From contig DUVP01000027.1 in the NCBI GenBank assembly GCA_012840975.1, positions 1 through 64,000 on the forward strand: a stretch of DNA of 64,000 nt, read 5' to 3'. This document shows, piece after piece, positions 1 through 64,000 of this stretch. The translations under genes and the position numbers were made by a program. Every line of letters starts with the position of its first letter. The stretch's first letter is position 1. This DNA comes from Mogibacterium sp. Its GTDB lineage: Bacteria; Bacillota; Clostridia; Peptostreptococcales; Anaerovoracaceae. The notes below the pieces were generated by a model. That model did no database searches. It was not told the origin of the DNA and was given only the letters and a program-made list of their open reading frames with translations.

Positions 1-755
1 ATATTAAGCCACTTATCCGGGAATGTATTAATTCTATTATCCAGCATATAGGCTGTAATGTCCGGAACGTATGTATATATTTCTTCTCCGTTATGCAACA
101 GCTCGCGAATTCCTGTTGCACTCTGAAATTCTTTTATATCGTCAACAGAATCATAATATCCTGCACCTACCCTGGTTATTGCAACGGGCTCCATTTTTTC
201 GCAAGACATGATATATTCCAGTGCAAGGATATCATTCGATCCCTCTAAAATTGCTATATCACCGGAAACATCTTCCGGAGAATACCCTTTAATGGATTGT
301 CCGCATACTTTTGCATATGCTACGGCTCTCGCTCTCGGATATGACAGACCATCCTTTGATAAAGCTCTAATCTCTTTCTCTATCTCCGCAGCATTTTTTC
401 TAAGATTATCAGCAATTCTTTTTAGAGCAGTAATATCTCCTGTTTCACTTCCAAAAACCAAATGTGAAGCACTACCGATAGATTCAAGAAGAAACACTCC
501 TGCTGCACCATATTGCCTAGCATTACCCAGACAAAAATACGTGGGAATTTCCAAGACTACATCAGCACCGCTTGATATCGCAATCTCTGCTCTTTCCCAT
601 TTATCAAGAATTGCAGGCTCCCCGCGCTGCACGTAGTCTCCGCTCATTGCGACTACGGCAACCTCGCTGCCTGCAAGCCTTTTTGCCTCATTCAAATGAT
701 ATATATGACCATTATGCAGAGGATTGTATTCTGCAATAATTCCTACTGCATTCAT
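1..755 (-). CDS. tmcAL: tRNA(Met) cytidine acetate ligase TmcAL (YlbM family), partial
   Basis: The gene runs off the left edge, so only the N-terminal ~251 residues are present. The start (ATG at 755) is followed by MNAVGIIAEYNPLHNGH, the nucleotidyltransferase signature of the YlbM/TmcAL family with its HxGH-type nucleotide-binding motif. Family knowledge: the enzyme uses ATP and acetate to make N4-acetylcytidine at the wobble base of elongator tRNA-Met. Further conserved family stretches are visible, such as VAVVAMSGDYVQRGEPAI. It begins 2 bp after the stop of the upstream small gene and closes the run rpmB-asp23-recG-rsmD-coaD-(185 aa)-tmcAL, an order typical of Clostridia. The C-terminal part lies outside the window. 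Confidence 0.9.
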   Translation of the reverse strand, partial: MNAVGIIAEYNPLHNGHIYHLNEAKRLAGSEVAVVAMSGDYVQRGEPAILDKWERAEIAISSGADVVLEIPTYFCLGNARQYGAAGVFLLESIGSASHLVFGSETGDITALKRIADNLRKNAAEIEKEIRALSKDGLSYPRARAVAYAKVCGQSIKGYSPEDVSGDIAILEGSNDILALEYIMSCEKMEPVAITRVGAGYYDSVDDIKEFQSATGIRELLHNGEEIYTYVPDITAYMLDNRINTFPDKWLN

Positions 756-757
756 TA

Positions 758-1315
758 CTATTCCTCTTCTTTTCGAGAATCAGTAAGCTGAACCCTTTCT
801 GCAAGGTTTTTCATCTCTTGACGATTGTGATTAACCTTGATGTTTATATTTCCGATTATATCAGAAAAATATTCGTTCATTGGCTGAATGTATGATGATC
901 CGATACTCGATATATCGTTTTGCATATCGAAAAGAAGTTTATCAACATATTCATATGTTCTAAGTTTAATATAATTTGCATGGTTTTCCGCTTCACTTAA
1001 AATAGCGTCAGCTCTTTTCTGCGCTTCTTTCTTAATCATATTAGTATCAATAAGATATTCCGCCTGATTTTTTGCAGAAACAATCACTTTATTATATTCG
1101 CTTTTTGCATCACTTATAATACGATCCTTCTCTCGACTTACCCAATTTGCCTGTTGTATATCACGAGGAAGATTAAGTCTGATATCTTCAATAATCTTAT
1201 GTGCCATCTCTCCATCGATAAGGACATTTTGGGACATGAAAGATTTTTTTGAAGATGATATGAGTTCTTCCAACTCATCTAAAAGGGTCATTACTTTTAT
1301 GCTATCGTCACTCAT
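758..1315 (-). CDS. conserved hypothetical coiled-coil protein between coaD and tmcAL
   Basis: A 185-residue soluble protein with no signal peptide and no membrane segment. The middle (about residues 60-120) is rich in Lys, Glu, Ala and Arg and looks like a long amphipathic helix or coiled coil (for example SEYNKVIVSAKNQAEYL and KKEAQKRADAILSEAENHA), reminiscent of ATPase b-subunit or DivIVA-type helices. No catalytic motif is seen. It overlaps the end of coaD by 8 bp and is followed 2 bp later by tmcAL, so it is translated as part of the same operon. Similar small helical proteins are known at this position in Clostridia without assigned function; I do not assign one. Confidence 0.75.
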   Translation of the reverse strand: MSDDSIKVMTLLDELEELISSSKKSFMSQNVLIDGEMAHKIIEDIRLNLPRDIQQANWVSREKDRIISDAKSEYNKVIVSAKNQAEYLIDTNMIKKEAQKRADAILSEAENHANYIKLRTYEYVDKLLFDMQNDISSIGSSYIQPMNEYFSDIIGNINIKVNHNRQEMKNLAERVQLTDSRKEEE

Positions 1316-1811
1316 TATCTTTTCCTCCCGATTTTAATTTTTCGTGTATTTTTTTGTTAGCATAATCAGGAATAAATCCGTCAATCCGACCACCTAGCGA
1401 GGCTACTTCCTTGATCATGCTTGAGCTGATATATGAATATTGCGGATCAGTCATAAGAAAAATTGTCTCCGTATCATTTGTATAGAGACTTGCATTCATC
1501 TGAGCCATTTGTATTTCATTCTCAAAGTCCGTGGTTGCCCTTAGCCCCCTTACTACGACAGAAAAACCGTTCTCATTGACATAATTTGCCAAAAGCCCGC
1601 TAAAACTGTCTACTTCTACATTTGATATGTTCTCAGTTGCTTTTTTTGCTATATCGACTCTCTCATCCACAGTAAAGAAACAGTTCTTATTCGGATTTAC
1701 CACCACAGCAACTGTCAATGAATCATACATCTTAGCAGCACGCTCAATTATATTGAGATGACCATTGGTTATAGGGTCAAATGATCCTGCATATAAAGCT
1801 TTTCTTTTCAT
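1308..1811 (-). CDS. coaD: phosphopantetheine adenylyltransferase CoaD
   Basis: Transfers AMP from ATP to 4'-phosphopantetheine, the penultimate step of coenzyme A synthesis, in the cytosol. The nucleotidyltransferase motif GSFDPITNGH is near the N-terminus, VVRGLRATTDFENE is the substrate-binding region, and ISSSMIKEV corresponds to the family ISSTxxR motif. The length (167 aa) is normal (about 160). The start is placed at ATG 1811 because a GAGG lies 12 nt upstream; an in-frame ATG at 1829 would itself lie inside that ribosome-binding site. The 3' end overlaps the next gene by 8 bp, indicating translational coupling. Confidence 0.95.
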   Translation of the reverse strand: MKRKALYAGSFDPITNGHLNIIERAAKMYDSLTVAVVVNPNKNCFFTVDERVDIAKKATENISNVEVDSFSGLLANYVNENGFSVVVRGLRATTDFENEIQMAQMNASLYTNDTETIFLMTDPQYSYISSSMIKEVASLGGRIDGFIPDYANKKIHEKLKSGGKDNE

Positions 1812-1852
1812 TTTATATATTTTCCTCATTAAAATATTCTAACAAAAAAACG

Positions 1853-2407
1853 CTATTTTATCAATATATCGTCCGCCAGGAATATATCCACTCCTATACT
1901 TCCATACTTTTTTTCTTTTATTTTTTTCAAGGCATCATACTCATTGTACAGCTTGTCTCTAAAAATATGTTCTGCAACAACAATAGCACCTTCATCAAGA
2001 ATTCTCTTCTCCTGGATGTGCAAAAAGCATTTTTCATAATAATCAAACTTGTGATAAGGAGGATCAATAATAAATATATCTATTTTTTCTTCTATTTTGC
2101 TTATTGCTCTTAAGTAATCATAGTTAAAGATTACTGATTTTTTATCTGCTTTACAATGGGCGATATTCGATTTAAGAACCTTAAAATTCTTTCTGTCCGA
2201 CTCATTAAAATAACATTTTGCAGCACCTCTTGAAAGTGCTTCAAGTCCCATAACTCCACTCCCCGCGAAAATATCAAAAACAACTGCATTTGGAATCCAG
2301 TCGTTTATCATACTAAATATCGCTTCCCTTACCTTTTCAGTTGTAGGTCGTATCTCCTTAGGAACTTCAATATTTCTATACTTATAATCACCTGATATTA
2401 TTTTCAT
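1853..2407 (-). CDS. rsmD: 16S rRNA (guanine(966)-N(2))-methyltransferase RsmD
   Basis: SAM-dependent methyltransferase that modifies G966 of 16S rRNA during 30S assembly. The 184 residues show the Rossmann motif FAGSGVMGLEALSRGA and the amino-methyltransferase active-site motif IIDPPY. The N-terminal MKIISGDYKYRNIEVP with RPTTEKVREAIFSM is the usual family opening. A GGGGG sequence lies just upstream of the ATG. It sits 37 bp after recG and about 40 bp before coaD on the same strand, the usual recG-rsmD-coaD order of Firmicutes. Confidence 0.95.
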   Translation of the reverse strand: MKIISGDYKYRNIEVPKEIRPTTEKVREAIFSMINDWIPNAVVFDIFAGSGVMGLEALSRGAAKCYFNESDRKNFKVLKSNIAHCKADKKSVIFNYDYLRAISKIEEKIDIFIIDPPYHKFDYYEKCFLHIQEKRILDEGAIVVAEHIFRDKLYNEYDALKKIKEKKYGSIGVDIFLADDILIK

Positions 2408-2444
2408 TTTTTCCCCCGATAATCCTGTATTTTCCGAGCTTCAC

Positions 2445-4484
2445 CTATATAATATCTGAATTATCATTTTTGTACATAGTTTCCATGTACTCTCTGATAA
2501 AATTGATATCCGTGACTGTATTCTCTTCCATAATATAATCAGCATCCTTCACAGCAAGATCAAGTATATCTGTATACCTGCACAATGACAGAATATTGGA
2601 TTGATAATTTCCTGACTGCATAGTTCCGGCCAAATCGCCCGGTCCCCTTAGCCTGTAGTCCTCCTCACTTATCGCAAATCCATCGGATATATTCACCATA
2701 GCTTCTGTTCTTATTTTTGCGGATTCAGATTTGCTGTAATTAACGAGATAGCAATATGATTGCATATCACTTCTTCCGACTCTGCCACGTAATTGATGAA
2801 GTTGAGCCAGCCCAAATCTTTCTGCATTTTCTATTACAATTATAGTCGCATCACTTACATCTATTCCGACTTCTACCACCACTGTAGCGATAAGTATATC
2901 TGTTTTTCCTTTTGCAAAATCATTCATTATATATTCTTTGTCTTCCTTCAACATTTTTCCGTGAAGACAAGCAATATTGTAATTCGAAAATTTTTTCTTA
3001 AGTTCATTATATAGTTTTTCAACAGATGATAATTCATCCTCATTGTCTTCTATACTTGGTGCAATTACATAAGCTCTACAGCCTTTTACAAGCTCTTTTT
3101 TTATCGCAGCATATGCCCTTTCTCTACTTTCCTCGGTTACCGCTCTGGTTATAGTTTCAAGTCTGCCTTCCGGCTTTGATTTTATGATGCTGAAATCCAT
3201 ATCTCCAAAAACTGTTGCCGCCAATGTCCTTGGAATTGGCGTTGCAGACATTACGAGTATATTAATACCCCTCCCTTTTTCCGTAAGCTTCTTCCTTTGA
3301 TTAACACCAAACCTATGCTGCTCATCTGTTATTGCCAAAGCAAGATTTTTAAATTCAACATCTTCAGTAAGGATGGCATGCGTTCCTATAACAAGATCTA
3401 TCTGCCCTGATTTTACTCCTTTCAGTAGTTCTCGTCTTTCCGAGGTCTTCATCCCACTTATAAGAAGAGCTGTTCTTATACCGAGGTTCTTAAAATCTCT
3501 GCTTAATCGTTCAAAATGCTGTTTTGCCAAAATAGCAGTCGGGGCCATCAAGGCTGCCTGATTTCCTGCTTTGGTACATATGTAAATTGCAGCCTCGGCA
3601 ACAACTGTTTTGCCGCATCCCACATCACCCTGGACAAGGCGATTCATAGGTTTTGACCTGCTTAAATCTCTTTCTATCTCCTGAATACATTTTTTTTGAT
3701 CATTAGTTAATACAAAAGTAAGAGATTCGATAAACGGTTTTATTGAAACATTACTTATTGATGAATCCTTTGTTCCATCATCAATAATACGTCTGTTTAT
3801 TCTTATTGCAAGCTGATACAGAATTAATTGTTCATATATTATTCTATACTTTGCAGCTCTATAGCTCTGTTCAGTTTCCGGAAAATGTATATTTCTATAA
3901 GAATATTCTCTGCTGCAAAGCTTGTTTTTTTCTATTATCTCAGAATCTATCCATTCATACCCTATATCTGTTTCATCCAAGGCTATTTTAATCCACTTGA
4001 TCAATTCTCTACTTGTTATACCTGCTGTACATCTGTATACAGGAATCAAGCCTCTTGTATCATTTTTGCTGCCCTCTTTTGCTATCTCCGGGTTTGTCCA
4101 TATTCTTAAGCCGTTTCTGATTTTCATTTTACCGAAAATAACATAGTGCTCTCCGACTGAAAGAGTTTGCTTCAAATACGGCATATTGAAAAAAACAGCA
4201 CTGAAATTAATGGTCTCATCTCTAAAAAGACATTCAATAACATTCCTTTTTGAAGATAAAGATCTAATATTGCTTCTTATCAGTCTTCCGGAAACCAGCA
4301 CATCCTTGTCTATTGATGCAGATGAAGCATTCTGTATTATGCGTCTATCTCTGTATTTCACAGGAAAATGCTCAATGAGATCCTGAACGGTTTCTATACC
4401 CATATTCTTAAGCTTATCTTGCTTTTTGGGGCCGATTCCTTTTATATAATTAACCTTGTCTGTAAGTAGTAAAGATTTACACAT
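2445..4484 (-). CDS. recG: ATP-dependent DNA helicase RecG
   Basis: Branch-migrating helicase that remodels stalled forks and Holliday junctions. The length of 679 aa is normal for the family (about 680-700). Order of parts: N-terminal wedge/OB region with helix-hairpin-helix-like KGIGPKKQDKL, then superfamily 2 helicase motifs: Walker A GDVGCGKT, DEQH box in ITDEQHRFG, motif III SATPIPRT, and motif VI in QLRGRVGRS. The C-terminal RecG-specific LRGPGDLAGTMQSG is present. Its start codon lies inside the end of the Asp23-family gene (8-bp overlap). The fatty-acid-kinase-like yloV gene that commonly separates asp23 and recG in Firmicutes is absent. Confidence 0.96.
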   Translation of the reverse strand: MCKSLLLTDKVNYIKGIGPKKQDKLKNMGIETVQDLIEHFPVKYRDRRIIQNASSASIDKDVLVSGRLIRSNIRSLSSKRNVIECLFRDETINFSAVFFNMPYLKQTLSVGEHYVIFGKMKIRNGLRIWTNPEIAKEGSKNDTRGLIPVYRCTAGITSRELIKWIKIALDETDIGYEWIDSEIIEKNKLCSREYSYRNIHFPETEQSYRAAKYRIIYEQLILYQLAIRINRRIIDDGTKDSSISNVSIKPFIESLTFVLTNDQKKCIQEIERDLSRSKPMNRLVQGDVGCGKTVVAEAAIYICTKAGNQAALMAPTAILAKQHFERLSRDFKNLGIRTALLISGMKTSERRELLKGVKSGQIDLVIGTHAILTEDVEFKNLALAITDEQHRFGVNQRKKLTEKGRGINILVMSATPIPRTLAATVFGDMDFSIIKSKPEGRLETITRAVTEESRERAYAAIKKELVKGCRAYVIAPSIEDNEDELSSVEKLYNELKKKFSNYNIACLHGKMLKEDKEYIMNDFAKGKTDILIATVVVEVGIDVSDATIIVIENAERFGLAQLHQLRGRVGRSDMQSYCYLVNYSKSESAKIRTEAMVNISDGFAISEEDYRLRGPGDLAGTMQSGNYQSNILSLCRYTDILDLAVKDADYIMEENTVTDINFIREYMETMYKNDNSDII

Positions 4485-4884
4485 TTCTTCTGACTACCTC
4501 AATATTTCTCTTTTCTATCTCTTCCCTTTTTATTCCTTTAATATAGATACTGATCTTTCGCGGCTTATCTAATTTTAACAGCTCAAAATTTTCCTCAATT
4601 CGATCCATTATCTGTTCAGTAATATCCGCAATATTCTTCCCGGAATTTATGATAACAATTATAGATATTTTTATTCTGACTCCATTCTTCCTTTCGGTTA
4701 GCTCAACTGCATCATAATAATCACTATCAATAAAAGGTGTTGGATTCTTTTTTATCGGCATCCCCTTCTTGTTACACAAAATAAGTTCATCTTCCATTTC
4801 AAGGAGCTGCTCAATTACCATTTTATTAAGAACTATCCTGTTAACCGCTATCGCCCCGAACTTATTTCTGATTACCACAGCCAT
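4477..4884 (-). CDS. Asp23/Gls24 family envelope-stress protein (YloU-like)
   Basis: A 135-residue protein of the Asp23/DUF322 family: it has the beta-rich core with GVRIKISIIVIINSGKNI followed by a helix ADITEQIMDRIEENFEL and a terminal basic region. Family knowledge: Asp23-type proteins are abundant cytosolic or membrane-associated proteins linked to cell envelope stress; the YloU type is encoded beside yloV and rpmB. Here it follows rpmB (after an intrinsic terminator) and overlaps recG by 8 bp. The N-terminal 60 residues (IRNKFGAIAVNRIVLNKM) match the YloU layout only loosely, so the subfamily is inferred partly from position. Confidence 0.8.
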   Translation of the reverse strand: MAVVIRNKFGAIAVNRIVLNKMVIEQLLEMEDELILCNKKGMPIKKNPTPFIDSDYYDAVELTERKNGVRIKISIIVIINSGKNIADITEQIMDRIEENFELLKLDKPRKISIYIKGIKREEIEKRNIEVVRRNV

Positions 4885-4948
4885 ATTGTCGCTCCATATC
4901 GTAAAATTATAAACTCCTACTGTTTAATTATATATATTTCATATAAAA

Positions 4949-4980
4949 TAAAAAAGCCTTAAGCCTAAGCTTAAGACTTG
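4949..4980 (-). terminator. intrinsic terminator of rpmB
   Basis: Read on the minus strand, an 11-bp stem (arms at about 4969-4979 and 4955-4965, one G-U pair, CTTAAGC against GCTTAAGG) is followed by a run of T. It lies directly after the rpmB stop and before the Asp23-family gene, so L28 can be made in excess over the downstream operon. Confidence 0.8.
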
Positions 4981-4996
4981 TTCAGCTTATACAGAA

Positions 4997-5188
4997 TTAA
5001 ACGGCACGGCTTACCTTGCCCGACTTAAGACATTTTGTGCATACAGATGCTTTTCTAACTCTGCCTCCATCATTGATTCTTACTTTCTGAATATTGGCAT
5101 TCCACTTTCTTCTTGTATGAATATTGGAGTGAGAAACTGCGTTTCCTGAAGCCTGCCCCTTGCCACATACTTCACATTTTCTGGACAT
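4997..5188 (-). CDS. rpmB: 50S ribosomal protein L28 (zinc-ribbon type)
   Basis: Small basic large-subunit ribosomal protein, 63 aa, the normal length for Firmicutes. The sequence opens [11 protein letters not shown] and contains [10 protein letters not shown] near the C-terminus; the two CxxC pairs make this the zinc-binding (C+) form. The start is backed by a strong AAGGAGGTG upstream. It is transcribed from its own promoter in the divergent gap at 5189-5385 and is followed by an intrinsic terminator. Confidence 0.97.
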
Positions 5189-5242
5189 TTACCGCACCTC
5201 CTTTATGGTTTAATTATCACTGTGCCAATCACACGCTCGATT

Positions 5243-5272
5243 ATGATAGCATAACAATCGGGATATATGCAA
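5243..5272 (-). promoter_or_regulatory. sigma-A type promoter of rpmB
   Basis: On the minus strand TTGCAT (5272-5267) is separated by 18 bp from TATCAT (5248-5243), and the -10 is preceded by TG plus one base (extended -10). It sits about 55 bp upstream of the L28 start codon. Confidence 0.55.
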
Positions 5273-5305
5273 GAACTTTTTCTTTAATTCTTCACATTTA
5301 CATAG

Positions 5306-5311
5306 TATAAT
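5306..5311 (+). promoter_or_regulatory. candidate -10 box for the M20-like gene
   Basis: A perfect TATAAT lies 75 bp upstream of the plus-strand gene starting at 5386. The hexamer 17 bp upstream (TTTAAT) matches the -35 consensus poorly, so this is a modest candidate only. Confidence 0.35.
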
Positions 5312-5385
5312 TGCTTGAAAATTTCCACTGCCATAGCTGAATTTTCATTTGTTTATCAATATAAATAAATGAAAGGATACTCATA

Positions 5386-6867
5386 ATGAAAATATCAACA
5401 CATTTATCTCATAAAAATAAAACTATTATTATATTTATTACAGTATTAATTTCTGTTGCTTTAATTCTTGCTATTTATATTAAGACCAACTCAAAACTTC
5501 TTGATAAATCCGAATACAAAAAACTCTATAAATCGATTAAAGCTACGGAAGAAAGTGGCGGTTTTTCTAGCCAACAATCATTAAGAAATTTTATTCTGAA
5601 CTGGGCGGATGAAAAAAACCTTGATTATGAAATAGATAATCAAAATAATATTATTTTCACTTCAACCGGTGTAACTCGAAAGAAAAAAGTTTCCCCAACT
5701 GTTCTTTGCGTTGATTATAACTATGAAACTGCCAATAATGATGCAAAAGCTTTGGCTGCTGCAGCAATGACAGCGGCTACAGAACTAAACTCCGGGAAAA
5801 AAATCGTAATATTTTTTGATAATGAAAGAAATGAAGCTAAAGGATATAACGGAATAGATTCAAAGTATTTTACTGATCACTCTAAAGTTATTTATTTAGA
5901 CTATGGAAAATCTGCATATATCTCTACATCTTCTTACGCTCAAGAACGTTCGAGGATTCGAATTCCGGCTGAACGCGAAGATATTAAATGTGATACAGCA
6001 ATCAGAGTGAGAATTTCCGGTATAAAATCAAAACCTATTAATACCAATATAAGCAAATTGCCAAACCCTATTATTGCTTTTCGTCAAATTCTTACAAGGC
6101 TCAAAGAAAAGTCTATAATTTGTCAAATTGCTGATTTTAAGATAGAAGATAACGGTCTGATGAACCCTATTTCACTGGACGCAACAATTTTAGTGAATTC
6201 TTATTCAGTCAATTCTATAACAAAATACATTGATAAAAGGATTAATTCATGGGAAAAATCCTATTCTGATGATAATGAGGATCTCTCATTCACATATGAG
6301 ATTATTGACGATGTTCAAACTGTTGCCGGTTCGGCTTATTCTCAGGAAACTTTTGATACACTTACCAGCATCCTTTATACAATAAATGAAGGAAATTATA
6401 AATTTGAAGAAAGTGATTTTATTTATCCTGAAAAAGAAATTGGTGACAACTACGGCATGAATGCAATTATTAATCTTCATGCCGAAGAAGATCACATATA
6501 TATCGACCTAATGTCTCAGGCTTTTAACCTTGAACTTATGGAGAGGATAACAGCTGACAATAAAGCTGCCTGCGAATTATTCGGCGGCACTTATGAAAGC
6601 ATTGAAGTCATTCCTCCTTTTTTAAATCGAAATACTGCGTTATTGAGCAATATTAATATTACATATCTAAAGGTTAACGATTCCTACGGCAAAAATATTA
6701 TTCTTGCATCTGAGATGGATAACTATTTTACACCTTGTGCATACCTTCAAAGTAAAAACAAAAAAATGGATATAGTGCATTTGAAAATGAATTCTTCAAC
6801 GGCCGTAGTGATAAGTAATACAATACTTGGCTATATAGAGAAAAAAGGGAATTTTCTTTCAATATAG
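5386..6867 (+). CDS. membrane-anchored M20/PepD-like protein, probably catalytically inactive
   Basis: 493 residues. A short cytosolic N-terminus is followed by one hydrophobic segment (about 13-32), then a large extracytoplasmic domain. The layout resembles M20-family Xaa-His dipeptidase (PepD): the segment around residues 58-95 (GGFSSQQSLRNFI, YEIDNQNNIIF) resembles the N-terminal lid, and residues 205-240 (AIRVRISGIKSKP, AFRQILTRL) resemble the start of the dimerisation domain. The metal-binding HxD is replaced by CVD at 108-110 and the second metal motif (DDG-like) by NNDA at 117-120. The catalytic Glu pair is not clear. I infer a non-enzymatic relative; the family assignment itself is tentative. 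AAAGGA lies 8 nt before the ATG. It precedes a large PBP gene, suggesting a cell-wall context. Confidence 0.6.
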   Translation: MKISTHLSHKNKTIIIFITVLISVALILAIYIKTNSKLLDKSEYKKLYKSIKATEESGGFSSQQSLRNFILNWADEKNLDYEIDNQNNIIFTSTGVTRKKKVSPTVLCVDYNYETANNDAKALAAAAMTAATELNSGKKIVIFFDNERNEAKGYNGIDSKYFTDHSKVIYLDYGKSAYISTSSYAQERSRIRIPAEREDIKCDTAIRVRISGIKSKPINTNISKLPNPIIAFRQILTRLKEKSIICQIADFKIEDNGLMNPISLDATILVNSYSVNSITKYIDKRINSWEKSYSDDNEDLSFTYEIIDDVQTVAGSAYSQETFDTLTSILYTINEGNYKFEESDFIYPEKEIGDNYGMNAIINLHAEEDHIYIDLMSQAFNLELMERITADNKAACELFGGTYESIEVIPPFLNRNTALLSNINITYLKVNDSYGKNIILASEMDNYFTPCAYLQSKNKKMDIVHLKMNSSTAVVISNTILGYIEKKGNFLSI

Positions 6868-6878
6868 CGTAAGCTATG

Positions 6879-6887
6879 TGTTATAAT
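6879..6887 (+). promoter_or_regulatory. extended -10 promoter of the large PBP gene
   Basis: TGT immediately precedes TATAAT (6882-6887), just after the upstream stop codon and about 40 bp before the PBP start. A clear -35 is not seen (TTTCAA at 19 bp). This suggests the PBP has its own start of transcription besides any read-through. Confidence 0.45.
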
Positions 6888-6927
6888 TATCTGATGAACA
6901 ATTATCTTGACTTTAGGAGGCAAAACA

Positions 6928-9900
6928 ATGAGATCAAACAGAGATAAAAGAACCGACAGTGAAAGAGAAATCGATGATTTCCTGTCTCAGTTCGAGTCCC
7001 CTGTTGATGACTTATCCGCTGATGTAAATTCATACCTCAGCGATGATTTGAGTTCAACCAAGAGAATTGCTGAAATGACATTTTATGGCAATGATTATAA
7101 AAAATATACTGAATCTCCCCATACTCAATTCTCCGATTCCACAGAAAAAAACTCTTCATATCCTGTAAATAGCAATGCAAATAAAGATTCGACTTTATCA
7201 TCTAAGTCGAAAGAGTCTTCAAATAAACTCTCCGCAAAGCTGGAAAGCATAAAGGAAAGCTCTTCCGCTTCTGCGCTTTCCGATAAAATAAAATCCATCG
7301 ATAAAGCACAATTAAAATCTAAACTTTTTCTCAAAGATAACCCTGATTATGATCCCACAAAGGGGGAAACCTATATTCTCAATGGGAAAAAAATCAAAAA
7401 TAAACCCCAAATCCTCAGTGCAAAAAAAATCATTCGTGATGTAATAGGACTTGGTTTAATAATATTCTTATGCGGCATGCTTTATGCCCTTGTTTGTATA
7501 ACTTTGGCTCCTAAGGTTAATCCTAATGATTTATATTCATACATTGATACCTCATCTATCGTCTATGATGACGATGGTAAGCAGGTTGATAGTGTATTTT
7601 ATACTCAAAATCGTAAGATTATAAAGTATGAGGAAATGCCGGAAGATCTGATTAACTCTTTTGTAGCTATTGAAGACAAGACCTTTTGGAAACATCATGG
7701 TTTTAACTGGACAAGAATGATAGGAGCTATTCTTTCCTCTTTGACAGGTAGAGGACGCATCAGCGGAACAAGTACAATTACACAGCAGCTTGCCCGTAAC
7801 GTTTATTTATCTGATATTAAGAGTCAAAGGAGTATACGACGTAAAATACTGGAAATGTACTATGCAAGTCGTATAGAAGCCAGTTTGGAGAAGAAAGAAA
7901 TTGTTGAAGCATATCTCAACACTATATACCTCGGTTTCGGATGCTATGGTGTAGATGCTGCAGCCAAGGTCTACTTTTCATGTGATGTTAAAGACCTCAC
8001 ACTTGTTCAATGTGCATCTCTTGCTGCTCTTCCGCCTGCACCCGACAGTTATGCCCTGCTTAAATTTGCAGATGCAACGACTCAGGTTGGCGATGACTCA
8101 AAAATTGTTCAAAGGGAGCCGGATACTGTAATAACCAATGATATCGCCAGAGATCGAAGAAATCTGACTCTGGATTTGATGCTTGAGCAAAATATGATTA
8201 CTCAAGAAAAACATGATAAGAGCTATGATAAGCCTCTTACATCATTTCTTAAACCGAAAATCATATCCGGATATGGCAGCAATTCCTACTTCCATGAATA
8301 TCTTGTTGAAACAATAATCAATGACTTAATGGAAGAATACAATATGACCTATGCAGATGCCGAAAGAATGGTTCATACCAAAGGCCTTAAGATTTACTCT
8401 ACAATGGATAGTAAAGCTCAGAAAACTGTTGTTGATGCTTTTAAAAATGACGACAACTTCCCTTCTGTTTCAGGTATGTATTATCAGGACTCCGAAGGCA
8501 ATATTCTTAACAGTGACGGACAACTTGCCCTTTATAACTATAACAAGGATTTTAGTAAAAACGGTGATTTCACTATTCCGTCAAAAGATGTTGTTTTCAA
8601 CAATGATGGTTCAGTAACTATTAAAAAAGGCAGAATGCTGAATATATATGAGACTGAAGTTGAAGGACAAACCGATTATAGTCTTGAGTTCAAGGTTTAT
8701 TATCGCATAATTGACAATAAACTTTACTCAATACAGGGTGGCTATATAAATGTTCCTTCCAACTATAAATCTCTCGACTCTAAAGGAAATCTGGTTATTT
8801 CTCCGGAGTACTTCACCGAGTATCAAGGCGATATGAAAAAAGACGGTGGAAAACTCATTATTACAAAAAAGGCTTATTCGCTTGCAAACAAGACTCTCCA
8901 GCCTCAGGCAGCTATGGCAATTGTGGGTGTGGGAACAGGTGAAATCAAAGCTTTAGTCGGGGGTCGTACATTCCGCGGTCAGAAGCTTCTTAACAGAGCT
9001 CTTAATCCTCGTCAGCCCGGATCGGCTATAAAACCGCTTGCTGTATATGGAGCTGCCCTCCAAAAGAGCTACGAATTGGCGGAAAAAGGAGAAAAATGGA
9101 AATATACCGATTTCCATATCGACAAGCAAGGTATCAAAGGCTGGGGAGATTATGTTACAACGCACTCCTCAATTGAGGATGAAAAGACGCGTATAAACGG
9201 AAAATATTGGCCTAAAAACGTAACCCATTCATTCTCCGGAAAAAATAATTTTGTATCTGCCGTACAAAAGTCAATAAATACCTGTGCAGTTAAGTTGCAG
9301 CTTCAAGTCGGTGATGATTTCTCCATCAAGCAACTTAAGAGATTTGGTATAACAACTGTTGTTGATGATCCGAATGAGCCGGTTAATGATATCAACCCGG
9401 CAGCTCTTGCTCTCGGTGCTATGACTCAAGGGGTTACACCTCTTGAAATGGCATGTGCATATGCTTCTTTCCCTGCCGGCGGAAAGCTCAACTCCCCTAT
9501 TTGTTATACCAAGGTTCTTGATAGAGACGGTAATGTAATCCTAACAGGTAAATCTGAAACATCTGAAGCATTAAATGAAGGTGTTGCATGGATAATGACT
9601 AATGTACTTAAATCCGTAGTAAGAGCAAACGGATACATGTATGTAGAAGGTGTTCAGCCAGGAGGCAAGACAGGAACAACCAACGATCAATATGATATAT
9701 GGTTCTCAGGCTTTACACCGAAATATGCAGCTACTCTTTGGATAGGTACAGATAATAATGTTGCGCTTTCTTCAATGTCATATGCGGCTGCTTCACTTTG
9801 GGGAAAAATAATAAACAATATTCCTAAAGCAAAGAAAGGAGAATACCTGCCTCAGCCTGCTAATGTAATATACAAAGCCGGTCACTACTTTACCAGGGGA

Positions 9901-10221
9901 ACAGAAACAGGACTTGCAAAATACGTAGGTGAAGATGAAATAAAGAAGTTACGCGACAAAGCGTACAAAGAATGGCTCAAAGAACGAGAGAATCACAAAA
10001 TATGGATTGTAGATAAACCGGGATACTTCGAGACTCAAACCATAGAGCACGAAGGAATCCCTCCGGAATATGATGAAGAAGGTAATCTGATTAACGAACC
10101 AAAAGATCCTTGGACTGAAACAATCGAAGTCTGGATTGAGGAAGTCGGTCACTGGGAATATGAAGTCGGATGGCGTGATGGTGACTTCAAATTCGAATAT
10201 GAAGGAAAAGTTTACCATTAA
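6928..10221 (+). CDS. class A penicillin-binding protein (transglycosylase/transpeptidase), unusually large
   Basis: Bifunctional peptidoglycan synthase of 1097 residues, well above the usual 700-900. Parts in order: a Ser/Lys/Asp-rich cytosolic tail (1-160), one membrane segment (about 172-193), GT51 glycosyltransferase (catalytic Glu in AIEDKTFWKHHG, then GTSTITQQLARN), an extra domain of about 140 residues (514-657), and the transpeptidase with SAIK (Ser about 699), SIN and KTGTT motifs. The C-terminal 80 residues are rich in Trp, Glu and Gly. The start is ATG 6928, preceded by AGGAGG at 7 nt; an upstream in-frame ATG at 6907 lacks a ribosome-binding site. A paralogue lies at 40209-42536 without the inserted domain. 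Confidence 0.93.
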   Translation: MRSNRDKRTDSEREIDDFLSQFESPVDDLSADVNSYLSDDLSSTKRIAEMTFYGNDYKKYTESPHTQFSDSTEKNSSYPVNSNANKDSTLSSKSKESSNKLSAKLESIKESSSASALSDKIKSIDKAQLKSKLFLKDNPDYDPTKGETYILNGKKIKNKPQILSAKKIIRDVIGLGLIIFLCGMLYALVCITLAPKVNPNDLYSYIDTSSIVYDDDGKQVDSVFYTQNRKIIKYEEMPEDLINSFVAIEDKTFWKHHGFNWTRMIGAILSSLTGRGRISGTSTITQQLARNVYLSDIKSQRSIRRKILEMYYASRIEASLEKKEIVEAYLNTIYLGFGCYGVDAAAKVYFSCDVKDLTLVQCASLAALPPAPDSYALLKFADATTQVGDDSKIVQREPDTVITNDIARDRRNLTLDLMLEQNMITQEKHDKSYDKPLTSFLKPKIISGYGSNSYFHEYLVETIINDLMEEYNMTYADAERMVHTKGLKIYSTMDSKAQKTVVDAFKNDDNFPSVSGMYYQDSEGNILNSDGQLALYNYNKDFSKNGDFTIPSKDVVFNNDGSVTIKKGRMLNIYETEVEGQTDYSLEFKVYYRIIDNKLYSIQGGYINVPSNYKSLDSKGNLVISPEYFTEYQGDMKKDGGKLIITKKAYSLANKTLQPQAAMAIVGVGTGEIKALVGGRTFRGQKLLNRALNPRQPGSAIKPLAVYGAALQKSYELAEKGEKWKYTDFHIDKQGIKGWGDYVTTHSSIEDEKTRINGKYWPKNVTHSFSGKNNFVSAVQKSINTCAVKLQLQVGDDFSIKQLKRFGITTVVDDPNEPVNDINPAALALGAMTQGVTPLEMACAYASFPAGGKLNSPICYTKVLDRDGNVILTGKSETSEALNEGVAWIMTNVLKSVVRANGYMYVEGVQPGGKTGTTNDQYDIWFSGFTPKYAATLWIGTDNNVALSSMSYAAASLWGKIINNIPKAKKGEYLPQPANVIYKAGHYFTRGTETGLAKYVGEDEIKKLRDKAYKEWLKERENHKIWIVDKPGYFETQTIEHEGIPPEYDEEGNLINEPKDPWTETIEVWIEEVGHWEYEVGWRDGDFKFEYEGKVYH

Positions 10222-10262
10222 TGATTTTGTATTATCTTTATATCTTGTATTAAATTTCTCTT

Positions 10263-10300
10263 AAGAACGGTTTTGATTATTAAACCGTTCTTTATTTTCG
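10263..10300 (+). terminator. intrinsic terminator of the large PBP gene
   Basis: An 11-bp perfect stem (AAGAACGGTTT at 10263-10273 with AAACCGTTCTT at 10282-10292) with an 8-nt loop, followed by TTATTTT. It lies 42 bp after the PBP stop. Confidence 0.85.
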
Positions 10301-10340
10301 TTTATAAACTTGTGTTAAGTTTGTGATACTTTTGTTCAAG

Positions 10341-10370
10341 TTGACAACACAATGTTTTCAGATATATAAT
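10341..10370 (+). promoter_or_regulatory. strong sigma-A promoter of the symporter gene
   Basis: Consensus TTGACA (10341-10346) and TATAAT (10365-10370) with an 18-bp spacer. The predicted start of transcription is near 10377, leaving a 5' leader of about 45 nt before the ATG at 10423. Confidence 0.8.
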
Positions 10371-10422
10371 TCTATAGTAAGTTAGGCATTTCAATGTCAA
10401 AAAAAATATGGAGGTATTTATA

Positions 10423-11802
10423 ATGGAACAAGGTAAAGGTCAATTTGAATCCAACTTCGGTTTCCTCATGGCTTCATTAGGTTCAGCAATCGGTCTTGGA
10501 AACCTGTGGTCATTCCCTTACAAGCTTGGCGCTGGAGGCGGATTTGCTTTCCTTATGATTTACATCATTCTTATCATTGCAGTCGGATATCCGCTTATGC
10601 TTTCCGAAATTGCAATTGGTCGTAAATCGCAAAAAGCTGCTATCCAGGCTTTTGAAGAGATTAACCCGAAATTCAAGTTTAACGGTGTGCTTCAGACAAT
10701 AGTACCGTTCTTCTTGCTTGCATTTTACTGCACATTCGGTGGATACATAACAAAGTATCTCGTTTATTCAGTAAAAGCATTCACAGGAAGTAAAGTCGAT
10801 CCTCAAGCTTTCTTCGAGGCAACACTCCTCAGCAATGGTGGACAGGGCTTAATTTGGATGACAATCTTCCTTGTAATTACAATTGTTATTGTTCTCGGCG
10901 GAGTATCCGGTGGTATAGAGAGATTCTGTAAGGTTGCTATGCCTGCACTCTTCCTCATTCTTATTGTTATGGCAATAAGAGGTAACACTCTTCCGGGTGC
11001 AACAAAAGGTCTAGAATTCCTGTTTGCTCCTCACTTCGAAGGAATGACAACAGCCCGTGGATTCTTTGATACAGTTGCACTTGCAGGTGGACAGATGTTC
11101 TTCTCATTGTCACTTGCTTCCGGTTGTCTGATTGCATACGGTTCGTACCTGGATAAAACACAAAATCTTGAGAAGAATGCACTGATTATTGTAATTGGAG
11201 ACTCATGTGCAGCTCTCCTTTCAGCTCTTGCTATCGTGCCGGTATGTTTCGCATTCGGAATCGAGCCTGGTGCAGGTCCTGGACTTCTCTTCATCTCAAT
11301 GCAGACTGTATTTAACCAGATGGGAGGAGGTGTCTTCTTTGGATTCCTCTTCTGGCTTCTCGTTTTCTTTGCTGCACTGACTTCATCTATCGGAATGATG
11401 GAAGGCGGTATATCTGCTATTCTTGACAGCAGAATTAAAGCCGGTAAATCAGCTAACAGATTTACTGTTACACTCCTTATGGGAGCATGGGGATTCATTG
11501 GTAACGCTATGACCACTATTGACTGCCTCGGTGCTTCCGATGCTGTATCCTGGTTCCACATTCTTGGACAGTCAAGTGTTCTCGATGTATGGGATGCTGT
11601 AGCTGAAGGTGTTCTTATGCCGCTTACAGGTCTTATAATGGCAATCCTGATTGGATGGGTTGCTCCTGGATATATCGATGACGAAGTAGAAAGAGGATCT
11701 AATTTTAAATCAAAAGGATTCTTTAACTTCTGCATCAAGTATATTGGACCTCTGTTCATGGCAATGATCGTTTACGGACAAGTTACTGCATTCTGGGGCT
11801 AA
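10423..11802 (+). CDS. neurotransmitter:sodium symporter (NSS/SNF) family transporter
   Basis: A 459-residue polytopic membrane protein. The N-terminal GSAIGLGNLWSFPYKLG is the NSS family signature of transmembrane helix 1, where the helix unwinds to bind Na+ and substrate. Around 11-12 hydrophobic segments follow. Family knowledge: bacterial members are Na+-coupled amino-acid importers (for example for Trp, Leu or Tyr); the substrate cannot be read from sequence. The start is ATG 10423, preceded by GGAGG at 8 nt; an in-frame ATG at 10408 overlaps this ribosome-binding site. It is a single-gene unit with its own consensus promoter and a downstream hairpin. Confidence 0.95.
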   Translation: MEQGKGQFESNFGFLMASLGSAIGLGNLWSFPYKLGAGGGFAFLMIYIILIIAVGYPLMLSEIAIGRKSQKAAIQAFEEINPKFKFNGVLQTIVPFFLLAFYCTFGGYITKYLVYSVKAFTGSKVDPQAFFEATLLSNGGQGLIWMTIFLVITIVIVLGGVSGGIERFCKVAMPALFLILIVMAIRGNTLPGATKGLEFLFAPHFEGMTTARGFFDTVALAGGQMFFSLSLASGCLIAYGSYLDKTQNLEKNALIIVIGDSCAALLSALAIVPVCFAFGIEPGAGPGLLFISMQTVFNQMGGGVFFGFLFWLLVFFAALTSSIGMMEGGISAILDSRIKAGKSANRFTVTLLMGAWGFIGNAMTTIDCLGASDAVSWFHILGQSSVLDVWDAVAEGVLMPLTGLIMAILIGWVAPGYIDDEVERGSNFKSKGFFNFCIKYIGPLFMAMIVYGQVTAFWG

Positions 11803-11904
11803 GTCAGTAAACAAATTCTAAAAAGATATGTTATCATAAACAGGTTTTACAAATATTTATAAATATTTACAAATAAAAAGATAATAATACGATTTTAGAA
11901 AAAC

Positions 11905-11945
11905 AGGGGTGTAGCTTAATAAACGATGCTACACCCCTAATGTTT
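11905..11945 (+). terminator. terminator hairpin after the symporter gene
   Basis: A perfect 11-bp GC-rich stem (AGGGGTGTAGC at 11905-11915 with GCTACACCCCT at 11928-11938) is followed by AATGTTTAATGTTT, a weak U-tract. It lies about 100 bp after the symporter stop and just ahead of the tRNA promoter. Confidence 0.65.
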
Positions 11946-11969
11946 AATGTTTATTTAAGTAAAAAAGCA

Positions 11970-11998
11970 TTGACAATGATTCATATTTACGTTATTAT
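11970..11998 (+). promoter_or_regulatory. promoter of the tRNA cluster
   Basis: TTGACA (11970-11975), a 17-bp spacer and TATTAT (11993-11998), with tRNA-Asn starting 29 bp downstream. A near-consensus stable-RNA promoter. Confidence 0.8.
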
Positions 11999-12026
11999 TA
12001 GTGAGTCGCACGTATGATACTTGTGA

Positions 12027-12101
12027 TCCGAGGTAGCTCAACGGCAGAGCAACCGGCTGTTAACCGGTAGGTTGTGGGTTCGAGCCCCACCCTCGGAGCC
12101 A
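12027..12101 (+). tRNA. tRNA-Asn (GUU)
   Basis: The 7-bp acceptor stem TCCGAGG/CCTCGGA, D arm, anticodon stem ACCGG/CCGGT with loop CTGTTAA (anticodon GTT), T arm with GGTTCGAGCC, discriminator G and encoded CCA. Confidence 0.97.
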
Positions 12102-12108
12102 TTTACAA

Positions 12109-12197
12109 GCCGGAGTGGCGGAATTGGTAGACGCCGAGGACTTAAAATCCTCTGAGAAGAGATTCTCGTACCGGTTCGAGTCCGGTCTTCGGTACCA
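12109..12197 (+). tRNA. tRNA-Leu (UAA)
   Basis: Class II tRNA of 89 nt with encoded CCA. The anticodon stem GAGGA/TCCTC encloses the loop CTTAAAA (anticodon TAA). A long variable arm (about GAGAAGAGATTCTC) is present, as expected for Leu. The acceptor stem contains two G-U pairs. Confidence 0.96.
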
Positions 12198-12213
12198 TAA
12201 ATAATTATATTAT

Positions 12214-12289
<76 letters not shown>

Positions 12290-12296
12290 TACTTTT

Positions 12297-12325
12297 ATCG
12301 CCACTTGATTCGTTCATGTGGCGAT
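12297..12325 (+). other. hairpin after the tRNA cluster
   Basis: An 8-bp perfect stem (ATCGCCAC at 12297-12304, GTGGCGAT at 12318-12325) starts 8 nt after the fMet CCA. No T-tract follows, so it is more likely a weak stop or processing element than a full intrinsic terminator; the antiporter gene downstream may be read from the tRNA promoter. Confidence 0.5.
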
Positions 12326-12363
12326 ATTGCCATAAAAAATTATATCAATAATATGGAGGAGTT

Positions 12364-13992
12364 ATGACCCTGTTAATAGTTTCTATCATTCTATTTCTTG
12401 CAATCTTTGCAATTAAATTTTCTAATCGTTCAGGTATACCTGCCCTGCTTCTCTTTATTGTACTGGGAATTTTATTTAACCGCCTAGGCTTTGGGATAAA
12501 CAATTTCGTATTTGCAGACAAATTTGCTACATTTTCTCTTATGATAATTATGTTTCAGGGTGGTTTCTCAACAAACTGGAATATGTCTAAACCGGTCGCA
12601 GCACCGGCAATAGTTCTTTCTTCTCTTGGAGTTGTGGTTACTGCAATATTGACAGGTTTTTTCTGTCATTACGTATTAGGGTGGAATCTCTTAACCGGGA
12701 TGCTTATTGGATCAATTGTTGGCTCAACTGACTATGCATCGGTATCAAATATTCTCAGAAGTAAAAATTTAAATCTTAAATATCATACAGCTTCTCTCCT
12801 TGAACTTGAATCCGGGTCTAACGACCCTTTTGCATATACAATGACAATGATTTTCCTTTCTGTTATGTTGGGAAAATCCACAAATATTCTTCTAATGATA
12901 TTTCTTCAGGTATTTATCGGAACTGTGATGGGATTTGCACTTGCCTTTTTATTCTACTGGTTTATTGTTAAATTTAATCTGGTAAGCGATGGATTATTAG
13001 TTTTATATATAGTAGCAACTTCTACTTTGGTATACTCTTTAACATCGCTTCTTCAAGGCAACGGATTCCTCGCTGTGTATATATATGGTATATATTTAGG
13101 CAATCAATCTTTCAAAGGAAAAAAAGAAGCTGTGTTTTTCTACAATGGATTTGGAGAGCTTATCCAGATCGGCCTCTTTTTTATGCTGGGGTTACTTTCA
13201 GATTGGAAACTTTTTATAGATTTTCTGCCGGCGGCCGCTGCTATAATGTTTTTCATGTTCATAATAGCACGTCCTTTAGCTGTATATCTTCTGACTATAC
13301 CTTTTAATCTTAAAAATAATCAAAAAATTATAATATCGGTTGCCGGATTACGCGGAGCAGCTGCAATCGCATTCGCAATTCTGGCCACTAATTCCGGTGT
13401 TAAAGTAGGTGGTGATATATATAATACCGTTTTTGGAATATGTGTCCTTTCATCTGCAATCCAAGGTTTCCTAATGCCTCCGGCTTCACGTAAATTCAAA
13501 ATGCTTGATCCAAGTGACACTGTCCTCCGTACATTTAACGATTATCAGGACAAGTCCGACCTTGGTTTTCTGAAGATTCAAATTGAGGATGATTCTAAAT
13601 GGATTAATCATAAAGTCAAGGATTTGGATCTTACATTTAATATCATTATTGCAAAGATTATGCGAGATGGCAAAGCAATCGTTCCGCGTGGTGATACTGT
13701 TATTCATTCCGGTGATATAATTGTCCTTGGCGGAGAAGAGTATTTTGATCCAACCGGACACGACTTAGTAGAATACACTATTCCGAATGGGCATAGTTTT
13801 GCCGGTAAGCTCTTAAAAGATCTAAGTATACCTAATGATCACCTTGTTGTTATGATTCAGCGCCAAAACGGAGAAATCGTGGTTCCGCGCGGCAATACAG
13901 AGATCATGGTTGGGGATACCTTAGTTTCTATGTTGCGCGATGGTAGACCTGATAGAGCAATAAAAGAGGGGTGTAAAGAGAAATGTAATTAG
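12364..13992 (+). CDS. CPA1/NhaP2-type potassium(sodium)/proton antiporter with RCK_C domains
   Basis: 542 residues. The N-terminal ~380 residues form about 12 transmembrane segments of the Na+/H+ exchanger fold, with GSIVGSTDYASVSNIL and the ESGSNDPFAYTM motif that carries the ion-binding acidic residue (ND in CPA1 members), and GLRGAAAIAFAI. The C-terminal part (about 400-535) has two RCK_C/TrkA_C-like repeats: IIIAKIMRDGKAIVPRGDT with GDIIVLGG, and HLVVMIQRQNGEIVVPRGNT with GDTLVSM. Family knowledge: such proteins expel K+ or Na+ in exchange for protons and may be gated by ligands at the RCK_C domain. GGAGG precedes the ATG closely (4 nt). Confidence 0.92.
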   Translation: MTLLIVSIILFLAIFAIKFSNRSGIPALLLFIVLGILFNRLGFGINNFVFADKFATFSLMIIMFQGGFSTNWNMSKPVAAPAIVLSSLGVVVTAILTGFFCHYVLGWNLLTGMLIGSIVGSTDYASVSNILRSKNLNLKYHTASLLELESGSNDPFAYTMTMIFLSVMLGKSTNILLMIFLQVFIGTVMGFALAFLFYWFIVKFNLVSDGLLVLYIVATSTLVYSLTSLLQGNGFLAVYIYGIYLGNQSFKGKKEAVFFYNGFGELIQIGLFFMLGLLSDWKLFIDFLPAAAAIMFFMFIIARPLAVYLLTIPFNLKNNQKIIISVAGLRGAAAIAFAILATNSGVKVGGDIYNTVFGICVLSSAIQGFLMPPASRKFKMLDPSDTVLRTFNDYQDKSDLGFLKIQIEDDSKWINHKVKDLDLTFNIIIAKIMRDGKAIVPRGDTVIHSGDIIVLGGEEYFDPTGHDLVEYTIPNGHSFAGKLLKDLSIPNDHLVVMIQRQNGEIVVPRGNTEIMVGDTLVSMLRDGRPDRAIKEGCKEKCN

Positions 13993-14041
13993 ATAACACA
14001 CAAAACAAATTTGAATCCTTTAATTATAACGAGACAAATTA

Positions 14042-14086
14042 ATAGGACCTACATGACAGCTATTTGCACATGTAGATCCTATTTTG
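14042..14086 (+). terminator. terminator between the convergent antiporter and dipeptidase genes
   Basis: A 14-bp stem with one mismatch (arms 14042-14055 and 14069-14082; ATAGGACCTACATG with CATGTAGATCCTAT) followed by TTTTG. It lies between two convergent stops and may work in both directions. Confidence 0.75.
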
Positions 14087-14100
14087 ATTGGCTTAAGTCC

Positions 14101-14955
14101 CTATCCTTTTACAACTTTTACAACTTCTTCTTCAAGAGCAGGGAATTTTTCTCTTAGTTCAACTATCTGCTTAACTAATTCTTGTTCCTTTTTATCTATT
14201 TCTCTTATAAGTTCCATATTATCATATGGAACTGAGTTCTTTACTTCAGCATCCAGTATGCCTGCATAAATCGGAACATTATTCGTAAAAAGTCCCCACT
14301 TTTCAGTGCCGTAATCGAAGTGCCACCATTCTGAAGGGAAATTTGTAAATCCAACTTCGGTCATAACGTTATATAACATCCTTCTGTTATCTCTTGCCAG
14401 ATTGTTGGTTCCTGCACCTTTGCCCTCATCTTCAAAATATGTTGTCCATGCAGCATCTGTAAATTCATCGAAGCCACATCCCATATCGAGTTCTTCACCA
14501 TCCGGTCCCAGAATTGTTAGATCCACAGCACCGCCGGTGTTGTGCAATGAAGGCATCAGCACATTATATGATGGAAAAGATACACAAAACAAAGTCAATC
14601 TATCGACTTCTTCTTCAGAAACATCCGGATTCTCTTTTCTCTTAACATTTCTAAAATAATCCCAGAGTGCCTGCTGTACTGCTATCGGACGATAAGCATC
14701 ATAAACCTTGAACTTATATCCTTCAGGCAGCAGTTTCTCTGCTTCTTTCATCATCTTATATACTGTCTCTCGTACCATAATGCTTGGACTTGATCCAGCA
14801 AGAGGTCGACCCTCATCTTCTATCCAATGATTGTACATAGAATCACATACAAATTCATCATCAAGATAAACCAAAGGCTCTAATGATGGTTCCGGTACAG
14901 GTAATTTGTTTGAAGGGAACGGAAAAACCGGGATAGGTTTTTTGTAATCAAACAT
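14101..14955 (-). CDS. D-alanyl-D-alanine dipeptidase (VanX/DdpX, peptidase family M15D)
   Basis: 284-residue zinc dipeptidase. The metal site is intact: S136-x-H138 and D145 in SLHNTGGAVDLTI, and the catalytic Glu209 with ligand His212 in SEWWHFDYG; the substrate-contacting Arg89 lies in YDAYRP. No signal peptide is seen, so it acts in the cytosol. Family knowledge: VanX in vancomycin resistance removes D-Ala-D-Ala, while DdpX-type enzymes recycle it as nutrient. No vanH, vanA or vanRS genes are in the window, so a catabolic or recycling role is more likely. It follows a DUF819 transporter by 59 bp, and I infer the two act on the same peptide. Confidence 0.9.
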   Translation of the reverse strand: MFDYKKPIPVFPFPSNKLPVPEPSLEPLVYLDDEFVCDSMYNHWIEDEGRPLAGSSPSIMVRETVYKMMKEAEKLLPEGYKFKVYDAYRPIAVQQALWDYFRNVKRKENPDVSEEEVDRLTLFCVSFPSYNVLMPSLHNTGGAVDLTILGPDGEELDMGCGFDEFTDAAWTTYFEDEGKGAGTNNLARDNRRMLYNVMTEVGFTNFPSEWWHFDYGTEKWGLFTNNVPIYAGILDAEVKNSVPYDNMELIREIDKKEQELVKQIVELREKFPALEEEVVKVVKG

Positions 14956-15014
14956 TAATTTTCTCCTTAAGTATTTCAGGCAATGTCGATTAATTTAAGT
15001 AAAAAATCGAATGC

Positions 15015-16265
15015 CTATAAGCCGAGTGCAATAGCCACCATAGTTCCGGCATAGTTACCTAATACATATCCAAGTACACCGATAAGCATTGCAGGTCCGA
15101 CAAGTGTTGCCCAGCCCTGTGAAATTGCCATTCCGGCAGCTGTTGTAGGTCCGCCGATATTTGCATTTGACGCTATGATAGCATCTTCAAGGTTAAACTT
15201 GAAAATCTTTGCTGCGCCGAAACAGAAGAGCATGTTAACAAGTACCATAATTGATGTGAATACAAGAAGCAATGGGCTCTTTGTAACAACTGTATAGATG
15301 TTAGCAGGAACACCGATTACAAAGAGGAACAGGTAAATCAAATATGTACCGATTTCCTGTGAACCGTGCATTTCTTTAACTTTATCTTCCATAAATGTAG
15401 CTACAAGTACAGAGAAAGTAGTAATCCAAACATACTGTGATCCCAAGAACTTAACAATAAAGTCCATAAATCCGTTTGTAACTTCGAAACCTGCAAACAA
15501 ACCGGCTACAAGCTGAGATACCCATACAACACCTACAGAATATGCAATATTCACTGCAATATCTTTAAGCGAGATATCTTTTCTGCTCCAGAATGCTGCT
15601 GCAAGAGTCTTAGCTTCTTCAAGGTCTACTTGTCCTGACTCAACTTCTTGAATCAAAGGGTGATTAAAGTTCTTTCTGAAGAACTTGCTGCCTGCACAGA
15701 AAATAAGAACAAAGAAGTAGATTGCCATCAGAAGATTGTCCGCTACTGTAGCTGCAGCTGTAACATCATCTCCTGCCGCATACTGTGAAGCCATGGCTGC
15801 AAAGTTAACTCCTCCACCAATATATGATCCGGTCATCATCGATGCTACTTTGGCAAGATCTGTCGCGTTGCCATAAGGACCTTTCAAAGCATAATATGCT
15901 ATAAAGGCTCCGACCATTGTTCCTACAGCTCCAATCAGGAAAATCGTCAGCATTCTTCCTGTTTCTGTCCAGATTTTTCTGATATTACACTGAAGTAACA
16001 ACATAGGAATACCCATCGGTACTATAATGCCCCATACGACATCATCATATAAAACACTTGATGTAGGAATAACTCCAAGGTTTGCGAGTACCATCGCAAT
16101 AATCAGAGCAATAATAGCTCCTGAGATTTTTGATGCCCATGCATATTTTTGTTCCAGCCAAACAGCCAGGAAAACTCCTCCACACATAACCATCAAAAGG
16201 CCCCATGTACTGTCTGCCGCAATCACAGACTCGCGTCCGATTGCGTTCATCCAGAAATTAGACAT
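15015..16265 (-). CDS. DUF819 family membrane transporter (YjcL-like)
   Basis: 416 residues with about 10-12 hydrophobic segments and the DUF819 hallmarks: an N-terminal segment with GVFLAVWLEQKY, GTMVGAFIAYYAL, a mid-protein stretch SYIGGGVNFAAMA, and the C-terminal NANIGGPTTAAGMA. The function of the family is not established; the repeated GG-containing reentrant motifs resemble carboxylate or ion symporters. The start is ATG 16265, preceded by AGGAGG at 8 nt; a farther in-frame ATG at 16286 overlaps that site. It is the first gene of a two-gene unit with a D,D-dipeptidase, which suggests transport of a dipeptide or its products. Confidence 0.85.
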   Translation of the reverse strand: MSNFWMNAIGRESVIAADSTWGLLMVMCGGVFLAVWLEQKYAWASKISGAIIALIIAMVLANLGVIPTSSVLYDDVVWGIIVPMGIPMLLLQCNIRKIWTETGRMLTIFLIGAVGTMVGAFIAYYALKGPYGNATDLAKVASMMTGSYIGGGVNFAAMASQYAAGDDVTAAATVADNLLMAIYFFVLIFCAGSKFFRKNFNHPLIQEVESGQVDLEEAKTLAAAFWSRKDISLKDIAVNIAYSVGVVWVSQLVAGLFAGFEVTNGFMDFIVKFLGSQYVWITTFSVLVATFMEDKVKEMHGSQEIGTYLIYLFLFVIGVPANIYTVVTKSPLLLVFTSIMVLVNMLFCFGAAKIFKFNLEDAIIASNANIGGPTTAAGMAISQGWATLVGPAMLIGVLGYVLGNYAGTMVAIALGL

Positions 16266-16322
16266 AGTTTTTTCCTCCTTAAACAAAATAATTATAATTA
16301 TAGATTTTATACTACGGAAATA

Positions 16323-16351
16323 ATTGTATACTTTTTTAGTGTTAAAAGCAA
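16323..16351 (-). promoter_or_regulatory. promoter of the DUF819-dipeptidase operon
   Basis: On the minus strand TTGCTT (16351-16346), a 17-bp spacer and TACAAT (16328-16323), about 58 bp before the start codon. Confidence 0.5.
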
Positions 16352-16400
16352 TCTCTTCATTTGTAAAATTTTGTTTTTTTTTGCAAAATTTGATTAATTT

Positions 16401-17426
16401 TTAGTTTTTTTCACAAATTTCGTTTTCTAAATTCTTTCTGACAATATGTATCTTTTTGGTATATTTTTCAATATTCGTTGTATCTTCCAGATAAGTATAT
16501 ATCTCTATGAGTTCTTGCATTATTTCTATATTGCTTGGCGAAAACTTTAATGCTTTTTTAAAATGTTTTTCTGCAACAGTATGATTACCAAGTGATACCT
16601 CAGCTACCCCGAGATAATACCACAAAGGCCACCAATTTTCATATTTTCCCTTACAAAATTTTTTAAGAGTATCTATTCCTCTCTGAAACTCTCCGGAAAT
16701 TATAAAATTACATCCGGTCTCTATAACTACAGGTTCTTCTAAATTCTCCAGCCTCCTCAATATATCTTTTTTTAACTCTTCAACGTCATCTCCCTGTCCG
16801 ATATATGATTCTTCTTCGACATGTTTCAGAAACTCATCCCATGTAAGTTTAGCTTTAATATATAAACCAAGATTTAGATAAGCATATCCGAGAAAATAAT
16901 ATCCCATACTGAATTCCGGATGCATTATTGTTAATATCTCGAATGCTTCAAGAGATTCAGCCTTGAATCTCCCAACATATTCCTCTTCTTCATTTCCCGC
17001 CTCATAGCATCCCTTACATGCTCTTCCATATAAATAAAGAGGCTCTTTTGCTGCCGGATCTATAATAAGTGCTGTTCTGAAATACATACAGGCAAGTTCA
17101 TAATTACCTGTATCAGCTGATTTTGCTCCTTCTGCGGTCAACATTGGAGCGGCTTCCTCTCCTGCTATTTTCTTGATATATTCGAGATACTGATTCTTAT
17201 ATGTGAAATTCGTGTCACCACCTATTATTCTGGCCATATTTAAAGCAATATCAGCTGTCGTCATTTCACCATTTTCATTAATACTGATCGGAATCGGCAC
17301 ACCTTTCAATATATCAATTAAGCCTGCTGATTCGAGATATGCATCATCAAGCTCATCAAAAAGCATGCCCCGATTGAGCATGCTCAAATATTTTGATATG
17401 CGATCTTCTCCTTTACTAAAATTCAA
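16401..17426 (-). CDS. tetratricopeptide-repeat protein coupled to the radical-SAM-like gene
   Basis: 341 residues, soluble, built of TPR-type helical pairs: repeats with the A/G..Y pattern are seen at NYELACMYFRTALIIDPAA, MGYYFLGYAYLNLGLYIKA, WWPLWYYLGVAEVSLGNHT and AEKHFKKALKFSPSNIE. No catalytic domain is visible. The start is uncertain: TTG at 17426 has AGGGG 7 nt upstream and is preferred; TTG at 17447 is also in frame. Either way it overlaps the upstream gene, so the two are translationally coupled. I infer a scaffold or partner-binding role together with that protein; the specific function is unknown. Confidence 0.75.
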   Translation of the reverse strand: MNFSKGEDRISKYLSMLNRGMLFDELDDAYLESAGLIDILKGVPIPISINENGEMTTADIALNMARIIGGDTNFTYKNQYLEYIKKIAGEEAAPMLTAEGAKSADTGNYELACMYFRTALIIDPAAKEPLYLYGRACKGCYEAGNEEEEYVGRFKAESLEAFEILTIMHPEFSMGYYFLGYAYLNLGLYIKAKLTWDEFLKHVEEESYIGQGDDVEELKKDILRRLENLEEPVVIETGCNFIISGEFQRGIDTLKKFCKGKYENWWPLWYYLGVAEVSLGNHTVAEKHFKKALKFSPSNIEIMQELIEIYTYLEDTTNIEKYTKKIHIVRKNLENEICEKN

Positions 17427-18936
17427 TACTCCACCCCTTTCTCTCAAAGCATTTTATTTCTTCTTCTGATATCATGCTTTCAAGCTCTGAATGCAGTATC
17501 CTCTGAAGAATATCAAGTTTAAGCGGATCTGAATCTTCATCATAAAAGTTGTCAGCAAAATCATAAAGTATTCTGTACAAATTTTCTTTTTTATTAAGCT
17601 TATTCTCCCATCCTTTGTTATATATGTAATTCGCCAATTTATCGAATAGTTCGTATGGTTTTACACCTGTATCATTAAGTATTCTTGGTATAGAATCCCT
17701 AAAGCCGCCTTCCCCAATATACTTGTCCACTATATTTGCAATCATCTTGACATTTATCATATCGGTAGCAGGCATATAGTCGCTTGCAATAACAGTATAA
17801 GGCGAGTTATTCAAATATATATATCCGTATTTTTCTGCCTCATTTCTAAGCTGACTTCCTTTTGGTAAAGTCAGTACCCTTATTGATAAAGGCGACCCTT
17901 CTGCCAGACCGTAAGCCTTATTGAAAGAGCGGGCAAATAATGTTTCAGTATCATACGGAAGACCTGCAACAATTGAAATATAAAGCTTTACTTTGCTGGC
18001 CTGTATGAGTTTTGTAACATTATACATAAGTTGATAAATATTTTCTTTACGACCTATAGCGGCAAGTGTCTCAGCATTAGTACTTACAACATCAATGTTA
18101 AAAATGAAAAGCCCTTCTCTCGCCTCTGAAAGCAGCCTTACAGTCTCTTCATCAATATTGTCTCCATTAATATCAAATTCGAAGCAGGTTTCACCATTAT
18201 CATTATTGATGATATATTCAAATATCCGATAAGACTTCTCCGTATTGTAATTAAACCATCTATCTAAAAAAACTACTTTACTTACCTTCTTAACAAGAAA
18301 ATATCTAAGTTCAGTGCAAATCCTGTTAAGACTTAAGGATCTTACTTCTGTTCCAATGTGCTTGTTAAACGTCGTTCTGTCTTGAGATCCTCTTATAGAT
18401 TCATAAAAAACTATATCTGAGGTAAGATTTGTTTTTTCGTATGGAAAAGGTATCTCATCCATATCTACAGGTTCTTCGGGCTCATTGACGATTATTTGAT
18501 TCGAATTTCTATATGCAAACCCGGCAATTTCTTCAAAATCGAACTTGTACAATACAAGAGATTTTATAAAGTGGAACATCGGCTTCTCACCTTCTCCAAT
18601 AAGGGCATAATCTACATAAGGGTTTTCCAACATATACTTTTCGGTGTCATATGAAACCTGTTCCCCTCCTGCAACGATGGCTATACTAGGCATAACCATT
18701 TTAATCATCCTGGCTATTTCAGTTATTCTAGCTTCATTTTCTTCAACACAATGAAAATAAACTATATTATATCTGCCTCTGACAATTGAACCATATATAT
18801 CGCTGTCAGTCTGAATCATATCAAAGCTGTGCATTGCTACATCGAGAGGGGCATCTGACACCACACTATAAAGATATCTTAATGCCAAATCTGTATTTGG
18901 ATTATCTTTTCCTATTGTCGTCAATAAAAGTTTCAT
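17416..18936 (-). CDS. B12-binding/radical-SAM-like protein lacking the cluster cysteines
   Basis: 506 residues. The first ~130 resemble a cobalamin-binding-type Rossmann domain (IAIVAGGEQVSYD, VDYALIGEGEKPM), followed by the linker EIPFPY and a TIM-barrel-like part resembling the B12-binding radical SAM family (YESIRG, VVFLDRWFNYN, LYISIVAGLPYDT). In active members YESxRGC opens a CxxxCxxC that binds [4Fe-4S]; here the three positions are S184, T188 and N191, with spacing preserved. DxH/cobalamin ligation is also absent. I infer loss of classic radical chemistry while the fold is kept. It overlaps the TPR gene and starts 9 bp after argS. Confidence 0.75.
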   Translation of the reverse strand: MKLLLTTIGKDNPNTDLALRYLYSVVSDAPLDVAMHSFDMIQTDSDIYGSIVRGRYNIVYFHCVEENEARITEIARMIKMVMPSIAIVAGGEQVSYDTEKYMLENPYVDYALIGEGEKPMFHFIKSLVLYKFDFEEIAGFAYRNSNQIIVNEPEEPVDMDEIPFPYEKTNLTSDIVFYESIRGSQDRTTFNKHIGTEVRSLSLNRICTELRYFLVKKVSKVVFLDRWFNYNTEKSYRIFEYIINNDNGETCFEFDINGDNIDEETVRLLSEAREGLFIFNIDVVSTNAETLAAIGRKENIYQLMYNVTKLIQASKVKLYISIVAGLPYDTETLFARSFNKAYGLAEGSPLSIRVLTLPKGSQLRNEAEKYGYIYLNNSPYTVIASDYMPATDMINVKMIANIVDKYIGEGGFRDSIPRILNDTGVKPYELFDKLANYIYNKGWENKLNKKENLYRILYDFADNFYDEDSDPLKLDILQRILHSELESMISEEEIKCFERKGWSIEF

Positions 18937-18944
18937 AGATTCAC

Positions 18945-20663
18945 CTACATCCTCTCCGGTGCATTGATCCCAAGAAGAGCAAGGCTGTTTGCAATGACAA
19001 TTTTTGTTGCCATAACAAGGGATAGCTTTGCAATTCTCTCGTCCTTATTATCTACAAGTATATGCTCATCGTGGTAGAACTTATTAAATAGCTGCGATAT
19101 TTCAACCAGATGTCTTGTCAGGATAGATGGCTCATATCTATTTGCAGCATCTTCTATAACTTCAGGAACTCTATACAGAAGTTTTATTAATCTGAATGCA
19201 CTTTCTCCTGACAGATAGCTATAATCGCAAGTTCCTTCTTTTGCCTTATTTATTTCATCCTCTGTTGAATTTCTAAGGATACCGGATGCCCTTACGTGTG
19301 TATATTGTACATAAGGTCCGGTTTCACCATCAAAATTAAGAACCTTATCCCAAGTGAAAACATAGTCTTTAATTCGATTATTTGAGAGCTCCTGAAATAT
19401 TACGGCACCGATTCCGACTTCCCTTGAAATCGTATCGATTTCCGGGATATCCGGATTCTTCTCAAGCATTATATCTTTGGTTTTTGCAACTGCATTTTTA
19501 AGAAGATCTTCAAGAAAAATCACTTTACCCTTTCTTGTTGAAAGAATCTCTCCATCCTCCAGGCTGACAAGACCAAAAGGTACATGTATGCAATCTTTCT
19601 CCCAATCATAGCCCATCAGATTAAGGACTTTCTTCCATTGCTTGAAATGAAGATTCTGCTGAGAAGCGACTACGTATAAATTCTTTGCAAAATTGTAAGT
19701 ATTCTTTCTATATATAGCAGTTGCAATATCTCTGGTTACATAAAGACTGGACCCGTCCGATTTCATTATCATAGCAGCTCCAAGGTCATACTCTTCCAAA
19801 TCAACAATTTGTGCACCCTGTGACTCTTCTAAAAGATTTTTATTTTTGAGCTCCTCTACTACAGCCGGAATCTTATCAGAATAAAAACTCTCACCTGCAT
19901 ATGAATCAAATGTTATGCCGAGCATTTTGTATACTCTATTAAATTCTTCGAGACTATATTCTCTAAACTTCTCCCAAAGCTCAACCTCTTCCTCGCAACC
20001 TTCTTCAAGTCTTACAAAAGCCTCTCTCGCCTCATCATCAAGACTCGGATCCTTCTCGGCTTCTTCGTGAAATTTTGTATAGTAGCCAAGCAGAGTTTTA
20101 ATTGGTTCTTTAACAAGTTCTTCTTCTTTACCCCATTTTCTATATGCCACTATCATTTTACCGAACTGCGTCCCGTAATCACCGAGATGATTAACTCCTA
20201 TTACATTGTAACCAAGAGCTTCATATAATTTGCAAATAGAATTTCCTATTACCGTGCTCCGTATGTGTCCGATATGGAACGGCTTGGCTATATTTGGAGA
20301 AGAAAAGTCAACTATGATATTTTTTCCCTGTCCGATTTCACTCTTACCGTATTCTGATCCAAGTTTATTTATTTCATAAACGACATTTTCGGCAATGTGT
20401 GAAGGATTTATAAATACATTAACATAGGCATTCACTTGCTCGACTTTGTAAAATATGTTGCAGACTGAAATTTTTTCTGCTATATCGGCTGCTATAATTT
20501 GCGGAGACTTTCTCATAGTTTTAGCTAGTCTAAAACATGGAAATGCAAAGTCTCCCATGCTTTCGTCTGACGGAATTTCTATCATGCTTTTTATTTCATC
20601 TTTTGAAAGACCAAGTTCATCTGAAAAAATCTCACTTGCAATAATGTCTCTATAGTCAATCAT
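18945..20663 (-). CDS. argS: arginyl-tRNA synthetase
   Basis: Class I aminoacyl-tRNA synthetase that charges tRNA-Arg. 572 residues, normal length. The N-terminal additional domain is followed by the HIGH motif FHIGH within SPNIAKPFHIGHIRST, a Rossmann catalytic core, a KMSKS-like ILSTRKGK loop, and the C-terminal helical anticodon-binding domain ending INAPERM (ArgRS normally ends in xxxRM). The start codon overlaps the stop of the DUF523 gene (TAATG). No T-box leader is seen upstream. Confidence 0.97.
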   Translation of the reverse strand: MIDYRDIIASEIFSDELGLSKDEIKSMIEIPSDESMGDFAFPCFRLAKTMRKSPQIIAADIAEKISVCNIFYKVEQVNAYVNVFINPSHIAENVVYEINKLGSEYGKSEIGQGKNIIVDFSSPNIAKPFHIGHIRSTVIGNSICKLYEALGYNVIGVNHLGDYGTQFGKMIVAYRKWGKEEELVKEPIKTLLGYYTKFHEEAEKDPSLDDEAREAFVRLEEGCEEEVELWEKFREYSLEEFNRVYKMLGITFDSYAGESFYSDKIPAVVEELKNKNLLEESQGAQIVDLEEYDLGAAMIMKSDGSSLYVTRDIATAIYRKNTYNFAKNLYVVASQQNLHFKQWKKVLNLMGYDWEKDCIHVPFGLVSLEDGEILSTRKGKVIFLEDLLKNAVAKTKDIMLEKNPDIPEIDTISREVGIGAVIFQELSNNRIKDYVFTWDKVLNFDGETGPYVQYTHVRASGILRNSTEDEINKAKEGTCDYSYLSGESAFRLIKLLYRVPEVIEDAANRYEPSILTRHLVEISQLFNKFYHDEHILVDNKDERIAKLSLVMATKIVIANSLALLGINAPERM

Positions 20664-21184
20664 TATCTGTCTCCGAACACATCCTTAAAATTTTCCTCAT
20701 TACATATCCTGAAATCATCAGTAAAATCTATTCTGCCAAATATCTGTCCGTCATTGAGATAAGCATCTATAAGTCTGTCGACAAATATACCGTTACCTTC
20801 GGTCATTGTCCCGGTAAAAGTTCCGTCATAAACGGTACCGGCTCCACATGATGGACTGTTGTCCTTTAAAATAGCACCTTCTATTCGTTTAGAGCCGTCC
20901 ATTCTGCTTCCTGCTTCAAGAATGACGGACTTTATTGACCAGTCCGCACCTTGCTCAAACTCAGCTGTAAGATCTTTGCCATCTTTGTCAATTACTCTAC
21001 GATTACCGTTATCATCAATAACAATCTCTGCAGGCTGTCTTGGAGATTCAAGCCCTCCCGCAACTTCAGGACAAACAGTTACATAATCATGATTTTTACA
21101 AAACTCTATTACATCCTCACTGCGATTACTACAACCATCGTATTTGCAATCAAATCCCAGAAGACATCTGCTTACTATATACAT
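20663..21184 (-). CDS. DUF523 family protein (YbbK-like)
   Basis: 173 residues with the family features: N-terminal VSRCLLGFDCKYDG with paired cysteines, CPEVAGGLESPRQPAEI, and LKDNSPSCGAG. Cysteines in the first and third motif suggest a metal or redox site. The function of the family is not established. It overlaps argS by one base, so argS translation is probably coupled to it. A promoter candidate lies at 21226-21234. Confidence 0.9.
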   Translation of the reverse strand: MYIVSRCLLGFDCKYDGCSNRSEDVIEFCKNHDYVTVCPEVAGGLESPRQPAEIVIDDNGNRRVIDKDGKDLTAEFEQGADWSIKSVILEAGSRMDGSKRIEGAILKDNSPSCGAGTVYDGTFTGTMTEGNGIFVDRLIDAYLNDGQIFGRIDFTDDFRICNEENFKDVFGDR

Positions 21185-21225
21185 CTGATATTCACTCCTT
21201 ATATATTTAAAAACTTAACCGTTTT

Positions 21226-21234
21226 ATTATAACA
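21226..21234 (-). promoter_or_regulatory. extended -10 promoter of DUF523-argS
   Basis: On the minus strand TGT directly precedes TATAAT (21231-21226), about 42 bp before the start codon. The -35 region is poor, as often with extended -10 promoters. Confidence 0.45.
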
Positions 21235-21251
21235 AATTAGAAAAACAATTA

Positions 21252-23663
21252 CTACTTCTTACCTATCAGCTCAACTATTGTACAACCCTCTCCACCCTCA
21301 TTGTATGGAGCTGATTTAAATGTTTTTACATGTTTGTTATGCTTTAGTTCTCTTCTTAAGCCATTTCTCAAAACTCCTTCACCTCTACCGTGGATTATAG
21401 AAACATTTTTGAGACCTGCAAGAAAAGCATCATCAATATATTTATTCATTATAGTAATCGCGTCATCTAAATTTTCTCCTATAAGATTTATTTCAGTTTT
21501 GATGTTTTTAGATTTATTATACGATATGTTACTGTATCTGCGACGCTTTCTTTCTTTGTTTCCGGCCACTTCTGACTCTATAAGTATCAAGTCTTTGATG
21601 TTGACATTCATCTTTATTGATCCGATTCTTATTAATAGATTTCCTCTTGAATCCGGAACAGTTTCAACTTCACCTTTTTGATTTAACTTAACATGTTTTA
21701 TACGCATTCCGGGCTTCAATATCTCTGAGTCAGGGATTTTACCGGTTTGCAGTGTTACCGGAACATCAATCTCCCTTCGAGCATATCTACCCTCAGCTTT
21801 TCTGAGAGCTGCTTTGCTTTTTGCAATACCATCTGCTATGTGACCATCGTTAAATCCTGTATTACCTTGTATATCTTTAATGCTTCTTAATTCTTCACCT
21901 ATATCTTCTATCATAATCTTTGCTTCTTTAAGCATTTCACGGGCTTCAGTTTTTGCCTTCTCTATAACCTTGACAGCTTCTTTTCTTGCCAGTTCAAGCT
22001 CTTTCTCTGCCTCTTCTTTCTCTTCTTCTGCTTTTTCTCTGGTTTTTCCGGCCTCTCTTAAAGCTGCTTCCGCACTTATGCGATCAGCTTCCATTTTTGA
22101 AACGGCATCCTCAAATTCAAGTTGTTCTTCATCCAGAAGCTCCGTTGCTCTATCTATTATACTGTCAGAAAGTCCCAATTTTCTTGAAATTTCGAATGCA
22201 TTGGATTTGCCCGGCAAACCTACTCTTAGTTTAAACGTCGGAGAAAGAGTTTCAATGTCAAACTCCATCGAAGCATTCATAACCCCTTGTGTGGCAAGTG
22301 CATATTTTTTGAGTTCCGTATAGTGGGTTGTAGCAACGACAAGCACTCCCAGCTCCTTTAATTTCTCCAGCTGAGCTATACCAAGAGCTGCTCCTTCAAG
22401 CGGATCTGTTCCCGCACCTAACTCATCAAGAAGGACCAAACAGTTCGGACCCGCCTTTTCAAAAATTTTTATTATGTTGATCATATGCGACGAGAAAGTG
22501 CTGAGGTTTTGCTCAATACTTTGCTCATCACCAATATCTGCAAAAATTTCATTAAAAACAGGTATAGTGCTTGTAGCGTCAGCCGGGATATGTAAGCCGC
22601 TTTGCGTCATAAGTGCAAACAGACCTATTGTTTTCAGTGTTACAGTCTTACCGCCTGTATTTGGTCCCGTTATAAGAAGTGTCGTCCAGCTTCTGCCGAT
22701 TTCCAGATTAATAGGAACAACTTTTTTAGAATCAATGAGAGGATGTCTTCCGTTTTTAATCTCCAGTATTCCTTCCTCATTAAGACTAGGCTCTGAGCCT
22801 TCCATAGTGCATGACAATTTTCCTTTGGCATTTATAAAATCCAGTTCTATTAGGATTTTTTGATTATTTTCCAGAACGTAAGAATGCTCGGCGACCCTTT
22901 CAGAAAAACTTTTAAGAATCCTTGTTATTTCGGCTTGCTCATCAGCGAAAAGTTGTTTTAGCTCATTGTTAAGATTAACTACAGCCTGAGGTTCAATAAA
23001 CAGTGTGGCTCTGGTAGAAGATTGGTCATGAACCATTCCCGGTACCAGATTTACATATTCTTTCTTTACAGGAATTACATATCTCTCATTTCTAATGGTT
23101 ATTATCGCTTCCTGCAGATATGTTTTTGCTGCATTGGAACTTATCATTTTATGCAGCTTTGACCTTATCATCTCATTCTTATTTCTAATATCACGTCTTA
23201 TATTCTTTAACTCGGATGATGCATTATCTGCCATTTCATCTTCCGATATTATTGCTATACCTATATCATTTTCAAGTTTCGGCACAGTCTCAATGAGACT
23301 TCCCAGTTCAGGGATTATACGTAAATCCGCAGGCATGTCACCTGCAAGAAAAGCCTTAACTTCTCTTGCTGCTGTAAGACCCCTTCTTACAGAAATAAGT
23401 TCTCTCATACTTAGACATCTGCCTCGCCTAACCATTCCTATTATGGTATTTAAATCTTCTATGTTTCCTACGGGTATACTTCCCTTATACATAATAACGG
23501 AAACCGCCTCAGTAGTTTCCGTTAAAGCATCTTGTACCATACGCCTGTTAGTCATAGGTTCAAGCCCTGCAATTTTTTTTACTGTTAATGCAGAGTTTGT
23601 TCCTTCAGCAAGTAGATCTAATATTTTATTCAGTTCAAGAGTTTCCCTTACACTATAGTTCAT
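21252..23663 (-). CDS. mutS2: MutS2 family ATPase/endonuclease
   Basis: 803 residues (usual about 780-800). The clamp/core region is followed by the ABC-type ATPase with Walker A TGPNTGGKTVTLK and Walker B LVLLDELGAGTDP, a long coiled coil rich in Glu, Lys and Ala (about 510-620), and the C-terminal Smr domain with SIIHGRGEGVLRNGLR. Family knowledge: MutS2 suppresses homologous recombination and, in Firmicutes, binds collided ribosomes and splits them using ATPase and Smr functions. It overlaps the end of zapA by 11 bp, the usual zapA-mutS2 arrangement. Confidence 0.96.
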   Translation of the reverse strand: MNYSVRETLELNKILDLLAEGTNSALTVKKIAGLEPMTNRRMVQDALTETTEAVSVIMYKGSIPVGNIEDLNTIIGMVRRGRCLSMRELISVRRGLTAAREVKAFLAGDMPADLRIIPELGSLIETVPKLENDIGIAIISEDEMADNASSELKNIRRDIRNKNEMIRSKLHKMISSNAAKTYLQEAIITIRNERYVIPVKKEYVNLVPGMVHDQSSTRATLFIEPQAVVNLNNELKQLFADEQAEITRILKSFSERVAEHSYVLENNQKILIELDFINAKGKLSCTMEGSEPSLNEEGILEIKNGRHPLIDSKKVVPINLEIGRSWTTLLITGPNTGGKTVTLKTIGLFALMTQSGLHIPADATSTIPVFNEIFADIGDEQSIEQNLSTFSSHMINIIKIFEKAGPNCLVLLDELGAGTDPLEGAALGIAQLEKLKELGVLVVATTHYTELKKYALATQGVMNASMEFDIETLSPTFKLRVGLPGKSNAFEISRKLGLSDSIIDRATELLDEEQLEFEDAVSKMEADRISAEAALREAGKTREKAEEEKEEAEKELELARKEAVKVIEKAKTEAREMLKEAKIMIEDIGEELRSIKDIQGNTGFNDGHIADGIAKSKAALRKAEGRYARREIDVPVTLQTGKIPDSEILKPGMRIKHVKLNQKGEVETVPDSRGNLLIRIGSIKMNVNIKDLILIESEVAGNKERKRRRYSNISYNKSKNIKTEINLIGENLDDAITIMNKYIDDAFLAGLKNVSIIHGRGEGVLRNGLRRELKHNKHVKTFKSAPYNEGGEGCTIVELIGKK

Positions 23664-24135
23664 CTTCCTGGCTCAATCTCTGATAAGATTTAATTTCATT
23701 CTTAAGACTGACATTTTCCATCTGTAAATCAAAATATGCATTCTCTATTTCAACAAGCTTTGCCTGGAGTTTCTTATAATCTTCGAAGCTCTGTGACTGT
23801 TTATCTACTTCTGTAGACATCTTTTCCTTGAGATCAGTTACCTGTTTCTTTGCCTGTTCCCACATATCTATATAATGCTTGACATCATTGTCAAGCTGAT
23901 AATTCTCTGTTTGCAGTTTAAGGAGCATATCATTGACATCCATTAGTTTTTCTGCAATGTTAAGAGAAGCAAGAACTGCCGACTTGTAATTAGGATTTAC
24001 ATTAAGCATTCTGCTGGTACGTCTAAATTCATCATCAACCAATTTCGCAATCTCTTTAATCCTTTCCTCGCTCTTTTCACTGGAAAGTATATAGTTAGAA
24101 CCGCAAATTGTTACGTCAGCTTTGTTCTTTTCCAT
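23653..24135 (-). CDS. zapA: cell division protein ZapA
   Basis: 160 residues. The N-terminal domain (ADVTICGSNYILSSEKSEE, then IAKLVDDEFRR) is the ZapA/DUF710 fold; the C-terminal two thirds is a coiled coil (LKLQTENYQLDNDVKHY, LVEIENAYFDLQMENVSL). Family knowledge: ZapA bundles FtsZ protofilaments at the division site. The ftsZ gene lies about 0.8 kb away but upstream in the same orientation, separated by an rRNA methyltransferase gene. The coiled coil is longer than in short (about 85-90 aa) ZapA forms. Confidence 0.9.
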   Translation of the reverse strand: MEKNKADVTICGSNYILSSEKSEERIKEIAKLVDDEFRRTSRMLNVNPNYKSAVLASLNIAEKLMDVNDMLLKLQTENYQLDNDVKHYIDMWEQAKKQVTDLKEKMSTEVDKQSQSFEDYKKLQAKLVEIENAYFDLQMENVSLKNEIKSYQRLSQEDEL

Positions 24136-24159
24136 AAATATACCCTTTCTCTTAAAGCT

Positions 24160-24942
24160 TCATCTTCTAATTGTTTCATACATCAGTATCGCAGCTGATA
24201 TAGCGGCATTAAGTGACTCTGTTTTTCCCTTCATAGGGATGGTTACTTTGACATCGGCAAATTTCTTTATTTCTTCTGATATACCTTTGCCTTCATTTCC
24301 TATAACCAAAGCTACTCCCTTACTCAAATCTTCATCATAGTAGTTTCTAGCTCCCTCAGGTATAGTCGCGACAACACGTATGCCTTTCTTCTTGATACTA
24401 TCTATCATTTCAACTGTTTTATCTGTATAGATAATCGGTATTTCAAAAATATTTCCTGCTGTCGATCTTAAAACTTTTGGAGAGTATATATCAGCTGTCC
24501 CTTTGAGGGCTATTATCAAGTCATATCCCGTAGCTACAGCAGTTCTTATCATTGTGCCGATATTCCCGGGATCCTGAACTTTGTCAAAAATTAAAATATT
24601 GGAATCGCTCGATATTAATGATTCAAAATTCGTTAGTTCCTTAGATTTATTAACAACAGCTAAAACCCCAACACCGGATTCAGCATCTGTATGCTTATTA
24701 AAAATTTCTGAAGAAGTCTTACAAATATTGAAGTCCTTAGCAATACTCTCAATAAATTTATCGTTTTTGTAATCTTCAGATATCAGTATAAATTCTATAC
24801 TGATACTTCTTTTAACAGCTTCACTGACAAGATTGGTTCCTTCTATAACGTATTTCCTTTCAGCATCACGAAACTTCCTCTTTGAAAGCTTTCGTACCAG
24901 CTTAAGTTTGTTATTGTCAGTAGAATCTATTTTTTGTATCAT
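24160..24942 (-). CDS. TrmH/SpoU-family RNA 2'-O-ribose methyltransferase
   Basis: 260 residues. The N-terminal substrate-binding part (KRKFRDAERKYVIEGTNLV) is followed by the trefoil-knot SPOUT domain with motif 1 DPGNIGTMIRTAVATG, motif 2 ALVIGNEGKGIS and motif 3 PMKGKTESLNAAISAA. The enzyme methylates the ribose of a tRNA or 23S rRNA nucleotide with SAM; the exact position cannot be told. It lies 27 bp after ftsZ and 24 bp before zapA on the same strand, so probably in one transcript with them. Confidence 0.92.
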   Translation of the reverse strand: MIQKIDSTDNNKLKLVRKLSKRKFRDAERKYVIEGTNLVSEAVKRSISIEFILISEDYKNDKFIESIAKDFNICKTSSEIFNKHTDAESGVGVLAVVNKSKELTNFESLISSDSNILIFDKVQDPGNIGTMIRTAVATGYDLIIALKGTADIYSPKVLRSTAGNIFEIPIIYTDKTVEMIDSIKKKGIRVVATIPEGARNYYDEDLSKGVALVIGNEGKGISEEIKKFADVKVTIPMKGKTESLNAAISAAILMYETIRR

Positions 24943-24969
24943 ATTGATCAGCTCTGCTTTAATATATTG

Positions 24970-26118
24970 TTATCTGAGAAAATCCGGAATATCCAGATTC
25001 AGATTATCATTTTTTTCAAATTCTTCTTCATTGCCTACAAGATCGGCAAGATCCACTTCATAGCCATCCATATCATCAACTTTAACGGGTGTTCCTGTAA
25101 ATGCAGGTCTTGTTACTTCTATACTATCAGTGAAAGAAGCTTCCATTCCGGATCGCGTTCCGCTAAAGTCCGTTGCAATTATTGTGACGGATATCTTATT
25201 ATTCATATCTTCATTTACAGCTGCACCAAAGATAATATTGGCATCCGGATCAGCTTCTTCCTGCACACTTTCAGCTATGGTATTAATATCGAGCATTCCC
25301 ATATCATATCCGCCGGATACATACAGAAGTATGGATTTTGCTCCACTTATTGATGTCTCCAGCAGAGGGCTGTTGATAGCATTATGTATAGCTGTTTCAA
25401 TTCTGTCTTCACCTTCACCAATGCCAACTCCCATATGGGCTATGCCTCTTCCTTCCATAATAGTTCTTACGTCGGCAAAGTCGACATTAACAAGACCGTA
25501 TTCAGATATTAAATCGGATATACCCTGTACACCCTGTCTCAGGATATCGTCTGCCATGGCAAAAGCTTGCAACATTGAAGTATTCTTTTCACTGCTATCG
25601 ATTAGTCTGTCGTTAGGAATGACAACAAGAGAGTCAACAAAATTACTTAAATACTGTATGCCTTTGGCTGCACGATTCCAGCGTTTCTTTCCTTCAAATG
25701 TAAATGGCTTGGTTACAACAGCTACTGTAAGTGCACCACAATCCATAGATGCCTTAGCAATAATCGGTGCTGCTCCTGTTCCTGTTCCTCCTCCCATTCC
25801 GGCAGTTATAAACACCATGTCAGCATCCTGTAGATGACTTATAATCTCATCTATAGTCTCTTCTGCCGCCTTTTGTCCAATCTCCGGGTTGGCTCCTGCA
25901 CCTCTGCCACCGGCTACTTTCTCACCAATCTGAATCTTAACCTCGGCTTTGCATTTTGCAAGAGCTTGTCTATCTGTATTGACTGCAATAAAAGTTACTC
26001 CCTGCAGCCCGGTTTCAACCATTCTATTTATCGCATTGCATCCGCCACCGCCTACTCCTATAACTTTAATAATAGCGGCATTTTCCTGATCAGATACAAA
26101 GTCCGAAATAAATTCCAT
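24970..26118 (-). CDS. ftsZ: cell division GTPase FtsZ
   Basis: Tubulin-like GTPase forming the Z-ring. 382 residues. The GTP-binding signature [10 protein letters not shown] is intact, as are the N-terminal [17 protein letters not shown], the T7 synergy loop [11 protein letters not shown], and the C-terminal conserved peptide [10 protein letters not shown] that binds membrane tethers and division partners. AGGAGG precedes the ATG. It follows ftsQ after a 137-bp gap that contains a weak terminator-like hairpin. No ftsA gene is adjacent, so membrane attachment must rely on a tether encoded elsewhere (SepF or FtsA outside the window). Confidence 0.98.
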
Positions 26119-26192
26119 AGTAGCCCTCCTCGTTACATATAAATATATATAGTTATATTAACACATGCATTCATCAATTGCATTATTTTTTA

Positions 26193-26216
26193 GAAAAAAA
26201 CACTATATTTAGTGGC
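26193..26216 (-). terminator. weak terminator between ftsQ and ftsZ
   Basis: On the minus strand a short stem CACTA-AATA-TAGTG (26214-26201) is followed by seven T. The stem is only 5 bp and AT-rich, so at best it attenuates read-through from ftsQ into ftsZ. Confidence 0.4.
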
Positions 26217-26255
26217 ATTTTATTTTACACAATACAATTACTTGTAAACCGGCGA

Positions 26256-27077
26256 TTATAACTGCGGTTCATAAGAGGCGAATCCGTCGTCTGTAAAAGT
26301 TATTGTTCCCCTCTTTATTCTCTCATCAAAAAGTCGTTCCAATATTGCATGCAATCTGTTTTTTTCTAAAGCTTCTGTAAGTTGTTTAAATGTAGCTTTG
26401 ACAATCAAAGAATCATAAATATATGCTTTAATGATTTGATCTGACATTTCCAGTTTTACAAAATATAAATCCCCTTTTATCATTTTATCCAGAACTGTCA
26501 ATGTCTGTTTTAAAATAGTCTCATCTTTAACTTCAATAGTTTCACCGAGTTCAATTTTTTTGACTATAATACCTTTTACCAGTGTAAGTTTAGGCTTTTG
26601 CGGAGTCTTTTTGAGGAGGATTCCATCCTTGTCAATGATCAAATAATCGTCATCGTATTTAATTGCACATAACTGTTTACGTTCTTCCACTGTTATTATA
26701 AGTGTAGAAGGAAAACCTCTGGTTACTTTTGCTTTTTTTATATATGGATTATTTTCCAGATATTTGGTGATTTCAGTTTTATTGGGATTATAAATTAAAT
26801 TTTTTCCCGGCGATGCATGGGAAATATTGATTATCTCCTCAGTAGTAAAATGTGAATTTCCTCTCACTTCCAAAGAATCTACAGTGAAAAAACTTGAAAG
26901 AGAAAATGCAAACAAACCGACAATAATGACTATTGTGGATATGACTCCGATGAACCTTCTCCTTGCTTTTTTCTGCTTGGCAAGTCTTTTTGCTTTTCTT
27001 TGCTCTCCTCTTGCTCTAAGTTCATCGATATTATAATAATCTTCTTTAGGTAAACCGTAGCTCTTTTTTTCGGACAT
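26256..27077 (-). CDS. ftsQ: cell division protein FtsQ/DivIB
   Basis: 273-residue bitopic membrane protein. A basic cytosolic N-terminus (RGEQRKAKRLAKQKKARRR), one transmembrane helix (about 42-64), and an external POTRA domain (FFTVDSLEVRGNSHFTTEE, with ITKYLENNPYIKKAKVTRG and PSTLIITVEER) followed by the beta domain. Family knowledge: it forms the FtsQLB (DivIB-FtsL-DivIC) complex that controls septal peptidoglycan synthesis. Its start overlaps the murG stop by one base. Confidence 0.92.
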   Translation of the reverse strand: MSEKKSYGLPKEDYYNIDELRARGEQRKAKRLAKQKKARRRFIGVISTIVIIVGLFAFSLSSFFTVDSLEVRGNSHFTTEEIINISHASPGKNLIYNPNKTEITKYLENNPYIKKAKVTRGFPSTLIITVEERKQLCAIKYDDDYLIIDKDGILLKKTPQKPKLTLVKGIIVKKIELGETIEVKDETILKQTLTVLDKMIKGDLYFVKLEMSDQIIKAYIYDSLIVKATFKQLTEALEKNRLHAILERLFDERIKRGTITFTDDGFASYEPQL

Positions 27078-28177
27078 TATTTATATGTCTCCATTATTTT
27101 GTCATAAATTATGTCGGCAGCATTTATCGGTGCTATACTAAGACTTGCCTTCTCCATCTTTCTTATATTCTCTCTGTTATTATCCAAAGCTTCCACTATC
27201 TTAATTACTTCTTTACATGTATTCTCATTTTCCCGAACGATGAAAGCTCCGCCTATATCAGCTAATGCCTTGGCATTATAATACTGATGGTCTTCTGTAA
27301 CATTTGGTGAAGGTATAAATATTGCCGCTCTTCCCGCCATAGTTATCTCTGCTGTTGAGATAGCACCACTCCTGCTTATTGAAATATCAGATGCTGAAAG
27401 TATACCCGGCATATTCTTTATATAGGCAGATAGTCTTAAATTCGACGGTACAAAGTTTTCATTATCAAATCTTGCTTTGATATCTTCATAATAATTTTTT
27501 CCTGTTCCCCATATAATCGTATATCCGGTTTTATCAGCGTATTTCCTTGAAAGAGATTCTCCTATCTTATTAGTCATTTCAGATCCCAGACTTCCACCAA
27601 ATATCGTTATAATAAGATCTTCCTTACTTATATTCAGTTTTTCCCTATCAATTAATTTGTTCCTACTCTTGAATTCTTTGCGAACAGGATTTCCGCTATA
27701 AAAAACTTTACTATTTTTACTGAAATATTTATTTGCACTTTCAAATCCTGTAAAAACCGTCTTTGCATATCTTGAAAGGAATCTGTTTGAAATACCGGGA
27801 TAACCGTTTTGTTCATGAAGGTAAACACTCGATCCATATCTATGTGCAGCCAGTACTACAGGAACACTGACATAGCTTCCCGTACTTATAACTATATCAG
27901 GTTTAAATTTTTTCATTATTTTAAAAGCTGAATTGCTTCCGATTAAAGTTTTTACTACTGTCCTTATGAACTTCAAAAGATTGCTTCTGTCAAGTGATTC
28001 AGTCTCTACCTCATACAAAGTATATCCTGCTGCTGGTATTATTGATTTTTCAAGTTCCTCCCCTGCTGCAATATAAATAATTTCACAATCAGGATGACTT
28101 TCTCTAAACTTATCACCTATAGCAAGAGCAGGATATATATGTCCTCCCGTTACTCCTCCTGTGAGAACTATCTTCAT
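27077..28177 (-). CDS. murG: UDP-GlcNAc:undecaprenyl-PP-MurNAc-pentapeptide GlcNAc transferase MurG
   Basis: Makes lipid II from lipid I on the inner membrane face. 366 residues, normal length. N-terminal Gly-rich loop GGVTGGHIYPALAI, second Gly-rich region FGGSLGSEMTNK, and donor-binding ISRSGAISTAEITMAGRAAIF with conserved Glu, matching the two-domain GT-B fold. It overlaps ftsW by 4 bp and ftsQ by 1 bp, consistent with tight translational coupling in the dcw cluster. Confidence 0.97.
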   Translation of the reverse strand: MKIVLTGGVTGGHIYPALAIGDKFRESHPDCEIIYIAAGEELEKSIIPAAGYTLYEVETESLDRSNLLKFIRTVVKTLIGSNSAFKIMKKFKPDIVISTGSYVSVPVVLAAHRYGSSVYLHEQNGYPGISNRFLSRYAKTVFTGFESANKYFSKNSKVFYSGNPVRKEFKSRNKLIDREKLNISKEDLIITIFGGSLGSEMTNKIGESLSRKYADKTGYTIIWGTGKNYYEDIKARFDNENFVPSNLRLSAYIKNMPGILSASDISISRSGAISTAEITMAGRAAIFIPSPNVTEDHQYYNAKALADIGGAFIVRENENTCKEVIKIVEALDNNRENIRKMEKASLSIAPINAADIIYDKIMETYK

Positions 28178-29421
28178 AGGTTAGCCCTCCCTCCGGGTAT
28201 TCCTTTTCTCTTCTTAGATACATTAAGTGCCACTCCTATGCTTGCCATGAATATCCATATTGAAGTTCCTCCATAGCTTATAAACGGTAGTGTTATTCCT
28301 GTTGCCGGCATTGATGCCGTAACAACAGCTACATTGATTATTACCTGTATCCCAAGCATAACCGCAACTCCTGTTGCAAGGTAAAAGCCAAGGCTGTCTT
28401 TAGCACGAAGAGCAATCATAAAGAGTCTGAATAACAATAATATATATACTGCCATAAGAATAAGAAAGCCTATATAACCAAGCTCTTCACCGATTATGGC
28501 AAGAATAAAATCATTTTGCGGTTCCGGTAAATATAAATTCTTAGTGAGGCTTTTACCAAACCCCATGCCTTTAACTCCACCATTGCCAAGCGCTATCAGC
28601 CCCTGAGTTACCTGATATCCATCCCCTTGGCTATCTGCAAAAGGGTCTGTAAAACTTGTTAATCTCACATACCAGTGATAGGGTTTCTGAAAAGTCAGAA
28701 TATAAAAGTATCCTGCTACTGCAAGAAGAGTCGGAATAGATAAGTATAATAAATTCATTCCGGCAACTATCATTATCGCAATAATGATTACAACCAGAAC
28801 AATCGCCGTTGAAAGATTTGGCTGCATTATAACTAATACGAAGTGAGCCATCATTACAGCTGACAATATACCAAGTCCTCTTGTTGACCTTATATTGTCC
28901 GGGGCTTTTGCAAGAAATACTGATGTAAATATTATTACAAACAATTTGGAAAACTCACTCGGTGTTATTCGCAATGCTCCTATTCCGAGCCACCTCGTTG
29001 AGCCATTAATATTTATACCGAAAAGCAACACTAATACCAATAACGATATACTCACAACAATAAGTAAATTTGAAATTTTGCTATATCTGTGATAATCAAA
29101 ATTTGCAACAATTACTAAGATAACGAGTCCTGAAAGAGCAAAGAACAACTGTCTCTTTAAGTACAAGAAAGGATCAGGATCGGAAATATTAATTGTTGAA
29201 TAATACCCGGCACTGAAAACCATAGCTATACCGAAAAAAGTCAATAAAAGCACAATAATAAGTATAGATAAATCATATCTTTTCAGTGTTTTTAAGAAAC
29301 CCCGGGACAAATTGTTTGGCGAAACATTCCGATTCTTTTTTGAGGAAATTGTTTTAGCTCCGGTTTTCTTTTGCTTTTTATTTCTTTTATCCTTCTCCGT
29401 CGTTCTTGTTTTTTTCTTCAT
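28174..29421 (-). CDS. ftsW: septal peptidoglycan polymerase FtsW (SEDS family)
   Basis: 415 residues with about 10 transmembrane helices after a very basic cytosolic N-terminus (about 45 residues rich in Lys). SEDS hallmarks are present: GSTRWLGIGALRITPSEFSK, QPNLSTAIVL, the VTQGLIALGNGGVKGMGFGK loop, and FISYGGTS near the C-terminus. Family knowledge: FtsW is a glycosyltransferase that polymerises lipid II together with a class B PBP, here the PASTA PBP four genes upstream. It is 9 bp from murD and overlaps murG by 4 bp. It could also be called SpoVE/RodA by similarity; position favours FtsW. Confidence 0.95.
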   Translation of the reverse strand: MKKKTRTTEKDKRNKKQKKTGAKTISSKKNRNVSPNNLSRGFLKTLKRYDLSILIIVLLLTFFGIAMVFSAGYYSTINISDPDPFLYLKRQLFFALSGLVILVIVANFDYHRYSKISNLLIVVSISLLVLVLLFGININGSTRWLGIGALRITPSEFSKLFVIIFTSVFLAKAPDNIRSTRGLGILSAVMMAHFVLVIMQPNLSTAIVLVVIIIAIMIVAGMNLLYLSIPTLLAVAGYFYILTFQKPYHWYVRLTSFTDPFADSQGDGYQVTQGLIALGNGGVKGMGFGKSLTKNLYLPEPQNDFILAIIGEELGYIGFLILMAVYILLLFRLFMIALRAKDSLGFYLATGVAVMLGIQVIINVAVVTASMPATGITLPFISYGGTSIWIFMASIGVALNVSKKRKGIPGGRANL

Positions 29422-29429
29422 CGAATTCC

Positions 29430-30818
29430 CTACTTATCGATTATATCCTTAACGATACCCTTGAAATGTCTTCCTCTTTGCTCAAAATTATCATACATGT
29501 CCCAACTGGCACATGCAGGAGAAAGAAGGATTTTATCTCCTTCACGTGCAAGTTCACGGGCTTTATGAACGCATTCCGACATATCTTTACAATTATATAT
29601 CTCACTGAAGCCGACCTCTCTCGCCGACTTCTCAATAATTTTTGAGTCTCTTCCAAGTAAGATCAGTGCTAAGACGTGACCGTGAAGTTCTTTTGCAAGA
29701 TTACTGAAGTCCTGCCCCTTGCCATCCCCCCCTGCAATCAGAATGATGTTTTTCTGAAGTGCCTTTAATGCTATAACCGCAGCATCAACATTTGTCCCTT
29801 TTGAATCATTATAAAAATCAATTCCATCAGTTCGTCCACAGAATTCAATCCTGTGTTCAACTCCAGGGAATTCAACTATTGTTTTGGCTATAACTTCCGG
29901 AGAAACCCCTGCAAAATAACTGATAGCAGCTGCGGCAAGAGCATTTTCTATATTATGATTTCCTATGATTTTCAGATCCGAGGTTTTGCAAATAATATAA
30001 CTCTCACCTTTTTCATCTTTTACGATAATTTTATTATCGTAAATATATGAACCAAGATTCAACTCCTGTTTTCTACTGAAAGGAATAATCTTTGCATCAC
30101 TATATTCCTTTATTTTGCTACATTCTACGTCATCATAATTTATAACCATATAGTCTTCATTTGTCTGGTTAACTCCTATTTTTGACTTTGCCTTTGCATA
30201 TTTATCCATCGTCTTATGTCTGTCCAGATGATCCGGTGTAATATTAAGTATCGATGAAACTACAGGTTTAAATTCCTTAATGCTCTCCAATTGAAATGAT
30301 GATGCCTCTAAAACCATCCATTCATCTTCATCCGCATCTACTGCGTCCAAAATCACAGGGTTTCCTATATTGCCTACAACGGAAGTTTTTCTTCCGGCAG
30401 CTTTGAAAATTTCCCCGACCAGTGTTGTCGTCGTTGTTTTTCCATTTGTGCCTGTTATAGCGATAAAAGAACCTTTGCACAATCTATATGCAAGTTCGAG
30501 TTCTCCGATTATTTCTGCACCGGCTTCCCGCACTTTACAAATAAATTCAAGATCTGTCGGTACACCCGGACTTAATATGACCATATCATATGCCGTAAGG
30601 TTCTCAGGAGTTTCAGCAAAGAATCCTTGAATATTCTTTTTTTCAAGATATTTCATAAAATTTTCATCAATTTTCTCTCTCGAAGAAGAGTCCTGAACAC
30701 TTAAGTTTGCACCCAGGTTGCTCAAAACCTCAACTGCTGCTTTACCGGATTTCCCAAGTCCGACTATAAGTATTGTTTTTTCTGATATTTTTTCTTTGTA
30801 TTTTTCTACCTTATTCAT
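29430..30818 (-). CDS. murD: UDP-N-acetylmuramoyl-L-alanine:D-glutamate ligase MurD
   Basis: ATP-dependent cytosolic Mur ligase adding D-Glu to UDP-MurNAc-L-Ala. 462 residues. Parts: N-terminal UDP-binding Rossmann domain (TILIVGLGKSGKAAVEVL), central ATPase domain with ITGTNGKTTTTTLVG and the SSFQLESI and LNITPDHLDRH motifs, and C-terminal domain with NDSKGTNVDAAVIAL. The HDRH-like Mur-ligase residues are intact. Located between mraY and ftsW in canonical order; murC, murB and murF are absent from the cluster. Confidence 0.97.
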   Translation of the reverse strand: MNKVEKYKEKISEKTILIVGLGKSGKAAVEVLSNLGANLSVQDSSSREKIDENFMKYLEKKNIQGFFAETPENLTAYDMVILSPGVPTDLEFICKVREAGAEIIGELELAYRLCKGSFIAITGTNGKTTTTTLVGEIFKAAGRKTSVVGNIGNPVILDAVDADEDEWMVLEASSFQLESIKEFKPVVSSILNITPDHLDRHKTMDKYAKAKSKIGVNQTNEDYMVINYDDVECSKIKEYSDAKIIPFSRKQELNLGSYIYDNKIIVKDEKGESYIICKTSDLKIIGNHNIENALAAAAISYFAGVSPEVIAKTIVEFPGVEHRIEFCGRTDGIDFYNDSKGTNVDAAVIALKALQKNIILIAGGDGKGQDFSNLAKELHGHVLALILLGRDSKIIEKSAREVGFSEIYNCKDMSECVHKARELAREGDKILLSPACASWDMYDNFEQRGRHFKGIVKDIIDK

Positions 30819-30868
30819 TTCGTTTTCACTTTCGAAATTTATTCAGTTTAATTTCACAGCTTCATTTC

Positions 30869-31846
30869 TTACATCACAGACAGTATTGCAATAACACAAC
30901 AAACAGCTGTAAATACACAAAAAACAGTTACAATCTTAACCTCCGTCCAGCCTCCCAACTCGAAATGGTGATGTATCGGAGCCATACGAAATATTCTCTT
31001 TCCACCCGTTTTTTTGAAATACATGACTTGTATTATTACAGAAAGAGCTTCAATAACAAATATAAGACCTGTTATTGGCAGAATCCATTCCATATTACCC
31101 ACTATTGCAGTAGCAGACAATACTCCTCCTAAAGCCATTGACCCTGTATCTCCCATAAATATTTTTGCCGGATAACGATTGAATACCAGGAAACCTAAAC
31201 TTGCTCCAAGTATTGCGAATCCTGCTGCAGACATCGCTTCATCTCCACCCGGAATGATAGTAAGTCCTATAATCGAAAAAGTAATTGCAACTATTGCCGT
31301 TGTACTGGAAGCCAGTCCGTCAAGGCCATCAGTTAAATTAACCGCGTTAGCCATTGCAACTTCCGTAAACACTATAAACGGTATGTAAAACCATCCGAAA
31401 TCTACATATATTTTAGCAAAAGGTATAAATACCTCCGTACCCTCTCTGAATGTCATAAATACAGCAAGAGCTAAGCCAAACAGTATCTGAAGGAGCATCT
31501 TCTGTTTAGGAGTCAATCCTTCATTCTGTTTTTTTGATATTTTATTGTAATCATCAATAAATCCAATCATCCCGAAAGCAAACATAGATAAAAGAATTGC
31601 CGTTTTATCAGGACTTGCCTGACCTGTAATAAAGCTGCTGCCTATAACCGCAACAGTAATACCGAAAATTATAGCAATTCCCCCCATTGTCGGAGTTCCT
31701 GCTTTGCTGAGATGAGCCTTTGGCCCTTCTTCTCTTATAAATTGGCCAAACTGCTTTTTCTTAAGGATTGGTATCATAGTCCTTGTAGCCAGCACTGTTG
31801 CTACAAATCCTATCAAAGTCACAGTGCCATACCTCAATACTTCCAT
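30869..31846 (-). CDS. mraY: phospho-MurNAc-pentapeptide transferase MraY
   Basis: Integral membrane enzyme attaching phospho-MurNAc-pentapeptide to undecaprenyl phosphate (lipid I synthesis). 325 residues, about 10 transmembrane helices. Signature motifs are intact: FIDDYNKISKKQNEGLTP (paired Asp), the NLTDGLDGLA motif, and HHHFELGGW. It lies 24 bp after the PBP gene and 50 bp before murD, all minus strand. Confidence 0.97.
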   Translation of the reverse strand: MEVLRYGTVTLIGFVATVLATRTMIPILKKKQFGQFIREEGPKAHLSKAGTPTMGGIAIIFGITVAVIGSSFITGQASPDKTAILLSMFAFGMIGFIDDYNKISKKQNEGLTPKQKMLLQILFGLALAVFMTFREGTEVFIPFAKIYVDFGWFYIPFIVFTEVAMANAVNLTDGLDGLASSTTAIVAITFSIIGLTIIPGGDEAMSAAGFAILGASLGFLVFNRYPAKIFMGDTGSMALGGVLSATAIVGNMEWILPITGLIFVIEALSVIIQVMYFKKTGGKRIFRMAPIHHHFELGGWTEVKIVTVFCVFTAVCCVIAILSVM

Positions 31847-31870
31847 AAATCTTCTCCATAAAATATTTGT

Positions 31871-33901
31871 CTATTCACTATATAGATATACCGTAGTACC
31901 TTTATCTACTCTTGTTCCTGATTTCGGGTACTGATCTACTACAACAAATGATTTATCATTTTTACTTTCAGGCATAACTGTATATTTTAAATTCATATTT
32001 TTTAATATAGATATTGCCTTCTGGCTGTCTTTTCCTGTTACTTTTGGAACTTTTACCATATTTTTCTTGGCTTTTGCTTCCTCTTCCTTTGAATACTGTC
32101 TTTCTACGCCGAGATAAGTAAGCGATTTTTCCAATACCTCCTTTATAATAGGACCTGCAGTATTGTTCCCGTATTGTAGTTTAGTTGGCTTATATACAAT
32201 GCATATAATAGAAAGACGAGGATTATCCATAGGTGCCATCGCAACATATGAAGTATTTGTAACATCACTATATGTGGAGCCGGATACAACGTTTGCCGTA
32301 CCTGTCTTCCCTCCTACTCTGAAGCCGGGAATATAAGCTCCTGATCCGCCTGTGCCGGATGTATAGGATTCCATTATATCGCAAAGCTTATCTGCAGTAC
32401 TTTCGGAGACAACCTGTCTGACCTGCTGATCCGGTATATCAACAAGAGTTTTTCCATCTAAGTCTATTATTCTGCTAACGAGTTTCGGCTTCATTAATAT
32501 TCCTTTATTTCCAAAACTGTTGACAGCACAGAGTATTTGAATCGGCGTTACGGCTATTCCCTGTCCATATCCTGTAGTTGCGAGATCGACATCCCCCATA
32601 CCGTTATAATCCTTTACTATTGAATCGGTTTCTCCCGGTAAATCGATACCTGTCTTATCGTTAAAACCGAATAAATCTATATAATTATAAAAAATTTTTG
32701 CACCCATATCGAGTGCAGCTTGAGCCATTGCAGGATTGCAGGAATTACCAACTGCCTCATTCAAAGTCTGTGAACCATGATGACCAAGACAACGCAGATT
32801 GTAATTTCCTACATGGATTCTACCATTACAATAGTATCGGGTGCTGTCATTTGCATATCCGGACTCAAGTGCTGATGCCGCAGTTATAAGCTTAAATGTA
32901 GAACCTGGCTCATATATACTGCTGACAGCATCTACTGTCCACATTTTGCTCAGATACTCAGTCTGACCTTCATCGCTTAAGTTCTTGAATCTCGCATACT
33001 CTGAAGGATCTGAAGGCCTGTTTGAATTATTAGGATCATACTCCGGAATCGATGCCATGGCCAATATATCACCGGATTTAGGATCCATAACTATACAGGT
33101 AATTGCCTCAGCCCCTGTTCTTTTCATTCCTTTAACCAGGGCTTCTTCTACATAATGCTGTATAACAGAATCAATAGTGGTTACAATACTGTTACCGTCT
33201 TGTGCCTCATACATTTTCTTACTTCCGCCTGCTACAGTATTTCCATCCCTGTCAGTCGTTCTTACCACTCTTCCTTTCACACCTGCAAGCTCCGAATTAT
33301 ATTGATATTCAAGACCTGTTCTGCCTACATTATCTGCATTAACTCCTCCCATAACCTGTGCGGCAAAAGCTCCGTTCGGGTAATACCTTGAAGCTTTTGT
33401 TTTAACCACTACATTTGTACCCCAGGCTTTTTCTGCCTTCTCAACAGCTTCCTTTGTCAAGCCGTCAGCAAGCATCACAAGATTCTCCTTACCTTCCAGC
33501 CTTGATTTAATAATTTCTTTGTCGAGACCGCTTATCTCTGTAAGTTTTTTAAGTGTAAATTCTTTTTCTTTCTCGGAAATTCCATCGTATTTGTACATAA
33601 ACTGTGTATACCCATATAACTCGTACTCTGTTACAGTTTCTGCCAGTATATTCATTTTTGAGTCATAAATAGACCCTCTGACAGGGTCAATTTGAGTATC
33701 AACAGTCTGCATAGAAATTGCTTTGCGTTGCAATTCTTCCGCTTTAATAATTTGCCAATATCCCATCCTTACGATTAAAACTGTTATAAGCAATAGCAGA
33801 AACGCAAAACCGAGTGCCAGACGTCTTTTATTCTCCGACTCCGGACTTATATATGCAGATTGTTCATTTTTTTTCGGATTTATTTTTATATTACTCCTCA
33901 T
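31871..33901 (-). CDS. class B penicillin-binding protein with PASTA domain (FtsI/SpoVD/PBP2B type)
   Basis: Septal transpeptidase of 676 residues. One transmembrane helix (about 28-48), dimerisation domain (about 50-230), transpeptidase with catalytic Ser in PGSTFKLITAAS, SCN motif in GNSCNPAMAQ and KTGTAN, and a single C-terminal PASTA domain (about 612-675: VKVPKVTGKDSQKAISI, VVDQYPKSGTRVDKG). Family knowledge: partners FtsW; PASTA domains bind muropeptides or stabilise the protein. The ATG at 33901 has no strong ribosome-binding site; the AGGAG follows rather than precedes it. A bidirectional terminator-like hairpin sits just upstream. Division PBP and sporulation SpoVD cannot be told apart; no spore genes are in the window. 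Confidence 0.93.
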   Translation of the reverse strand: MRSNIKINPKKNEQSAYISPESENKRRLALGFAFLLLLITVLIVRMGYWQIIKAEELQRKAISMQTVDTQIDPVRGSIYDSKMNILAETVTEYELYGYTQFMYKYDGISEKEKEFTLKKLTEISGLDKEIIKSRLEGKENLVMLADGLTKEAVEKAEKAWGTNVVVKTKASRYYPNGAFAAQVMGGVNADNVGRTGLEYQYNSELAGVKGRVVRTTDRDGNTVAGGSKKMYEAQDGNSIVTTIDSVIQHYVEEALVKGMKRTGAEAITCIVMDPKSGDILAMASIPEYDPNNSNRPSDPSEYARFKNLSDEGQTEYLSKMWTVDAVSSIYEPGSTFKLITAASALESGYANDSTRYYCNGRIHVGNYNLRCLGHHGSQTLNEAVGNSCNPAMAQAALDMGAKIFYNYIDLFGFNDKTGIDLPGETDSIVKDYNGMGDVDLATTGYGQGIAVTPIQILCAVNSFGNKGILMKPKLVSRIIDLDGKTLVDIPDQQVRQVVSESTADKLCDIMESYTSGTGGSGAYIPGFRVGGKTGTANVVSGSTYSDVTNTSYVAMAPMDNPRLSIICIVYKPTKLQYGNNTAGPIIKEVLEKSLTYLGVERQYSKEEEAKAKKNMVKVPKVTGKDSQKAISILKNMNLKYTVMPESKNDKSFVVVDQYPKSGTRVDKGTTVYLYSE

Positions 33902-33920
33902 TAACTATACTTTAAGCCTT

Positions 33921-33966
33921 TTTTGTCAAAAAAGCCACCAATCCTTAAGGGTTAGTGGCTTTTTTC
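33921..33966 (-). terminator. terminator-like hairpin between ftsL and the PBP gene
   Basis: Arms AAAAAAGCCAC (33928-33938) and GTGGCTTTTTT (33955-33965) form an 11-bp perfect outer stem, with a further inner pairing around CCTTAAGG. Both strands show GC core plus T-run, so it can terminate in either direction. It lies in the 83-bp gap inside an otherwise tight operon. Confidence 0.75.
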
Positions 33967-33984
33967 CTTTCAATTTTATATACA

Positions 33985-34413
33985 TTAATTATACGCTTCA
34001 CTTTTAATCGCAGCCGCAAGATTCTTACCGTTTTCCTTACCTTCGCAAATGGATATGCAATTGTCTGATGTTGGATATACCATTCCATATTTATTAGTAG
34101 CAATTTTTTCTATTCTGGTTACCTTAGTTTCTTCAACTATCTGGCTTTTTATTGAGTCGATTTCAGCCTGAAGATACTGATTGTCCTGAACGAGGATATT
34201 ATTTGCATGCTGCAAAGTAGCTGTATATGCCTGAAGTCCTATCAGAACAAATACTGCCACGACTGCAATTATTATAAACTTTGCAAGCATTACATTTCCC
34301 CTGTTGCTGCTTTTATCAGAAGCTCGCCTGCTCATTCTTGAACCATAGTTTATCGGAACTTGAGCTGAAGGATAAAATGTATTTACCTGTCTCCTTCCTA
34401 CTGTGCTTGTCAT
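33985..34413 (-). CDS. ftsL: cell division protein FtsL
   Basis: 142-residue bitopic membrane protein: basic cytosolic N-terminus (about 45 aa), one transmembrane helix (LAKFIIIAVVAVFVLIGLQ), and an external coiled coil (NILVQDNQYLQAEIDSIKS) ending in a short conserved tail with KYGMVYPTSDN. This is the FtsL/septum-formation-initiator layout, and its place between rsmH and the class B PBP is the canonical FtsL position. Identification rests on topology and context because FtsL sequences diverge strongly. Confidence 0.88.
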   Translation of the reverse strand: MTSTVGRRQVNTFYPSAQVPINYGSRMSRRASDKSSNRGNVMLAKFIIIAVVAVFVLIGLQAYTATLQHANNILVQDNQYLQAEIDSIKSQIVEETKVTRIEKIATNKYGMVYPTSDNCISICEGKENGKNLAAAIKSEAYN

Positions 34414-34440
34414 TTCTGCATCCTCTTTAGAAATAGTGTG

Positions 34441-35382
34441 TTATATTTTTTCAAGAACCCGTAGTTTTGCACTTCTGGCTCTTGGATTATTCTTCAGTTC
34501 TTTTTCACTTGGCAAAATCGGTTTTTTTGTAATCCTTTTTACATCAGCGATTCTGCCACATACACATAACGGTAACTCCTTCGGGCATGTGCATGGATTC
34601 GATCTTTCTTCGAAAACCTTTTTTACAATTCTGTCTTCAAGCGAATGAAATGTTATTACTACTATCCTTCCACCTGTGTCGAGAAGATCCGGCAGTTCCC
34701 TCACCGCCCTTTCTAAATGTTCAAGTTCGGCATTTACCTCTATTCTTATTGCCTGGAAAGTTCTTTTAGCAGGGTGAGGTCCAGTACGCCTCGCTCTTGC
34801 CGGTATTGCCGCTTTGATTATTTCAACAAGATTTCCTGTCGTTGATATCGGCTCTTCCTTTCTTGCGTTTACAATGAACTTGGATATTCTCGAAGCCCAC
34901 TGTTCTTCACCATATTCTCGGATTATTCTGCTTAAATCGGACTCAGAATATGTATTTATAACCTCATAAGCTGTAAGATTATCTTCCTCGTTCATTCGCA
35001 TGTCTATCGGTGCGTCATTCATATATGAGAAGCCTCTGCCTGCATTATCAAGTTGAAACGATGATACTCCCAGATCAAGCAGTATTCCCTGTACCTTTGA
35101 CTCGCAAGCTTCAGCAATCGTATCTATATCGCTGTAATTAGCATGTATGAACTTCTTTGAACATATGTATTTATCAAGCTTTTTTTTAGCTGCTCTAAGT
35201 GCTGCCATATCTCTGTCAACAGCTATAAGTGTTCCGTTTTCAGATAGTTTCACGCATATTCCGGAGGAATGTCCTCCTCCTCCAACTGTCCCATCTATAT
35301 ATATCCCGTCTTCTCTGATGTTTAGAGCCTCTATCACTTCTTCAAACAAGACCGGTACATGTTCAAAATTCATTTTTTTCAC
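34441..35382 (-). CDS. rsmH: 16S rRNA (cytosine(1402)-N(4))-methyltransferase RsmH
   Basis: SAM-dependent methyltransferase (MraW) of 313 residues. Motifs: [15 protein letters not shown] at the start, [12 protein letters not shown] as SAM-binding loop, [20 protein letters not shown], and the C-terminal [15 protein letters not shown]. Cytosolic; modifies C1402 in the ribosomal P-site. It begins directly after mraZ with no intergenic base (stop at 35383), the universal mraZ-rsmH pairing. Confidence 0.97.
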
Positions 35383-35814
35383 CTACAAATCATACAGGTC
35401 AAGCTTTTTAATGAATTCTTCGTTTTCCATCATATTCTCACCCTCAGGATCTGATAGAACTTCTGCACTCCATATTTCTATTTTGTCTAAAGCACCCTTT
35501 GTAACGAGATTCTTATTGATACCTGCATATTCTCTTAGATGTTGAGGGATCAGTATTCTCCCCTGAGCATCAAGATTGCATTCTTCAGTATTTGAAAAGA
35601 ATGCTCGAATAAATTTTCGTACGTCCCTGTCGGACTGAGGGAGTTTTCTTATCTTCTCAACCAGAACTCCATAATCTTCCAGTGAATATATATATAGACA
35701 ACGATCAAAACCTCTTGTAAGCATGCAGCGACCGCCGAGAAGATCCCTATATCTTGCAGGGATAATCATTCGGTTCTTGCTATCTATTGTGTTTTGATAA
35801 GTGCCCGTAAACAT
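35383..35814 (-). CDS. mraZ: transcriptional regulator MraZ
   Basis: 143 residues with two AbrB/SpoVT-type MraZ half-domains: MFTGTYQNTIDSKNRMIIPARYRDLL at the N-terminus begins the first (DSKNRMIIP), and NLDAQGRILIPQHLREYAGI marks the second DxxGR motif. Family knowledge: MraZ forms a ring-shaped oligomer that binds short direct repeats upstream of its own gene and regulates the dcw operon. Three such repeats are visible over its promoter at 35857-35881. The ribosome-binding site (GAGAG) is weak. Confidence 0.96.
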   Translation of the reverse strand: MFTGTYQNTIDSKNRMIIPARYRDLLGGRCMLTRGFDRCLYIYSLEDYGVLVEKIRKLPQSDRDVRKFIRAFFSNTEECNLDAQGRILIPQHLREYAGINKNLVTKGALDKIEIWSAEVLSDPEGENMMENEEFIKKLDLYDL

Positions 35815-35856
35815 ATCTCTCTATCCTGAAGTTGAAAAAAACATCGGTTGTAATGT

Positions 35857-35881
35857 CACCATTTTACACCACATTTCACCC
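35857..35881 (-). promoter_or_regulatory. MraZ operator: three 10-bp-spaced direct repeats
   Basis: Read on the minus strand: GGGTG, TGGTG, TGGTG with starts exactly 10 bp apart (complement of CACCC at 35877, CACCA at 35867, CACCA at 35857), separated by 5-nt spacers. This equals the known MraZ box geometry (TGGGN-type repeats with 5-nt spacers). They overlap the spacer and -10 of the promoter, which suggests repression by blocking polymerase. Confidence 0.8.
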
Positions 35882-35889
35882 TTATTCAA
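35861..35889 (-). promoter_or_regulatory. promoter of the mraZ-dcw operon
   Basis: On the minus strand TTGAAT (35889-35884), a 17-bp spacer and TAAAAT (35866-35861). Start of transcription is predicted near 35854, about 40 bp before the mraZ ATG. The MraZ boxes lie inside the spacer and flank the -10. Confidence 0.7.
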
Positions 35890-35961
35890 ATAAAAATACC
35901 CTTTTTTGATATTTATTCCCCACTTTATTTATGTAAAGTTGCCTTTACAAATCTTTTTTTG

Positions 35962-36013
35962 CATAAAAAAAACGTTGACATACTATATATAGTATGTCAA
36001 CGCATTTTTTTCT
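35962..36013 (-). terminator. perfect 30-bp palindrome with flanking A/T tracts (bidirectional terminator)
   Basis: 35973-36002 is a perfect inverted repeat of 30 bp (outer CGTTGACATACTA), with eight A on one side and seven T on the other. On the minus strand the stem is followed by TTTTTTTT, ending the SDR gene transcript before the mraZ promoter. An accessory hairpin (arms 36050-36059 and 36070-36079, CTTGTGGTTA) lies between the SDR stop and this element. No gene is seen in 35815-36087 apart from these and the mraZ promoter. Confidence 0.75.
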
Positions 36014-36049
36014 CTATATATGCTTCCCTACGTTGATATTTGTTTTTTT

Positions 36050-36079
36050 CTTGTGGTTATTGGTTATATTAACCACAAG
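36050..36079 (-). repeat. inverted repeat downstream of the SDR gene
   Basis: Perfect 10-bp arms CTTGTGGTTA (36050-36059) and TAACCACAAG (36070-36079) with a 10-nt loop, just after the SDR stop codon. On the minus strand it is followed by A, not T, so it is not a standard terminator; it may protect the 3' end of the transcript. Confidence 0.5.
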
Positions 36080-36087
36080 ATGCAGAT

Positions 36088-36816
36088 TTAAATATACCAT
36101 CCTCCATTTACTGCGAGAACCTGCCCTGTTATGAATGATGCTTCATCGGAAGCCAAAAACTCCATTGCATTTACAACATCGCTTATCTGCCCCATTCTGC
36201 TTACAAGCTGATCCTCTATAATCTCTTTTTTTGTATTTTCAGAAATCTCACTTGTCATATTTGTTTCTATCATTCCGGGTGCAATACTGTTCACACGAAT
36301 ATTTGAAGGCCCAACCTCTTTCGCAATCGCCTTTGTTAAACCTATAACTCCTGCTTTTGCTGCAGAATAAGCAGCCTCACATGATGCTCCTTCCTGTCCC
36401 CAGATCGATGAAACCGTTAATATACAACCTGATTTGCGGCTAATCATTGAAGGTAGCACATATTTACAACAATAAAACACACCGCTGAGATCTGTTGCTA
36501 TTATCTCGTCCCAACGCTCCTCAGATATCTCTGTTACAAGATTAAAATCGGAAATTCCAGCATTGCATATAAGTATATCTATATAGCCTAAAGTTTCAAT
36601 TGCCCTTGAAACCGCTATTTTTACTGAATTACTGAACTTAACATCGCATCTGATCGGAACTGCTCCTGTTTCTTGACGGAGTTCTTCTGCCGGAATCTCC
36701 GACTTAAGAAAAGTAAAAACAACATTAGCTCCTTTTTCAGTAAATTTTTTTACTGCTTCTCTTCCTATACCACGTGATCCGCCAATAATCAGAACATTTT
36801 TGTTTTTAAACTTCAT
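36088..36816 (-). CDS. short-chain dehydrogenase/reductase (FabG-like)
   Basis: 242-residue NAD(P)-dependent SDR. The cofactor loop GGSRGIGREAVKKF, NAG motif in ICNAGISDF, catalytic Ser (TVSSIWGQEG), YxxxK (YSAAKAGVIGLTK) and the C-terminal FITGQVLAVNGGW are all intact. The length and motifs match 3-oxoacyl-ACP reductase FabG, but no other fatty-acid synthesis gene is adjacent, so the substrate is uncertain. The start is ATG 36816, one base after the upstream stop (TAAcATG); an in-frame ATG at 36837 lies within the upstream gene. Confidence 0.9.
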   Translation of the reverse strand: MKFKNKNVLIIGGSRGIGREAVKKFTEKGANVVFTFLKSEIPAEELRQETGAVPIRCDVKFSNSVKIAVSRAIETLGYIDILICNAGISDFNLVTEISEERWDEIIATDLSGVFYCCKYVLPSMISRKSGCILTVSSIWGQEGASCEAAYSAAKAGVIGLTKAIAKEVGPSNIRVNSIAPGMIETNMTSEISENTKKEIIEDQLVSRMGQISDVVNAMEFLASDEASFITGQVLAVNGGWYI

Positions 36817-36817
36817 G

Positions 36818-37066
36818 TTATTCTCTTTCTTTTTCACGAGCTTTCTCTTTCTGTCTTCTTCTTTTTCTTAGCTTAAGCTTAATAAATATATAAAGAACAA
36901 GAATCGCTACTATTACTATTACTGCCATGGTAAAAGTAAAGCTTGCATCCGCTTTAAATCTCATCCAGTTGCGATTCAGCATCTTAAACCCTATTATTAA
37001 TGCAACTATAACAATTATACTCAGGACTATTTTTACGGTTGCATTACCTCTCTTATTGTTCAACAT
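36818..37066 (-). CDS. small two-helix membrane protein, hypothetical
   Basis: 82 residues with two hydrophobic segments (about 11-29 and 43-64) separated by a short loop RNWMRFKADAS, and a strongly basic C-terminal tail (KLRKRRRQKEKAREKERE). AAGGAGAG lies 4 nt before the ATG, supporting real translation. It starts 40 bp after nhaC and ends one base before the SDR start codon, so it belongs to that transcript. Not recognised; no function assigned. Confidence 0.7.
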   Translation of the reverse strand: MLNNKRGNATVKIVLSIIVIVALIIGFKMLNRNWMRFKADASFTFTMAVIVIVAILVLYIFIKLKLRKRRRQKEKAREKERE

Positions 37067-37105
37067 CCGGCTCTCCTTTCATATAAAGATAATTAAATAT
37101 TTCAA

Positions 37106-38599
37106 CTATACCAATTCTCCTGCATCTGCCCTGGCCTGTTCTTCAGGTGTCATCATGGTTGCTGTAATGCCCATATATGCCATTATAAAGCAGATTACCG
37201 GCATAGCATAGTTAAATATTGCCCATGGTGCATATACCACAGTAGCAACACCGATTGTGTTATATATGAATAATCCACATGTATTCCACGGAACTAAACT
37301 GGATGTTACTGTTCCTGCAGATTCAAGTGCGTTAGATAAACTCTTTGGATGTATACCCATTTTTCTATAAGCAGGAGCAAACATCCTTCCCGGAACAAGT
37401 ATCGATATATACTGTTCAGGCATTACAATATTTGAAACTATGCAAGTAAGTTCGGTAGTACCTACCAGAGCTGCTGCAGTTTTAATTTTCTTAATCATTG
37501 TTTCTATAACTACTGCCAATTGCCCTGTGCCTTCCATTATACCACCGAACATCATTGCTATTATTGTCATAAGTATCGAACTTGACATATTCGTAAGTCC
37601 ACCTGTTGAAAGTAAATCATTCAATTCGTCAATATTAGAATTATATAAAAAGCCATTAAGAGAAGAATTCAGAATATCTCCCATGGTAACACCATAATGT
37701 GATAACTCTACACCTGCATCACCTTCTGTGAATATTGCAAGATTGCTCTGAAAAATAGGTGCCATAACAGCTGCTGTAATAAATCCTAATGTAATTCCCG
37801 GTATAGCAGGAATCTTAAACGCTATTGCTAATATAACTATAAGAGGTGGCAACAAGAGTGCAGGTGTTATATTAAAGGTATCTTTAAGTCCGTCCATCAA
37901 TACAGTCGCCTGTGAAGTATCTACATCTCCGGTTGAAGTATGTAACAGACCATATACTCCAAAAAATACAATTGTTATAGCATATGCCACAACCGTTGAC
38001 TTTATCATGTATTTAACGTGTGTGAAAACATCAGTTCCGGCCATTGCAGGTGCAAGATTTGTCGTATCGGACAAAGGCGACATCTTATCTCCAAAATATG
38101 CACCACATATAACAGCTCCTGCGGTAGGACCCACAGGCATCCCAAGTCCGCTTCCTATTCCGATAAGAGCAAGACCCATTGTTCCAATCGTACCCCAGGA
38201 AGTTCCTGTCGCCAACGATGTTATAGAACATATGAGTACAGCTGCAACAAGAAAAATTTTAGGAGATAAAAGTTTAAGTCCGTAATATATCATAGTAGGA
38301 ATAGTTCCGGATACAAGCCATGTCCCTATCATCATACCGACTATTGCCAGGATAAGTATAGACTGCATTGCTTTGGATATTCCGTCTACCATCATCTTCT
38401 CTATGTCTGACCACTTATAACCAAGAGCAATAGCCATAATAGCCGATATAATTACACCTATGAACATAGGAATATGAGGATCCACATTAAATACTACAAT
38501 TCCAACAGACATCACAGCAATTAAGCCTGCAAATGATATAAGTGCCTGATATAACTTTGGTTCTTTCACCACACGATCTTCCGTAAAAATATTCTTCAT
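37106..38599 (-). CDS. Na+/H+ antiporter NhaC family
   Basis: 497 residues, about 11-12 transmembrane helices. NhaC-type features: SITSLATGTSWGTIGTMGLAL, GAVICGAYFGDKMSPLSDTTNLAPA (the DKxSPLSDTTN motif) and the C-terminal SLVPWNTCG. Family knowledge: electroneutral or electrogenic Na+(malate/lactate)/H+ exchange; the substrate pair is not certain. The start is ATG 38599 with GGAG at 9 nt; an in-frame ATG at 38614 has no ribosome-binding site. It has its own promoter at 38649-38677. Confidence 0.92.
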   Translation of the reverse strand: MKNIFTEDRVVKEPKLYQALISFAGLIAVMSVGIVVFNVDPHIPMFIGVIISAIMAIALGYKWSDIEKMMVDGISKAMQSILILAIVGMMIGTWLVSGTIPTMIYYGLKLLSPKIFLVAAVLICSITSLATGTSWGTIGTMGLALIGIGSGLGMPVGPTAGAVICGAYFGDKMSPLSDTTNLAPAMAGTDVFTHVKYMIKSTVVAYAITIVFFGVYGLLHTSTGDVDTSQATVLMDGLKDTFNITPALLLPPLIVILAIAFKIPAIPGITLGFITAAVMAPIFQSNLAIFTEGDAGVELSHYGVTMGDILNSSLNGFLYNSNIDELNDLLSTGGLTNMSSSILMTIIAMMFGGIMEGTGQLAVVIETMIKKIKTAAALVGTTELTCIVSNIVMPEQYISILVPGRMFAPAYRKMGIHPKSLSNALESAGTVTSSLVPWNTCGLFIYNTIGVATVVYAPWAIFNYAMPVICFIMAYMGITATMMTPEEQARADAGELV

Positions 38600-38648
38600 A
38601 CCCCTATTCTCCATTCAAATACTCTGTTCGTCGTTTATTTTTTTTGTA

Positions 38649-38677
38649 ATTATACACAAACGATAATAAATATACAA
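38649..38677 (-). promoter_or_regulatory. promoter of nhaC
   Basis: On the minus strand TTGTAT (38677-38672), 17-bp spacer, TATAAT (38654-38649), about 50 bp before the nhaC ATG. Confidence 0.7.
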
Positions 38678-38705
38678 TCAGTTTTCCTGACATTTTTCAC
38701 GTATT

Positions 38706-40181
38706 TTATTTATTACCAATAAATTCTCTTAATATCGAATCTTCAGGTACTGCATCTGAAGAGGTTATCGGCTCAAAATAATTAAGAAATTCAAGTATCC
38801 GTTTTGCTTCTTCATACTGTGGCGATTCTCTTCTTATACTTTGAAGAAGAGGCTCAACATACGTTTTCAGAAGATTAGTCTCGTATGTAGTGCTCGAATT
38901 GAATACGATGTCTGCCTGAGAACTGTATGGAAAAACATTCTCATTCTCCCCCGCTCTTACCTTATGCCAATTTTCCAGAGTTGTCTCCGCATCCATTCCA
39001 CGGGTTCTATTATCTCTCACCATTCTTCTTAACTTCCTTGCATCTGTAGTAGACAGCCTGTTGTGCCTGTCTATTCCGAACTGTGTAAGAGGGCTTATAT
39101 ATATTTTGAACTTGTCTTTTGGATCGATGTTTGATGTAAGAGCATCATTCAGACTATGTATTCCCTCAATCATAATAATTTGACCTTTTTGTGCTCTTAT
39201 GATTCTATGTCCGAAGGTTTTTTTTCCTGTTATGAAATCAAACTCCGGAACATCAATTTCATCACCATTAAGCAAATTAAACATATCCCTATTAAAGAGT
39301 TCAAGTTCCAGTGCCTCAAGCGATTCGTAATCAGGTTTTCCATCTTCTCCGACGGGAGTTTCAATTCTTTCCCTGAAATAATCATCGGTTCCCAGATAAA
39401 TCGGCTCAATACCCATTTCTCCTATAGCCTTACAAAGCTTCTTTGTAGTCGTTGTTTTGCCACTTGACGATGGACCCGCTATGAGAACGATTTTTTTTCC
39501 TTCACGCATGATAATCTCAGCCATTTCTCTAATTTGATATGCATGCTGCTCTTCACTCATCCTTATTACATCATCAATTTTACCTTCTCTTATTTTCTCA
39601 TTAAGATCTGCAAGATAATCAAGTCCTGTTGCTCTCCTCATTCTCTTACTGTCTGCATAAGCATCGTAGAGCTTATCATCATCTCGATATTCCGGTACAG
39701 CATCAGGTGATATTGCATTTGGAAGCCTAAGCAATATCCCTTGTTTATATTTTCTTAACTCATAGATTTGAATGTAGCCCGTGGATGGAAGCATATCGCT
39801 ATAGAAATAGTTTTTATATCCCTGTAACTCGCAAACATCTATAACATCATCAGGTTTTCTAATGGATAAAAGTCTTGATTTTTCGCTTAATGAACTTGCA
39901 TTCCAAAGTTTAATTGCTTCTTCCACCGAAGTTTTCTCAATATTAATCGGAATATCCGAGTCAATCAAGGATTTCATCCTGTCTGATATTTTTCTTACAG
40001 TGCTTTCATTAATTGAGCCGTCAGTTTCGATATAAGTAAAAAACCCCTGGTTTAGAGAATTGCCTACTCTTACATTTACATCTCCTAAAACATCACGACA
40101 GGCCTTGATGTATATAAGTATTGCTGTATGATGATATATTTTTTCTTTATAAAGACTATCTATTATAAAATAATGATTCAT
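38706..40181 (-). CDS. nucleoside kinase (uridine kinase family) with ThrRS-like N-terminal domain
   Basis: 491 residues. The C-terminal half is a P-loop kinase of the uridine kinase/phosphoribulokinase family: Walker A GPSSSGKTTTTKKL, LGTDDYFRERIETP, MIEGIHSLND and FGIDRHNRLSTTDARKLRRM. The N-terminal ~200 residues resemble the second (editing-like) domain of threonyl-tRNA synthetase, as known for this family in Clostridia and Thermotoga; the YSDMLPSTGYI segment fits. The role is phosphorylation of a nucleoside in salvage; the purpose of the N-terminal domain is unknown. It follows the second class A PBP by 27 bp. Confidence 0.88.
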   Translation of the reverse strand: MNHYFIIDSLYKEKIYHHTAILIYIKACRDVLGDVNVRVGNSLNQGFFTYIETDGSINESTVRKISDRMKSLIDSDIPINIEKTSVEEAIKLWNASSLSEKSRLLSIRKPDDVIDVCELQGYKNYFYSDMLPSTGYIQIYELRKYKQGILLRLPNAISPDAVPEYRDDDKLYDAYADSKRMRRATGLDYLADLNEKIREGKIDDVIRMSEEQHAYQIREMAEIIMREGKKIVLIAGPSSSGKTTTTKKLCKAIGEMGIEPIYLGTDDYFRERIETPVGEDGKPDYESLEALELELFNRDMFNLLNGDEIDVPEFDFITGKKTFGHRIIRAQKGQIIMIEGIHSLNDALTSNIDPKDKFKIYISPLTQFGIDRHNRLSTTDARKLRRMVRDNRTRGMDAETTLENWHKVRAGENENVFPYSSQADIVFNSSTTYETNLLKTYVEPLLQSIRRESPQYEEAKRILEFLNYFEPITSSDAVPEDSILREFIGNK

Positions 40182-40208
40182 ATCTGCTCCTTCTTATAAA
40201 TTGGAATT

Positions 40209-42536
40209 CTAATCGTTATCAGGATTATAAAGTCTATTATTTAAATCATCACGATCGTTATCTCTGTTAAACTTGCTACGACCGCGATTAGGTTTCTTTT
40301 TATTATCTTCATTATCGTTTTCTTTATTTTCTTCTTTTTCATCTTCTTTCTCTTCTTTTTCAGGAATAATTATTATAGGTTCTGTGCCTTTTGTGTAATA
40401 ATCTCCCCTATACTTTATTACATTGTTCGGCATTTTCCTGTATTCTCCGTCTTTTGCAGCATCTATCTTGTTCATTATCCTGCTCCACATACCTGCTGCA
40501 AGAAAAGATACTGTGTTCATCCTTACATTATCATCAGTCCCTATCCACAAAGCTGCCGAATATGTAGGTGTAAAACCGCAAAACCAAATATCATAAGTAT
40601 CATCTGTCGTTCCCGTCTTTCCTCCGACCTGTATTCCACTTATTGCGGCATCTCTTGCGATTCCGTTGGAAACGACTTTTTTAAGAACATCTGTCATTAT
40701 CCATGCAACACCCTCATCAAGAACTCTTACAGACTTTTTCTTTGTTTCAAGAAGAACTTTGCCATTACCATCTGTAACTTTTGTATAACAAATAGGTTTA
40801 TACCTCAATCCTCCTCCCGGAAAAACTCCGTATGCAAGAGCCATCTCTAAAGGTGATACGCCTTCTGCCATAGCACCAAGTCCGAGTGCTGCATAGTTAT
40901 AATCATTTACAGGCTCTCTAGTATCGTCAACAAGAGTTGTGATTCCATAATCTTTAAGCAGGTTCATTGAATAATCGATACCCACTTGTGCAAGAATTTT
41001 TACAGCACAAGTATTTATAGACTGCTGTATCGCGGTTCTGAAAGTATTTCTGCCTGAATAACTTCTTGTTACATTTAACGGCCACACATAACCATTAACG
41101 ACCATTTTTTCATCTATTACTTTTGAGGATACTGTTATATAGTCACCATAACCTGTTTTGCCCTGACGGTCATATCCGAAATCAGTATATTCAAAAAGCT
41201 TTCCTTCCTTTTTGTATTCATAGCTTTTCTGAAGAGCCGCCGAATATACTGAAAGCGGTTTGATTGCAGAACCGGGTTGGCGAGGATTTATTGCTCTATT
41301 AAACAATTTCTCCCCCGTTGCATGTCTTGCACCGCTCATCGCTTTAATCTTTCCTGAGCCAACTTCAACAATCACCATAGCGGCCTGTACTTTTGCACTA
41401 CTTTTTGCAGCTTTCGGAAAATTTTTTGACTTTTTGAATTCATTGGTTATAGCTTGCTGAGCCTGAACATCCACCGTCGAGTAAATATTAAGGCCCTTTG
41501 TATAAAGCTTGTTTATTGCCTGCTGTTCGTCCATACCATATTCCGACATAAGGTCTTTTTTAACGGTATCAAGAAGATAATCTCTAAAGGCAGACTTACT
41601 TGTCAGAGGATTGTTTCCCGCCTTAATAAAATCTTTAGCAGGTTTTGTCGCCTTTTTTTTCTGTTTGGCATCTATATAACCCTGCTCCACCATAAGGTAT
41701 AAAATCAGATTTCGTCTTTCTTGCGAAGTATCATTAACATATAGGCCCTTGCTTAATTTGACAGTATTTTCACCTTTTTCATGTTGGAGTAAGGCATATT
41801 CTGTCGGAGCTTTCGGAAGAGCGGCGAGGGCCGCACACTGTACAAGAGTAAGATCTTTTACATCACACGAAAAATAAGACTGTGCTGCAGTTTCAACACC
41901 ATAACATCCATATCCGAGATATATTGTGTTGAGATATGCTGTCAGAATTTCTTCTTTAGTCATGTTCTTCTCAATTTCATACGCATAATACATCTCTATT
42001 ATTTTACGTTTAATGCTTCTCTCGCTTTTTACTTCGGGCAGAAAAACATTTCGAGCAAGCTGTTGTGTTATTGTACTTGTCCCGCTTATCCTCTCTCCTT
42101 TGAAAACACCAAGGATGGCTCCAATCATTCTCTTGAAGTTAAATCCTTTGTGCTTCCAGAATGTTTTGTCTTCTACTGCAATAAACGCATTTTTAAGATT
42201 TTCCGGAAGCTCTTCATAAGTAGATATTTTTCTGTTTTCCGAATAGTAAACCATATCTATGAGTTCCCCTTTATCATCATAGATATTAGTGCTTATTTCC
42301 AGGTTACTGTATATCTTATCCGTCTGTATCTTCGGAGCAGTAAAAATACAATAAGCTGCGTACCCGCCTAAACTTATCGATCCGATTAGAACTGCAATGA
42401 CAATTGTAATAAAAATTCTCTTAAACAGCTTCTTCCTGCTTGAACTATTGCTTTTTTTTCTTTTGCTTTTCCTCTTATGAGATACACTATTAAGAGAAGT
42501 CTCTTTTTCATTTTTATATCTATCCAGTCTTGCCAA
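40209..42536 (-). CDS. class A penicillin-binding protein (PBP1A type), second copy
   Basis: 775 residues. Basic Ser/Lys-rich N-terminus, one transmembrane segment (about 45-65), GT51 domain with AVEDKTFWKHKGFN and GTSTITQQLARN, transpeptidase with SAIK in RQPGSAIKPLSVYS, SIN in QSINTC and KTGTT, then an acidic/charged low-complexity tail rich in Glu, Asp, Asn and Arg. The start is TTG 42536: AGGAGG lies 6 nt upstream, whereas a longer reading frame to 42620 would run through a terminator hairpin. It is a paralogue of 6928-10221 but lacks that protein's inserted domain. Confidence 0.93.
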   Translation of the reverse strand: MARLDRYKNEKETSLNSVSHKRKSKRKKSNSSSRKKLFKRIFITIVIAVLIGSISLGGYAAYCIFTAPKIQTDKIYSNLEISTNIYDDKGELIDMVYYSENRKISTYEELPENLKNAFIAVEDKTFWKHKGFNFKRMIGAILGVFKGERISGTSTITQQLARNVFLPEVKSERSIKRKIIEMYYAYEIEKNMTKEEILTAYLNTIYLGYGCYGVETAAQSYFSCDVKDLTLVQCAALAALPKAPTEYALLQHEKGENTVKLSKGLYVNDTSQERRNLILYLMVEQGYIDAKQKKKATKPAKDFIKAGNNPLTSKSAFRDYLLDTVKKDLMSEYGMDEQQAINKLYTKGLNIYSTVDVQAQQAITNEFKKSKNFPKAAKSSAKVQAAMVIVEVGSGKIKAMSGARHATGEKLFNRAINPRQPGSAIKPLSVYSAALQKSYEYKKEGKLFEYTDFGYDRQGKTGYGDYITVSSKVIDEKMVVNGYVWPLNVTRSYSGRNTFRTAIQQSINTCAVKILAQVGIDYSMNLLKDYGITTLVDDTREPVNDYNYAALGLGAMAEGVSPLEMALAYGVFPGGGLRYKPICYTKVTDGNGKVLLETKKKSVRVLDEGVAWIMTDVLKKVVSNGIARDAAISGIQVGGKTGTTDDTYDIWFCGFTPTYSAALWIGTDDNVRMNTVSFLAAGMWSRIMNKIDAAKDGEYRKMPNNVIKYRGDYYTKGTEPIIIIPEKEEKEDEKEENKENDNEDNKKKPNRGRSKFNRDNDRDDLNNRLYNPDND

Positions 42537-42572
42537 AACCGCCCTCCTGCTTAAAATAATTAGGATTGATAG

Positions 42573-42612
42573 ATTAAAAAATAGCGAAAGCATTACAATC
42601 CTTTCGCTATTA
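42573..42612 (-). terminator. terminator of the metal ATPase gene
   Basis: On the minus strand an 11-bp perfect stem (AATAGCGAAAG, arms 42601-42611 and 42580-42590) is followed by TTTTTT. It lies 25 bp after the ATPase stop. Confidence 0.8.
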
Positions 42613-42617
42613 TACCA
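42609..42617 (-). promoter_or_regulatory. extended -10 promoter of the second PBP, overlapping the terminator
   Basis: On the minus strand TGG directly precedes TATAAT (42614-42609). The -10 overlaps the first arm of the ATPase terminator, so a transcript from here would begin inside the stem and not form the full hairpin. Confidence 0.45.
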
Positions 42618-42636
42618 CAATGCATTATATCCTTTA

Positions 42637-44562
42637 TCAATAAAGTGAATGCTTAATGGTCAACATTCTCATGGAATTAAGAATGCACAGAATTGCAACC
42701 CCTACATCTGCAATTACAGCTGTCCACATGTTAGCGATGCCAAATCCGCCAAGTGTAAGGAATAACAATTTAATTGCAAGTGCAAAAACAATGTTAGTTT
42801 TAGATATTCCGACTGTTTTTCTTGCGATTCTTATAAGCCCGGCTATTTTAAGTAAATCGTCATCCATAATAACTATATCCGCTGCCTCTATTGCTGCATC
42901 AGACCCCATGGATCCCAGGGCGATACCCACATCCGCCCTTGAGATAACCGGAGCATCATTGATTCCATCACCTACAAATGCCACCTTATTTCTGATGGAA
43001 GTCTCTTTATTACGGGATTTAATATCTTCAATAATTTCTTCTAAAGCACGCACTTTGTCCTGAGGTAGAAGTTCCGATTTATATTTTGTCAAGCCAAGCT
43101 CGGCAGCCGTCCTTTCGGCATTGGTGTTCGAATCTCCCGTAAGCATAACAACATGCTTAACACCTTCTTCTATAATAGATTCGATAGCATTCCTTGAATT
43201 GTGCTTAGGTGAATCTTCCAGAACTATCGTTCCTATATGTTTTTTGTTTTTTGCAATATATACTATTACACCGATGTCATTTATTTCATCAAAATCAATA
43301 TCTATCCCTTGTTCTCGCATCAGTTTTCTGTTTCCGGCAATAATCCTGCTCATTCCGACTTTTGCTATTATACCTTTACCACGAATATTTTCTACGTCGC
43401 TGATTATTGAAGCGGAAAAAGGTTTTTCGCAAGATTCAACTATAGCTGCGGCAATTGGGTGTGTCGAACCCATCTCAACTGCAGCCGCATATTTTACTAC
43501 TTCATCAACAGAATATCCCGATGCAGCTTCCACCATTCTCACTTCAAACTCACCTTCTGTGAGCGTTCCGGTTTTATCGAATACAATTGTATCCAGATTG
43601 CCCATAACTTCCAGATAATTGCTGCCCTTAACAAGCATTCCCAGCTTTGATGCTGCACCGACGCCTCCGAAAAAAGCCATTGGTACAGATATAACAAGAG
43701 CACATGGACATGAAATTACAAGAAATGTGCAACCGCGAAGAATCCATCCTATCCAGTTTCCAATAAAAATCGGCGGAATAATTGAAATAACAAGCGCGCT
43801 TATAACAACAATAGGCGTATAGTAGCGCGAAAATCTAGTAATGAATCTTTCTGTTTGAGATTTCCTGCTTGCAGCCGTTTCGACAAGCTCAAGGATTCTC
43901 ACGACAGTTGAGGCATCATACTCTCTATCGGCCTGCACTTTAATCAGATTATCTCCATTTATACAGCCGGAAACTATATTATCTCCCGTCTCGACAAATC
44001 TTGGTATAGACTCTCCTGTAAGTGCTGATGTGTTTATAAATCCTTCACCTTCAACAACTATCCCGTCAATGGGAATTTTTTCTCCCGGCTTTATAATTAA
44101 TATATCTCCTACTTCGATATCTTCCGGCTCTATAATTTCAACGCTTCCATCTTCATATTCTAAATTTGCATATTCAGGAGCTATACTCATTAACTCCTTA
44201 ACAGAAGCTCTGGACTTCTCAACTGCATAATTTTGAAAGAATTCTCCCACCTGATAAAAAATCATTACAGCAGCAGCTTCTTCAAACTGTCCGATTGCAA
44301 AAGCCCCCGCTGTTGCCAGTGTCATAAGGAAATTCTCATCCATAACCTGACCATGACAAATTCCAAAAACCGATTTCCTTATCACATCGTATCCCGATAT
44401 AAAGTATGGTATAAGATACAGTCCTAGCAGAAACAGCCCATTATTTGCAGTTTGAAATGAAATATTTGAATACCTTAATACCAGCAACGCAAAAAAGAAC
44501 AGCAATGAAATAAGTATCCTGCTTAATTTATGTTTTTGTTTTTTTTGGAGTTTTGTAATCAT
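42637..44562 (-). CDS. P1B-type heavy-metal-translocating ATPase (CadA/ZntA-like)
   Basis: 641-residue membrane pump. Two N-terminal helix pairs, actuator domain with LTGESIP, transmembrane metal site CPC in ISCPCALVISVP, phosphorylation motif DKTGTLTEGE, HP motif in GSTHPIAAAIVE, and GDGINDAPVISRADVGIA. These are the marks of Zn2+/Cd2+/Pb2+-type exporters; the CPC motif alone does not prove the metal. There is no N-terminal HMA domain; instead a separate HMA gene lies 41 bp upstream. Followed by a strong terminator. Regulation is probably by the divergent ArsR-AraC fusion. Confidence 0.93.
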   Translation of the reverse strand: MITKLQKKQKHKLSRILISLLFFFALLVLRYSNISFQTANNGLFLLGLYLIPYFISGYDVIRKSVFGICHGQVMDENFLMTLATAGAFAIGQFEEAAAVMIFYQVGEFFQNYAVEKSRASVKELMSIAPEYANLEYEDGSVEIIEPEDIEVGDILIIKPGEKIPIDGIVVEGEGFINTSALTGESIPRFVETGDNIVSGCINGDNLIKVQADREYDASTVVRILELVETAASRKSQTERFITRFSRYYTPIVVISALVISIIPPIFIGNWIGWILRGCTFLVISCPCALVISVPMAFFGGVGAASKLGMLVKGSNYLEVMGNLDTIVFDKTGTLTEGEFEVRMVEAASGYSVDEVVKYAAAVEMGSTHPIAAAIVESCEKPFSASIISDVENIRGKGIIAKVGMSRIIAGNRKLMREQGIDIDFDEINDIGVIVYIAKNKKHIGTIVLEDSPKHNSRNAIESIIEEGVKHVVMLTGDSNTNAERTAAELGLTKYKSELLPQDKVRALEEIIEDIKSRNKETSIRNKVAFVGDGINDAPVISRADVGIALGSMGSDAAIEAADIVIMDDDLLKIAGLIRIARKTVGISKTNIVFALAIKLLFLTLGGFGIANMWTAVIADVGVAILCILNSMRMLTIKHSLY

Positions 44563-44603
44563 TCTAATACCTTTTAAATCTAAATTTTGGCATACTCAAC
44601 CCT

Positions 44604-44822
44604 TTAATAAAAGACTTCACAATCACTTTCTATTTTTTTACAGTTTGTTCTGACTTCCTGCATAACTGTTTCCGGATTTGCACCTTCATCAAACTCCACA
44701 TTCATTTTTAACATCATAAAATTTATTGATACATTTTTCACACCTTTCGTCTTTTTAGCAGCTCTCTCCATCTTGTCGGCACAGACCGGGCAATCCACTT
44801 CTATCTTGTATGTTTTTTTCAT
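44604..44822 (-). CDS. heavy-metal-associated (HMA) domain protein
   Basis: 72 residues forming a single ferredoxin-like HMA domain. The metal motif is DCPVCADKMERA, with CxxC at residues 11 and 14 region, followed by KKTKGVKNVSINFMMLKMNVEF. Family knowledge: such proteins hand metal to, or sense it for, P1B ATPases. It is the first gene of the efflux transcript, and appears to be the detached N-terminal domain of the downstream pump. An acidic residue (D) precedes the CxxC, as in Zn2+-type HMA domains. Confidence 0.9.
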   Translation of the reverse strand: MKKTYKIEVDCPVCADKMERAAKKTKGVKNVSINFMMLKMNVEFDEGANPETVMQEVRTNCKKIESDCEVFY

Positions 44823-44871
44823 TTTTCTCCTTTTTAATACATAACATTCAACTAGTTATTTATATGTTATA

Positions 44872-44899
44872 ATTATAATAACTTCATTTATCTAGTCAA
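44872..44899 (-). promoter_or_regulatory. promoter of the HMA-ATPase operon with possible operator
   Basis: On the minus strand TTGACT (44899-44894), 16-bp spacer, TATAAT (44877-44872). An imperfect palindrome with arms GTTAT/ATAAC (44865-44882) covers the -10, and CTAGT-type half sites lie outside it; either could be an ArsR-type operator. Confidence 0.6.
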
Positions 44900-44923
44900 C
44901 AGCTAATGAAATAAGTGTCTTTT

Positions 44924-44980
44924 AAGGATATGTTTTTATCTGATAGGGATATGTATTATTTTTTAGGGACATCTTTTATC
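44924..44980 (+). promoter_or_regulatory. three phased direct repeats upstream of the ArsR-AraC gene
   Basis: GGATATGTTTTTAT (from 44926), GGATATGTATTATT (from 44947) and GGACATCTTTTATC (from 44967) repeat at 21 and 20 bp, two helical turns. They lie between the efflux promoter and the regulator's ribosome-binding site, where AraC-type half sites would be expected. Confidence 0.55.
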
Positions 44981-44997
44981 AAAAAAGGAGATTTAAT

Positions 44998-45711
44998 GTG
45001 ACTGCAGAAAATAAGATTAATTCTGAATTGCATCTAATGGACATAAATTCATATAGAGTTGTTTCTGAACAATTTTCTATACTTGGCGATACCAATCGAT
45101 TACGTATTTTTACACTATTATGCCATAGAGAGGAATGTGTTAGTGAGCTGGCGAAAATAATGTCTATGTCTATTTCCGCTACATCAAGCAGCTTGAAAAT
45201 GTTGAAATCTGCCTCTCTTATAACCAGCCGACGCGATGGAAAGGAAATTTATTATAGAATTAACGACTCCGTTAAGTGCCAGTTATTGCACTACACTATT
45301 GAAAAAATGATGAACATTATATGTCCCGGTCAGTTTGATCTTGACTCGCAGTTTTTTCATGAAAATATTAATCCGTTAAATAAAGAGCAGCGATGTTTTA
45401 TAAAAAAAATACATGATGATATTCTTAAAAATCTCGATAAGCGTATTTCTATAAATGATTTGGCAACAAAATATTCTATCAGTCCTTCTGCTTTAAAATA
45501 TCAATTTAAAAAAATGTACGGAAAATCTATCGCTGCTCATATAAAAGAACACCGCATGGAAAAATCAGAAGAACTATTAAGAAAAAGTAATTTAACAATC
45601 TATCAAATCGCAATCAGCGTTGGTTATTCAAGCCCAAGTAAATTCAGCAGCTCTTTTAAAGAAACATACGGGATTTTGCCAAATGAATATAGAAAGATTC
45701 ACCAAATGTAG
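44998..45711 (+). CDS. ArsR-AraC fusion transcriptional regulator
   Basis: 237 residues. Residues about 20-95 form an ArsR/SmtB winged helix (FSILGDTNRLRIFTLLCHRE, ECVSELAKIMSMSISATSS, then wing DGKEIYYRI). Residues about 130-235 form a complete AraC-type double helix-turn-helix (ISINDLATKYSISPSALKY, KEHRMEKSEELLRKSN, TIYQIAISVGYSSPSKFSSS). Such a fusion is unusual. Candidate metal ligands are Cys in ECVSEL and His/Cys near LLHYTIEKMMNIICP. The start is GTG 44998 with AGGAG 7 nt upstream; an overlapping ATG-TGA occurs at 44996. It is divergent from the metal pump it likely controls and ends 11 bp from the convergent polC stop. Confidence 0.88.
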   Translation: MTAENKINSELHLMDINSYRVVSEQFSILGDTNRLRIFTLLCHREECVSELAKIMSMSISATSSSLKMLKSASLITSRRDGKEIYYRINDSVKCQLLHYTIEKMMNIICPGQFDLDSQFFHENINPLNKEQRCFIKKIHDDILKNLDKRISINDLATKYSISPSALKYQFKKMYGKSIAAHIKEHRMEKSEELLRKSNLTIYQIAISVGYSSPSKFSSSFKETYGILPNEYRKIHQM

Positions 45712-45722
45712 CTTCCTATATT

Positions 45723-48700
45723 TTACATGTCAAATATACTTATCTGTGCTGACTCCGGCAGATCAAGAAATAAGCCGTGTCTTTTAAGGTCTTCTATGTT
45801 CGAGCTTGAAAGCTTTGTTCTTGATTTTACATCATCTATGGTACTGAATTCTCTCTCATTAAATGCATAAACCAGAGATTCTGCTGCTGTATTTCCTATA
45901 CCTGTTATTGCATTGAACGGAAGCATTAACTTTCCGCCATGTATTGTGAATCGGGTTGGACTCGCTTTTGATAGAACAGGCTCTTCAAATTCATATCCTC
46001 TCGATAACATTTCATACATTACCTCATATACGGTAAGAGCTTCCTTTTGCCTCGCTGTAGCAGCTTTGTCAAGTTCTATAATTTCATCCATTTTTCGCTC
46101 AACTTCAGATATTCCCTTTCCGATTGTTTCGGCATCGAAATTATCCACTTTGGAAGAAAACCAAGCTGCATAAAATGCTTCCGGATGATTTACTTTGAAC
46201 CAGGCCATTCTGATTGACATCATAACATACGCTGCTGCATGGGCTCTTGGGAACATGTATTTTAACGTTTCACAAGATTTTATATACCAGTCCGGCACTC
46301 CATGACTTTTCATCAGGCTTATATGTTCACCTGAGAGTGCCTTATTCTTTCGAACTATTTCCATTATTTTGAATGCATCGCTGTTATTTAAGCCTTTGGC
46401 TATAAGATAATTCATAATGTCATCACGACAGGATATTACTTCGCTCATCGTAGCAACTTTATTTCTTATTAAATCCTGTGCATTATTAGTCCAGACGTCA
46501 GTTCCATGAGAAAATCCTGACATCTTTATCAGTGCTGAAACTGTTGTAGGTTTAATATCATCAAGCATGGCTCTGGTAAAACTTGTGCCGAATTCCGGTA
46601 TGGCATAGGTTCCATGAACAAATCTATAGTCAGGGTTCTTGATTTTAAGTTCCTCAGTGGATGTAAATATGCTCAAAGTTCTTTTATCATCCAAAGGAAT
46701 AGACATCGGATCCACGCCGGTCATTAACTGTAAATATCTGATAAGCTCAGGAACATCGTGTCCTAGAACATCAAGTTTAAGGAGATTACCATCCAGTTTA
46801 TGGTAATCAAAATGTGTTGTTATTACCTCTGCATCCTTTTTATTTGCCGGTCTCTGTATTGGACAAAACTCGTATATCTCATGATCATCGGGTAATACTA
46901 TAATACCTCCCGGATGCTGACCTGTTGTTCTCTTTACACCTGTACATCCTTTAACAAGATAGTCAATATCACCATTCCCTATTTCAATATTATTATCTTC
47001 AAGGTAGTTTTTTACATATCCGAAAGCTGTTTTGTCAGCAATCGTAGCCACCGTTCCGGCCTTGTATACATTTTTCTCTCCAAAAATCTCTCCGACATAT
47101 TTGTGTGCTATCGGCTGATACTCCCCTGCAAAATTAAGATCTATATCGGGTTCTTTATCTCCTTTGAATCCAAGAAAAGTTGCAAAAGGTATATTTACTC
47201 CATCCTTATTCATCTTAGTACCGCACTTCGGACATGCTTTATCCGGCATATCGTAACCAGTATCATATCTATCCAATTCCTCTGACTTTTCATAGTGTTT
47301 GCATTTCGGGCAGATATAATGAGGAGGCAAAGGATTTACTTCTGTTATTCCGGCCATTGTTGCAGCAAATGAAGATCCGACAGATCCTCTTGATCCTACA
47401 AGATAACCGTCATCATTGGATTTTTGTACAAGCATCTGTGCAGCTATATACATTACCGCATAACCATTTCCGATTATTGAATTAAGTTCGACTTCCAGCC
47501 TTTCTCTGATATCTTCAGGCAACTCATCACCGTATATTGACTTTGCCCTGGCATAGCAACTCTCTCTCAGCCTCTCCTCAGCGCCTTCTATCTTAGGTGG
47601 AAACTTTCCTTTTGGAATAGGCTGAACTTCTTCAATCATATCGGCAATCTTATTTGTATTCGTTATTACGACCTCTTCGGCTCTTGATCCAAGATACCTG
47701 AATTCATCAAGCATCTCATCCGTTGTTCTTAGATACATTGAATCGGATGCTGTATCCTTATATCCAATTCCCGCCATAATGATATTTCTGTATATTGAAG
47801 CTTCCCTGGTAGGATAGTGTGAATCTGTCGTAGCAACAGTTAACTTTCCTATTCTGTCTCCTACCTCAATAACCTTCTTATTGAAAGCAATAATCTCTTC
47901 CACTTTGCTCACAATACCGTCATCAATCATAAATCTGTTGTTCCTCAGTGGCTGTATCTCAAGATAATCATAGTAAGAGGCTATTCTGTCAATCTCATAG
48001 TCAGGCTCTCGCCTCATGATTGCCTGATAAACTTCTCCAGCCTCGCATGCACTCCCAACGATAAGTCCTTCCCTATGCTTTTCAAGTATTGAACGTGGAA
48101 TCCTGGGCCTTTTGTAGAAATAATCTATATGCGAAAAACTAACTAATTTATACAGGTTCTTGAGTCCAATCTGATTTTTTGCAAGCAAAATTATATGATA
48201 GGTTTTATTTTTCTTAATGTCTATAGTTCCATCTTCTAATATAGCATTCTCATCCGGATACAAATATCCTTCAAGTCCGTATATCACTTTAATGTTTTTC
48301 CCCTGCTTTGCTAAATTCTCCGCAGTTTTTGCAGCATCAGGAAACCCTTGAACAACCCCATGATCTGTTATTGCAACTGCCGGCTGATTCCATTGTGCAG
48401 CAGTCTTTACAATATCCTCTACCTCGTTAAAACCGTCATTATCACTCATCTTTGAATGACAATGAAGCTCCACTCTCTTCATCCCCGGATATGTGTCTTC
48501 TTTTATTTCTTCTTTTATTTTCTTAATTGAAATTGCCATAAGGCAATTCTCGCGATCAAAGGTATCGTATTCAACCCTGCCAAGAACTCTTATTGAATCA
48601 CCGCTGAATACATTTTCCTCTATCTCTTTCATTTTTTTATTGGAAATGAAAGCTTTAATCATGAATGTTCTGATTTTGTCAGCTATCCTCATCATCAGGA

Positions 48701-49208
48701 GAACTTTGCCGCTTTTTATCGGTCTGGATTCGATTCTGAATACCTCTCCTTCTATTGCCGTCTTATTTTTGCTTCCGATAAACTCTGCTGCATCATCATA
48801 TGAAACCGACTTATTTTTGAAGTCATTACCCATCAAAATGAGCTCGCCGTCATTATTTGTAAATACAGGTTCTTCTTTTTTTGTTCTTCGATATTCCCTA
48901 TGGCTATACTGATTTTCATCCTGATCTTTTTTATCTTCACCTTCTTCAATCTTTGGTATAGGTATACCCGTATAAATGTAGTTAATACGAATCTTATATG
49001 TACATCCCAGTTTATCTCTTATTCTTTCCTTCATCAGAAGACTTAAACCCGGGGGCATATCAAAATTGAGCTTAGTGTCAACAGTAAGCACTAAGCTCTT
49101 ACGTGCATATGAGAATCCTACAATCTCTATATCTATATCAGAAACATTTTTTCCGGTAGCGTTAACAATCTCCTCTTGCGTTAGTATTACCGGTGGTATT
49201 TTAATCAT
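45723..49208 (-). CDS. polC: DNA polymerase III alpha subunit, PolC type, lacking the exonuclease domain
   Basis: 1161 residues; canonical PolC is about 1430. Parts: short N-terminal domain and OB fold (1-240), PHP domain beginning RVELHCHSKMSDNDG (about 246), with AITDHG and IYGLEGYL, continuing directly into TYHIILLAKNQIGLKNL at about 336, where the nested DnaQ-like exonuclease (with a DxETTG motif) should lie but is missing. The polymerase core is intact: zinc cysteines 633, 636, 659, 662, GSRGSVGSSFAATM, and catalytic PDIDLNFAGEYQ (about 687). The C-terminal helix-hairpin-helix is also present. The reading frame is unbroken. It starts 3 bp after ispG. Confidence 0.95.
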   Translation of the reverse strand: MIKIPPVILTQEEIVNATGKNVSDIDIEIVGFSYARKSLVLTVDTKLNFDMPPGLSLLMKERIRDKLGCTYKIRINYIYTGIPIPKIEEGEDKKDQDENQYSHREYRRTKKEEPVFTNNDGELILMGNDFKNKSVSYDDAAEFIGSKNKTAIEGEVFRIESRPIKSGKVLLMMRIADKIRTFMIKAFISNKKMKEIEENVFSGDSIRVLGRVEYDTFDRENCLMAISIKKIKEEIKEDTYPGMKRVELHCHSKMSDNDGFNEVEDIVKTAAQWNQPAVAITDHGVVQGFPDAAKTAENLAKQGKNIKVIYGLEGYLYPDENAILEDGTIDIKKNKTYHIILLAKNQIGLKNLYKLVSFSHIDYFYKRPRIPRSILEKHREGLIVGSACEAGEVYQAIMRREPDYEIDRIASYYDYLEIQPLRNNRFMIDDGIVSKVEEIIAFNKKVIEVGDRIGKLTVATTDSHYPTREASIYRNIIMAGIGYKDTASDSMYLRTTDEMLDEFRYLGSRAEEVVITNTNKIADMIEEVQPIPKGKFPPKIEGAEERLRESCYARAKSIYGDELPEDIRERLEVELNSIIGNGYAVMYIAAQMLVQKSNDDGYLVGSRGSVGSSFAATMAGITEVNPLPPHYICPKCKHYEKSEELDRYDTGYDMPDKACPKCGTKMNKDGVNIPFATFLGFKGDKEPDIDLNFAGEYQPIAHKYVGEIFGEKNVYKAGTVATIADKTAFGYVKNYLEDNNIEIGNGDIDYLVKGCTGVKRTTGQHPGGIIVLPDDHEIYEFCPIQRPANKKDAEVITTHFDYHKLDGNLLKLDVLGHDVPELIRYLQLMTGVDPMSIPLDDKRTLSIFTSTEELKIKNPDYRFVHGTYAIPEFGTSFTRAMLDDIKPTTVSALIKMSGFSHGTDVWTNNAQDLIRNKVATMSEVISCRDDIMNYLIAKGLNNSDAFKIMEIVRKNKALSGEHISLMKSHGVPDWYIKSCETLKYMFPRAHAAAYVMMSIRMAWFKVNHPEAFYAAWFSSKVDNFDAETIGKGISEVERKMDEIIELDKAATARQKEALTVYEVMYEMLSRGYEFEEPVLSKASPTRFTIHGGKLMLPFNAITGIGNTAAESLVYAFNEREFSTIDDVKSRTKLSSSNIEDLKRHGLFLDLPESAQISIFDM

Positions 49209-49211
49209 TTG

Positions 49212-50276
49212 CTATTTATCCTGTTCTATAATTTCTATCAATCTGTCTATCAATTTATCTTCCGGAACTTTTTCCAAAATCTTACCATGCGAGAATATCA
49301 AACCTTCACCGCGTCCGCCGGCTATACCGTAATCCGCTTCTCTACTCTCCCCGGGACCGTTTACAACACATCCCATTACGGCTACTTTAATAGGTTTTAA
49401 TCCTTGTCTCTGTCTTTCATATGCAAGTTTCTCAAGTCTGTCTTCAGCCTCATTTGCAAGAGATATAAGATCTATTTCCGTTCTTCCGCAAGTCGGACAT
49501 GAAACGACATCTATAAATTTCTGCTTTAATCCGACTGTCTCCAATATTTTTCTTGCAAACAATACCTCTTCAATAGGATTATCAGTCAAAGAAACTCTTA
49601 TTGTATCTCCCACTCCGTCCAGAAGAAGCGATCCAATACCTATGGCAGATTTAATTTTGCCGCTTCTCGGAGTACCTGACTCAGTTATCCCTATATGAAT
49701 CGGATACTCTGTCATTTTCTTTAGGAGCATATGTGCATCGTAGTTCATCTTTACATTTGACGATTTAATCGACACGACAATCTGATCATAATCCATATCC
49801 TCAATAATCTTAAGCGTATTCACTCCGCTTTCAGCAAGAGCGGCAGCGGTGACACCTCCGTATTTTGCAATCAAACCCTTATTAAGGGAACCCGAGTTGA
49901 CACCAACCCTTATAGGTATAGATCTTTCTCTTGCCTTTTCAACTACCTTCCTGACATTCTCGATACTTCCTATGTTTCCGGGATTGATTCTTATCTTATC
50001 CGCACCTTCTTCCATAGCAGCTATCGCCAATCTGTAATCAAAATGGATATCAGCTACGAGAGGTATCTTTACCTGCTTCCTGGCGATACCAAATGACTCT
50101 GCCGCTGCAATATCCGGAATTGCACATCTTATGATTTCACAACCGCAATCAGCCAGTTCAGATATCTGATTCACCAATGCTTTTGTGTCCCTGGTATCTA
50201 CATTTGTCATCGACTGAATCGATACCGGAGCTCCTCCACCTATTATAACTCCTCCACAATTGACACTTTTAGTCAT
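49212..50276 (-). CDS. ispG: 4-hydroxy-3-methylbut-2-en-1-yl diphosphate synthase IspG
   Basis: [4Fe-4S] enzyme of the MEP isoprenoid pathway (GcpE), 354 residues. TIM-barrel part opens with VNCGGVIIGGGAPVSIQSMT and includes KIRINPGNIG and RVGVNSGSLNKG. The C-terminal cluster domain contains CPTCGRTEIDL and GCVVNGPGES with the three cysteines. The second dedicated MEP gene in the window, dxr, is two genes upstream; ispD, ispE, ispF and ispH are not here. Stop 3 bp from the polC start; 16 bp after rseP. Confidence 0.97.
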   Translation of the reverse strand: MTKSVNCGGVIIGGGAPVSIQSMTNVDTRDTKALVNQISELADCGCEIIRCAIPDIAAAESFGIARKQVKIPLVADIHFDYRLAIAAMEEGADKIRINPGNIGSIENVRKVVEKARERSIPIRVGVNSGSLNKGLIAKYGGVTAAALAESGVNTLKIIEDMDYDQIVVSIKSSNVKMNYDAHMLLKKMTEYPIHIGITESGTPRSGKIKSAIGIGSLLLDGVGDTIRVSLTDNPIEEVLFARKILETVGLKQKFIDVVSCPTCGRTEIDLISLANEAEDRLEKLAYERQRQGLKPIKVAVMGCVVNGPGESREADYGIAGGRGEGLIFSHGKILEKVPEDKLIDRLIEIIEQDK

Positions 50277-50292
50277 CAGAAATCTCCTTATA

Positions 50293-51294
50293 TCAAAACA
50301 AATTCATTACATCGTTAATAGTTACAAATATAAATATTGAGAATAATATAACCATTCCTACCATGGTCGCCTTATATTCCATCTCATCTCCTATTCGTCC
50401 GCCTGTTATGATTTTTAGAAAAATAAAAAATATTTTTCCGCCGTCAAGACCCGGTATTGGAATGATATTGAAAAATGCTAAGTTCAAGCTTACCAGAGCG
50501 AGAAGTATAAGATAAGCCTCTATTCCGTGAGATTGAGTTTGTCCTACAATTTTAACAAGACCGACAGGTCCTGAAACATCGTCTTTTTGTATCCCTCTGG
50601 TTAATATGTCCTGAAAGGCTTTAATCATCATCTTTGTAAGATTCCATGTCGATTTAACACCGTATTTCACAGACAATAGCGGCTTTTTTTCAATACTTGT
50701 TACTATACCTATAACATACCTCTTATTTTCTTTGTCATATTCGGGCTTTAATGTAAAGGTTCTGCTGCCTTCATCATTCCTGACAACAATTTTCATATCT
50801 CCTTCTTGATATCCGGAAATTTTTTCAGTTACTCCTTCCCAGCTCGAGACTCTTATTCCATCAATTTCTACAATCCTGTCTCCGGCTCTTATTCCGGCCT
50901 CATAAGCAGGAGTGTTGTTTTCTACTGAAGCGATTTTGTTAGTAGGAACACCGCTAATTATCGCAACAACCGTCATTACGACAATCGCAATAAATACATT
51001 CATCGTAATGCCTGCTAGAAGAATTGCAATTTTCTGCAAAGGGCTTTTATTATTATATGCCCTTTCATCATCACTCATCTCTTCTTCCCCTTCAAGGGCA
51101 CAGAAACCGCCGAGGGGCAAAAGTCTTAACGAATACTGTGTCTCACCTTTCTTCCTTTTTAAGAGAAGAGGTCCCATTCCTACAGAGAATTCGTTTACTT
51201 TGACACCGACGAGTTTCGCCACTATCATATGTCCCAACTCGTGCGGAATTATAAGCACGAGCAGCATTATTACAAACAATATCGCAGTTTTCAA
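50293..51294 (-). CDS. rseP: site-2 intramembrane metalloprotease RseP/RasP
   Basis: 333 residues. The zinc motif HELGH is at residues 18-22 in the first transmembrane helix; a PDZ domain (about 115-195: VENNTPAYEAGIRAGDRIVEI) follows; the second active-site motif is in IPGLDGGKIFF near the C-terminus. Family knowledge: it cleaves anti-sigma factors and other membrane proteins within the bilayer. It overlaps dxr by 4 bp, the usual cdsA-dxr-rseP order in Firmicutes. Confidence 0.95.
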   Translation of the reverse strand: MKTAILFVIMLLVLIIPHELGHMIVAKLVGVKVNEFSVGMGPLLLKRKKGETQYSLRLLPLGGFCALEGEEEMSDDERAYNNKSPLQKIAILLAGITMNVFIAIVVMTVVAIISGVPTNKIASVENNTPAYEAGIRAGDRIVEIDGIRVSSWEGVTEKISGYQEGDMKIVVRNDEGSRTFTLKPEYDKENKRYVIGIVTSIEKKPLLSVKYGVKSTWNLTKMMIKAFQDILTRGIQKDDVSGPVGLVKIVGQTQSHGIEAYLILLALVSLNLAFFNIIPIPGLDGGKIFFIFLKIITGGRIGDEMEYKATMVGMVILFSIFIFVTINDVMNLF

Positions 51295-52433
51295 TAGATA
51301 ATCTCCTTTATCATTCTTCTTGATTCCATATCAAGATTAAGAATTTCTTCAACCGTCGTTGGATTTGACGGATTATGTTCATTCATTACACGTTGTATGT
51401 TCTTAGGAATGTCCAAAAATCCGATTTCTCCTTTTAGAAACATTGCTACAAGCTCTTCATTGGCTCCGTTCATAACGACAGGATAGCTTCCTCCCGCTTC
51501 CAAAGCGTTGTATGCGATATCTATACAGACAAATACTTCTCTGTCCGGCTTTTCAAAAATAAGTTTTGATCCGGTCGTAAAAAAATCTAAACTTTCCCCC
51601 GAATATGGGAGTCTGTGCGGATAGTTCAGAGCCAGGCTGATTGGAATTCTCATGTCAGGCAGACCTAACTGGGCAATTATAGACGTATCTTCAAACTCCA
51701 CCATAGAATGAATGATACTTTGAGGATGGACAACAATGTCTATCATGTTGCCCGGCACATCAAACAACCATCTTGCCTCAATAACCTCAAGTCCCTTGTT
51801 CATCATTGTTGCAGAATCGATAGTAATCTTGCTTCCCATACTCCAATTAGGATGATTCAATGCTTCTGCGACACTGACCTTTTGCAGATCCTGAATTGAA
51901 GCTCCCCTAAAAGGCCCACCCGAAGCGGTTAAAATCAATCTTTTAATATTTCTTTCTTTATTTCCCTCCAGACATTGAAATATTGCACTATGTTCACTAT
52001 CGACAGGAAGAATTTGAACTCCTTTTTCTCTTGCAAGTTCTGTTACAAGATTACCGCCTGCAACTAAAGTCTCCTTATTGGCAAGCGCAATATCTTTGCC
52101 GGATTTTATTGCTTCAAATGTCGGTGCCAGTCCGCTTATGCCCATTAGTGCGTTAAGCACTATATCGCATTCTATCTTTGCTATTTGAATCAGGCCTTCT
52201 TCACCGTATAAAATCTCCAGATTACTGAATTCAGCTTTAATTCTGGATGCATCTTCTTCGCTTCCAACACAAACAGCAGATGGCGAAAATTCACGTATCT
52301 GCTCTATAATTTCATCGACTCTGTTTCTACATGTAAGTCCGACTACTTCGAATTTATCTTTATTTTCTCTAATAATATCGAGAGCCTGGCATCCTATAGA
52401 GCCGGTGCTCCCGAGTATAAGTACTTTTTTCAT
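51291..52433 (-). CDS. dxr: 1-deoxy-D-xylulose-5-phosphate reductoisomerase
   Basis: NADPH-dependent enzyme of the MEP pathway (380 residues, normal). N-terminal cofactor loop LGSTGSIGCQALDI, metal-binding region PVDSEHSAIFQCLEG, the ILTASGGPFRG loop, and NHPNWSMGSKITIDSATMM. Cytosolic. 84 bp after cdsA and overlapping rseP by 4 bp. Confidence 0.97.
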   Translation of the reverse strand: MKKVLILGSTGSIGCQALDIIRENKDKFEVVGLTCRNRVDEIIEQIREFSPSAVCVGSEEDASRIKAEFSNLEILYGEEGLIQIAKIECDIVLNALMGISGLAPTFEAIKSGKDIALANKETLVAGGNLVTELAREKGVQILPVDSEHSAIFQCLEGNKERNIKRLILTASGGPFRGASIQDLQKVSVAEALNHPNWSMGSKITIDSATMMNKGLEVIEARWLFDVPGNMIDIVVHPQSIIHSMVEFEDTSIIAQLGLPDMRIPISLALNYPHRLPYSGESLDFFTTGSKLIFEKPDREVFVCIDIAYNALEAGGSYPVVMNGANEELVAMFLKGEIGFLDIPKNIQRVMNEHNPSNPTTVEEILNLDMESRRMIKEIIY

Positions 52434-52517
52434 GATATTCGTTCCTGTTTCAAGCTTATTTATTATTATGATTTTTAATTTCTCCGTTACTGAACCTCAG
52501 GCCTTTAACATTATAAT

Positions 52518-53342
52518 TTATATATCTAGAAACAAAACAAAATAATATACAAATGGTGCTGTGAATATTACGCTGTCAAATCTATCCATTATACCGCCAT
52601 GTCCCGGTATAAGATGTCCGTAATCTTTGATGCCCATCTTCCTCTTAAAAGCAGAAGCCGACAAATCTCCTGCCTGAGATACAGCACCGCCGATTATTCC
52701 GATGAGAACAGTTTGCCACAATGCAGACGGCATAACAAAATATCCGTATAATCCGCACAATAAGCCTGCACCTGCTATCCCTCCGATTGCACCCTCAATC
52801 GTCTTCTTTGGACTTAAATTAGGAGCAAGTTTATGTTTCCCTATAAGATATCCGGAAAAATACGCAAATATATCAGATCCGAATGCAGCGATAATGACAA
52901 TCCAGGTAAAAAGATACCCTTTCGGAGTATTATCTAAGAGTACAAGATGATATGAGAAAAACACTACATAAATAAGTCCCAGCACCGTTGCCATTGCATC
53001 ATAGGCTCCCCTCTCTGTTATACGCCATCCATATACAAAGGACGCAACTATTGAGAGTACTATCCAGAACATCAGAAGCCATGGCAACATCTCTTCGGCC
53101 CGGTTAAAACCTTTCCATTTATCTAAATAGAAAACCGAATAATGCATTATATATAGTACTGTTATCAGGAAATAAGCTGTTTTTCTGGACGGCTTAACAT
53201 CAATAGCTTCCCATCCGTTATAAAATTCCGTAACACCTATAAAAGATATCACAGCACACGCAATTGCAAGTGTTTTTCCTCCGAAATACAGAATCAACAG
53301 AAGCGGAAGCATACATAATCCCGCAATTACTCTTGTCTTCAT
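52518..53342 (-). CDS. cdsA: phosphatidate cytidylyltransferase CdsA
   Basis: 274-residue integral membrane enzyme that makes CDP-diacylglycerol from CTP and phosphatidic acid. About 8 hydrophobic segments; the family signature near the C-terminus is intact: SAFKRKMGIKDYGHLIPGHG followed by GIMDRFDSVIFTAP, with the magnesium-binding Asp residues. Also SPKKTIEGAIGG. It follows uppS by 24 bp. Confidence 0.96.
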   Translation of the reverse strand: MKTRVIAGLCMLPLLLILYFGGKTLAIACAVISFIGVTEFYNGWEAIDVKPSRKTAYFLITVLYIMHYSVFYLDKWKGFNRAEEMLPWLLMFWIVLSIVASFVYGWRITERGAYDAMATVLGLIYVVFFSYHLVLLDNTPKGYLFTWIVIIAAFGSDIFAYFSGYLIGKHKLAPNLSPKKTIEGAIGGIAGAGLLCGLYGYFVMPSALWQTVLIGIIGGAVSQAGDLSASAFKRKMGIKDYGHLIPGHGGIMDRFDSVIFTAPFVYYFVLFLDI

Positions 53343-53366
53343 TTATGATACATCTCCAATCTGCGA

Positions 53367-54101
53367 TTATTTGTCTTCCTGTTCTCTCCCACCGAATCTT
53401 CTCTTGCGTTTTGAAAATTCCAGTAAAAGTTTGCCATATTCTTCTTCAGTAAAATCAGGCCAAAGAGTGTCTGTGAAGATAAGTTCGCTGTATGCGGACT
53501 GCCATGTTAAAAAATTTGACATCCTCACCTCTCCGCTTGTCCTTATAATCAAATCAGGATCCGGAATATCCAGATTGCATGAGCCGGAATAAAGATATCT
53601 TGATAAATCATTCTCTGTAAGAGTATCAATATCTCGCCCATCTTTTATACATTCTTTATACAATGACTTAACACCTTTAAGAATTTCGTCTCTTCCTCCA
53701 TAATTCAAAGCAATATTAAAAATCAGTCCGTCGTTATCCTTAAGTGTCTCTACCATTTTATCGATGGCTTCAACCGAATCCTCAGGTAACATGTCATATT
53801 CGCCCATTATGTTGATTTTGACATTGTTTTCATCCAGTTCCTTAAGTTCGGAGTTGACATACTTGACGATTAATTTGAATATCCCGTTTATTTCTTCAGT
53901 GCTTCGTTTCCAGTTTTCAGTTGAAAAAGCATATACAGTTAAATACTTTACCCCAATTTTTGATGAGGCTTTTACAATTCTTTTCATCGCTTCCATGCCG
54001 GCGTTATGTCCAAGTACCCGGGGGAGCATACGAGCTTTTGCCCACCTTCCGTTCCCGTCCATTATTATTCCGACATGATCCGGCATCTTTACATCTGACA
54101 T
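53367..54101 (-). CDS. uppS: undecaprenyl diphosphate synthase (isoprenyl transferase)
   Basis: 244 residues. Cis-prenyltransferase that condenses isopentenyl diphosphate into the C55 lipid carrier used by MraY. Motifs: HVGIIMDGNGRWAKARMLPR with the catalytic Asp, GHNAGMEAMKRIV, LTVYAFSTENWKR and the C-terminal DPDLIIRTSGEVRMSNFL with LIFTDTLWPDF. Its substrate comes from the MEP pathway represented by dxr and ispG in the same run. Confidence 0.97.
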   Translation of the reverse strand: MSDVKMPDHVGIIMDGNGRWAKARMLPRVLGHNAGMEAMKRIVKASSKIGVKYLTVYAFSTENWKRSTEEINGIFKLIVKYVNSELKELDENNVKINIMGEYDMLPEDSVEAIDKMVETLKDNDGLIFNIALNYGGRDEILKGVKSLYKECIKDGRDIDTLTENDLSRYLYSGSCNLDIPDPDLIIRTSGEVRMSNFLTWQSAYSELIFTDTLWPDFTEEEYGKLLLEFSKRKRRFGGREQEDK

Positions 54102-54145
54102 ATTATATATACAGCAAATCCTGCTCTACACCAGGTTATCAGCTG

Positions 54146-54697
54146 TTATACCTCCATAAGTTCTTTATTCTTTTCTTCGAGTATATCGTCTACATCCTTG
54201 ATAGCTTTCTCAATTGTTTTCTGAACTTCTTCCAGCTCTCTTGTCAGTTCGTCCTCTCTGAGCTCACCGTCTTTTTCAAGTTTTTTAAGTTCATCATTTT
54301 CTTCTCTTCTGAGATTTCTTATTGCTATTTTTGCTTCTTCTCCATAGCCTTTGACTACTTTTGTCAGTTCTTTTCTTCTTTCCTCAGTAAGCTGAGGTAT
54401 AGCCAGTCTTACAACCTTTCCATCGTTGATAGGATTAATCCCTATGTTCGCTTCATGTATAGATCTTTCAATATCCGATATGGATTTCGGATCAAAAGGC
54501 GATATCATCAGAGTTCTCGGATCTGGAACGGAAATATTTGCCAAAGCCTTCAGCGGTGTTGGTGTTCCATAGTAGTTAACCATTATCTTATCGAGCAGAG
54601 CCGGGTTTGCTCTTCCAGCTCTAACAGTATTGAGATTCTCTTTTAAAAAACCTTTTGTGCTTTCCAGCCTCTCTTCGAGAGTTTTTTTGCCTGCCAT
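54146..54697 (-). CDS. frr: ribosome recycling factor
   Basis: 183 residues, normal for RRF (about 185). Conserved segments RAGRANPALLDKIMVNYYG, PLKALANISVPDPRTL and RLAIPQLTEERRKEL form the three-helix-bundle/alpha-beta structure that splits post-termination ribosomes with EF-G. 17 bp after pyrH, which is the standard pyrH-frr-uppS-cdsA order. Confidence 0.98.
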   Translation of the reverse strand: MAGKKTLEERLESTKGFLKENLNTVRAGRANPALLDKIMVNYYGTPTPLKALANISVPDPRTLMISPFDPKSISDIERSIHEANIGINPINDGKVVRLAIPQLTEERRKELTKVVKGYGEEAKIAIRNLRREENDELKKLEKDGELREDELTRELEEVQKTIEKAIKDVDDILEEKNKELMEV

Positions 54698-54714
54698 TAC
54701 ATACCTCCTAAATT

Positions 54715-55419
54715 TTAATGAATAAGTGTTCCTATATTCTCACCTTCAATAGCTTTTTTCAAATTACCTTCTTCAGCAAATCCGAAGACATAAATCTTCA
54801 GTCCTGCATCCATACAAAGTGTTACAGCTGTCAGATCCATTACCTGCAGCTTCTTGTTTATAACATCCATATATGTCAGGTCTGTGTACCTTTCAGCATC
54901 GGGATTTGTTGCAGGATCATCTGAATAAACTGCATCAATGCTCTTTGCAAGCAGTAAAACGTCTGCCCCTATTTCAGCTGCACGGAGAGCTGATGCAGTG
55001 TCTGTTGTAAAGAAAGGACTGCCTGTACCACACCCGAAGATAACAACCTTGCCTTCTTTAAGATAGTCGATTGCCTTTCTCCTTGCATAGCCTTCAGCCA
55101 TGTCTCTGATTTCGATAGCTGTCATAAGCTTTGCTTCGCACCCTATAGATAGAAGAGCATCCTGCATAGCCAGTCCGTTCATTACAGTCGCTAGCATTCC
55201 CATATAATCAGCTGTAGGCTTATCCATATTTCCGGCTGTTCTTCCTCTGAAGAAATTTCCTCCGCCTACAACAATTGCAACTTCTACTCCTGCCTCCCTT
55301 ACTTCCTTAATCTGAACAGCTACTTTTTCCGCTGCAGCTCCGTCGACTCCAAAGCCGACGTCTCCTGCCAAAGCTTCTCCGCTTATCTTAATCAAAACTC
55401 TTTTATACTTGATAGCCAT
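54715..55419 (-). CDS. pyrH: UMP kinase PyrH
   Basis: Hexameric bacterial UMP kinase of the amino-acid-kinase fold, 234 residues. KRVLIKISGEALAG at the N-terminus, VAIVVGGGNFFRG, and FGCGTGSPFFTTDTASALRA are characteristic. The start is ATG 55419 with AGGAG 5 nt upstream; an in-frame GTG at 55425 overlaps the ribosome-binding site. The rpsB-tsf pair that usually precedes pyrH is not present; thrS lies upstream instead. Confidence 0.97.
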   Translation of the reverse strand: MAIKYKRVLIKISGEALAGDVGFGVDGAAAEKVAVQIKEVREAGVEVAIVVGGGNFFRGRTAGNMDKPTADYMGMLATVMNGLAMQDALLSIGCEAKLMTAIEIRDMAEGYARRKAIDYLKEGKVVIFGCGTGSPFFTTDTASALRAAEIGADVLLLAKSIDAVYSDDPATNPDAERYTDLTYMDVINKKLQVMDLTAVTLCMDAGLKIYVFGFAEEGNLKKAIEGENIGTLIH

Positions 55420-55467
55420 ATACACTCCTTTGGATTAATAATTCATTGGATTTATTTTTCCTTGATG

Positions 55468-57207
55468 TTATAGAGCCTTTGATTTTATTTCTTCTTGCAG
55501 CTTTGCTATAAAATCCCCTACGAGCAGAACACCCAGTTCTCCCTCTTTACTCGATCTTACAGAAAGTGTATCATCGGCAACTTCTTTATCACCTATTACG
55601 CAAATATATGAATCTCTTGCATTTCTGGCTTCTCTGAGTTTATACCCGATTTTCTCGTTTCTTAAGTCAGTCTCTACACGCAAACCGGCCTGTCTGCATC
55701 TTTCGGCAACATTTTCTGCATATTCCTTCTGTGCATCAGTTACTGTTAAGAGTTTAACCTGTACAGGAGCCATCCAAAGAGGGAATTTCCCTTCGGTGTT
55801 CTCAATAAGAATTCCGATAAATCTCTCTATAGATCCGAGCTTTGCCGTGTGGATCATAACCGGTCTATGTTTCTCTCCATCCGATCCCACATATGTAATA
55901 TCAAAATTATTAGGCATCTGCATATCCAGCTGAATTGTTCCGCACTGCCATGTTCTTCCTATACAATCTTTAAGATGAAAGTCTATCTTCGGGCCATAGA
56001 AAGCTCCGTCTCCCGGATTTAACTCATATGCTTTGCCTACTTCTTCAATAGCTTCCTTAAGCATTTTCTCCGAGAAATCCCAGTCTTCGATTTCTCCCAT
56101 GAAATCTTCCGGTCTTGTCGAGAGTTCTATCCTGTATTCAAATCCGAATGTGCTGTATATCTCATCGATGCATTTGATAACTTCTTTGATTTCATCTTTA
56201 ATCTGTTCAGGAAGCATAAAAATATGAGCATCATCCTGAGTAAATGTCCTAACTCTCATAAGTCCGTGCAAAGCTCCGGAAAGCTCATGTCTGTGTACCT
56301 GTCCTCTCTCTGCAACTCTTATAGGCATATCTCTATATGACCACATTTTGCGTTTGTAGGCGAGAATCGCACCCGGACAGTTCATTGGCTTAACAGCAAA
56401 TTCTTTCTCGTCAATTTCGGTGAAATACATATTGTCTCTATAATGTCCCCAATGTCCCGATATAAGCCAAAGATCTTTGTTCAGGATAAGAGGTGTCTTT
56501 ATTTCATCGTAACCGTATTTCTTATGCAGATCACACCAATATGCTTCAAGCTCATTTCTTAAAATCATTCCGTTAGGAAGGAAGAAGGGAAATCCCGGAC
56601 CGTAATCCGAAAGCATGAACAAGTCCATTTCTCTGCCAATCTTACGATGGTCTCTCTTCTTAGCTTCTTCAATCATCTTCAGATACTCATCAAGTTCCGC
56701 CTGTGTCGGGAATGATACACCGTATATTCTCTGAAGCATTTTCTTATTGGAATCACCTCTCCAATATGCACCTGCAATCGATGTCAATTTGATTGCTTTA
56801 ATATCTCCTGTGCATTCAGCATGCGGACCTGCACAAAGGTCGATAAATTCTCCCTGTTTATAAAAAGAGATAACAGCATCTTCAGGAAGATCTTTAATCA
56901 GTTCAACCTTATAATCTTCATTTCTCTCTTCCTCAAACTCGATAGCTTCATCTCTAGGAAGTTCAAATTTTTCCAGCTTATAGTTAGCTTTAACAATCTT
57001 CTTCATTTCCTTCTGAATCTTAAGAAGATCTTTTTCTGTTATCTTGTAATCAAGATCTATATCATAATAGAAGCCGTTATCAATCGCCGGACCGATAGCA
57101 AGCTTCGCCTCAGGCCATATTCTTTTAATAGCCTGTGCAAGAACATGGGAACTCGTATGTCTGAATTTCTCCCTGTCTTCTTTCTTTGTAAAATCGTATT
57201 TTGCCAT
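55468..57207 (-). CDS. thrS: threonyl-tRNA synthetase without TGS domain
   Basis: Class II synthetase, 579 residues instead of about 635-640. The protein starts at the editing (N2) domain, with HTSSHVLAQAIKR and IDLCAGPHAE; the N-terminal TGS (N1) domain is missing, and an in-frame stop two codons before the ATG excludes an upstream extension. The catalytic core has MNCPGAILAYK, RHELSGALHGLMRVR (motif 2) and IGILIENTEGKFP (motif 3 region), followed by the anticodon-binding domain (PVQVKLLTVTDAQKEYAE). Editing and charging should be retained. No T-box leader is visible in the 51-bp gap behind thiI. Confidence 0.95.
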   Translation of the reverse strand: MAKYDFTKKEDREKFRHTSSHVLAQAIKRIWPEAKLAIGPAIDNGFYYDIDLDYKITEKDLLKIQKEMKKIVKANYKLEKFELPRDEAIEFEEERNEDYKVELIKDLPEDAVISFYKQGEFIDLCAGPHAECTGDIKAIKLTSIAGAYWRGDSNKKMLQRIYGVSFPTQAELDEYLKMIEEAKKRDHRKIGREMDLFMLSDYGPGFPFFLPNGMILRNELEAYWCDLHKKYGYDEIKTPLILNKDLWLISGHWGHYRDNMYFTEIDEKEFAVKPMNCPGAILAYKRKMWSYRDMPIRVAERGQVHRHELSGALHGLMRVRTFTQDDAHIFMLPEQIKDEIKEVIKCIDEIYSTFGFEYRIELSTRPEDFMGEIEDWDFSEKMLKEAIEEVGKAYELNPGDGAFYGPKIDFHLKDCIGRTWQCGTIQLDMQMPNNFDITYVGSDGEKHRPVMIHTAKLGSIERFIGILIENTEGKFPLWMAPVQVKLLTVTDAQKEYAENVAERCRQAGLRVETDLRNEKIGYKLREARNARDSYICVIGDKEVADDTLSVRSSKEGELGVLLVGDFIAKLQEEIKSKAL

Positions 57208-57258
57208 TGCTTATCCTCTTACTCCTCCGTAAATTTCTAACAATTAATTGTATCATTT

Positions 57259-58437
57259 TTATGGTCTTATCTCTATGATTTCTTCCGATAAAACTGCCGC
57301 TTCAACAAGTGCATTAATATCAAGAGCTTCTTCAGACCTTTCTATCCTCTCAAGCTTAGGTTTTGTTACCGGATGCTTTGGCAGGAAAACAGTACAGCAA
57401 TCTTCATATGGCTGTATTGATATTTCGTAAGTTCCTATTTCTGCCGCTTTATCCATAATCTCTACCTTATCCATTGCGATAAGAGGTCTCATTACCGGCA
57501 TATTCACTACGGAATCTGTTACGACAAGTGCCTCTGCAGTCTGACTTGCAACCTGTCCGAGGTTTTCTCCTGTTATCAGCATCATTCCTTTGTTTTTTTC
57601 AGCAATTTTTTCAGCAATTCTCATCATAAATCGCCTTACAAGCAGTGTGTTCTCATCCTCAGGACAGTTCTGTACAATCTGTTCCTGTATGGGAAGAATA
57701 TTGATTACATGCATTTTTATTGTGCCCATATATCCTGCAAGAACCTTGACTATATCTTCGACCTTCTTCTGAGCTCTCTGACTGGTATATGGATATGAAT
57801 GAAAGTGTACGGCTTCAATAGTCATACCTCTTTTTGCCATCATAAACGCGGCAACCGGGCTGTCTATCCCCCCGGACATAAGAACCATTCCTCTGCCGTT
57901 TGTTCCCAGAGGCAAGCCACCGACACCTCTGACTTTATCTGTGAATATGTATGTGCCTTCACGCCTTACATCGACTACCAGTGTACAATCCGGTTTATGG
58001 ACATCAACCGAGAGTTCCTTGCACTCTTTAAGAATGATTCCCCCGACGATTCTTCCGATTTCCGGAGACTGGATTTTATAGGATTTATCTGCTCTTTTAC
58101 CCTTAACCTTGAAAGTCTTAATTCCTTCTTTTTCAGTAATTTTGCTCATGAATTTTGCTGCAACCTCACCGATTTCATCTATATCTTTGCCTGTCTCTAT
58201 TGCCGGACTTACAGACGCAACACCGAATACTCTCACGCATTTCCCGATGACATCGTCCTCCGGAACTGCGGCCGATACCCTGACAAACATCAGACCTTCT
58301 ATCCACTTTGCTTCCGCCCCGTCAAAGTCTTTTATGGCTTTTCTGACCCTTTCAATGAGAATTCTCTCAAAATAAGGCTTATTCATTCCTTTTAGAGCGA
58401 CTTCTCCGCACCTGACTATATATAACGTCTTTTCCAA
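57259..58437 (-). CDS. thiI: tRNA 4-thiouridine synthetase ThiI
   Basis: 392 residues: ferredoxin-like N-terminal domain and THUMP domain (about 1-165), then the PP-loop adenylation domain with MSGGIDSPVAAFMMAKRG. Rhodanese domain absent, as in the short form of many Firmicutes; sulfur transfer must use the PP-loop domain cysteines (PYEDCCTVF). Family knowledge: thiolates U8 of tRNA and supplies sulfur for thiamine in some species. A cysteine desulfurase gene 69 bp upstream would provide persulfide. Confidence 0.96.
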   Translation of the reverse strand: MEKTLYIVRCGEVALKGMNKPYFERILIERVRKAIKDFDGAEAKWIEGLMFVRVSAAVPEDDVIGKCVRVFGVASVSPAIETGKDIDEIGEVAAKFMSKITEKEGIKTFKVKGKRADKSYKIQSPEIGRIVGGIILKECKELSVDVHKPDCTLVVDVRREGTYIFTDKVRGVGGLPLGTNGRGMVLMSGGIDSPVAAFMMAKRGMTIEAVHFHSYPYTSQRAQKKVEDIVKVLAGYMGTIKMHVINILPIQEQIVQNCPEDENTLLVRRFMMRIAEKIAEKNKGMMLITGENLGQVASQTAEALVVTDSVVNMPVMRPLIAMDKVEIMDKAAEIGTYEISIQPYEDCCTVFLPKHPVTKPKLERIERSEEALDINALVEAAVLSEEIIEIRP

Positions 58438-58506
58438 AATATCCTCTCCGTTTTTATGTTAGAATTTCTTTTTCTATTTAGATTTTACCTTTATTTTCTA
58501 AACTTC

Positions 58507-59691
58507 TTATCTGAAACTTCCAAGCTGTCTGAATCTCTGAACTGCATTTTTTACCTTATAAATCACTGTGTCCATCTCTTCAATTGTGTTAAACTCAGAA
58601 AGGCTGAATCTTAATGCACCTTCTATCTCCTTATGCGATCTGCCCATTGCTTTCAGAACATGACTGTCTCCCGATTTCTTTGCCGAACAAGCTGATCCGG
58701 TTGAAACAAATATATTGTCCTGTTCTAAAGTATGTAACAGCACCTCTCCTCTTGTACCAAAAAAAGATACATTAAGCACCGAAGGACATCTTTTGCTATA
58801 GTCATAAAGGGAATATCCGAGTTCTTCCGGACCGTTTAATTTAATATCTTTAATTTCAGACTTTATCCCGTTCCAGAGATAATCATTTACCTCTCCCAGT
58901 TTATGGATTTTCAAAATCTGATTTTCATATATGAGCTTTGTGGCAAGTCCGAGACCTGCTATCCCTATTGTATTTTCAGTACCTGATCTATAGCCTTCTT
59001 CCTGGCCTCCACCGCAAATAAAAGGTGGAAGTTTGAGATTCTTATTCATGTATAGAAAACCCGTACCTTTTGGTCCGTGAAACTTATGTCCGCTCGCTGA
59101 TATAAGATCAAACGGAACAGCATCCATCTTGATTTTTCCGAACGCCTGAACAGCATCCGTGTGAAATATCACCGAAGCATTATTATATTCGTTATATTTC
59201 TTTATACTCTTGAATGCAGGTATAACCGGCTCTATTATTCCGGTTTCATTATTGACAGTCATAATAGATACAAGAATCGTATCCTTACTTAATTTTTTTT
59301 CTAATATTTCAGTATTTAGACAGCCTGTTTCATCGACATCAAGATAATCTACTATAAAACCTGCAGCTTCCAGTCTTTTGCATGTTTCAAGTACAGCCGG
59401 GTGTTCAATCTTTGTTGTAATGATTTGATTTCCTCTTCTGCGCATCTTGTAAGCCGTAGATGATAAGGCCATATTAACTGACTCCGTGCCACCCGATGTA
59501 AAAATGACTACACCGTTCCCGAACATTTCATCTTCAATTTGTTTTCTTGCATCATAAAGAAAATTTCCGGATTCAAAACCCATCGAATGCAAGGAGGAGG
59601 GGTTTCCGAAATTCTCTTTTGCCATTCTGTACTGCAAATCTGTTACTTCATCATATTGTCTTGTAGTTGCACTGTTATCTAAATATATCAT
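58507..59691 (-). CDS. cysteine desulfurase (NifS/IscS family)
   Basis: 394-residue PLP enzyme that moves sulfur from cysteine to an active-site cysteine. YLDNSATTRQYDEV at the start, HTDAVQAFGKI, PLP lysine in SASGHKFHGPKGTGF, and catalytic Cys in FVSTGSACSAKKSG. It is encoded directly before thiI, the pairing known in Firmicutes where a dedicated desulfurase feeds ThiI, so tRNA thiolation is its most likely job. A terminator separates it from rny. Confidence 0.93.
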   Translation of the reverse strand: MIYLDNSATTRQYDEVTDLQYRMAKENFGNPSSLHSMGFESGNFLYDARKQIEDEMFGNGVVIFTSGGTESVNMALSSTAYKMRRRGNQIITTKIEHPAVLETCKRLEAAGFIVDYLDVDETGCLNTEILEKKLSKDTILVSIMTVNNETGIIEPVIPAFKSIKKYNEYNNASVIFHTDAVQAFGKIKMDAVPFDLISASGHKFHGPKGTGFLYMNKNLKLPPFICGGGQEEGYRSGTENTIGIAGLGLATKLIYENQILKIHKLGEVNDYLWNGIKSEIKDIKLNGPEELGYSLYDYSKRCPSVLNVSFFGTRGEVLLHTLEQDNIFVSTGSACSAKKSGDSHVLKAMGRSHKEIEGALRFSLSEFNTIEEMDTVIYKVKNAVQRFRQLGSFR

Positions 59692-59701
59692 CTCATATAA
59701 C

Positions 59702-59731
59702 CCTGAAAAGCTCCCCTGTTAAGGGGAGCTT
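59702..59731 (-). terminator. terminator of rny
   Basis: A perfect 9-bp stem (AAGCTCCCC at 59708-59716, GGGGAGCTT at 59723-59731) with a 6-nt loop; on the minus strand it is followed by TTTTC. It lies between the rny stop and the desulfurase start. Confidence 0.8.
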
Positions 59732-59738
59732 ATTTAGT

Positions 59739-61283
59739 CTATTTTGCAAGTTCCGTAGCCCGAGTCTCTCTGATAACGTTAACTTTAATCTGTCCGGGAT
59801 ATTCGAGTTCTGCTTCTATCTTCTTTGCAATCTCTCTTGCGAGCATAGGAACCTCATCATCTTTGACTTGATTCGGTTTGACCGCGACACGTATTTCTCT
59901 GCCTGCCTGTATGGCATATGATTTGTCAACACCTTTTGTCGTATTTGCAATATTTTCGAGATTCTCCAGTCTCTTTATATATGATTCAAGAGTCTCTCTC
60001 CTTGCTCCCGGTCTGGCTGCAGACAGAGCATCTCCTGCTGCAACTAAAACCGCCTCTAAAATCCTTGGTTCAACATCTCCGTGATGTGCCTCAACACAGT
60101 TTATTACTTTCCAGGACTCTTTATATTTCCTGCAAATATTAGCACCGATTTCTACATGTGTTCCTTCGACCTCGTGATCTATTGATTTTCCAATATCGTG
60201 AAGCAGCCCTCCTCTCTTTGCAAGCTTAGGATCCAAACCGAGCTCTTCTGCCATCATTCCGGCGAGAGTTGCAACCTCTACAGAGTGTTGCAAAACGTTT
60301 TGCCCATATGAGGTTCTGTATTTCAATCTTCCGAGAAGCTTTACTAACTCCGGATGTAAATTGTGGACTCCGCACTCGAAACAGGCATGTTCTCCTTCTT
60401 CCTTTATGATAGTGTTTACTTCCTTTGTAGCCTTCTGAACCATTTCCTCAATTCTTGCAGGATGTATCCTTCCGTCGACTATCAAATTCTCCAGTGCTAT
60501 TCTTGCAATTTCTCTTCTTACAGGATCAAAGCCTGATAATATAACAGCTTCAGGTGTATCATCAATTATTAAATCCACACCCGTCAGCGTTTCAATAGCT
60601 CTGATATTACGCCCCTCTCTACCGATAATACGTCCTTTCATATCATCGTTAGGTAGGCTTACAACGGATACTGTGCTTTCTGTGACCTGTTCCGCTGCAT
60701 ATCTCTGAATTGCCGTTGTTATTATTTCTCTTGCCTTCTTCTCACCTTCTTCTTTAGCTTCGTTTTCAATTCTTACTATCAAATCGGAAGCATCTTTACG
60801 AATTTCGGTCTCTAGCTCACGAAGTAATATCTGTCTTGCTTCCTCCTGTGTGTAGCCTGAAATCTTTTCAAGTTCGGCAACCTGTTTTGCTATATAAGAG
60901 TCGATTTCCTTATGTTTATCATTCATCGACTGCTCTCTTCTTGAGAGTCCGTTCTCTCTTTTCTCAATATTTTCAAGCTTTCTGTCAACGGTTTCTTCTT
61001 TTTGTTGTACTCTTCTTTCAGATTTCTGAACTTCTCCTCTTCTGATTTTTAATTCGTTCTCGTATTCCTCCCTAAGCCTGTGAATTTCATCCTTTGCCTC
61101 AAGAATTTTTTCTCTCTTAAGATTGTCTACAGTATTCTGTGCATCGAGAATCATGTTCTGAGCTTTTTGCTCCGCACTACCAATAGTTTTTTCGCCTATA
61201 TTTTTGCGCCAAATATAACCTACTACTATACCGGTAATAAGGAATACGATGCCAACGAAAACAGTTACAATTGCTGAATTCAT
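59739..61283 (-). CDS. rny: ribonuclease Y
   Basis: 514-residue membrane-anchored endoribonuclease that starts mRNA decay in Firmicutes. N-terminal transmembrane helix (about 5-26), long Glu/Lys/Arg coiled coil (about 30-200), KH RNA-binding domain ([19 protein letters not shown]) and HD domain with the metal motif [12 protein letters not shown] plus [11 protein letters not shown]. All catalytic HD residues are present. Transcribed from its own strong promoter at 61377-61405. Confidence 0.97.
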
Positions 61284-61376
61284 GCAGCACCCCCTTATGT
61301 AATTTATTTTGTAATATATACATCAGACTATCAGTATTATAAAAATACCGAGTAAATTGCATAATAATACATTGTT

Positions 61377-61405
61377 ATTATAGCTTTAAAAACTCCATAA
61401 GTCAA
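61377..61405 (-). promoter_or_regulatory. promoter of rny
   Basis: On the minus strand TTGACT (61405-61400), 17-bp spacer, TATAAT (61382-61377), giving a leader of about 90 nt before the ATG at 61283. Confidence 0.75.
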
Positions 61406-61427
61406 TGAGTTCAAAAGGTTGCGACAA

Positions 61428-62933
61428 TCAGAGATACTTCTGCACCACCTCTGCATCTGAGAGTGTGTCAATGTATTCAATGCCTCTTTTTTGCCTTGTT
61501 TCACGACCCTTGCCCGGTATAAAAAGCATATTATTATCATCCATAAGAGCAATCGCTTTTTTTATTGCTTCGACTCTGTCGGTTATTATCTCGCATTTTC
61601 CGCCTGCTTTTTTTACGTAACCGGCAATTTCTTTGCATATTTTATTAACATCTTCTTCACCGGCATCCTCTTCTGTGATGATAGAGTAAACACACCTTTC
61701 TCCGGCGATAGTTCCAAGCTCTTCTCTTCTCGCAAAGGCTTTCCCTCCGGGACAGCCGAATACTATAATTATTTCTTTACCCGGAAATTCATCTTTTATT
61801 GTTTCAAAAAATTTCTCGTAGCTCAGTTTATTGTGAGCATAATCAACAACAGCAATCTTGTTTCCATCATCACTGTAGAAAACTTCCATTCTTCCCGGAG
61901 AAATCGCTTTTGCAAGTCCGGACTTAATACATTCTATAGGAATTCCAAGGACTGCGGACATAGAGACAGCAGCCAAAGCATTTTCTATATTTATCGTTCC
62001 GAATGTGCCAAGGGTAAATTCCGTTATAATATCCTTATATCCTCTTACTCCTGAAATGTTCACCTTGAAGAACACCTTCCCTTCATGTGATTTAATATCA
62101 TATCCATAAACATTGGCTTTTTCGTTCTTTTGACTGAATGTAATAACGGTAGGTGATTTTTTTAAAGCTTCTTTCAGTTCATTCTGCCCATCGCAGTCGA
62201 GATTCACACACATATTCCTGCATTTTTCGAATAATTTCAATTTTGAGTGAAAGTAATCCTCAAAATCCGAATGCTCAATTTCACTTATATGATCTGTACC
62301 TATATTCAGAAAACATCCTACTTCAAAATCTATTCCGTCAACTCTGCCGTATTTAAGTGCCTGACTTGATACCTCCATTGTCATATATCTTATCTGATTG
62401 TTTATAGCATTTTTCATATGAAGGTATAACTCCATTATTTCCGGAGTGGTCAGATGAGACTCTTCCTCGATAACTCCATCATAATTATCTATACCTGAGC
62501 ATATTGCTGTTCTGTTCCCACCGGATGACAACATATAATCGTCCAGGATATATCTCATAAAATAAGCTGTAGTTGATTTTCCTTTGGTACCTGTAATTCC
62601 GATCATCGTGATTTTATCAGATAGTCTACCATGGAAAGTTTCGGCAATTATCGGCATTGCCTGTCTTATATCGCTTACTATTATTTCCACACATTCGTCT
62701 GTTGCTTTAAAGTGTTTTTTTTCACTTATATAGCATACAGCTCCGCTTTGTATAGCATCATCAAGATATTTCTCCTGAAAATGAGCACCCTTACATACAA
62801 AGAGTGTGCCTTCTCCTGCTTCTTTCGAATTGTAAGTTATAGAGCTAACCTTCTTATCACTAAGCTTAGAATATGAAACGATAAGATTCCTATCTTCGAG
62901 AACTTTTATAAAGTCGTTTACAGTTTTTTTCAT
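61428..62933 (-). CDS. MurE-family UDP-MurNAc-tripeptide synthetase, non-DAP signature
   Basis: 501 residues of the Mur ligase family. N-terminal UDP-binding domain (VSSITYNSKEAGEGTLFVC), ATP loop IGITGTKGKSTTAYF, TTPEIMEL, EVSSQALKYGRVDG, and the C-terminal domain with FGCPGGKAFARREELG. MurE adds the third stem-peptide residue. The DNPR motif that selects meso-diaminopimelate is replaced by TEEDAGEED at about 420-428, so a substrate other than mDAP (for example L-Lys or L-Orn) is inferred, not proven. It is located between rny and radC, away from the dcw cluster. Confidence 0.88.
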   Translation of the reverse strand: MKKTVNDFIKVLEDRNLIVSYSKLSDKKVSSITYNSKEAGEGTLFVCKGAHFQEKYLDDAIQSGAVCYISEKKHFKATDECVEIIVSDIRQAMPIIAETFHGRLSDKITMIGITGTKGKSTTAYFMRYILDDYMLSSGGNRTAICSGIDNYDGVIEEESHLTTPEIMELYLHMKNAINNQIRYMTMEVSSQALKYGRVDGIDFEVGCFLNIGTDHISEIEHSDFEDYFHSKLKLFEKCRNMCVNLDCDGQNELKEALKKSPTVITFSQKNEKANVYGYDIKSHEGKVFFKVNISGVRGYKDIITEFTLGTFGTINIENALAAVSMSAVLGIPIECIKSGLAKAISPGRMEVFYSDDGNKIAVVDYAHNKLSYEKFFETIKDEFPGKEIIIVFGCPGGKAFARREELGTIAGERCVYSIITEEDAGEEDVNKICKEIAGYVKKAGGKCEIITDRVEAIKKAIALMDDNNMLFIPGKGRETRQKRGIEYIDTLSDAEVVQKYL

Positions 62934-63016
62934 TGCTATACGACACCTTTCTTTTCCTTATATAAATGTCTTTCTTCTATATTATAATTTTAAGGACTGA
63001 ATATATCTTGATTTTT

Positions 63017-63700
63017 CTAATCGAAATATCCTTTTTCCCGCATACTGACATATCTGCCATCGCCTATTATGATATGATCCAGTAATCTTATACCCAGGAG
63101 ATCTGCCGCTTCACGGAGTCTTGTCGTGACTATTTTGTCTTCTTCGCTCGGTGAAGGGTCTCCACTTGGATGATTGTGAGCAACTATCATAGCTGCTGCT
63201 CCTTTTCTGATTGCCGGTCTGAAAACTTCTCTGGGATGGACAGGTGCGGCATCTATATTTCCTATAGATATTATAATTTTTGACTCTATCTCCAGCTTTA
63301 CATTAAGAAGGAGGGCCATAAATATCTCCCTCTTTTCATGCAGCATATCTTCCTTTAGAATTTCCGCCACATCGGAAGAACTATTAAGTCTGCGAAAATT
63401 ATTCCTTGCCTGCCAGGATGTAAATCTTTTTGCCAATTCCATGCTTGCAACAATCGAACAGGCTTTTGATATCCCTATTCCGTCAATCCCGGTAAGTTCA
63501 TTTACATCAGCCATTCCGAGATTTCCGATATTTACCGAGGCATAAGACAGAACATCCTCTGCAAGTTGAATTACCGATCTCTCTTTCGTGCCTGTCCTTA
63601 TAATAAGGGCAAGCAGCTCTGAATTGCTTAATCCGGATACTCCGCTATAAAGTAGCTTTTCCTGTGGTCTTTCATGTTCCGGCATTTCTTTTATTTGCAT
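63017..63700 (-). CDS. radC: RadC/JAB-domain protein
   Basis: 227 residues, the usual length of the family. Helix-hairpin-helix-like part (ELTGIDGIGISKACSIVASM) then a JAB1/MPN metalloprotease-like domain with HNHPSGDPSPSEED, which carries the HxH and S/D metal ligands. The historic link to DNA repair is not supported by later work; the biochemical function is uncertain. The start is ATG 63700, preceded by AGGAG at 5 nt; an in-frame upstream ATG at 63739 has no such signal. Confidence 0.95.
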   Translation of the reverse strand: MQIKEMPEHERPQEKLLYSGVSGLSNSELLALIIRTGTKERSVIQLAEDVLSYASVNIGNLGMADVNELTGIDGIGISKACSIVASMELAKRFTSWQARNNFRRLNSSSDVAEILKEDMLHEKREIFMALLLNVKLEIESKIIISIGNIDAAPVHPREVFRPAIRKGAAAMIVAHNHPSGDPSPSEEDKIVTTRLREAADLLGIRLLDHIIIGDGRYVSMREKGYFD

Positions 63701-63742
63701 TTCTTCTCCTATCCGGAGCACACATTTGCATATTAACATTTT

Positions 63743-63778
63743 AAGAGCCCTGCTCTAAGAAGGGCTCTTGTCTTTTTT
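63743..63778 (+). terminator. plus-oriented terminator-like hairpin upstream of radC
   Basis: A perfect 8-bp stem (AAGAGCCC at 63743-63750, GGGCTCTT at 63762-63769) followed on the plus strand by GTCTTTTTT. On the minus strand only TTAAAATG follows. It lies between two minus-strand genes. Confidence 0.55.
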
Positions 63779-63788
63779 GTGTATTTAT

Positions 63789-64000
63789 CTACTTCTTTTT
63801 TAGGGCTTTCAACTCTTGAAGTTTCTTTTCATTATTTGAGTCTTTATTTTCCGCAAGTTTTTTCTTTTCGAGCTGTTTATTTACTGTTTCTGCTTTATTT
63901 TTAAGGTTAGCCTGATAGTTCTTCCTGGATTTATTAGATTTGTTTTTCTTCCTGTAAGTTTTATCTTCCTGATCGGTATTCGTTTTTTTTGCGGCTTCTT
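63789..64000 (-). CDS. C-terminal tail of a lysine-rich protein, cut by the window edge
   Basis: An open frame enters from the right edge and stops at TAG 63791-63789, giving at least 70 residues. The visible part is very rich in Lys, Asn, Glu and Gln with no hydrophobic core (for example KTYRKKNKSNKSRKNYQ and KKLQELKALKKK) and looks like a disordered or helical basic tail. Not recognised; it may be the end of a larger protein beyond the window. The frame is uninterrupted, but the composition makes coding status less sure than for neighbours. Confidence 0.5.
   Translation of the reverse strand, partial: EAAKKTNTDQEDKTYRKKNKSNKSRKNYQANLKNKAETVNKQLEKKKLAENKDSNNEKKLQELKALKKK

Follow-up and report, generated by a model that had tools for sequence, protein, structure and literature searches.

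A Mogibacterium PolC without the inserted DnaQ-like exonuclease and its PHP domain as candidate proofreader

A DnaQ-like exonuclease (Exo) inserted in the PHP domain is called the 'hallmark' of PolC in passages of Timinskas et al. (PMC3919608). The polC gene in the window (the whole 64,000-nucleotide stretch of Mogibacterium sp. DNA analyzed here) appeared to encode no such insert, and a first-pass annotation proposed that proofreading is supplied by a separate DnaQ-like protein or by the PHP domain, or that the replicase is of low fidelity. The locus raises the questions of whether the Exo is truly absent and, if so, how the errors of this polymerase would be corrected.

Domain organization and the exonuclease junction

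The window protein is a PolC ortholog of 1161 residues encoded at 45723-49208 on the minus strand, with a frame that is open throughout. It scores 1412.9 bits against the NCBIfam PolC model NF001688 (cut-off 873) and 1319 bits against TIGR01405 (cut-off 1043.45). Its domains follow the order OB-PHP-Pol-HhH-clamp motif, as in the canonical PolCs of B. subtilis and Geobacillus kaustophilus but without the Exo. The polymerase aspartates D688, D690 and D813 and all nine PHP metal ligands are present. The features of the locus are as follows.

48963..49208, minus strand: small N-terminal α/β domain, residues 1-82, from the secondary structure and pLDDT of the model; this region is shorter than usual in PolC
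48501..48845, minus strand: OB domain N-terminal to PHP, as in PolC, residues 122-236 (weak Pfam tRNA_anti-codon match at 152-215, below cut-off; OB-fold structural matches to the model at 119-233)
48264..48488, minus strand: first half of PHP, residues 241-315, with ligands H249, H251, D258, H283 and E313 (Pfam PHP at 247-416; ligand columns)
48198..48263, minus strand: 22-residue loop, residues 316-337, at the Exo site of other PolCs (alignments, loop list, model pLDDT 90-94)
47739..48197, minus strand: second half of PHP, residues 338-490 (approximate boundary), with ligands H338, C388, D462 and H464 (Pfam; ligand columns)
45969..47618, minus strand: palm, thumb and fingers, residues 531-1080 (approximate boundaries), with D688, D690 and D813 (Pfam DNA_pol3_alpha and finger)
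45759..45968, minus strand: helix-hairpin-helix region, residues 1081-1150 (Pfam HHH_6 at 1082-1150)
45732..45749, minus strand: AQISIF at the C-terminus (sequence; relatives have QLSLF-like ends at the same place)
49212..52433, minus strand: ispG, rseP and dxr, directly upstream of polC (Pfam GcpE, Peptidase_M50 with PDZ, and DXP reductoisomerase)

The AQISIF sequence is presumably the C-terminal β-clamp-binding motif. A gene at 44998-45711, convergent with polC, encodes a single protein in which ArsR-type and AraC-type DNA-binding domains are fused.

The DnaQ-like Exo is cleanly missing from the window PolC, and the 22-residue loop stands in its place. NF001688 matches the window genome in two pieces (profile positions 187-412 and 607-1445), and the gap between them identifies the Exo columns as the missing part. 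Pfam RNase_T finds nothing in the window PolC, and neither a DxETTG nor an HxAxxD motif occurs in it; the sole D-x-E-T match, DAET at residue 1025, is due to chance. The AlphaFold model has a mean pLDDT of 86.8, stays at 90-94 across the junction and falls below 50 only at residues 83-107, which would leave a hidden exonuclease domain no room. An Exo hidden elsewhere in the protein was ruled out, given that there is no RNase_T match, no DEDDh motif and no disordered stretch of more than 25 residues in the model. An Exo encoded by an adjacent gene was likewise ruled out, as the genome's single RNase_T protein lies on contig C1 and polC on C19. The first-pass annotation had joined the PHP halves at about residues 317-340 (48189-48260), close to the loop found here, and its description of an intact frame, conserved polymerase residues and no DxETTG-type motif is borne out.

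An assembly or binning artefact at the junction is so improbable as to be negligible. The window genome, 80.7% complete, is available as a draft in 37 contigs. Against an artefact, the reading frame is continuous across the junction, the same 22-residue loop is kept in close relatives, and one Exo-less PolC of the family has exactly the sequence of the PolC from the isolate Alterileibacterium massiliense. Moreover, an assembly gap is unlikely because the Exo is likewise absent from 25 further family PolCs that were read as sequence.

The N-terminus of the window PolC and of its close kin is shortened as well, in agreement with the first-pass annotation for the former: 248 residues precede the first PHP ligand in the window PolC, compared with approximately 300-390 in most relatives. 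Because the N-terminus is likewise short in eight members of L003-L013, a clade of the family that bears the Exo, the N-terminal shortening and the Exo loss are separate reductions. A role in clamp-loader contact has been proposed for the N-terminal region in passages of PMC3919608.

Distribution and probable repeated loss of the exonuclease

Exo-less PolCs are already in print. Passages of Timinskas et al. give them as 6% of PolCs, confined to Clostridia and Negativicutes bar one Thermotogae copy (PMC3919608). Among open-licence papers, this was the only one found to discuss loss of the PolC Exo, and its passages concerned hold no analysis of repeated loss, decay intermediates or DnaQ-fold-free genomes. 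The window PolC fits the variant described there in that it has no Exo insert, has relatives in Clostridia and belongs to a pair of PolC and a DnaE1-type polymerase; it differs in its shortened N-terminus. The window PolC is a real variant that is ordinary for its lineage, and the surprise expected in the first-pass annotation is not supported. The evidence added here, drawn from sequence comparisons, suggests that the variant arises repeatedly and leaves the PHP domain as the main candidate proofreader.

Absence of the Exo is common in the phylum. A sample of 149 genomes contained 113 with a PolC over the cut-off, namely the window genome, 100 read as sequence and 12 unread. The Exo is absent from 61 and present in 39 of the 100 read besides the window, at odds with the first-pass statement that PolC 'normally' carries it. 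The published 6% and these 61 of 100 come from samples that are not alike, the former covering all bacteria known in 2013 and the latter one phylum sampled evenly (PMC3919608, in part). In the order of the window, the profile match shows the Exo in 81 of the 83 genomes that lie outside the family; in the remaining two, it breaks off at a contig end. Within the family, the Exo is carried by 12 of 85 genomes over the cut-off; among the 37 family PolCs read as sequence, 25 lack and 12 have it. Named Exo-less PolCs (42 of 80, a biased sample fetched with a partly Exo-less query) include those of Moorella thermoacetica, Desulfosporosinus fructosivorans, Selenomonas ruminis, Cuneatibacter, Epulopiscium and Alterileibacterium massiliense. 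The nearest named relatives of the window PolC are from Mogibacterium MAGs (Anaerovoracaceae, Clostridia). Matches were also obtained in 917 of 50,697 phage records, all with less than 60% identity. One genome holds, in addition to an intact PolC elsewhere, another PolC-like stretch (G301:C1:906287-910324) that is interrupted by 16 in-frame stops.

In all, 251 PolCs were gathered, of which four were too truncated to score, leaving 247; several trees, among them those of the rate analysis, use 233 of the 247 after removal of near-copies at 95%. Exo presence changes approximately 14 times on the PolC tree (247 PolCs, junction columns excluded), and at least eight changes are forced by well-supported branches. 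The loop that replaces the insert of 196-215 residues is 10 to 37 residues long in most Exo-less PolCs (one of 82). Many Exo-less loops of the family end like the post-Exo linker of Exo-bearing kin, xIDYKSKxT(N/Y)H, and the window loop ends in TIDIKKNKTYH. This resemblance suggests that the loop end is likely a scar of Exo deletion.

Decay of the Exo can be followed in family f22. A live Exo is found in L242 and L241 (G136/G178). In L247 (G244), all five DEDDh residues are lost and read AAGGE, and in L225 (G215) the Exo is deleted, leaving a 37-residue loop. Outside the insert, L225 and L247 share 91.6% identity, and the PHP site is intact in the members read. As judged from their sequences, these nearly sister PolCs are a snapshot of domain decay. 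The full DEDDh set is kept in 117 of 118 Exo-bearing PolCs.

The direction of change was also considered. The DnaE-rooted tree places the Exo-less L230 and L240 deepest, but with an outgroup branch of 3.38 changes per column and many open forks, an Exo-less ancestral PolC is at most a tentative reading. Within the order of the window, loss is the better reading because nearly all genomes outside the family (81 of 83) bear the Exo, compared with 12 of 85 inside it. On the family tree alone, counted by eye, one loss with two regains (three changes) costs no more than repeated losses (approximately four), and the Exo may have been regained by recombination within the family. The Exo domains of 13 Exo-bearing family rows group together, with a weak support of 44, and Exo distances track those of the PolC core (Spearman 0.68 against core 500-1100, 0.59 against PHP and 0.62 against 690-1100; internal controls 0.69-0.74). 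This grouping and correlation favor vertical inheritance and repeated loss.

The PHP site as candidate proofreader

In passages of the published literature, the 'active' PHP motif is given as HHDHEH[C/H]DH, which comprises nine metal ligands. All nine are kept in the window PolC, as in 129 of 129 Exo-less PolCs. The other 118 of the 247 PolCs carry an Exo: 110 combine a DEDDh Exo with nine PHP ligands, four a DEDDh Exo with a PHP site that has one D>N change, three a DEDDh Exo with a wrecked PHP site, and one a dead Exo with nine PHP ligands. None of the 247 PolCs is without both sites. Fisher's test on this joint table gives p 0.005 with relatives treated as independent, and the seven altered PHP sites derive from about three lineages. 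The PHP site is also intact in 111 of the 118 Exo-bearing PolCs, so a comparison on independent pairs has no power (zero to one informative of eight). The three wrecked PHP sites are found in L250, L251 and L252 (G316, G342 and G303; family f80, in the order of the window), in which an intact DEDDh Exo accompanies the replacement of most PHP ligands. These PolCs are the mirror image of the window PolC, with the Exo kept and the PHP site ruined.

The evolutionary rate of the PHP domain was assessed as the end-branch PHP/core ratio, using branch lengths fitted on one fixed tree, with junction flanks trimmed and L250-L252 dropped. The ratio is 1.48 without the Exo versus 1.88 with it (rank-sum p 6.7e-5); among 16 disjoint clade pairs, the Exo-less side has the lower ratio in 14 (Wilcoxon p 0.008). 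With L250-L252 kept, the ratio is 1.27 versus 1.77. When labels were shuffled over 39 clades, the difference was reached in 5 of 5000 draws for PHP and 657 of 5000 for OB. Part of the signal may be saturation because the Exo-less rows have longer branches. After branch-length correction, the factors without the Exo are x0.86 for PHP (t -2.68) and x1.00 for OB. Significance is not reached by PHP with OB as the yardstick (x0.94, t -0.93), by the first PHP half alone (rank-sum p 0.11), or by near-site or far PHP residues alone after correction (t -1.87 each). One control ratio shows p 0.038 in the opposite direction and is not significant on clade shuffles (246 of 2000). The effect is modest: PHP evolves approximately 14% slower relative to the core where the Exo is absent, a difference that was found after the fact and is gone against one alternative yardstick.

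The literature places the loop next to the PHP site. According to passages of PMC5636811, the Exo insert of PolC sits in a loop adjoining the active site of PHP; the same loop, of 18 residues in Taq DnaE and 29 in M. tuberculosis DnaE, lines a groove to that site. With the Exo insert gone, the 22-residue window loop is similar in size to these DnaE loops, which makes a PHP-proofreading PolC plausible by analogy. The window PolC shares the short loop and the nine ligands with the PHP-proofreading DnaE1 of M. tuberculosis and Thermus; it differs in being a PolC by sequence and domain order, and its PHP activity is predicted. The window model aligns with 3f2b_A at 49% identity over 986 residues in VIA-align, where lower rows are RNase AM, other PHP proteins and tRNA synthetase OB folds. 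3f2b aligns end to end with residues 146-1160 of the window PolC and is described in passages of PMC3919608 as an engineered Geobacillus PolC without the N-terminal domain and Exo, whereas the window PolC is natural. At the position of the window ligand D462, the Geobacillus chain has N, and passages of PMC5636811 report this one-ligand change alongside a lack of PHP exonuclease activity.

Taken together, the reading considered rather likely is that the window PolC is a replicative polymerase whose inserted Exo disappeared in the course of its family's evolution, with a short loop left in its place, and that the PHP domain of the same polypeptide proofreads. The PHP domain would act as a three-metal 3'-5' nuclease of the kind known in M. 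tuberculosis and Thermus DnaE, and the equally intact PHP domain of the DnaE1 partner may serve as a second proofreader. PolC would have started with two proofreaders, either of which was dispensable while the other stayed. The catalytic activity of the window PHP site is predicted from its ligands, which can also be kept for structure alone.

Other nucleases, the DnaE partner and implications

DnaQ-fold proteins are scarce in the Exo-less genomes of the family. The window genome encodes one RNase_T protein, which is KapD-like (110 bits, with the KapD cut-off at 169) and scores 25-29 bits against epsilon models with cut-offs of 71.5-245. This protein lies after two further genes (L001:31-2040), which by eye look like an AbiE-type toxin-antitoxin pair. 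PF00929 has no match in the same-genus genome G082 (99% complete) or in 24 of 30 Exo-less family genomes, including the one-contig G071, two-contig G011 and three-contig G060. Exo status in these 30 was read as sequence in 14 and from a split profile match in one frame in 16. All 10 Exo-bearing family genomes tested were matched by PF00929 through PolC. Outside the family, 35 genomes were searched (34 Exo-less and G244 with its dead Exo); nine have no match (eight of the 34, plus G244), and four of these nine consist of a single contig. The other 26 encode DnaQ-like proteins, often in long frames of DinG size, so DnaQ absence is not a universal rule. Of the options raised in the first-pass annotation, PHP proofreading is the best supported, with nine of nine ligands in all 129 Exo-less PolCs, and a separate DnaQ-like protein is disfavored; the suggested search for a stand-alone DnaQ or epsilon homologue returned the KapD-like protein alone in the window genome, which is 80.7% complete.

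The DnaE of the window genome scores 1311.8 bits against TIGR00594 and has the PHP motif HHDHEHCDH. On the basis of this full motif, a trait of DnaE1 in the literature, the window PolC is predicted to pair with DnaE1 and not DnaE3. DnaE-type polymerases of the phylum have 17-19 residues at the Exo-insert position in 32 of 33 read. Correction of PolC errors in trans, by the PHP domain of this DnaE1 or by an unrelated or unrecognized exonuclease, with the PolC PHP domain only structural, is an unlikely explanation. The full motif of DnaE1, the KapD-like DEDDh protein of the window genome and the DnaQ-like proteins of the 26 non-family genomes are in its favor. Passages of PMC12926913 describe the B. 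subtilis PolC Exo as correcting DnaE3 in trans, which makes the reverse conceivable. Correction in trans does not readily account for the invariant PHP ligands of the Exo-less PolCs or for the somewhat slower PHP evolution once the Exo is gone, and the PF00929 result in 24 of 30 family genomes also speaks against it, although this profile is blind to unrelated nuclease folds.

A low-fidelity or secondary PolC, with DnaE1 replicating most of the genome and mismatch repair covering the rest, is improbable. Passages of Timinskas et al. (PMC3919608) raise DnaE1 as the replicator and PolC as an enzyme for special situations, and their Exo-less PolCs are clostridial. All 17 family genomes tested carry mutS. 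The low-fidelity option of the first-pass annotation may still hold. This explanation is countered by the position of polC in a conserved housekeeping cluster (dxr-rseP-ispG), the clamp motif and the retention of the polymerase aspartates in all 129 Exo-less PolCs. It is also countered by both members of family f31 in the sample (G146, L238, and G186, L239), incomplete MAGs of 97% and 93% completeness in which PolC is Exo-less and no DnaE passes the cut-off. The DnaE absence in these MAGs could reflect missing contigs; DnaE is found in two of two genomes of the sister family of f31, and every bacterial species has a DnaE according to passages of PMC12926913. In the window genome, mutS1 matches in two overlapping frames outside the window (G000:C23:33109-35481 and 35454-35693), which indicates a frameshifted gene or an assembly error.

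Beyond the window PolC and its probable PHP proofreading, a wider proposal is advanced tentatively: that PolC has two interchangeable proofreaders, that many lineages of anaerobic Bacillota repeatedly drop the Exo, that in families like that of the window whole genomes are DnaQ-fold-free and operate a two-polymerase replisome with the PHP domain as the only proofreader, that PHP is held tighter without the Exo, and that the Exo stays where PHP goes, as in L250-L252. The variant also bears on how PolC is defined. According to passages of a 2025 study of the PolC inhibitor ibezapolstat (PMC11963600), PolC was defined by an RNase_T insert in PHP, and 620 of 1158 proteins were kept; such a filter would miss Exo-less PolCs such as that of the window. 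Genome upkeep by PHP has so far been studied mainly in mycobacterial and Thermus DnaE. If PHP alone proofreads, these bacteria would be natural single-site tests of genome upkeep by a PHP nuclease, and the lineages with a dead or deleted Exo beside Exo-bearing sisters are matched pairs for mutation-rate work.
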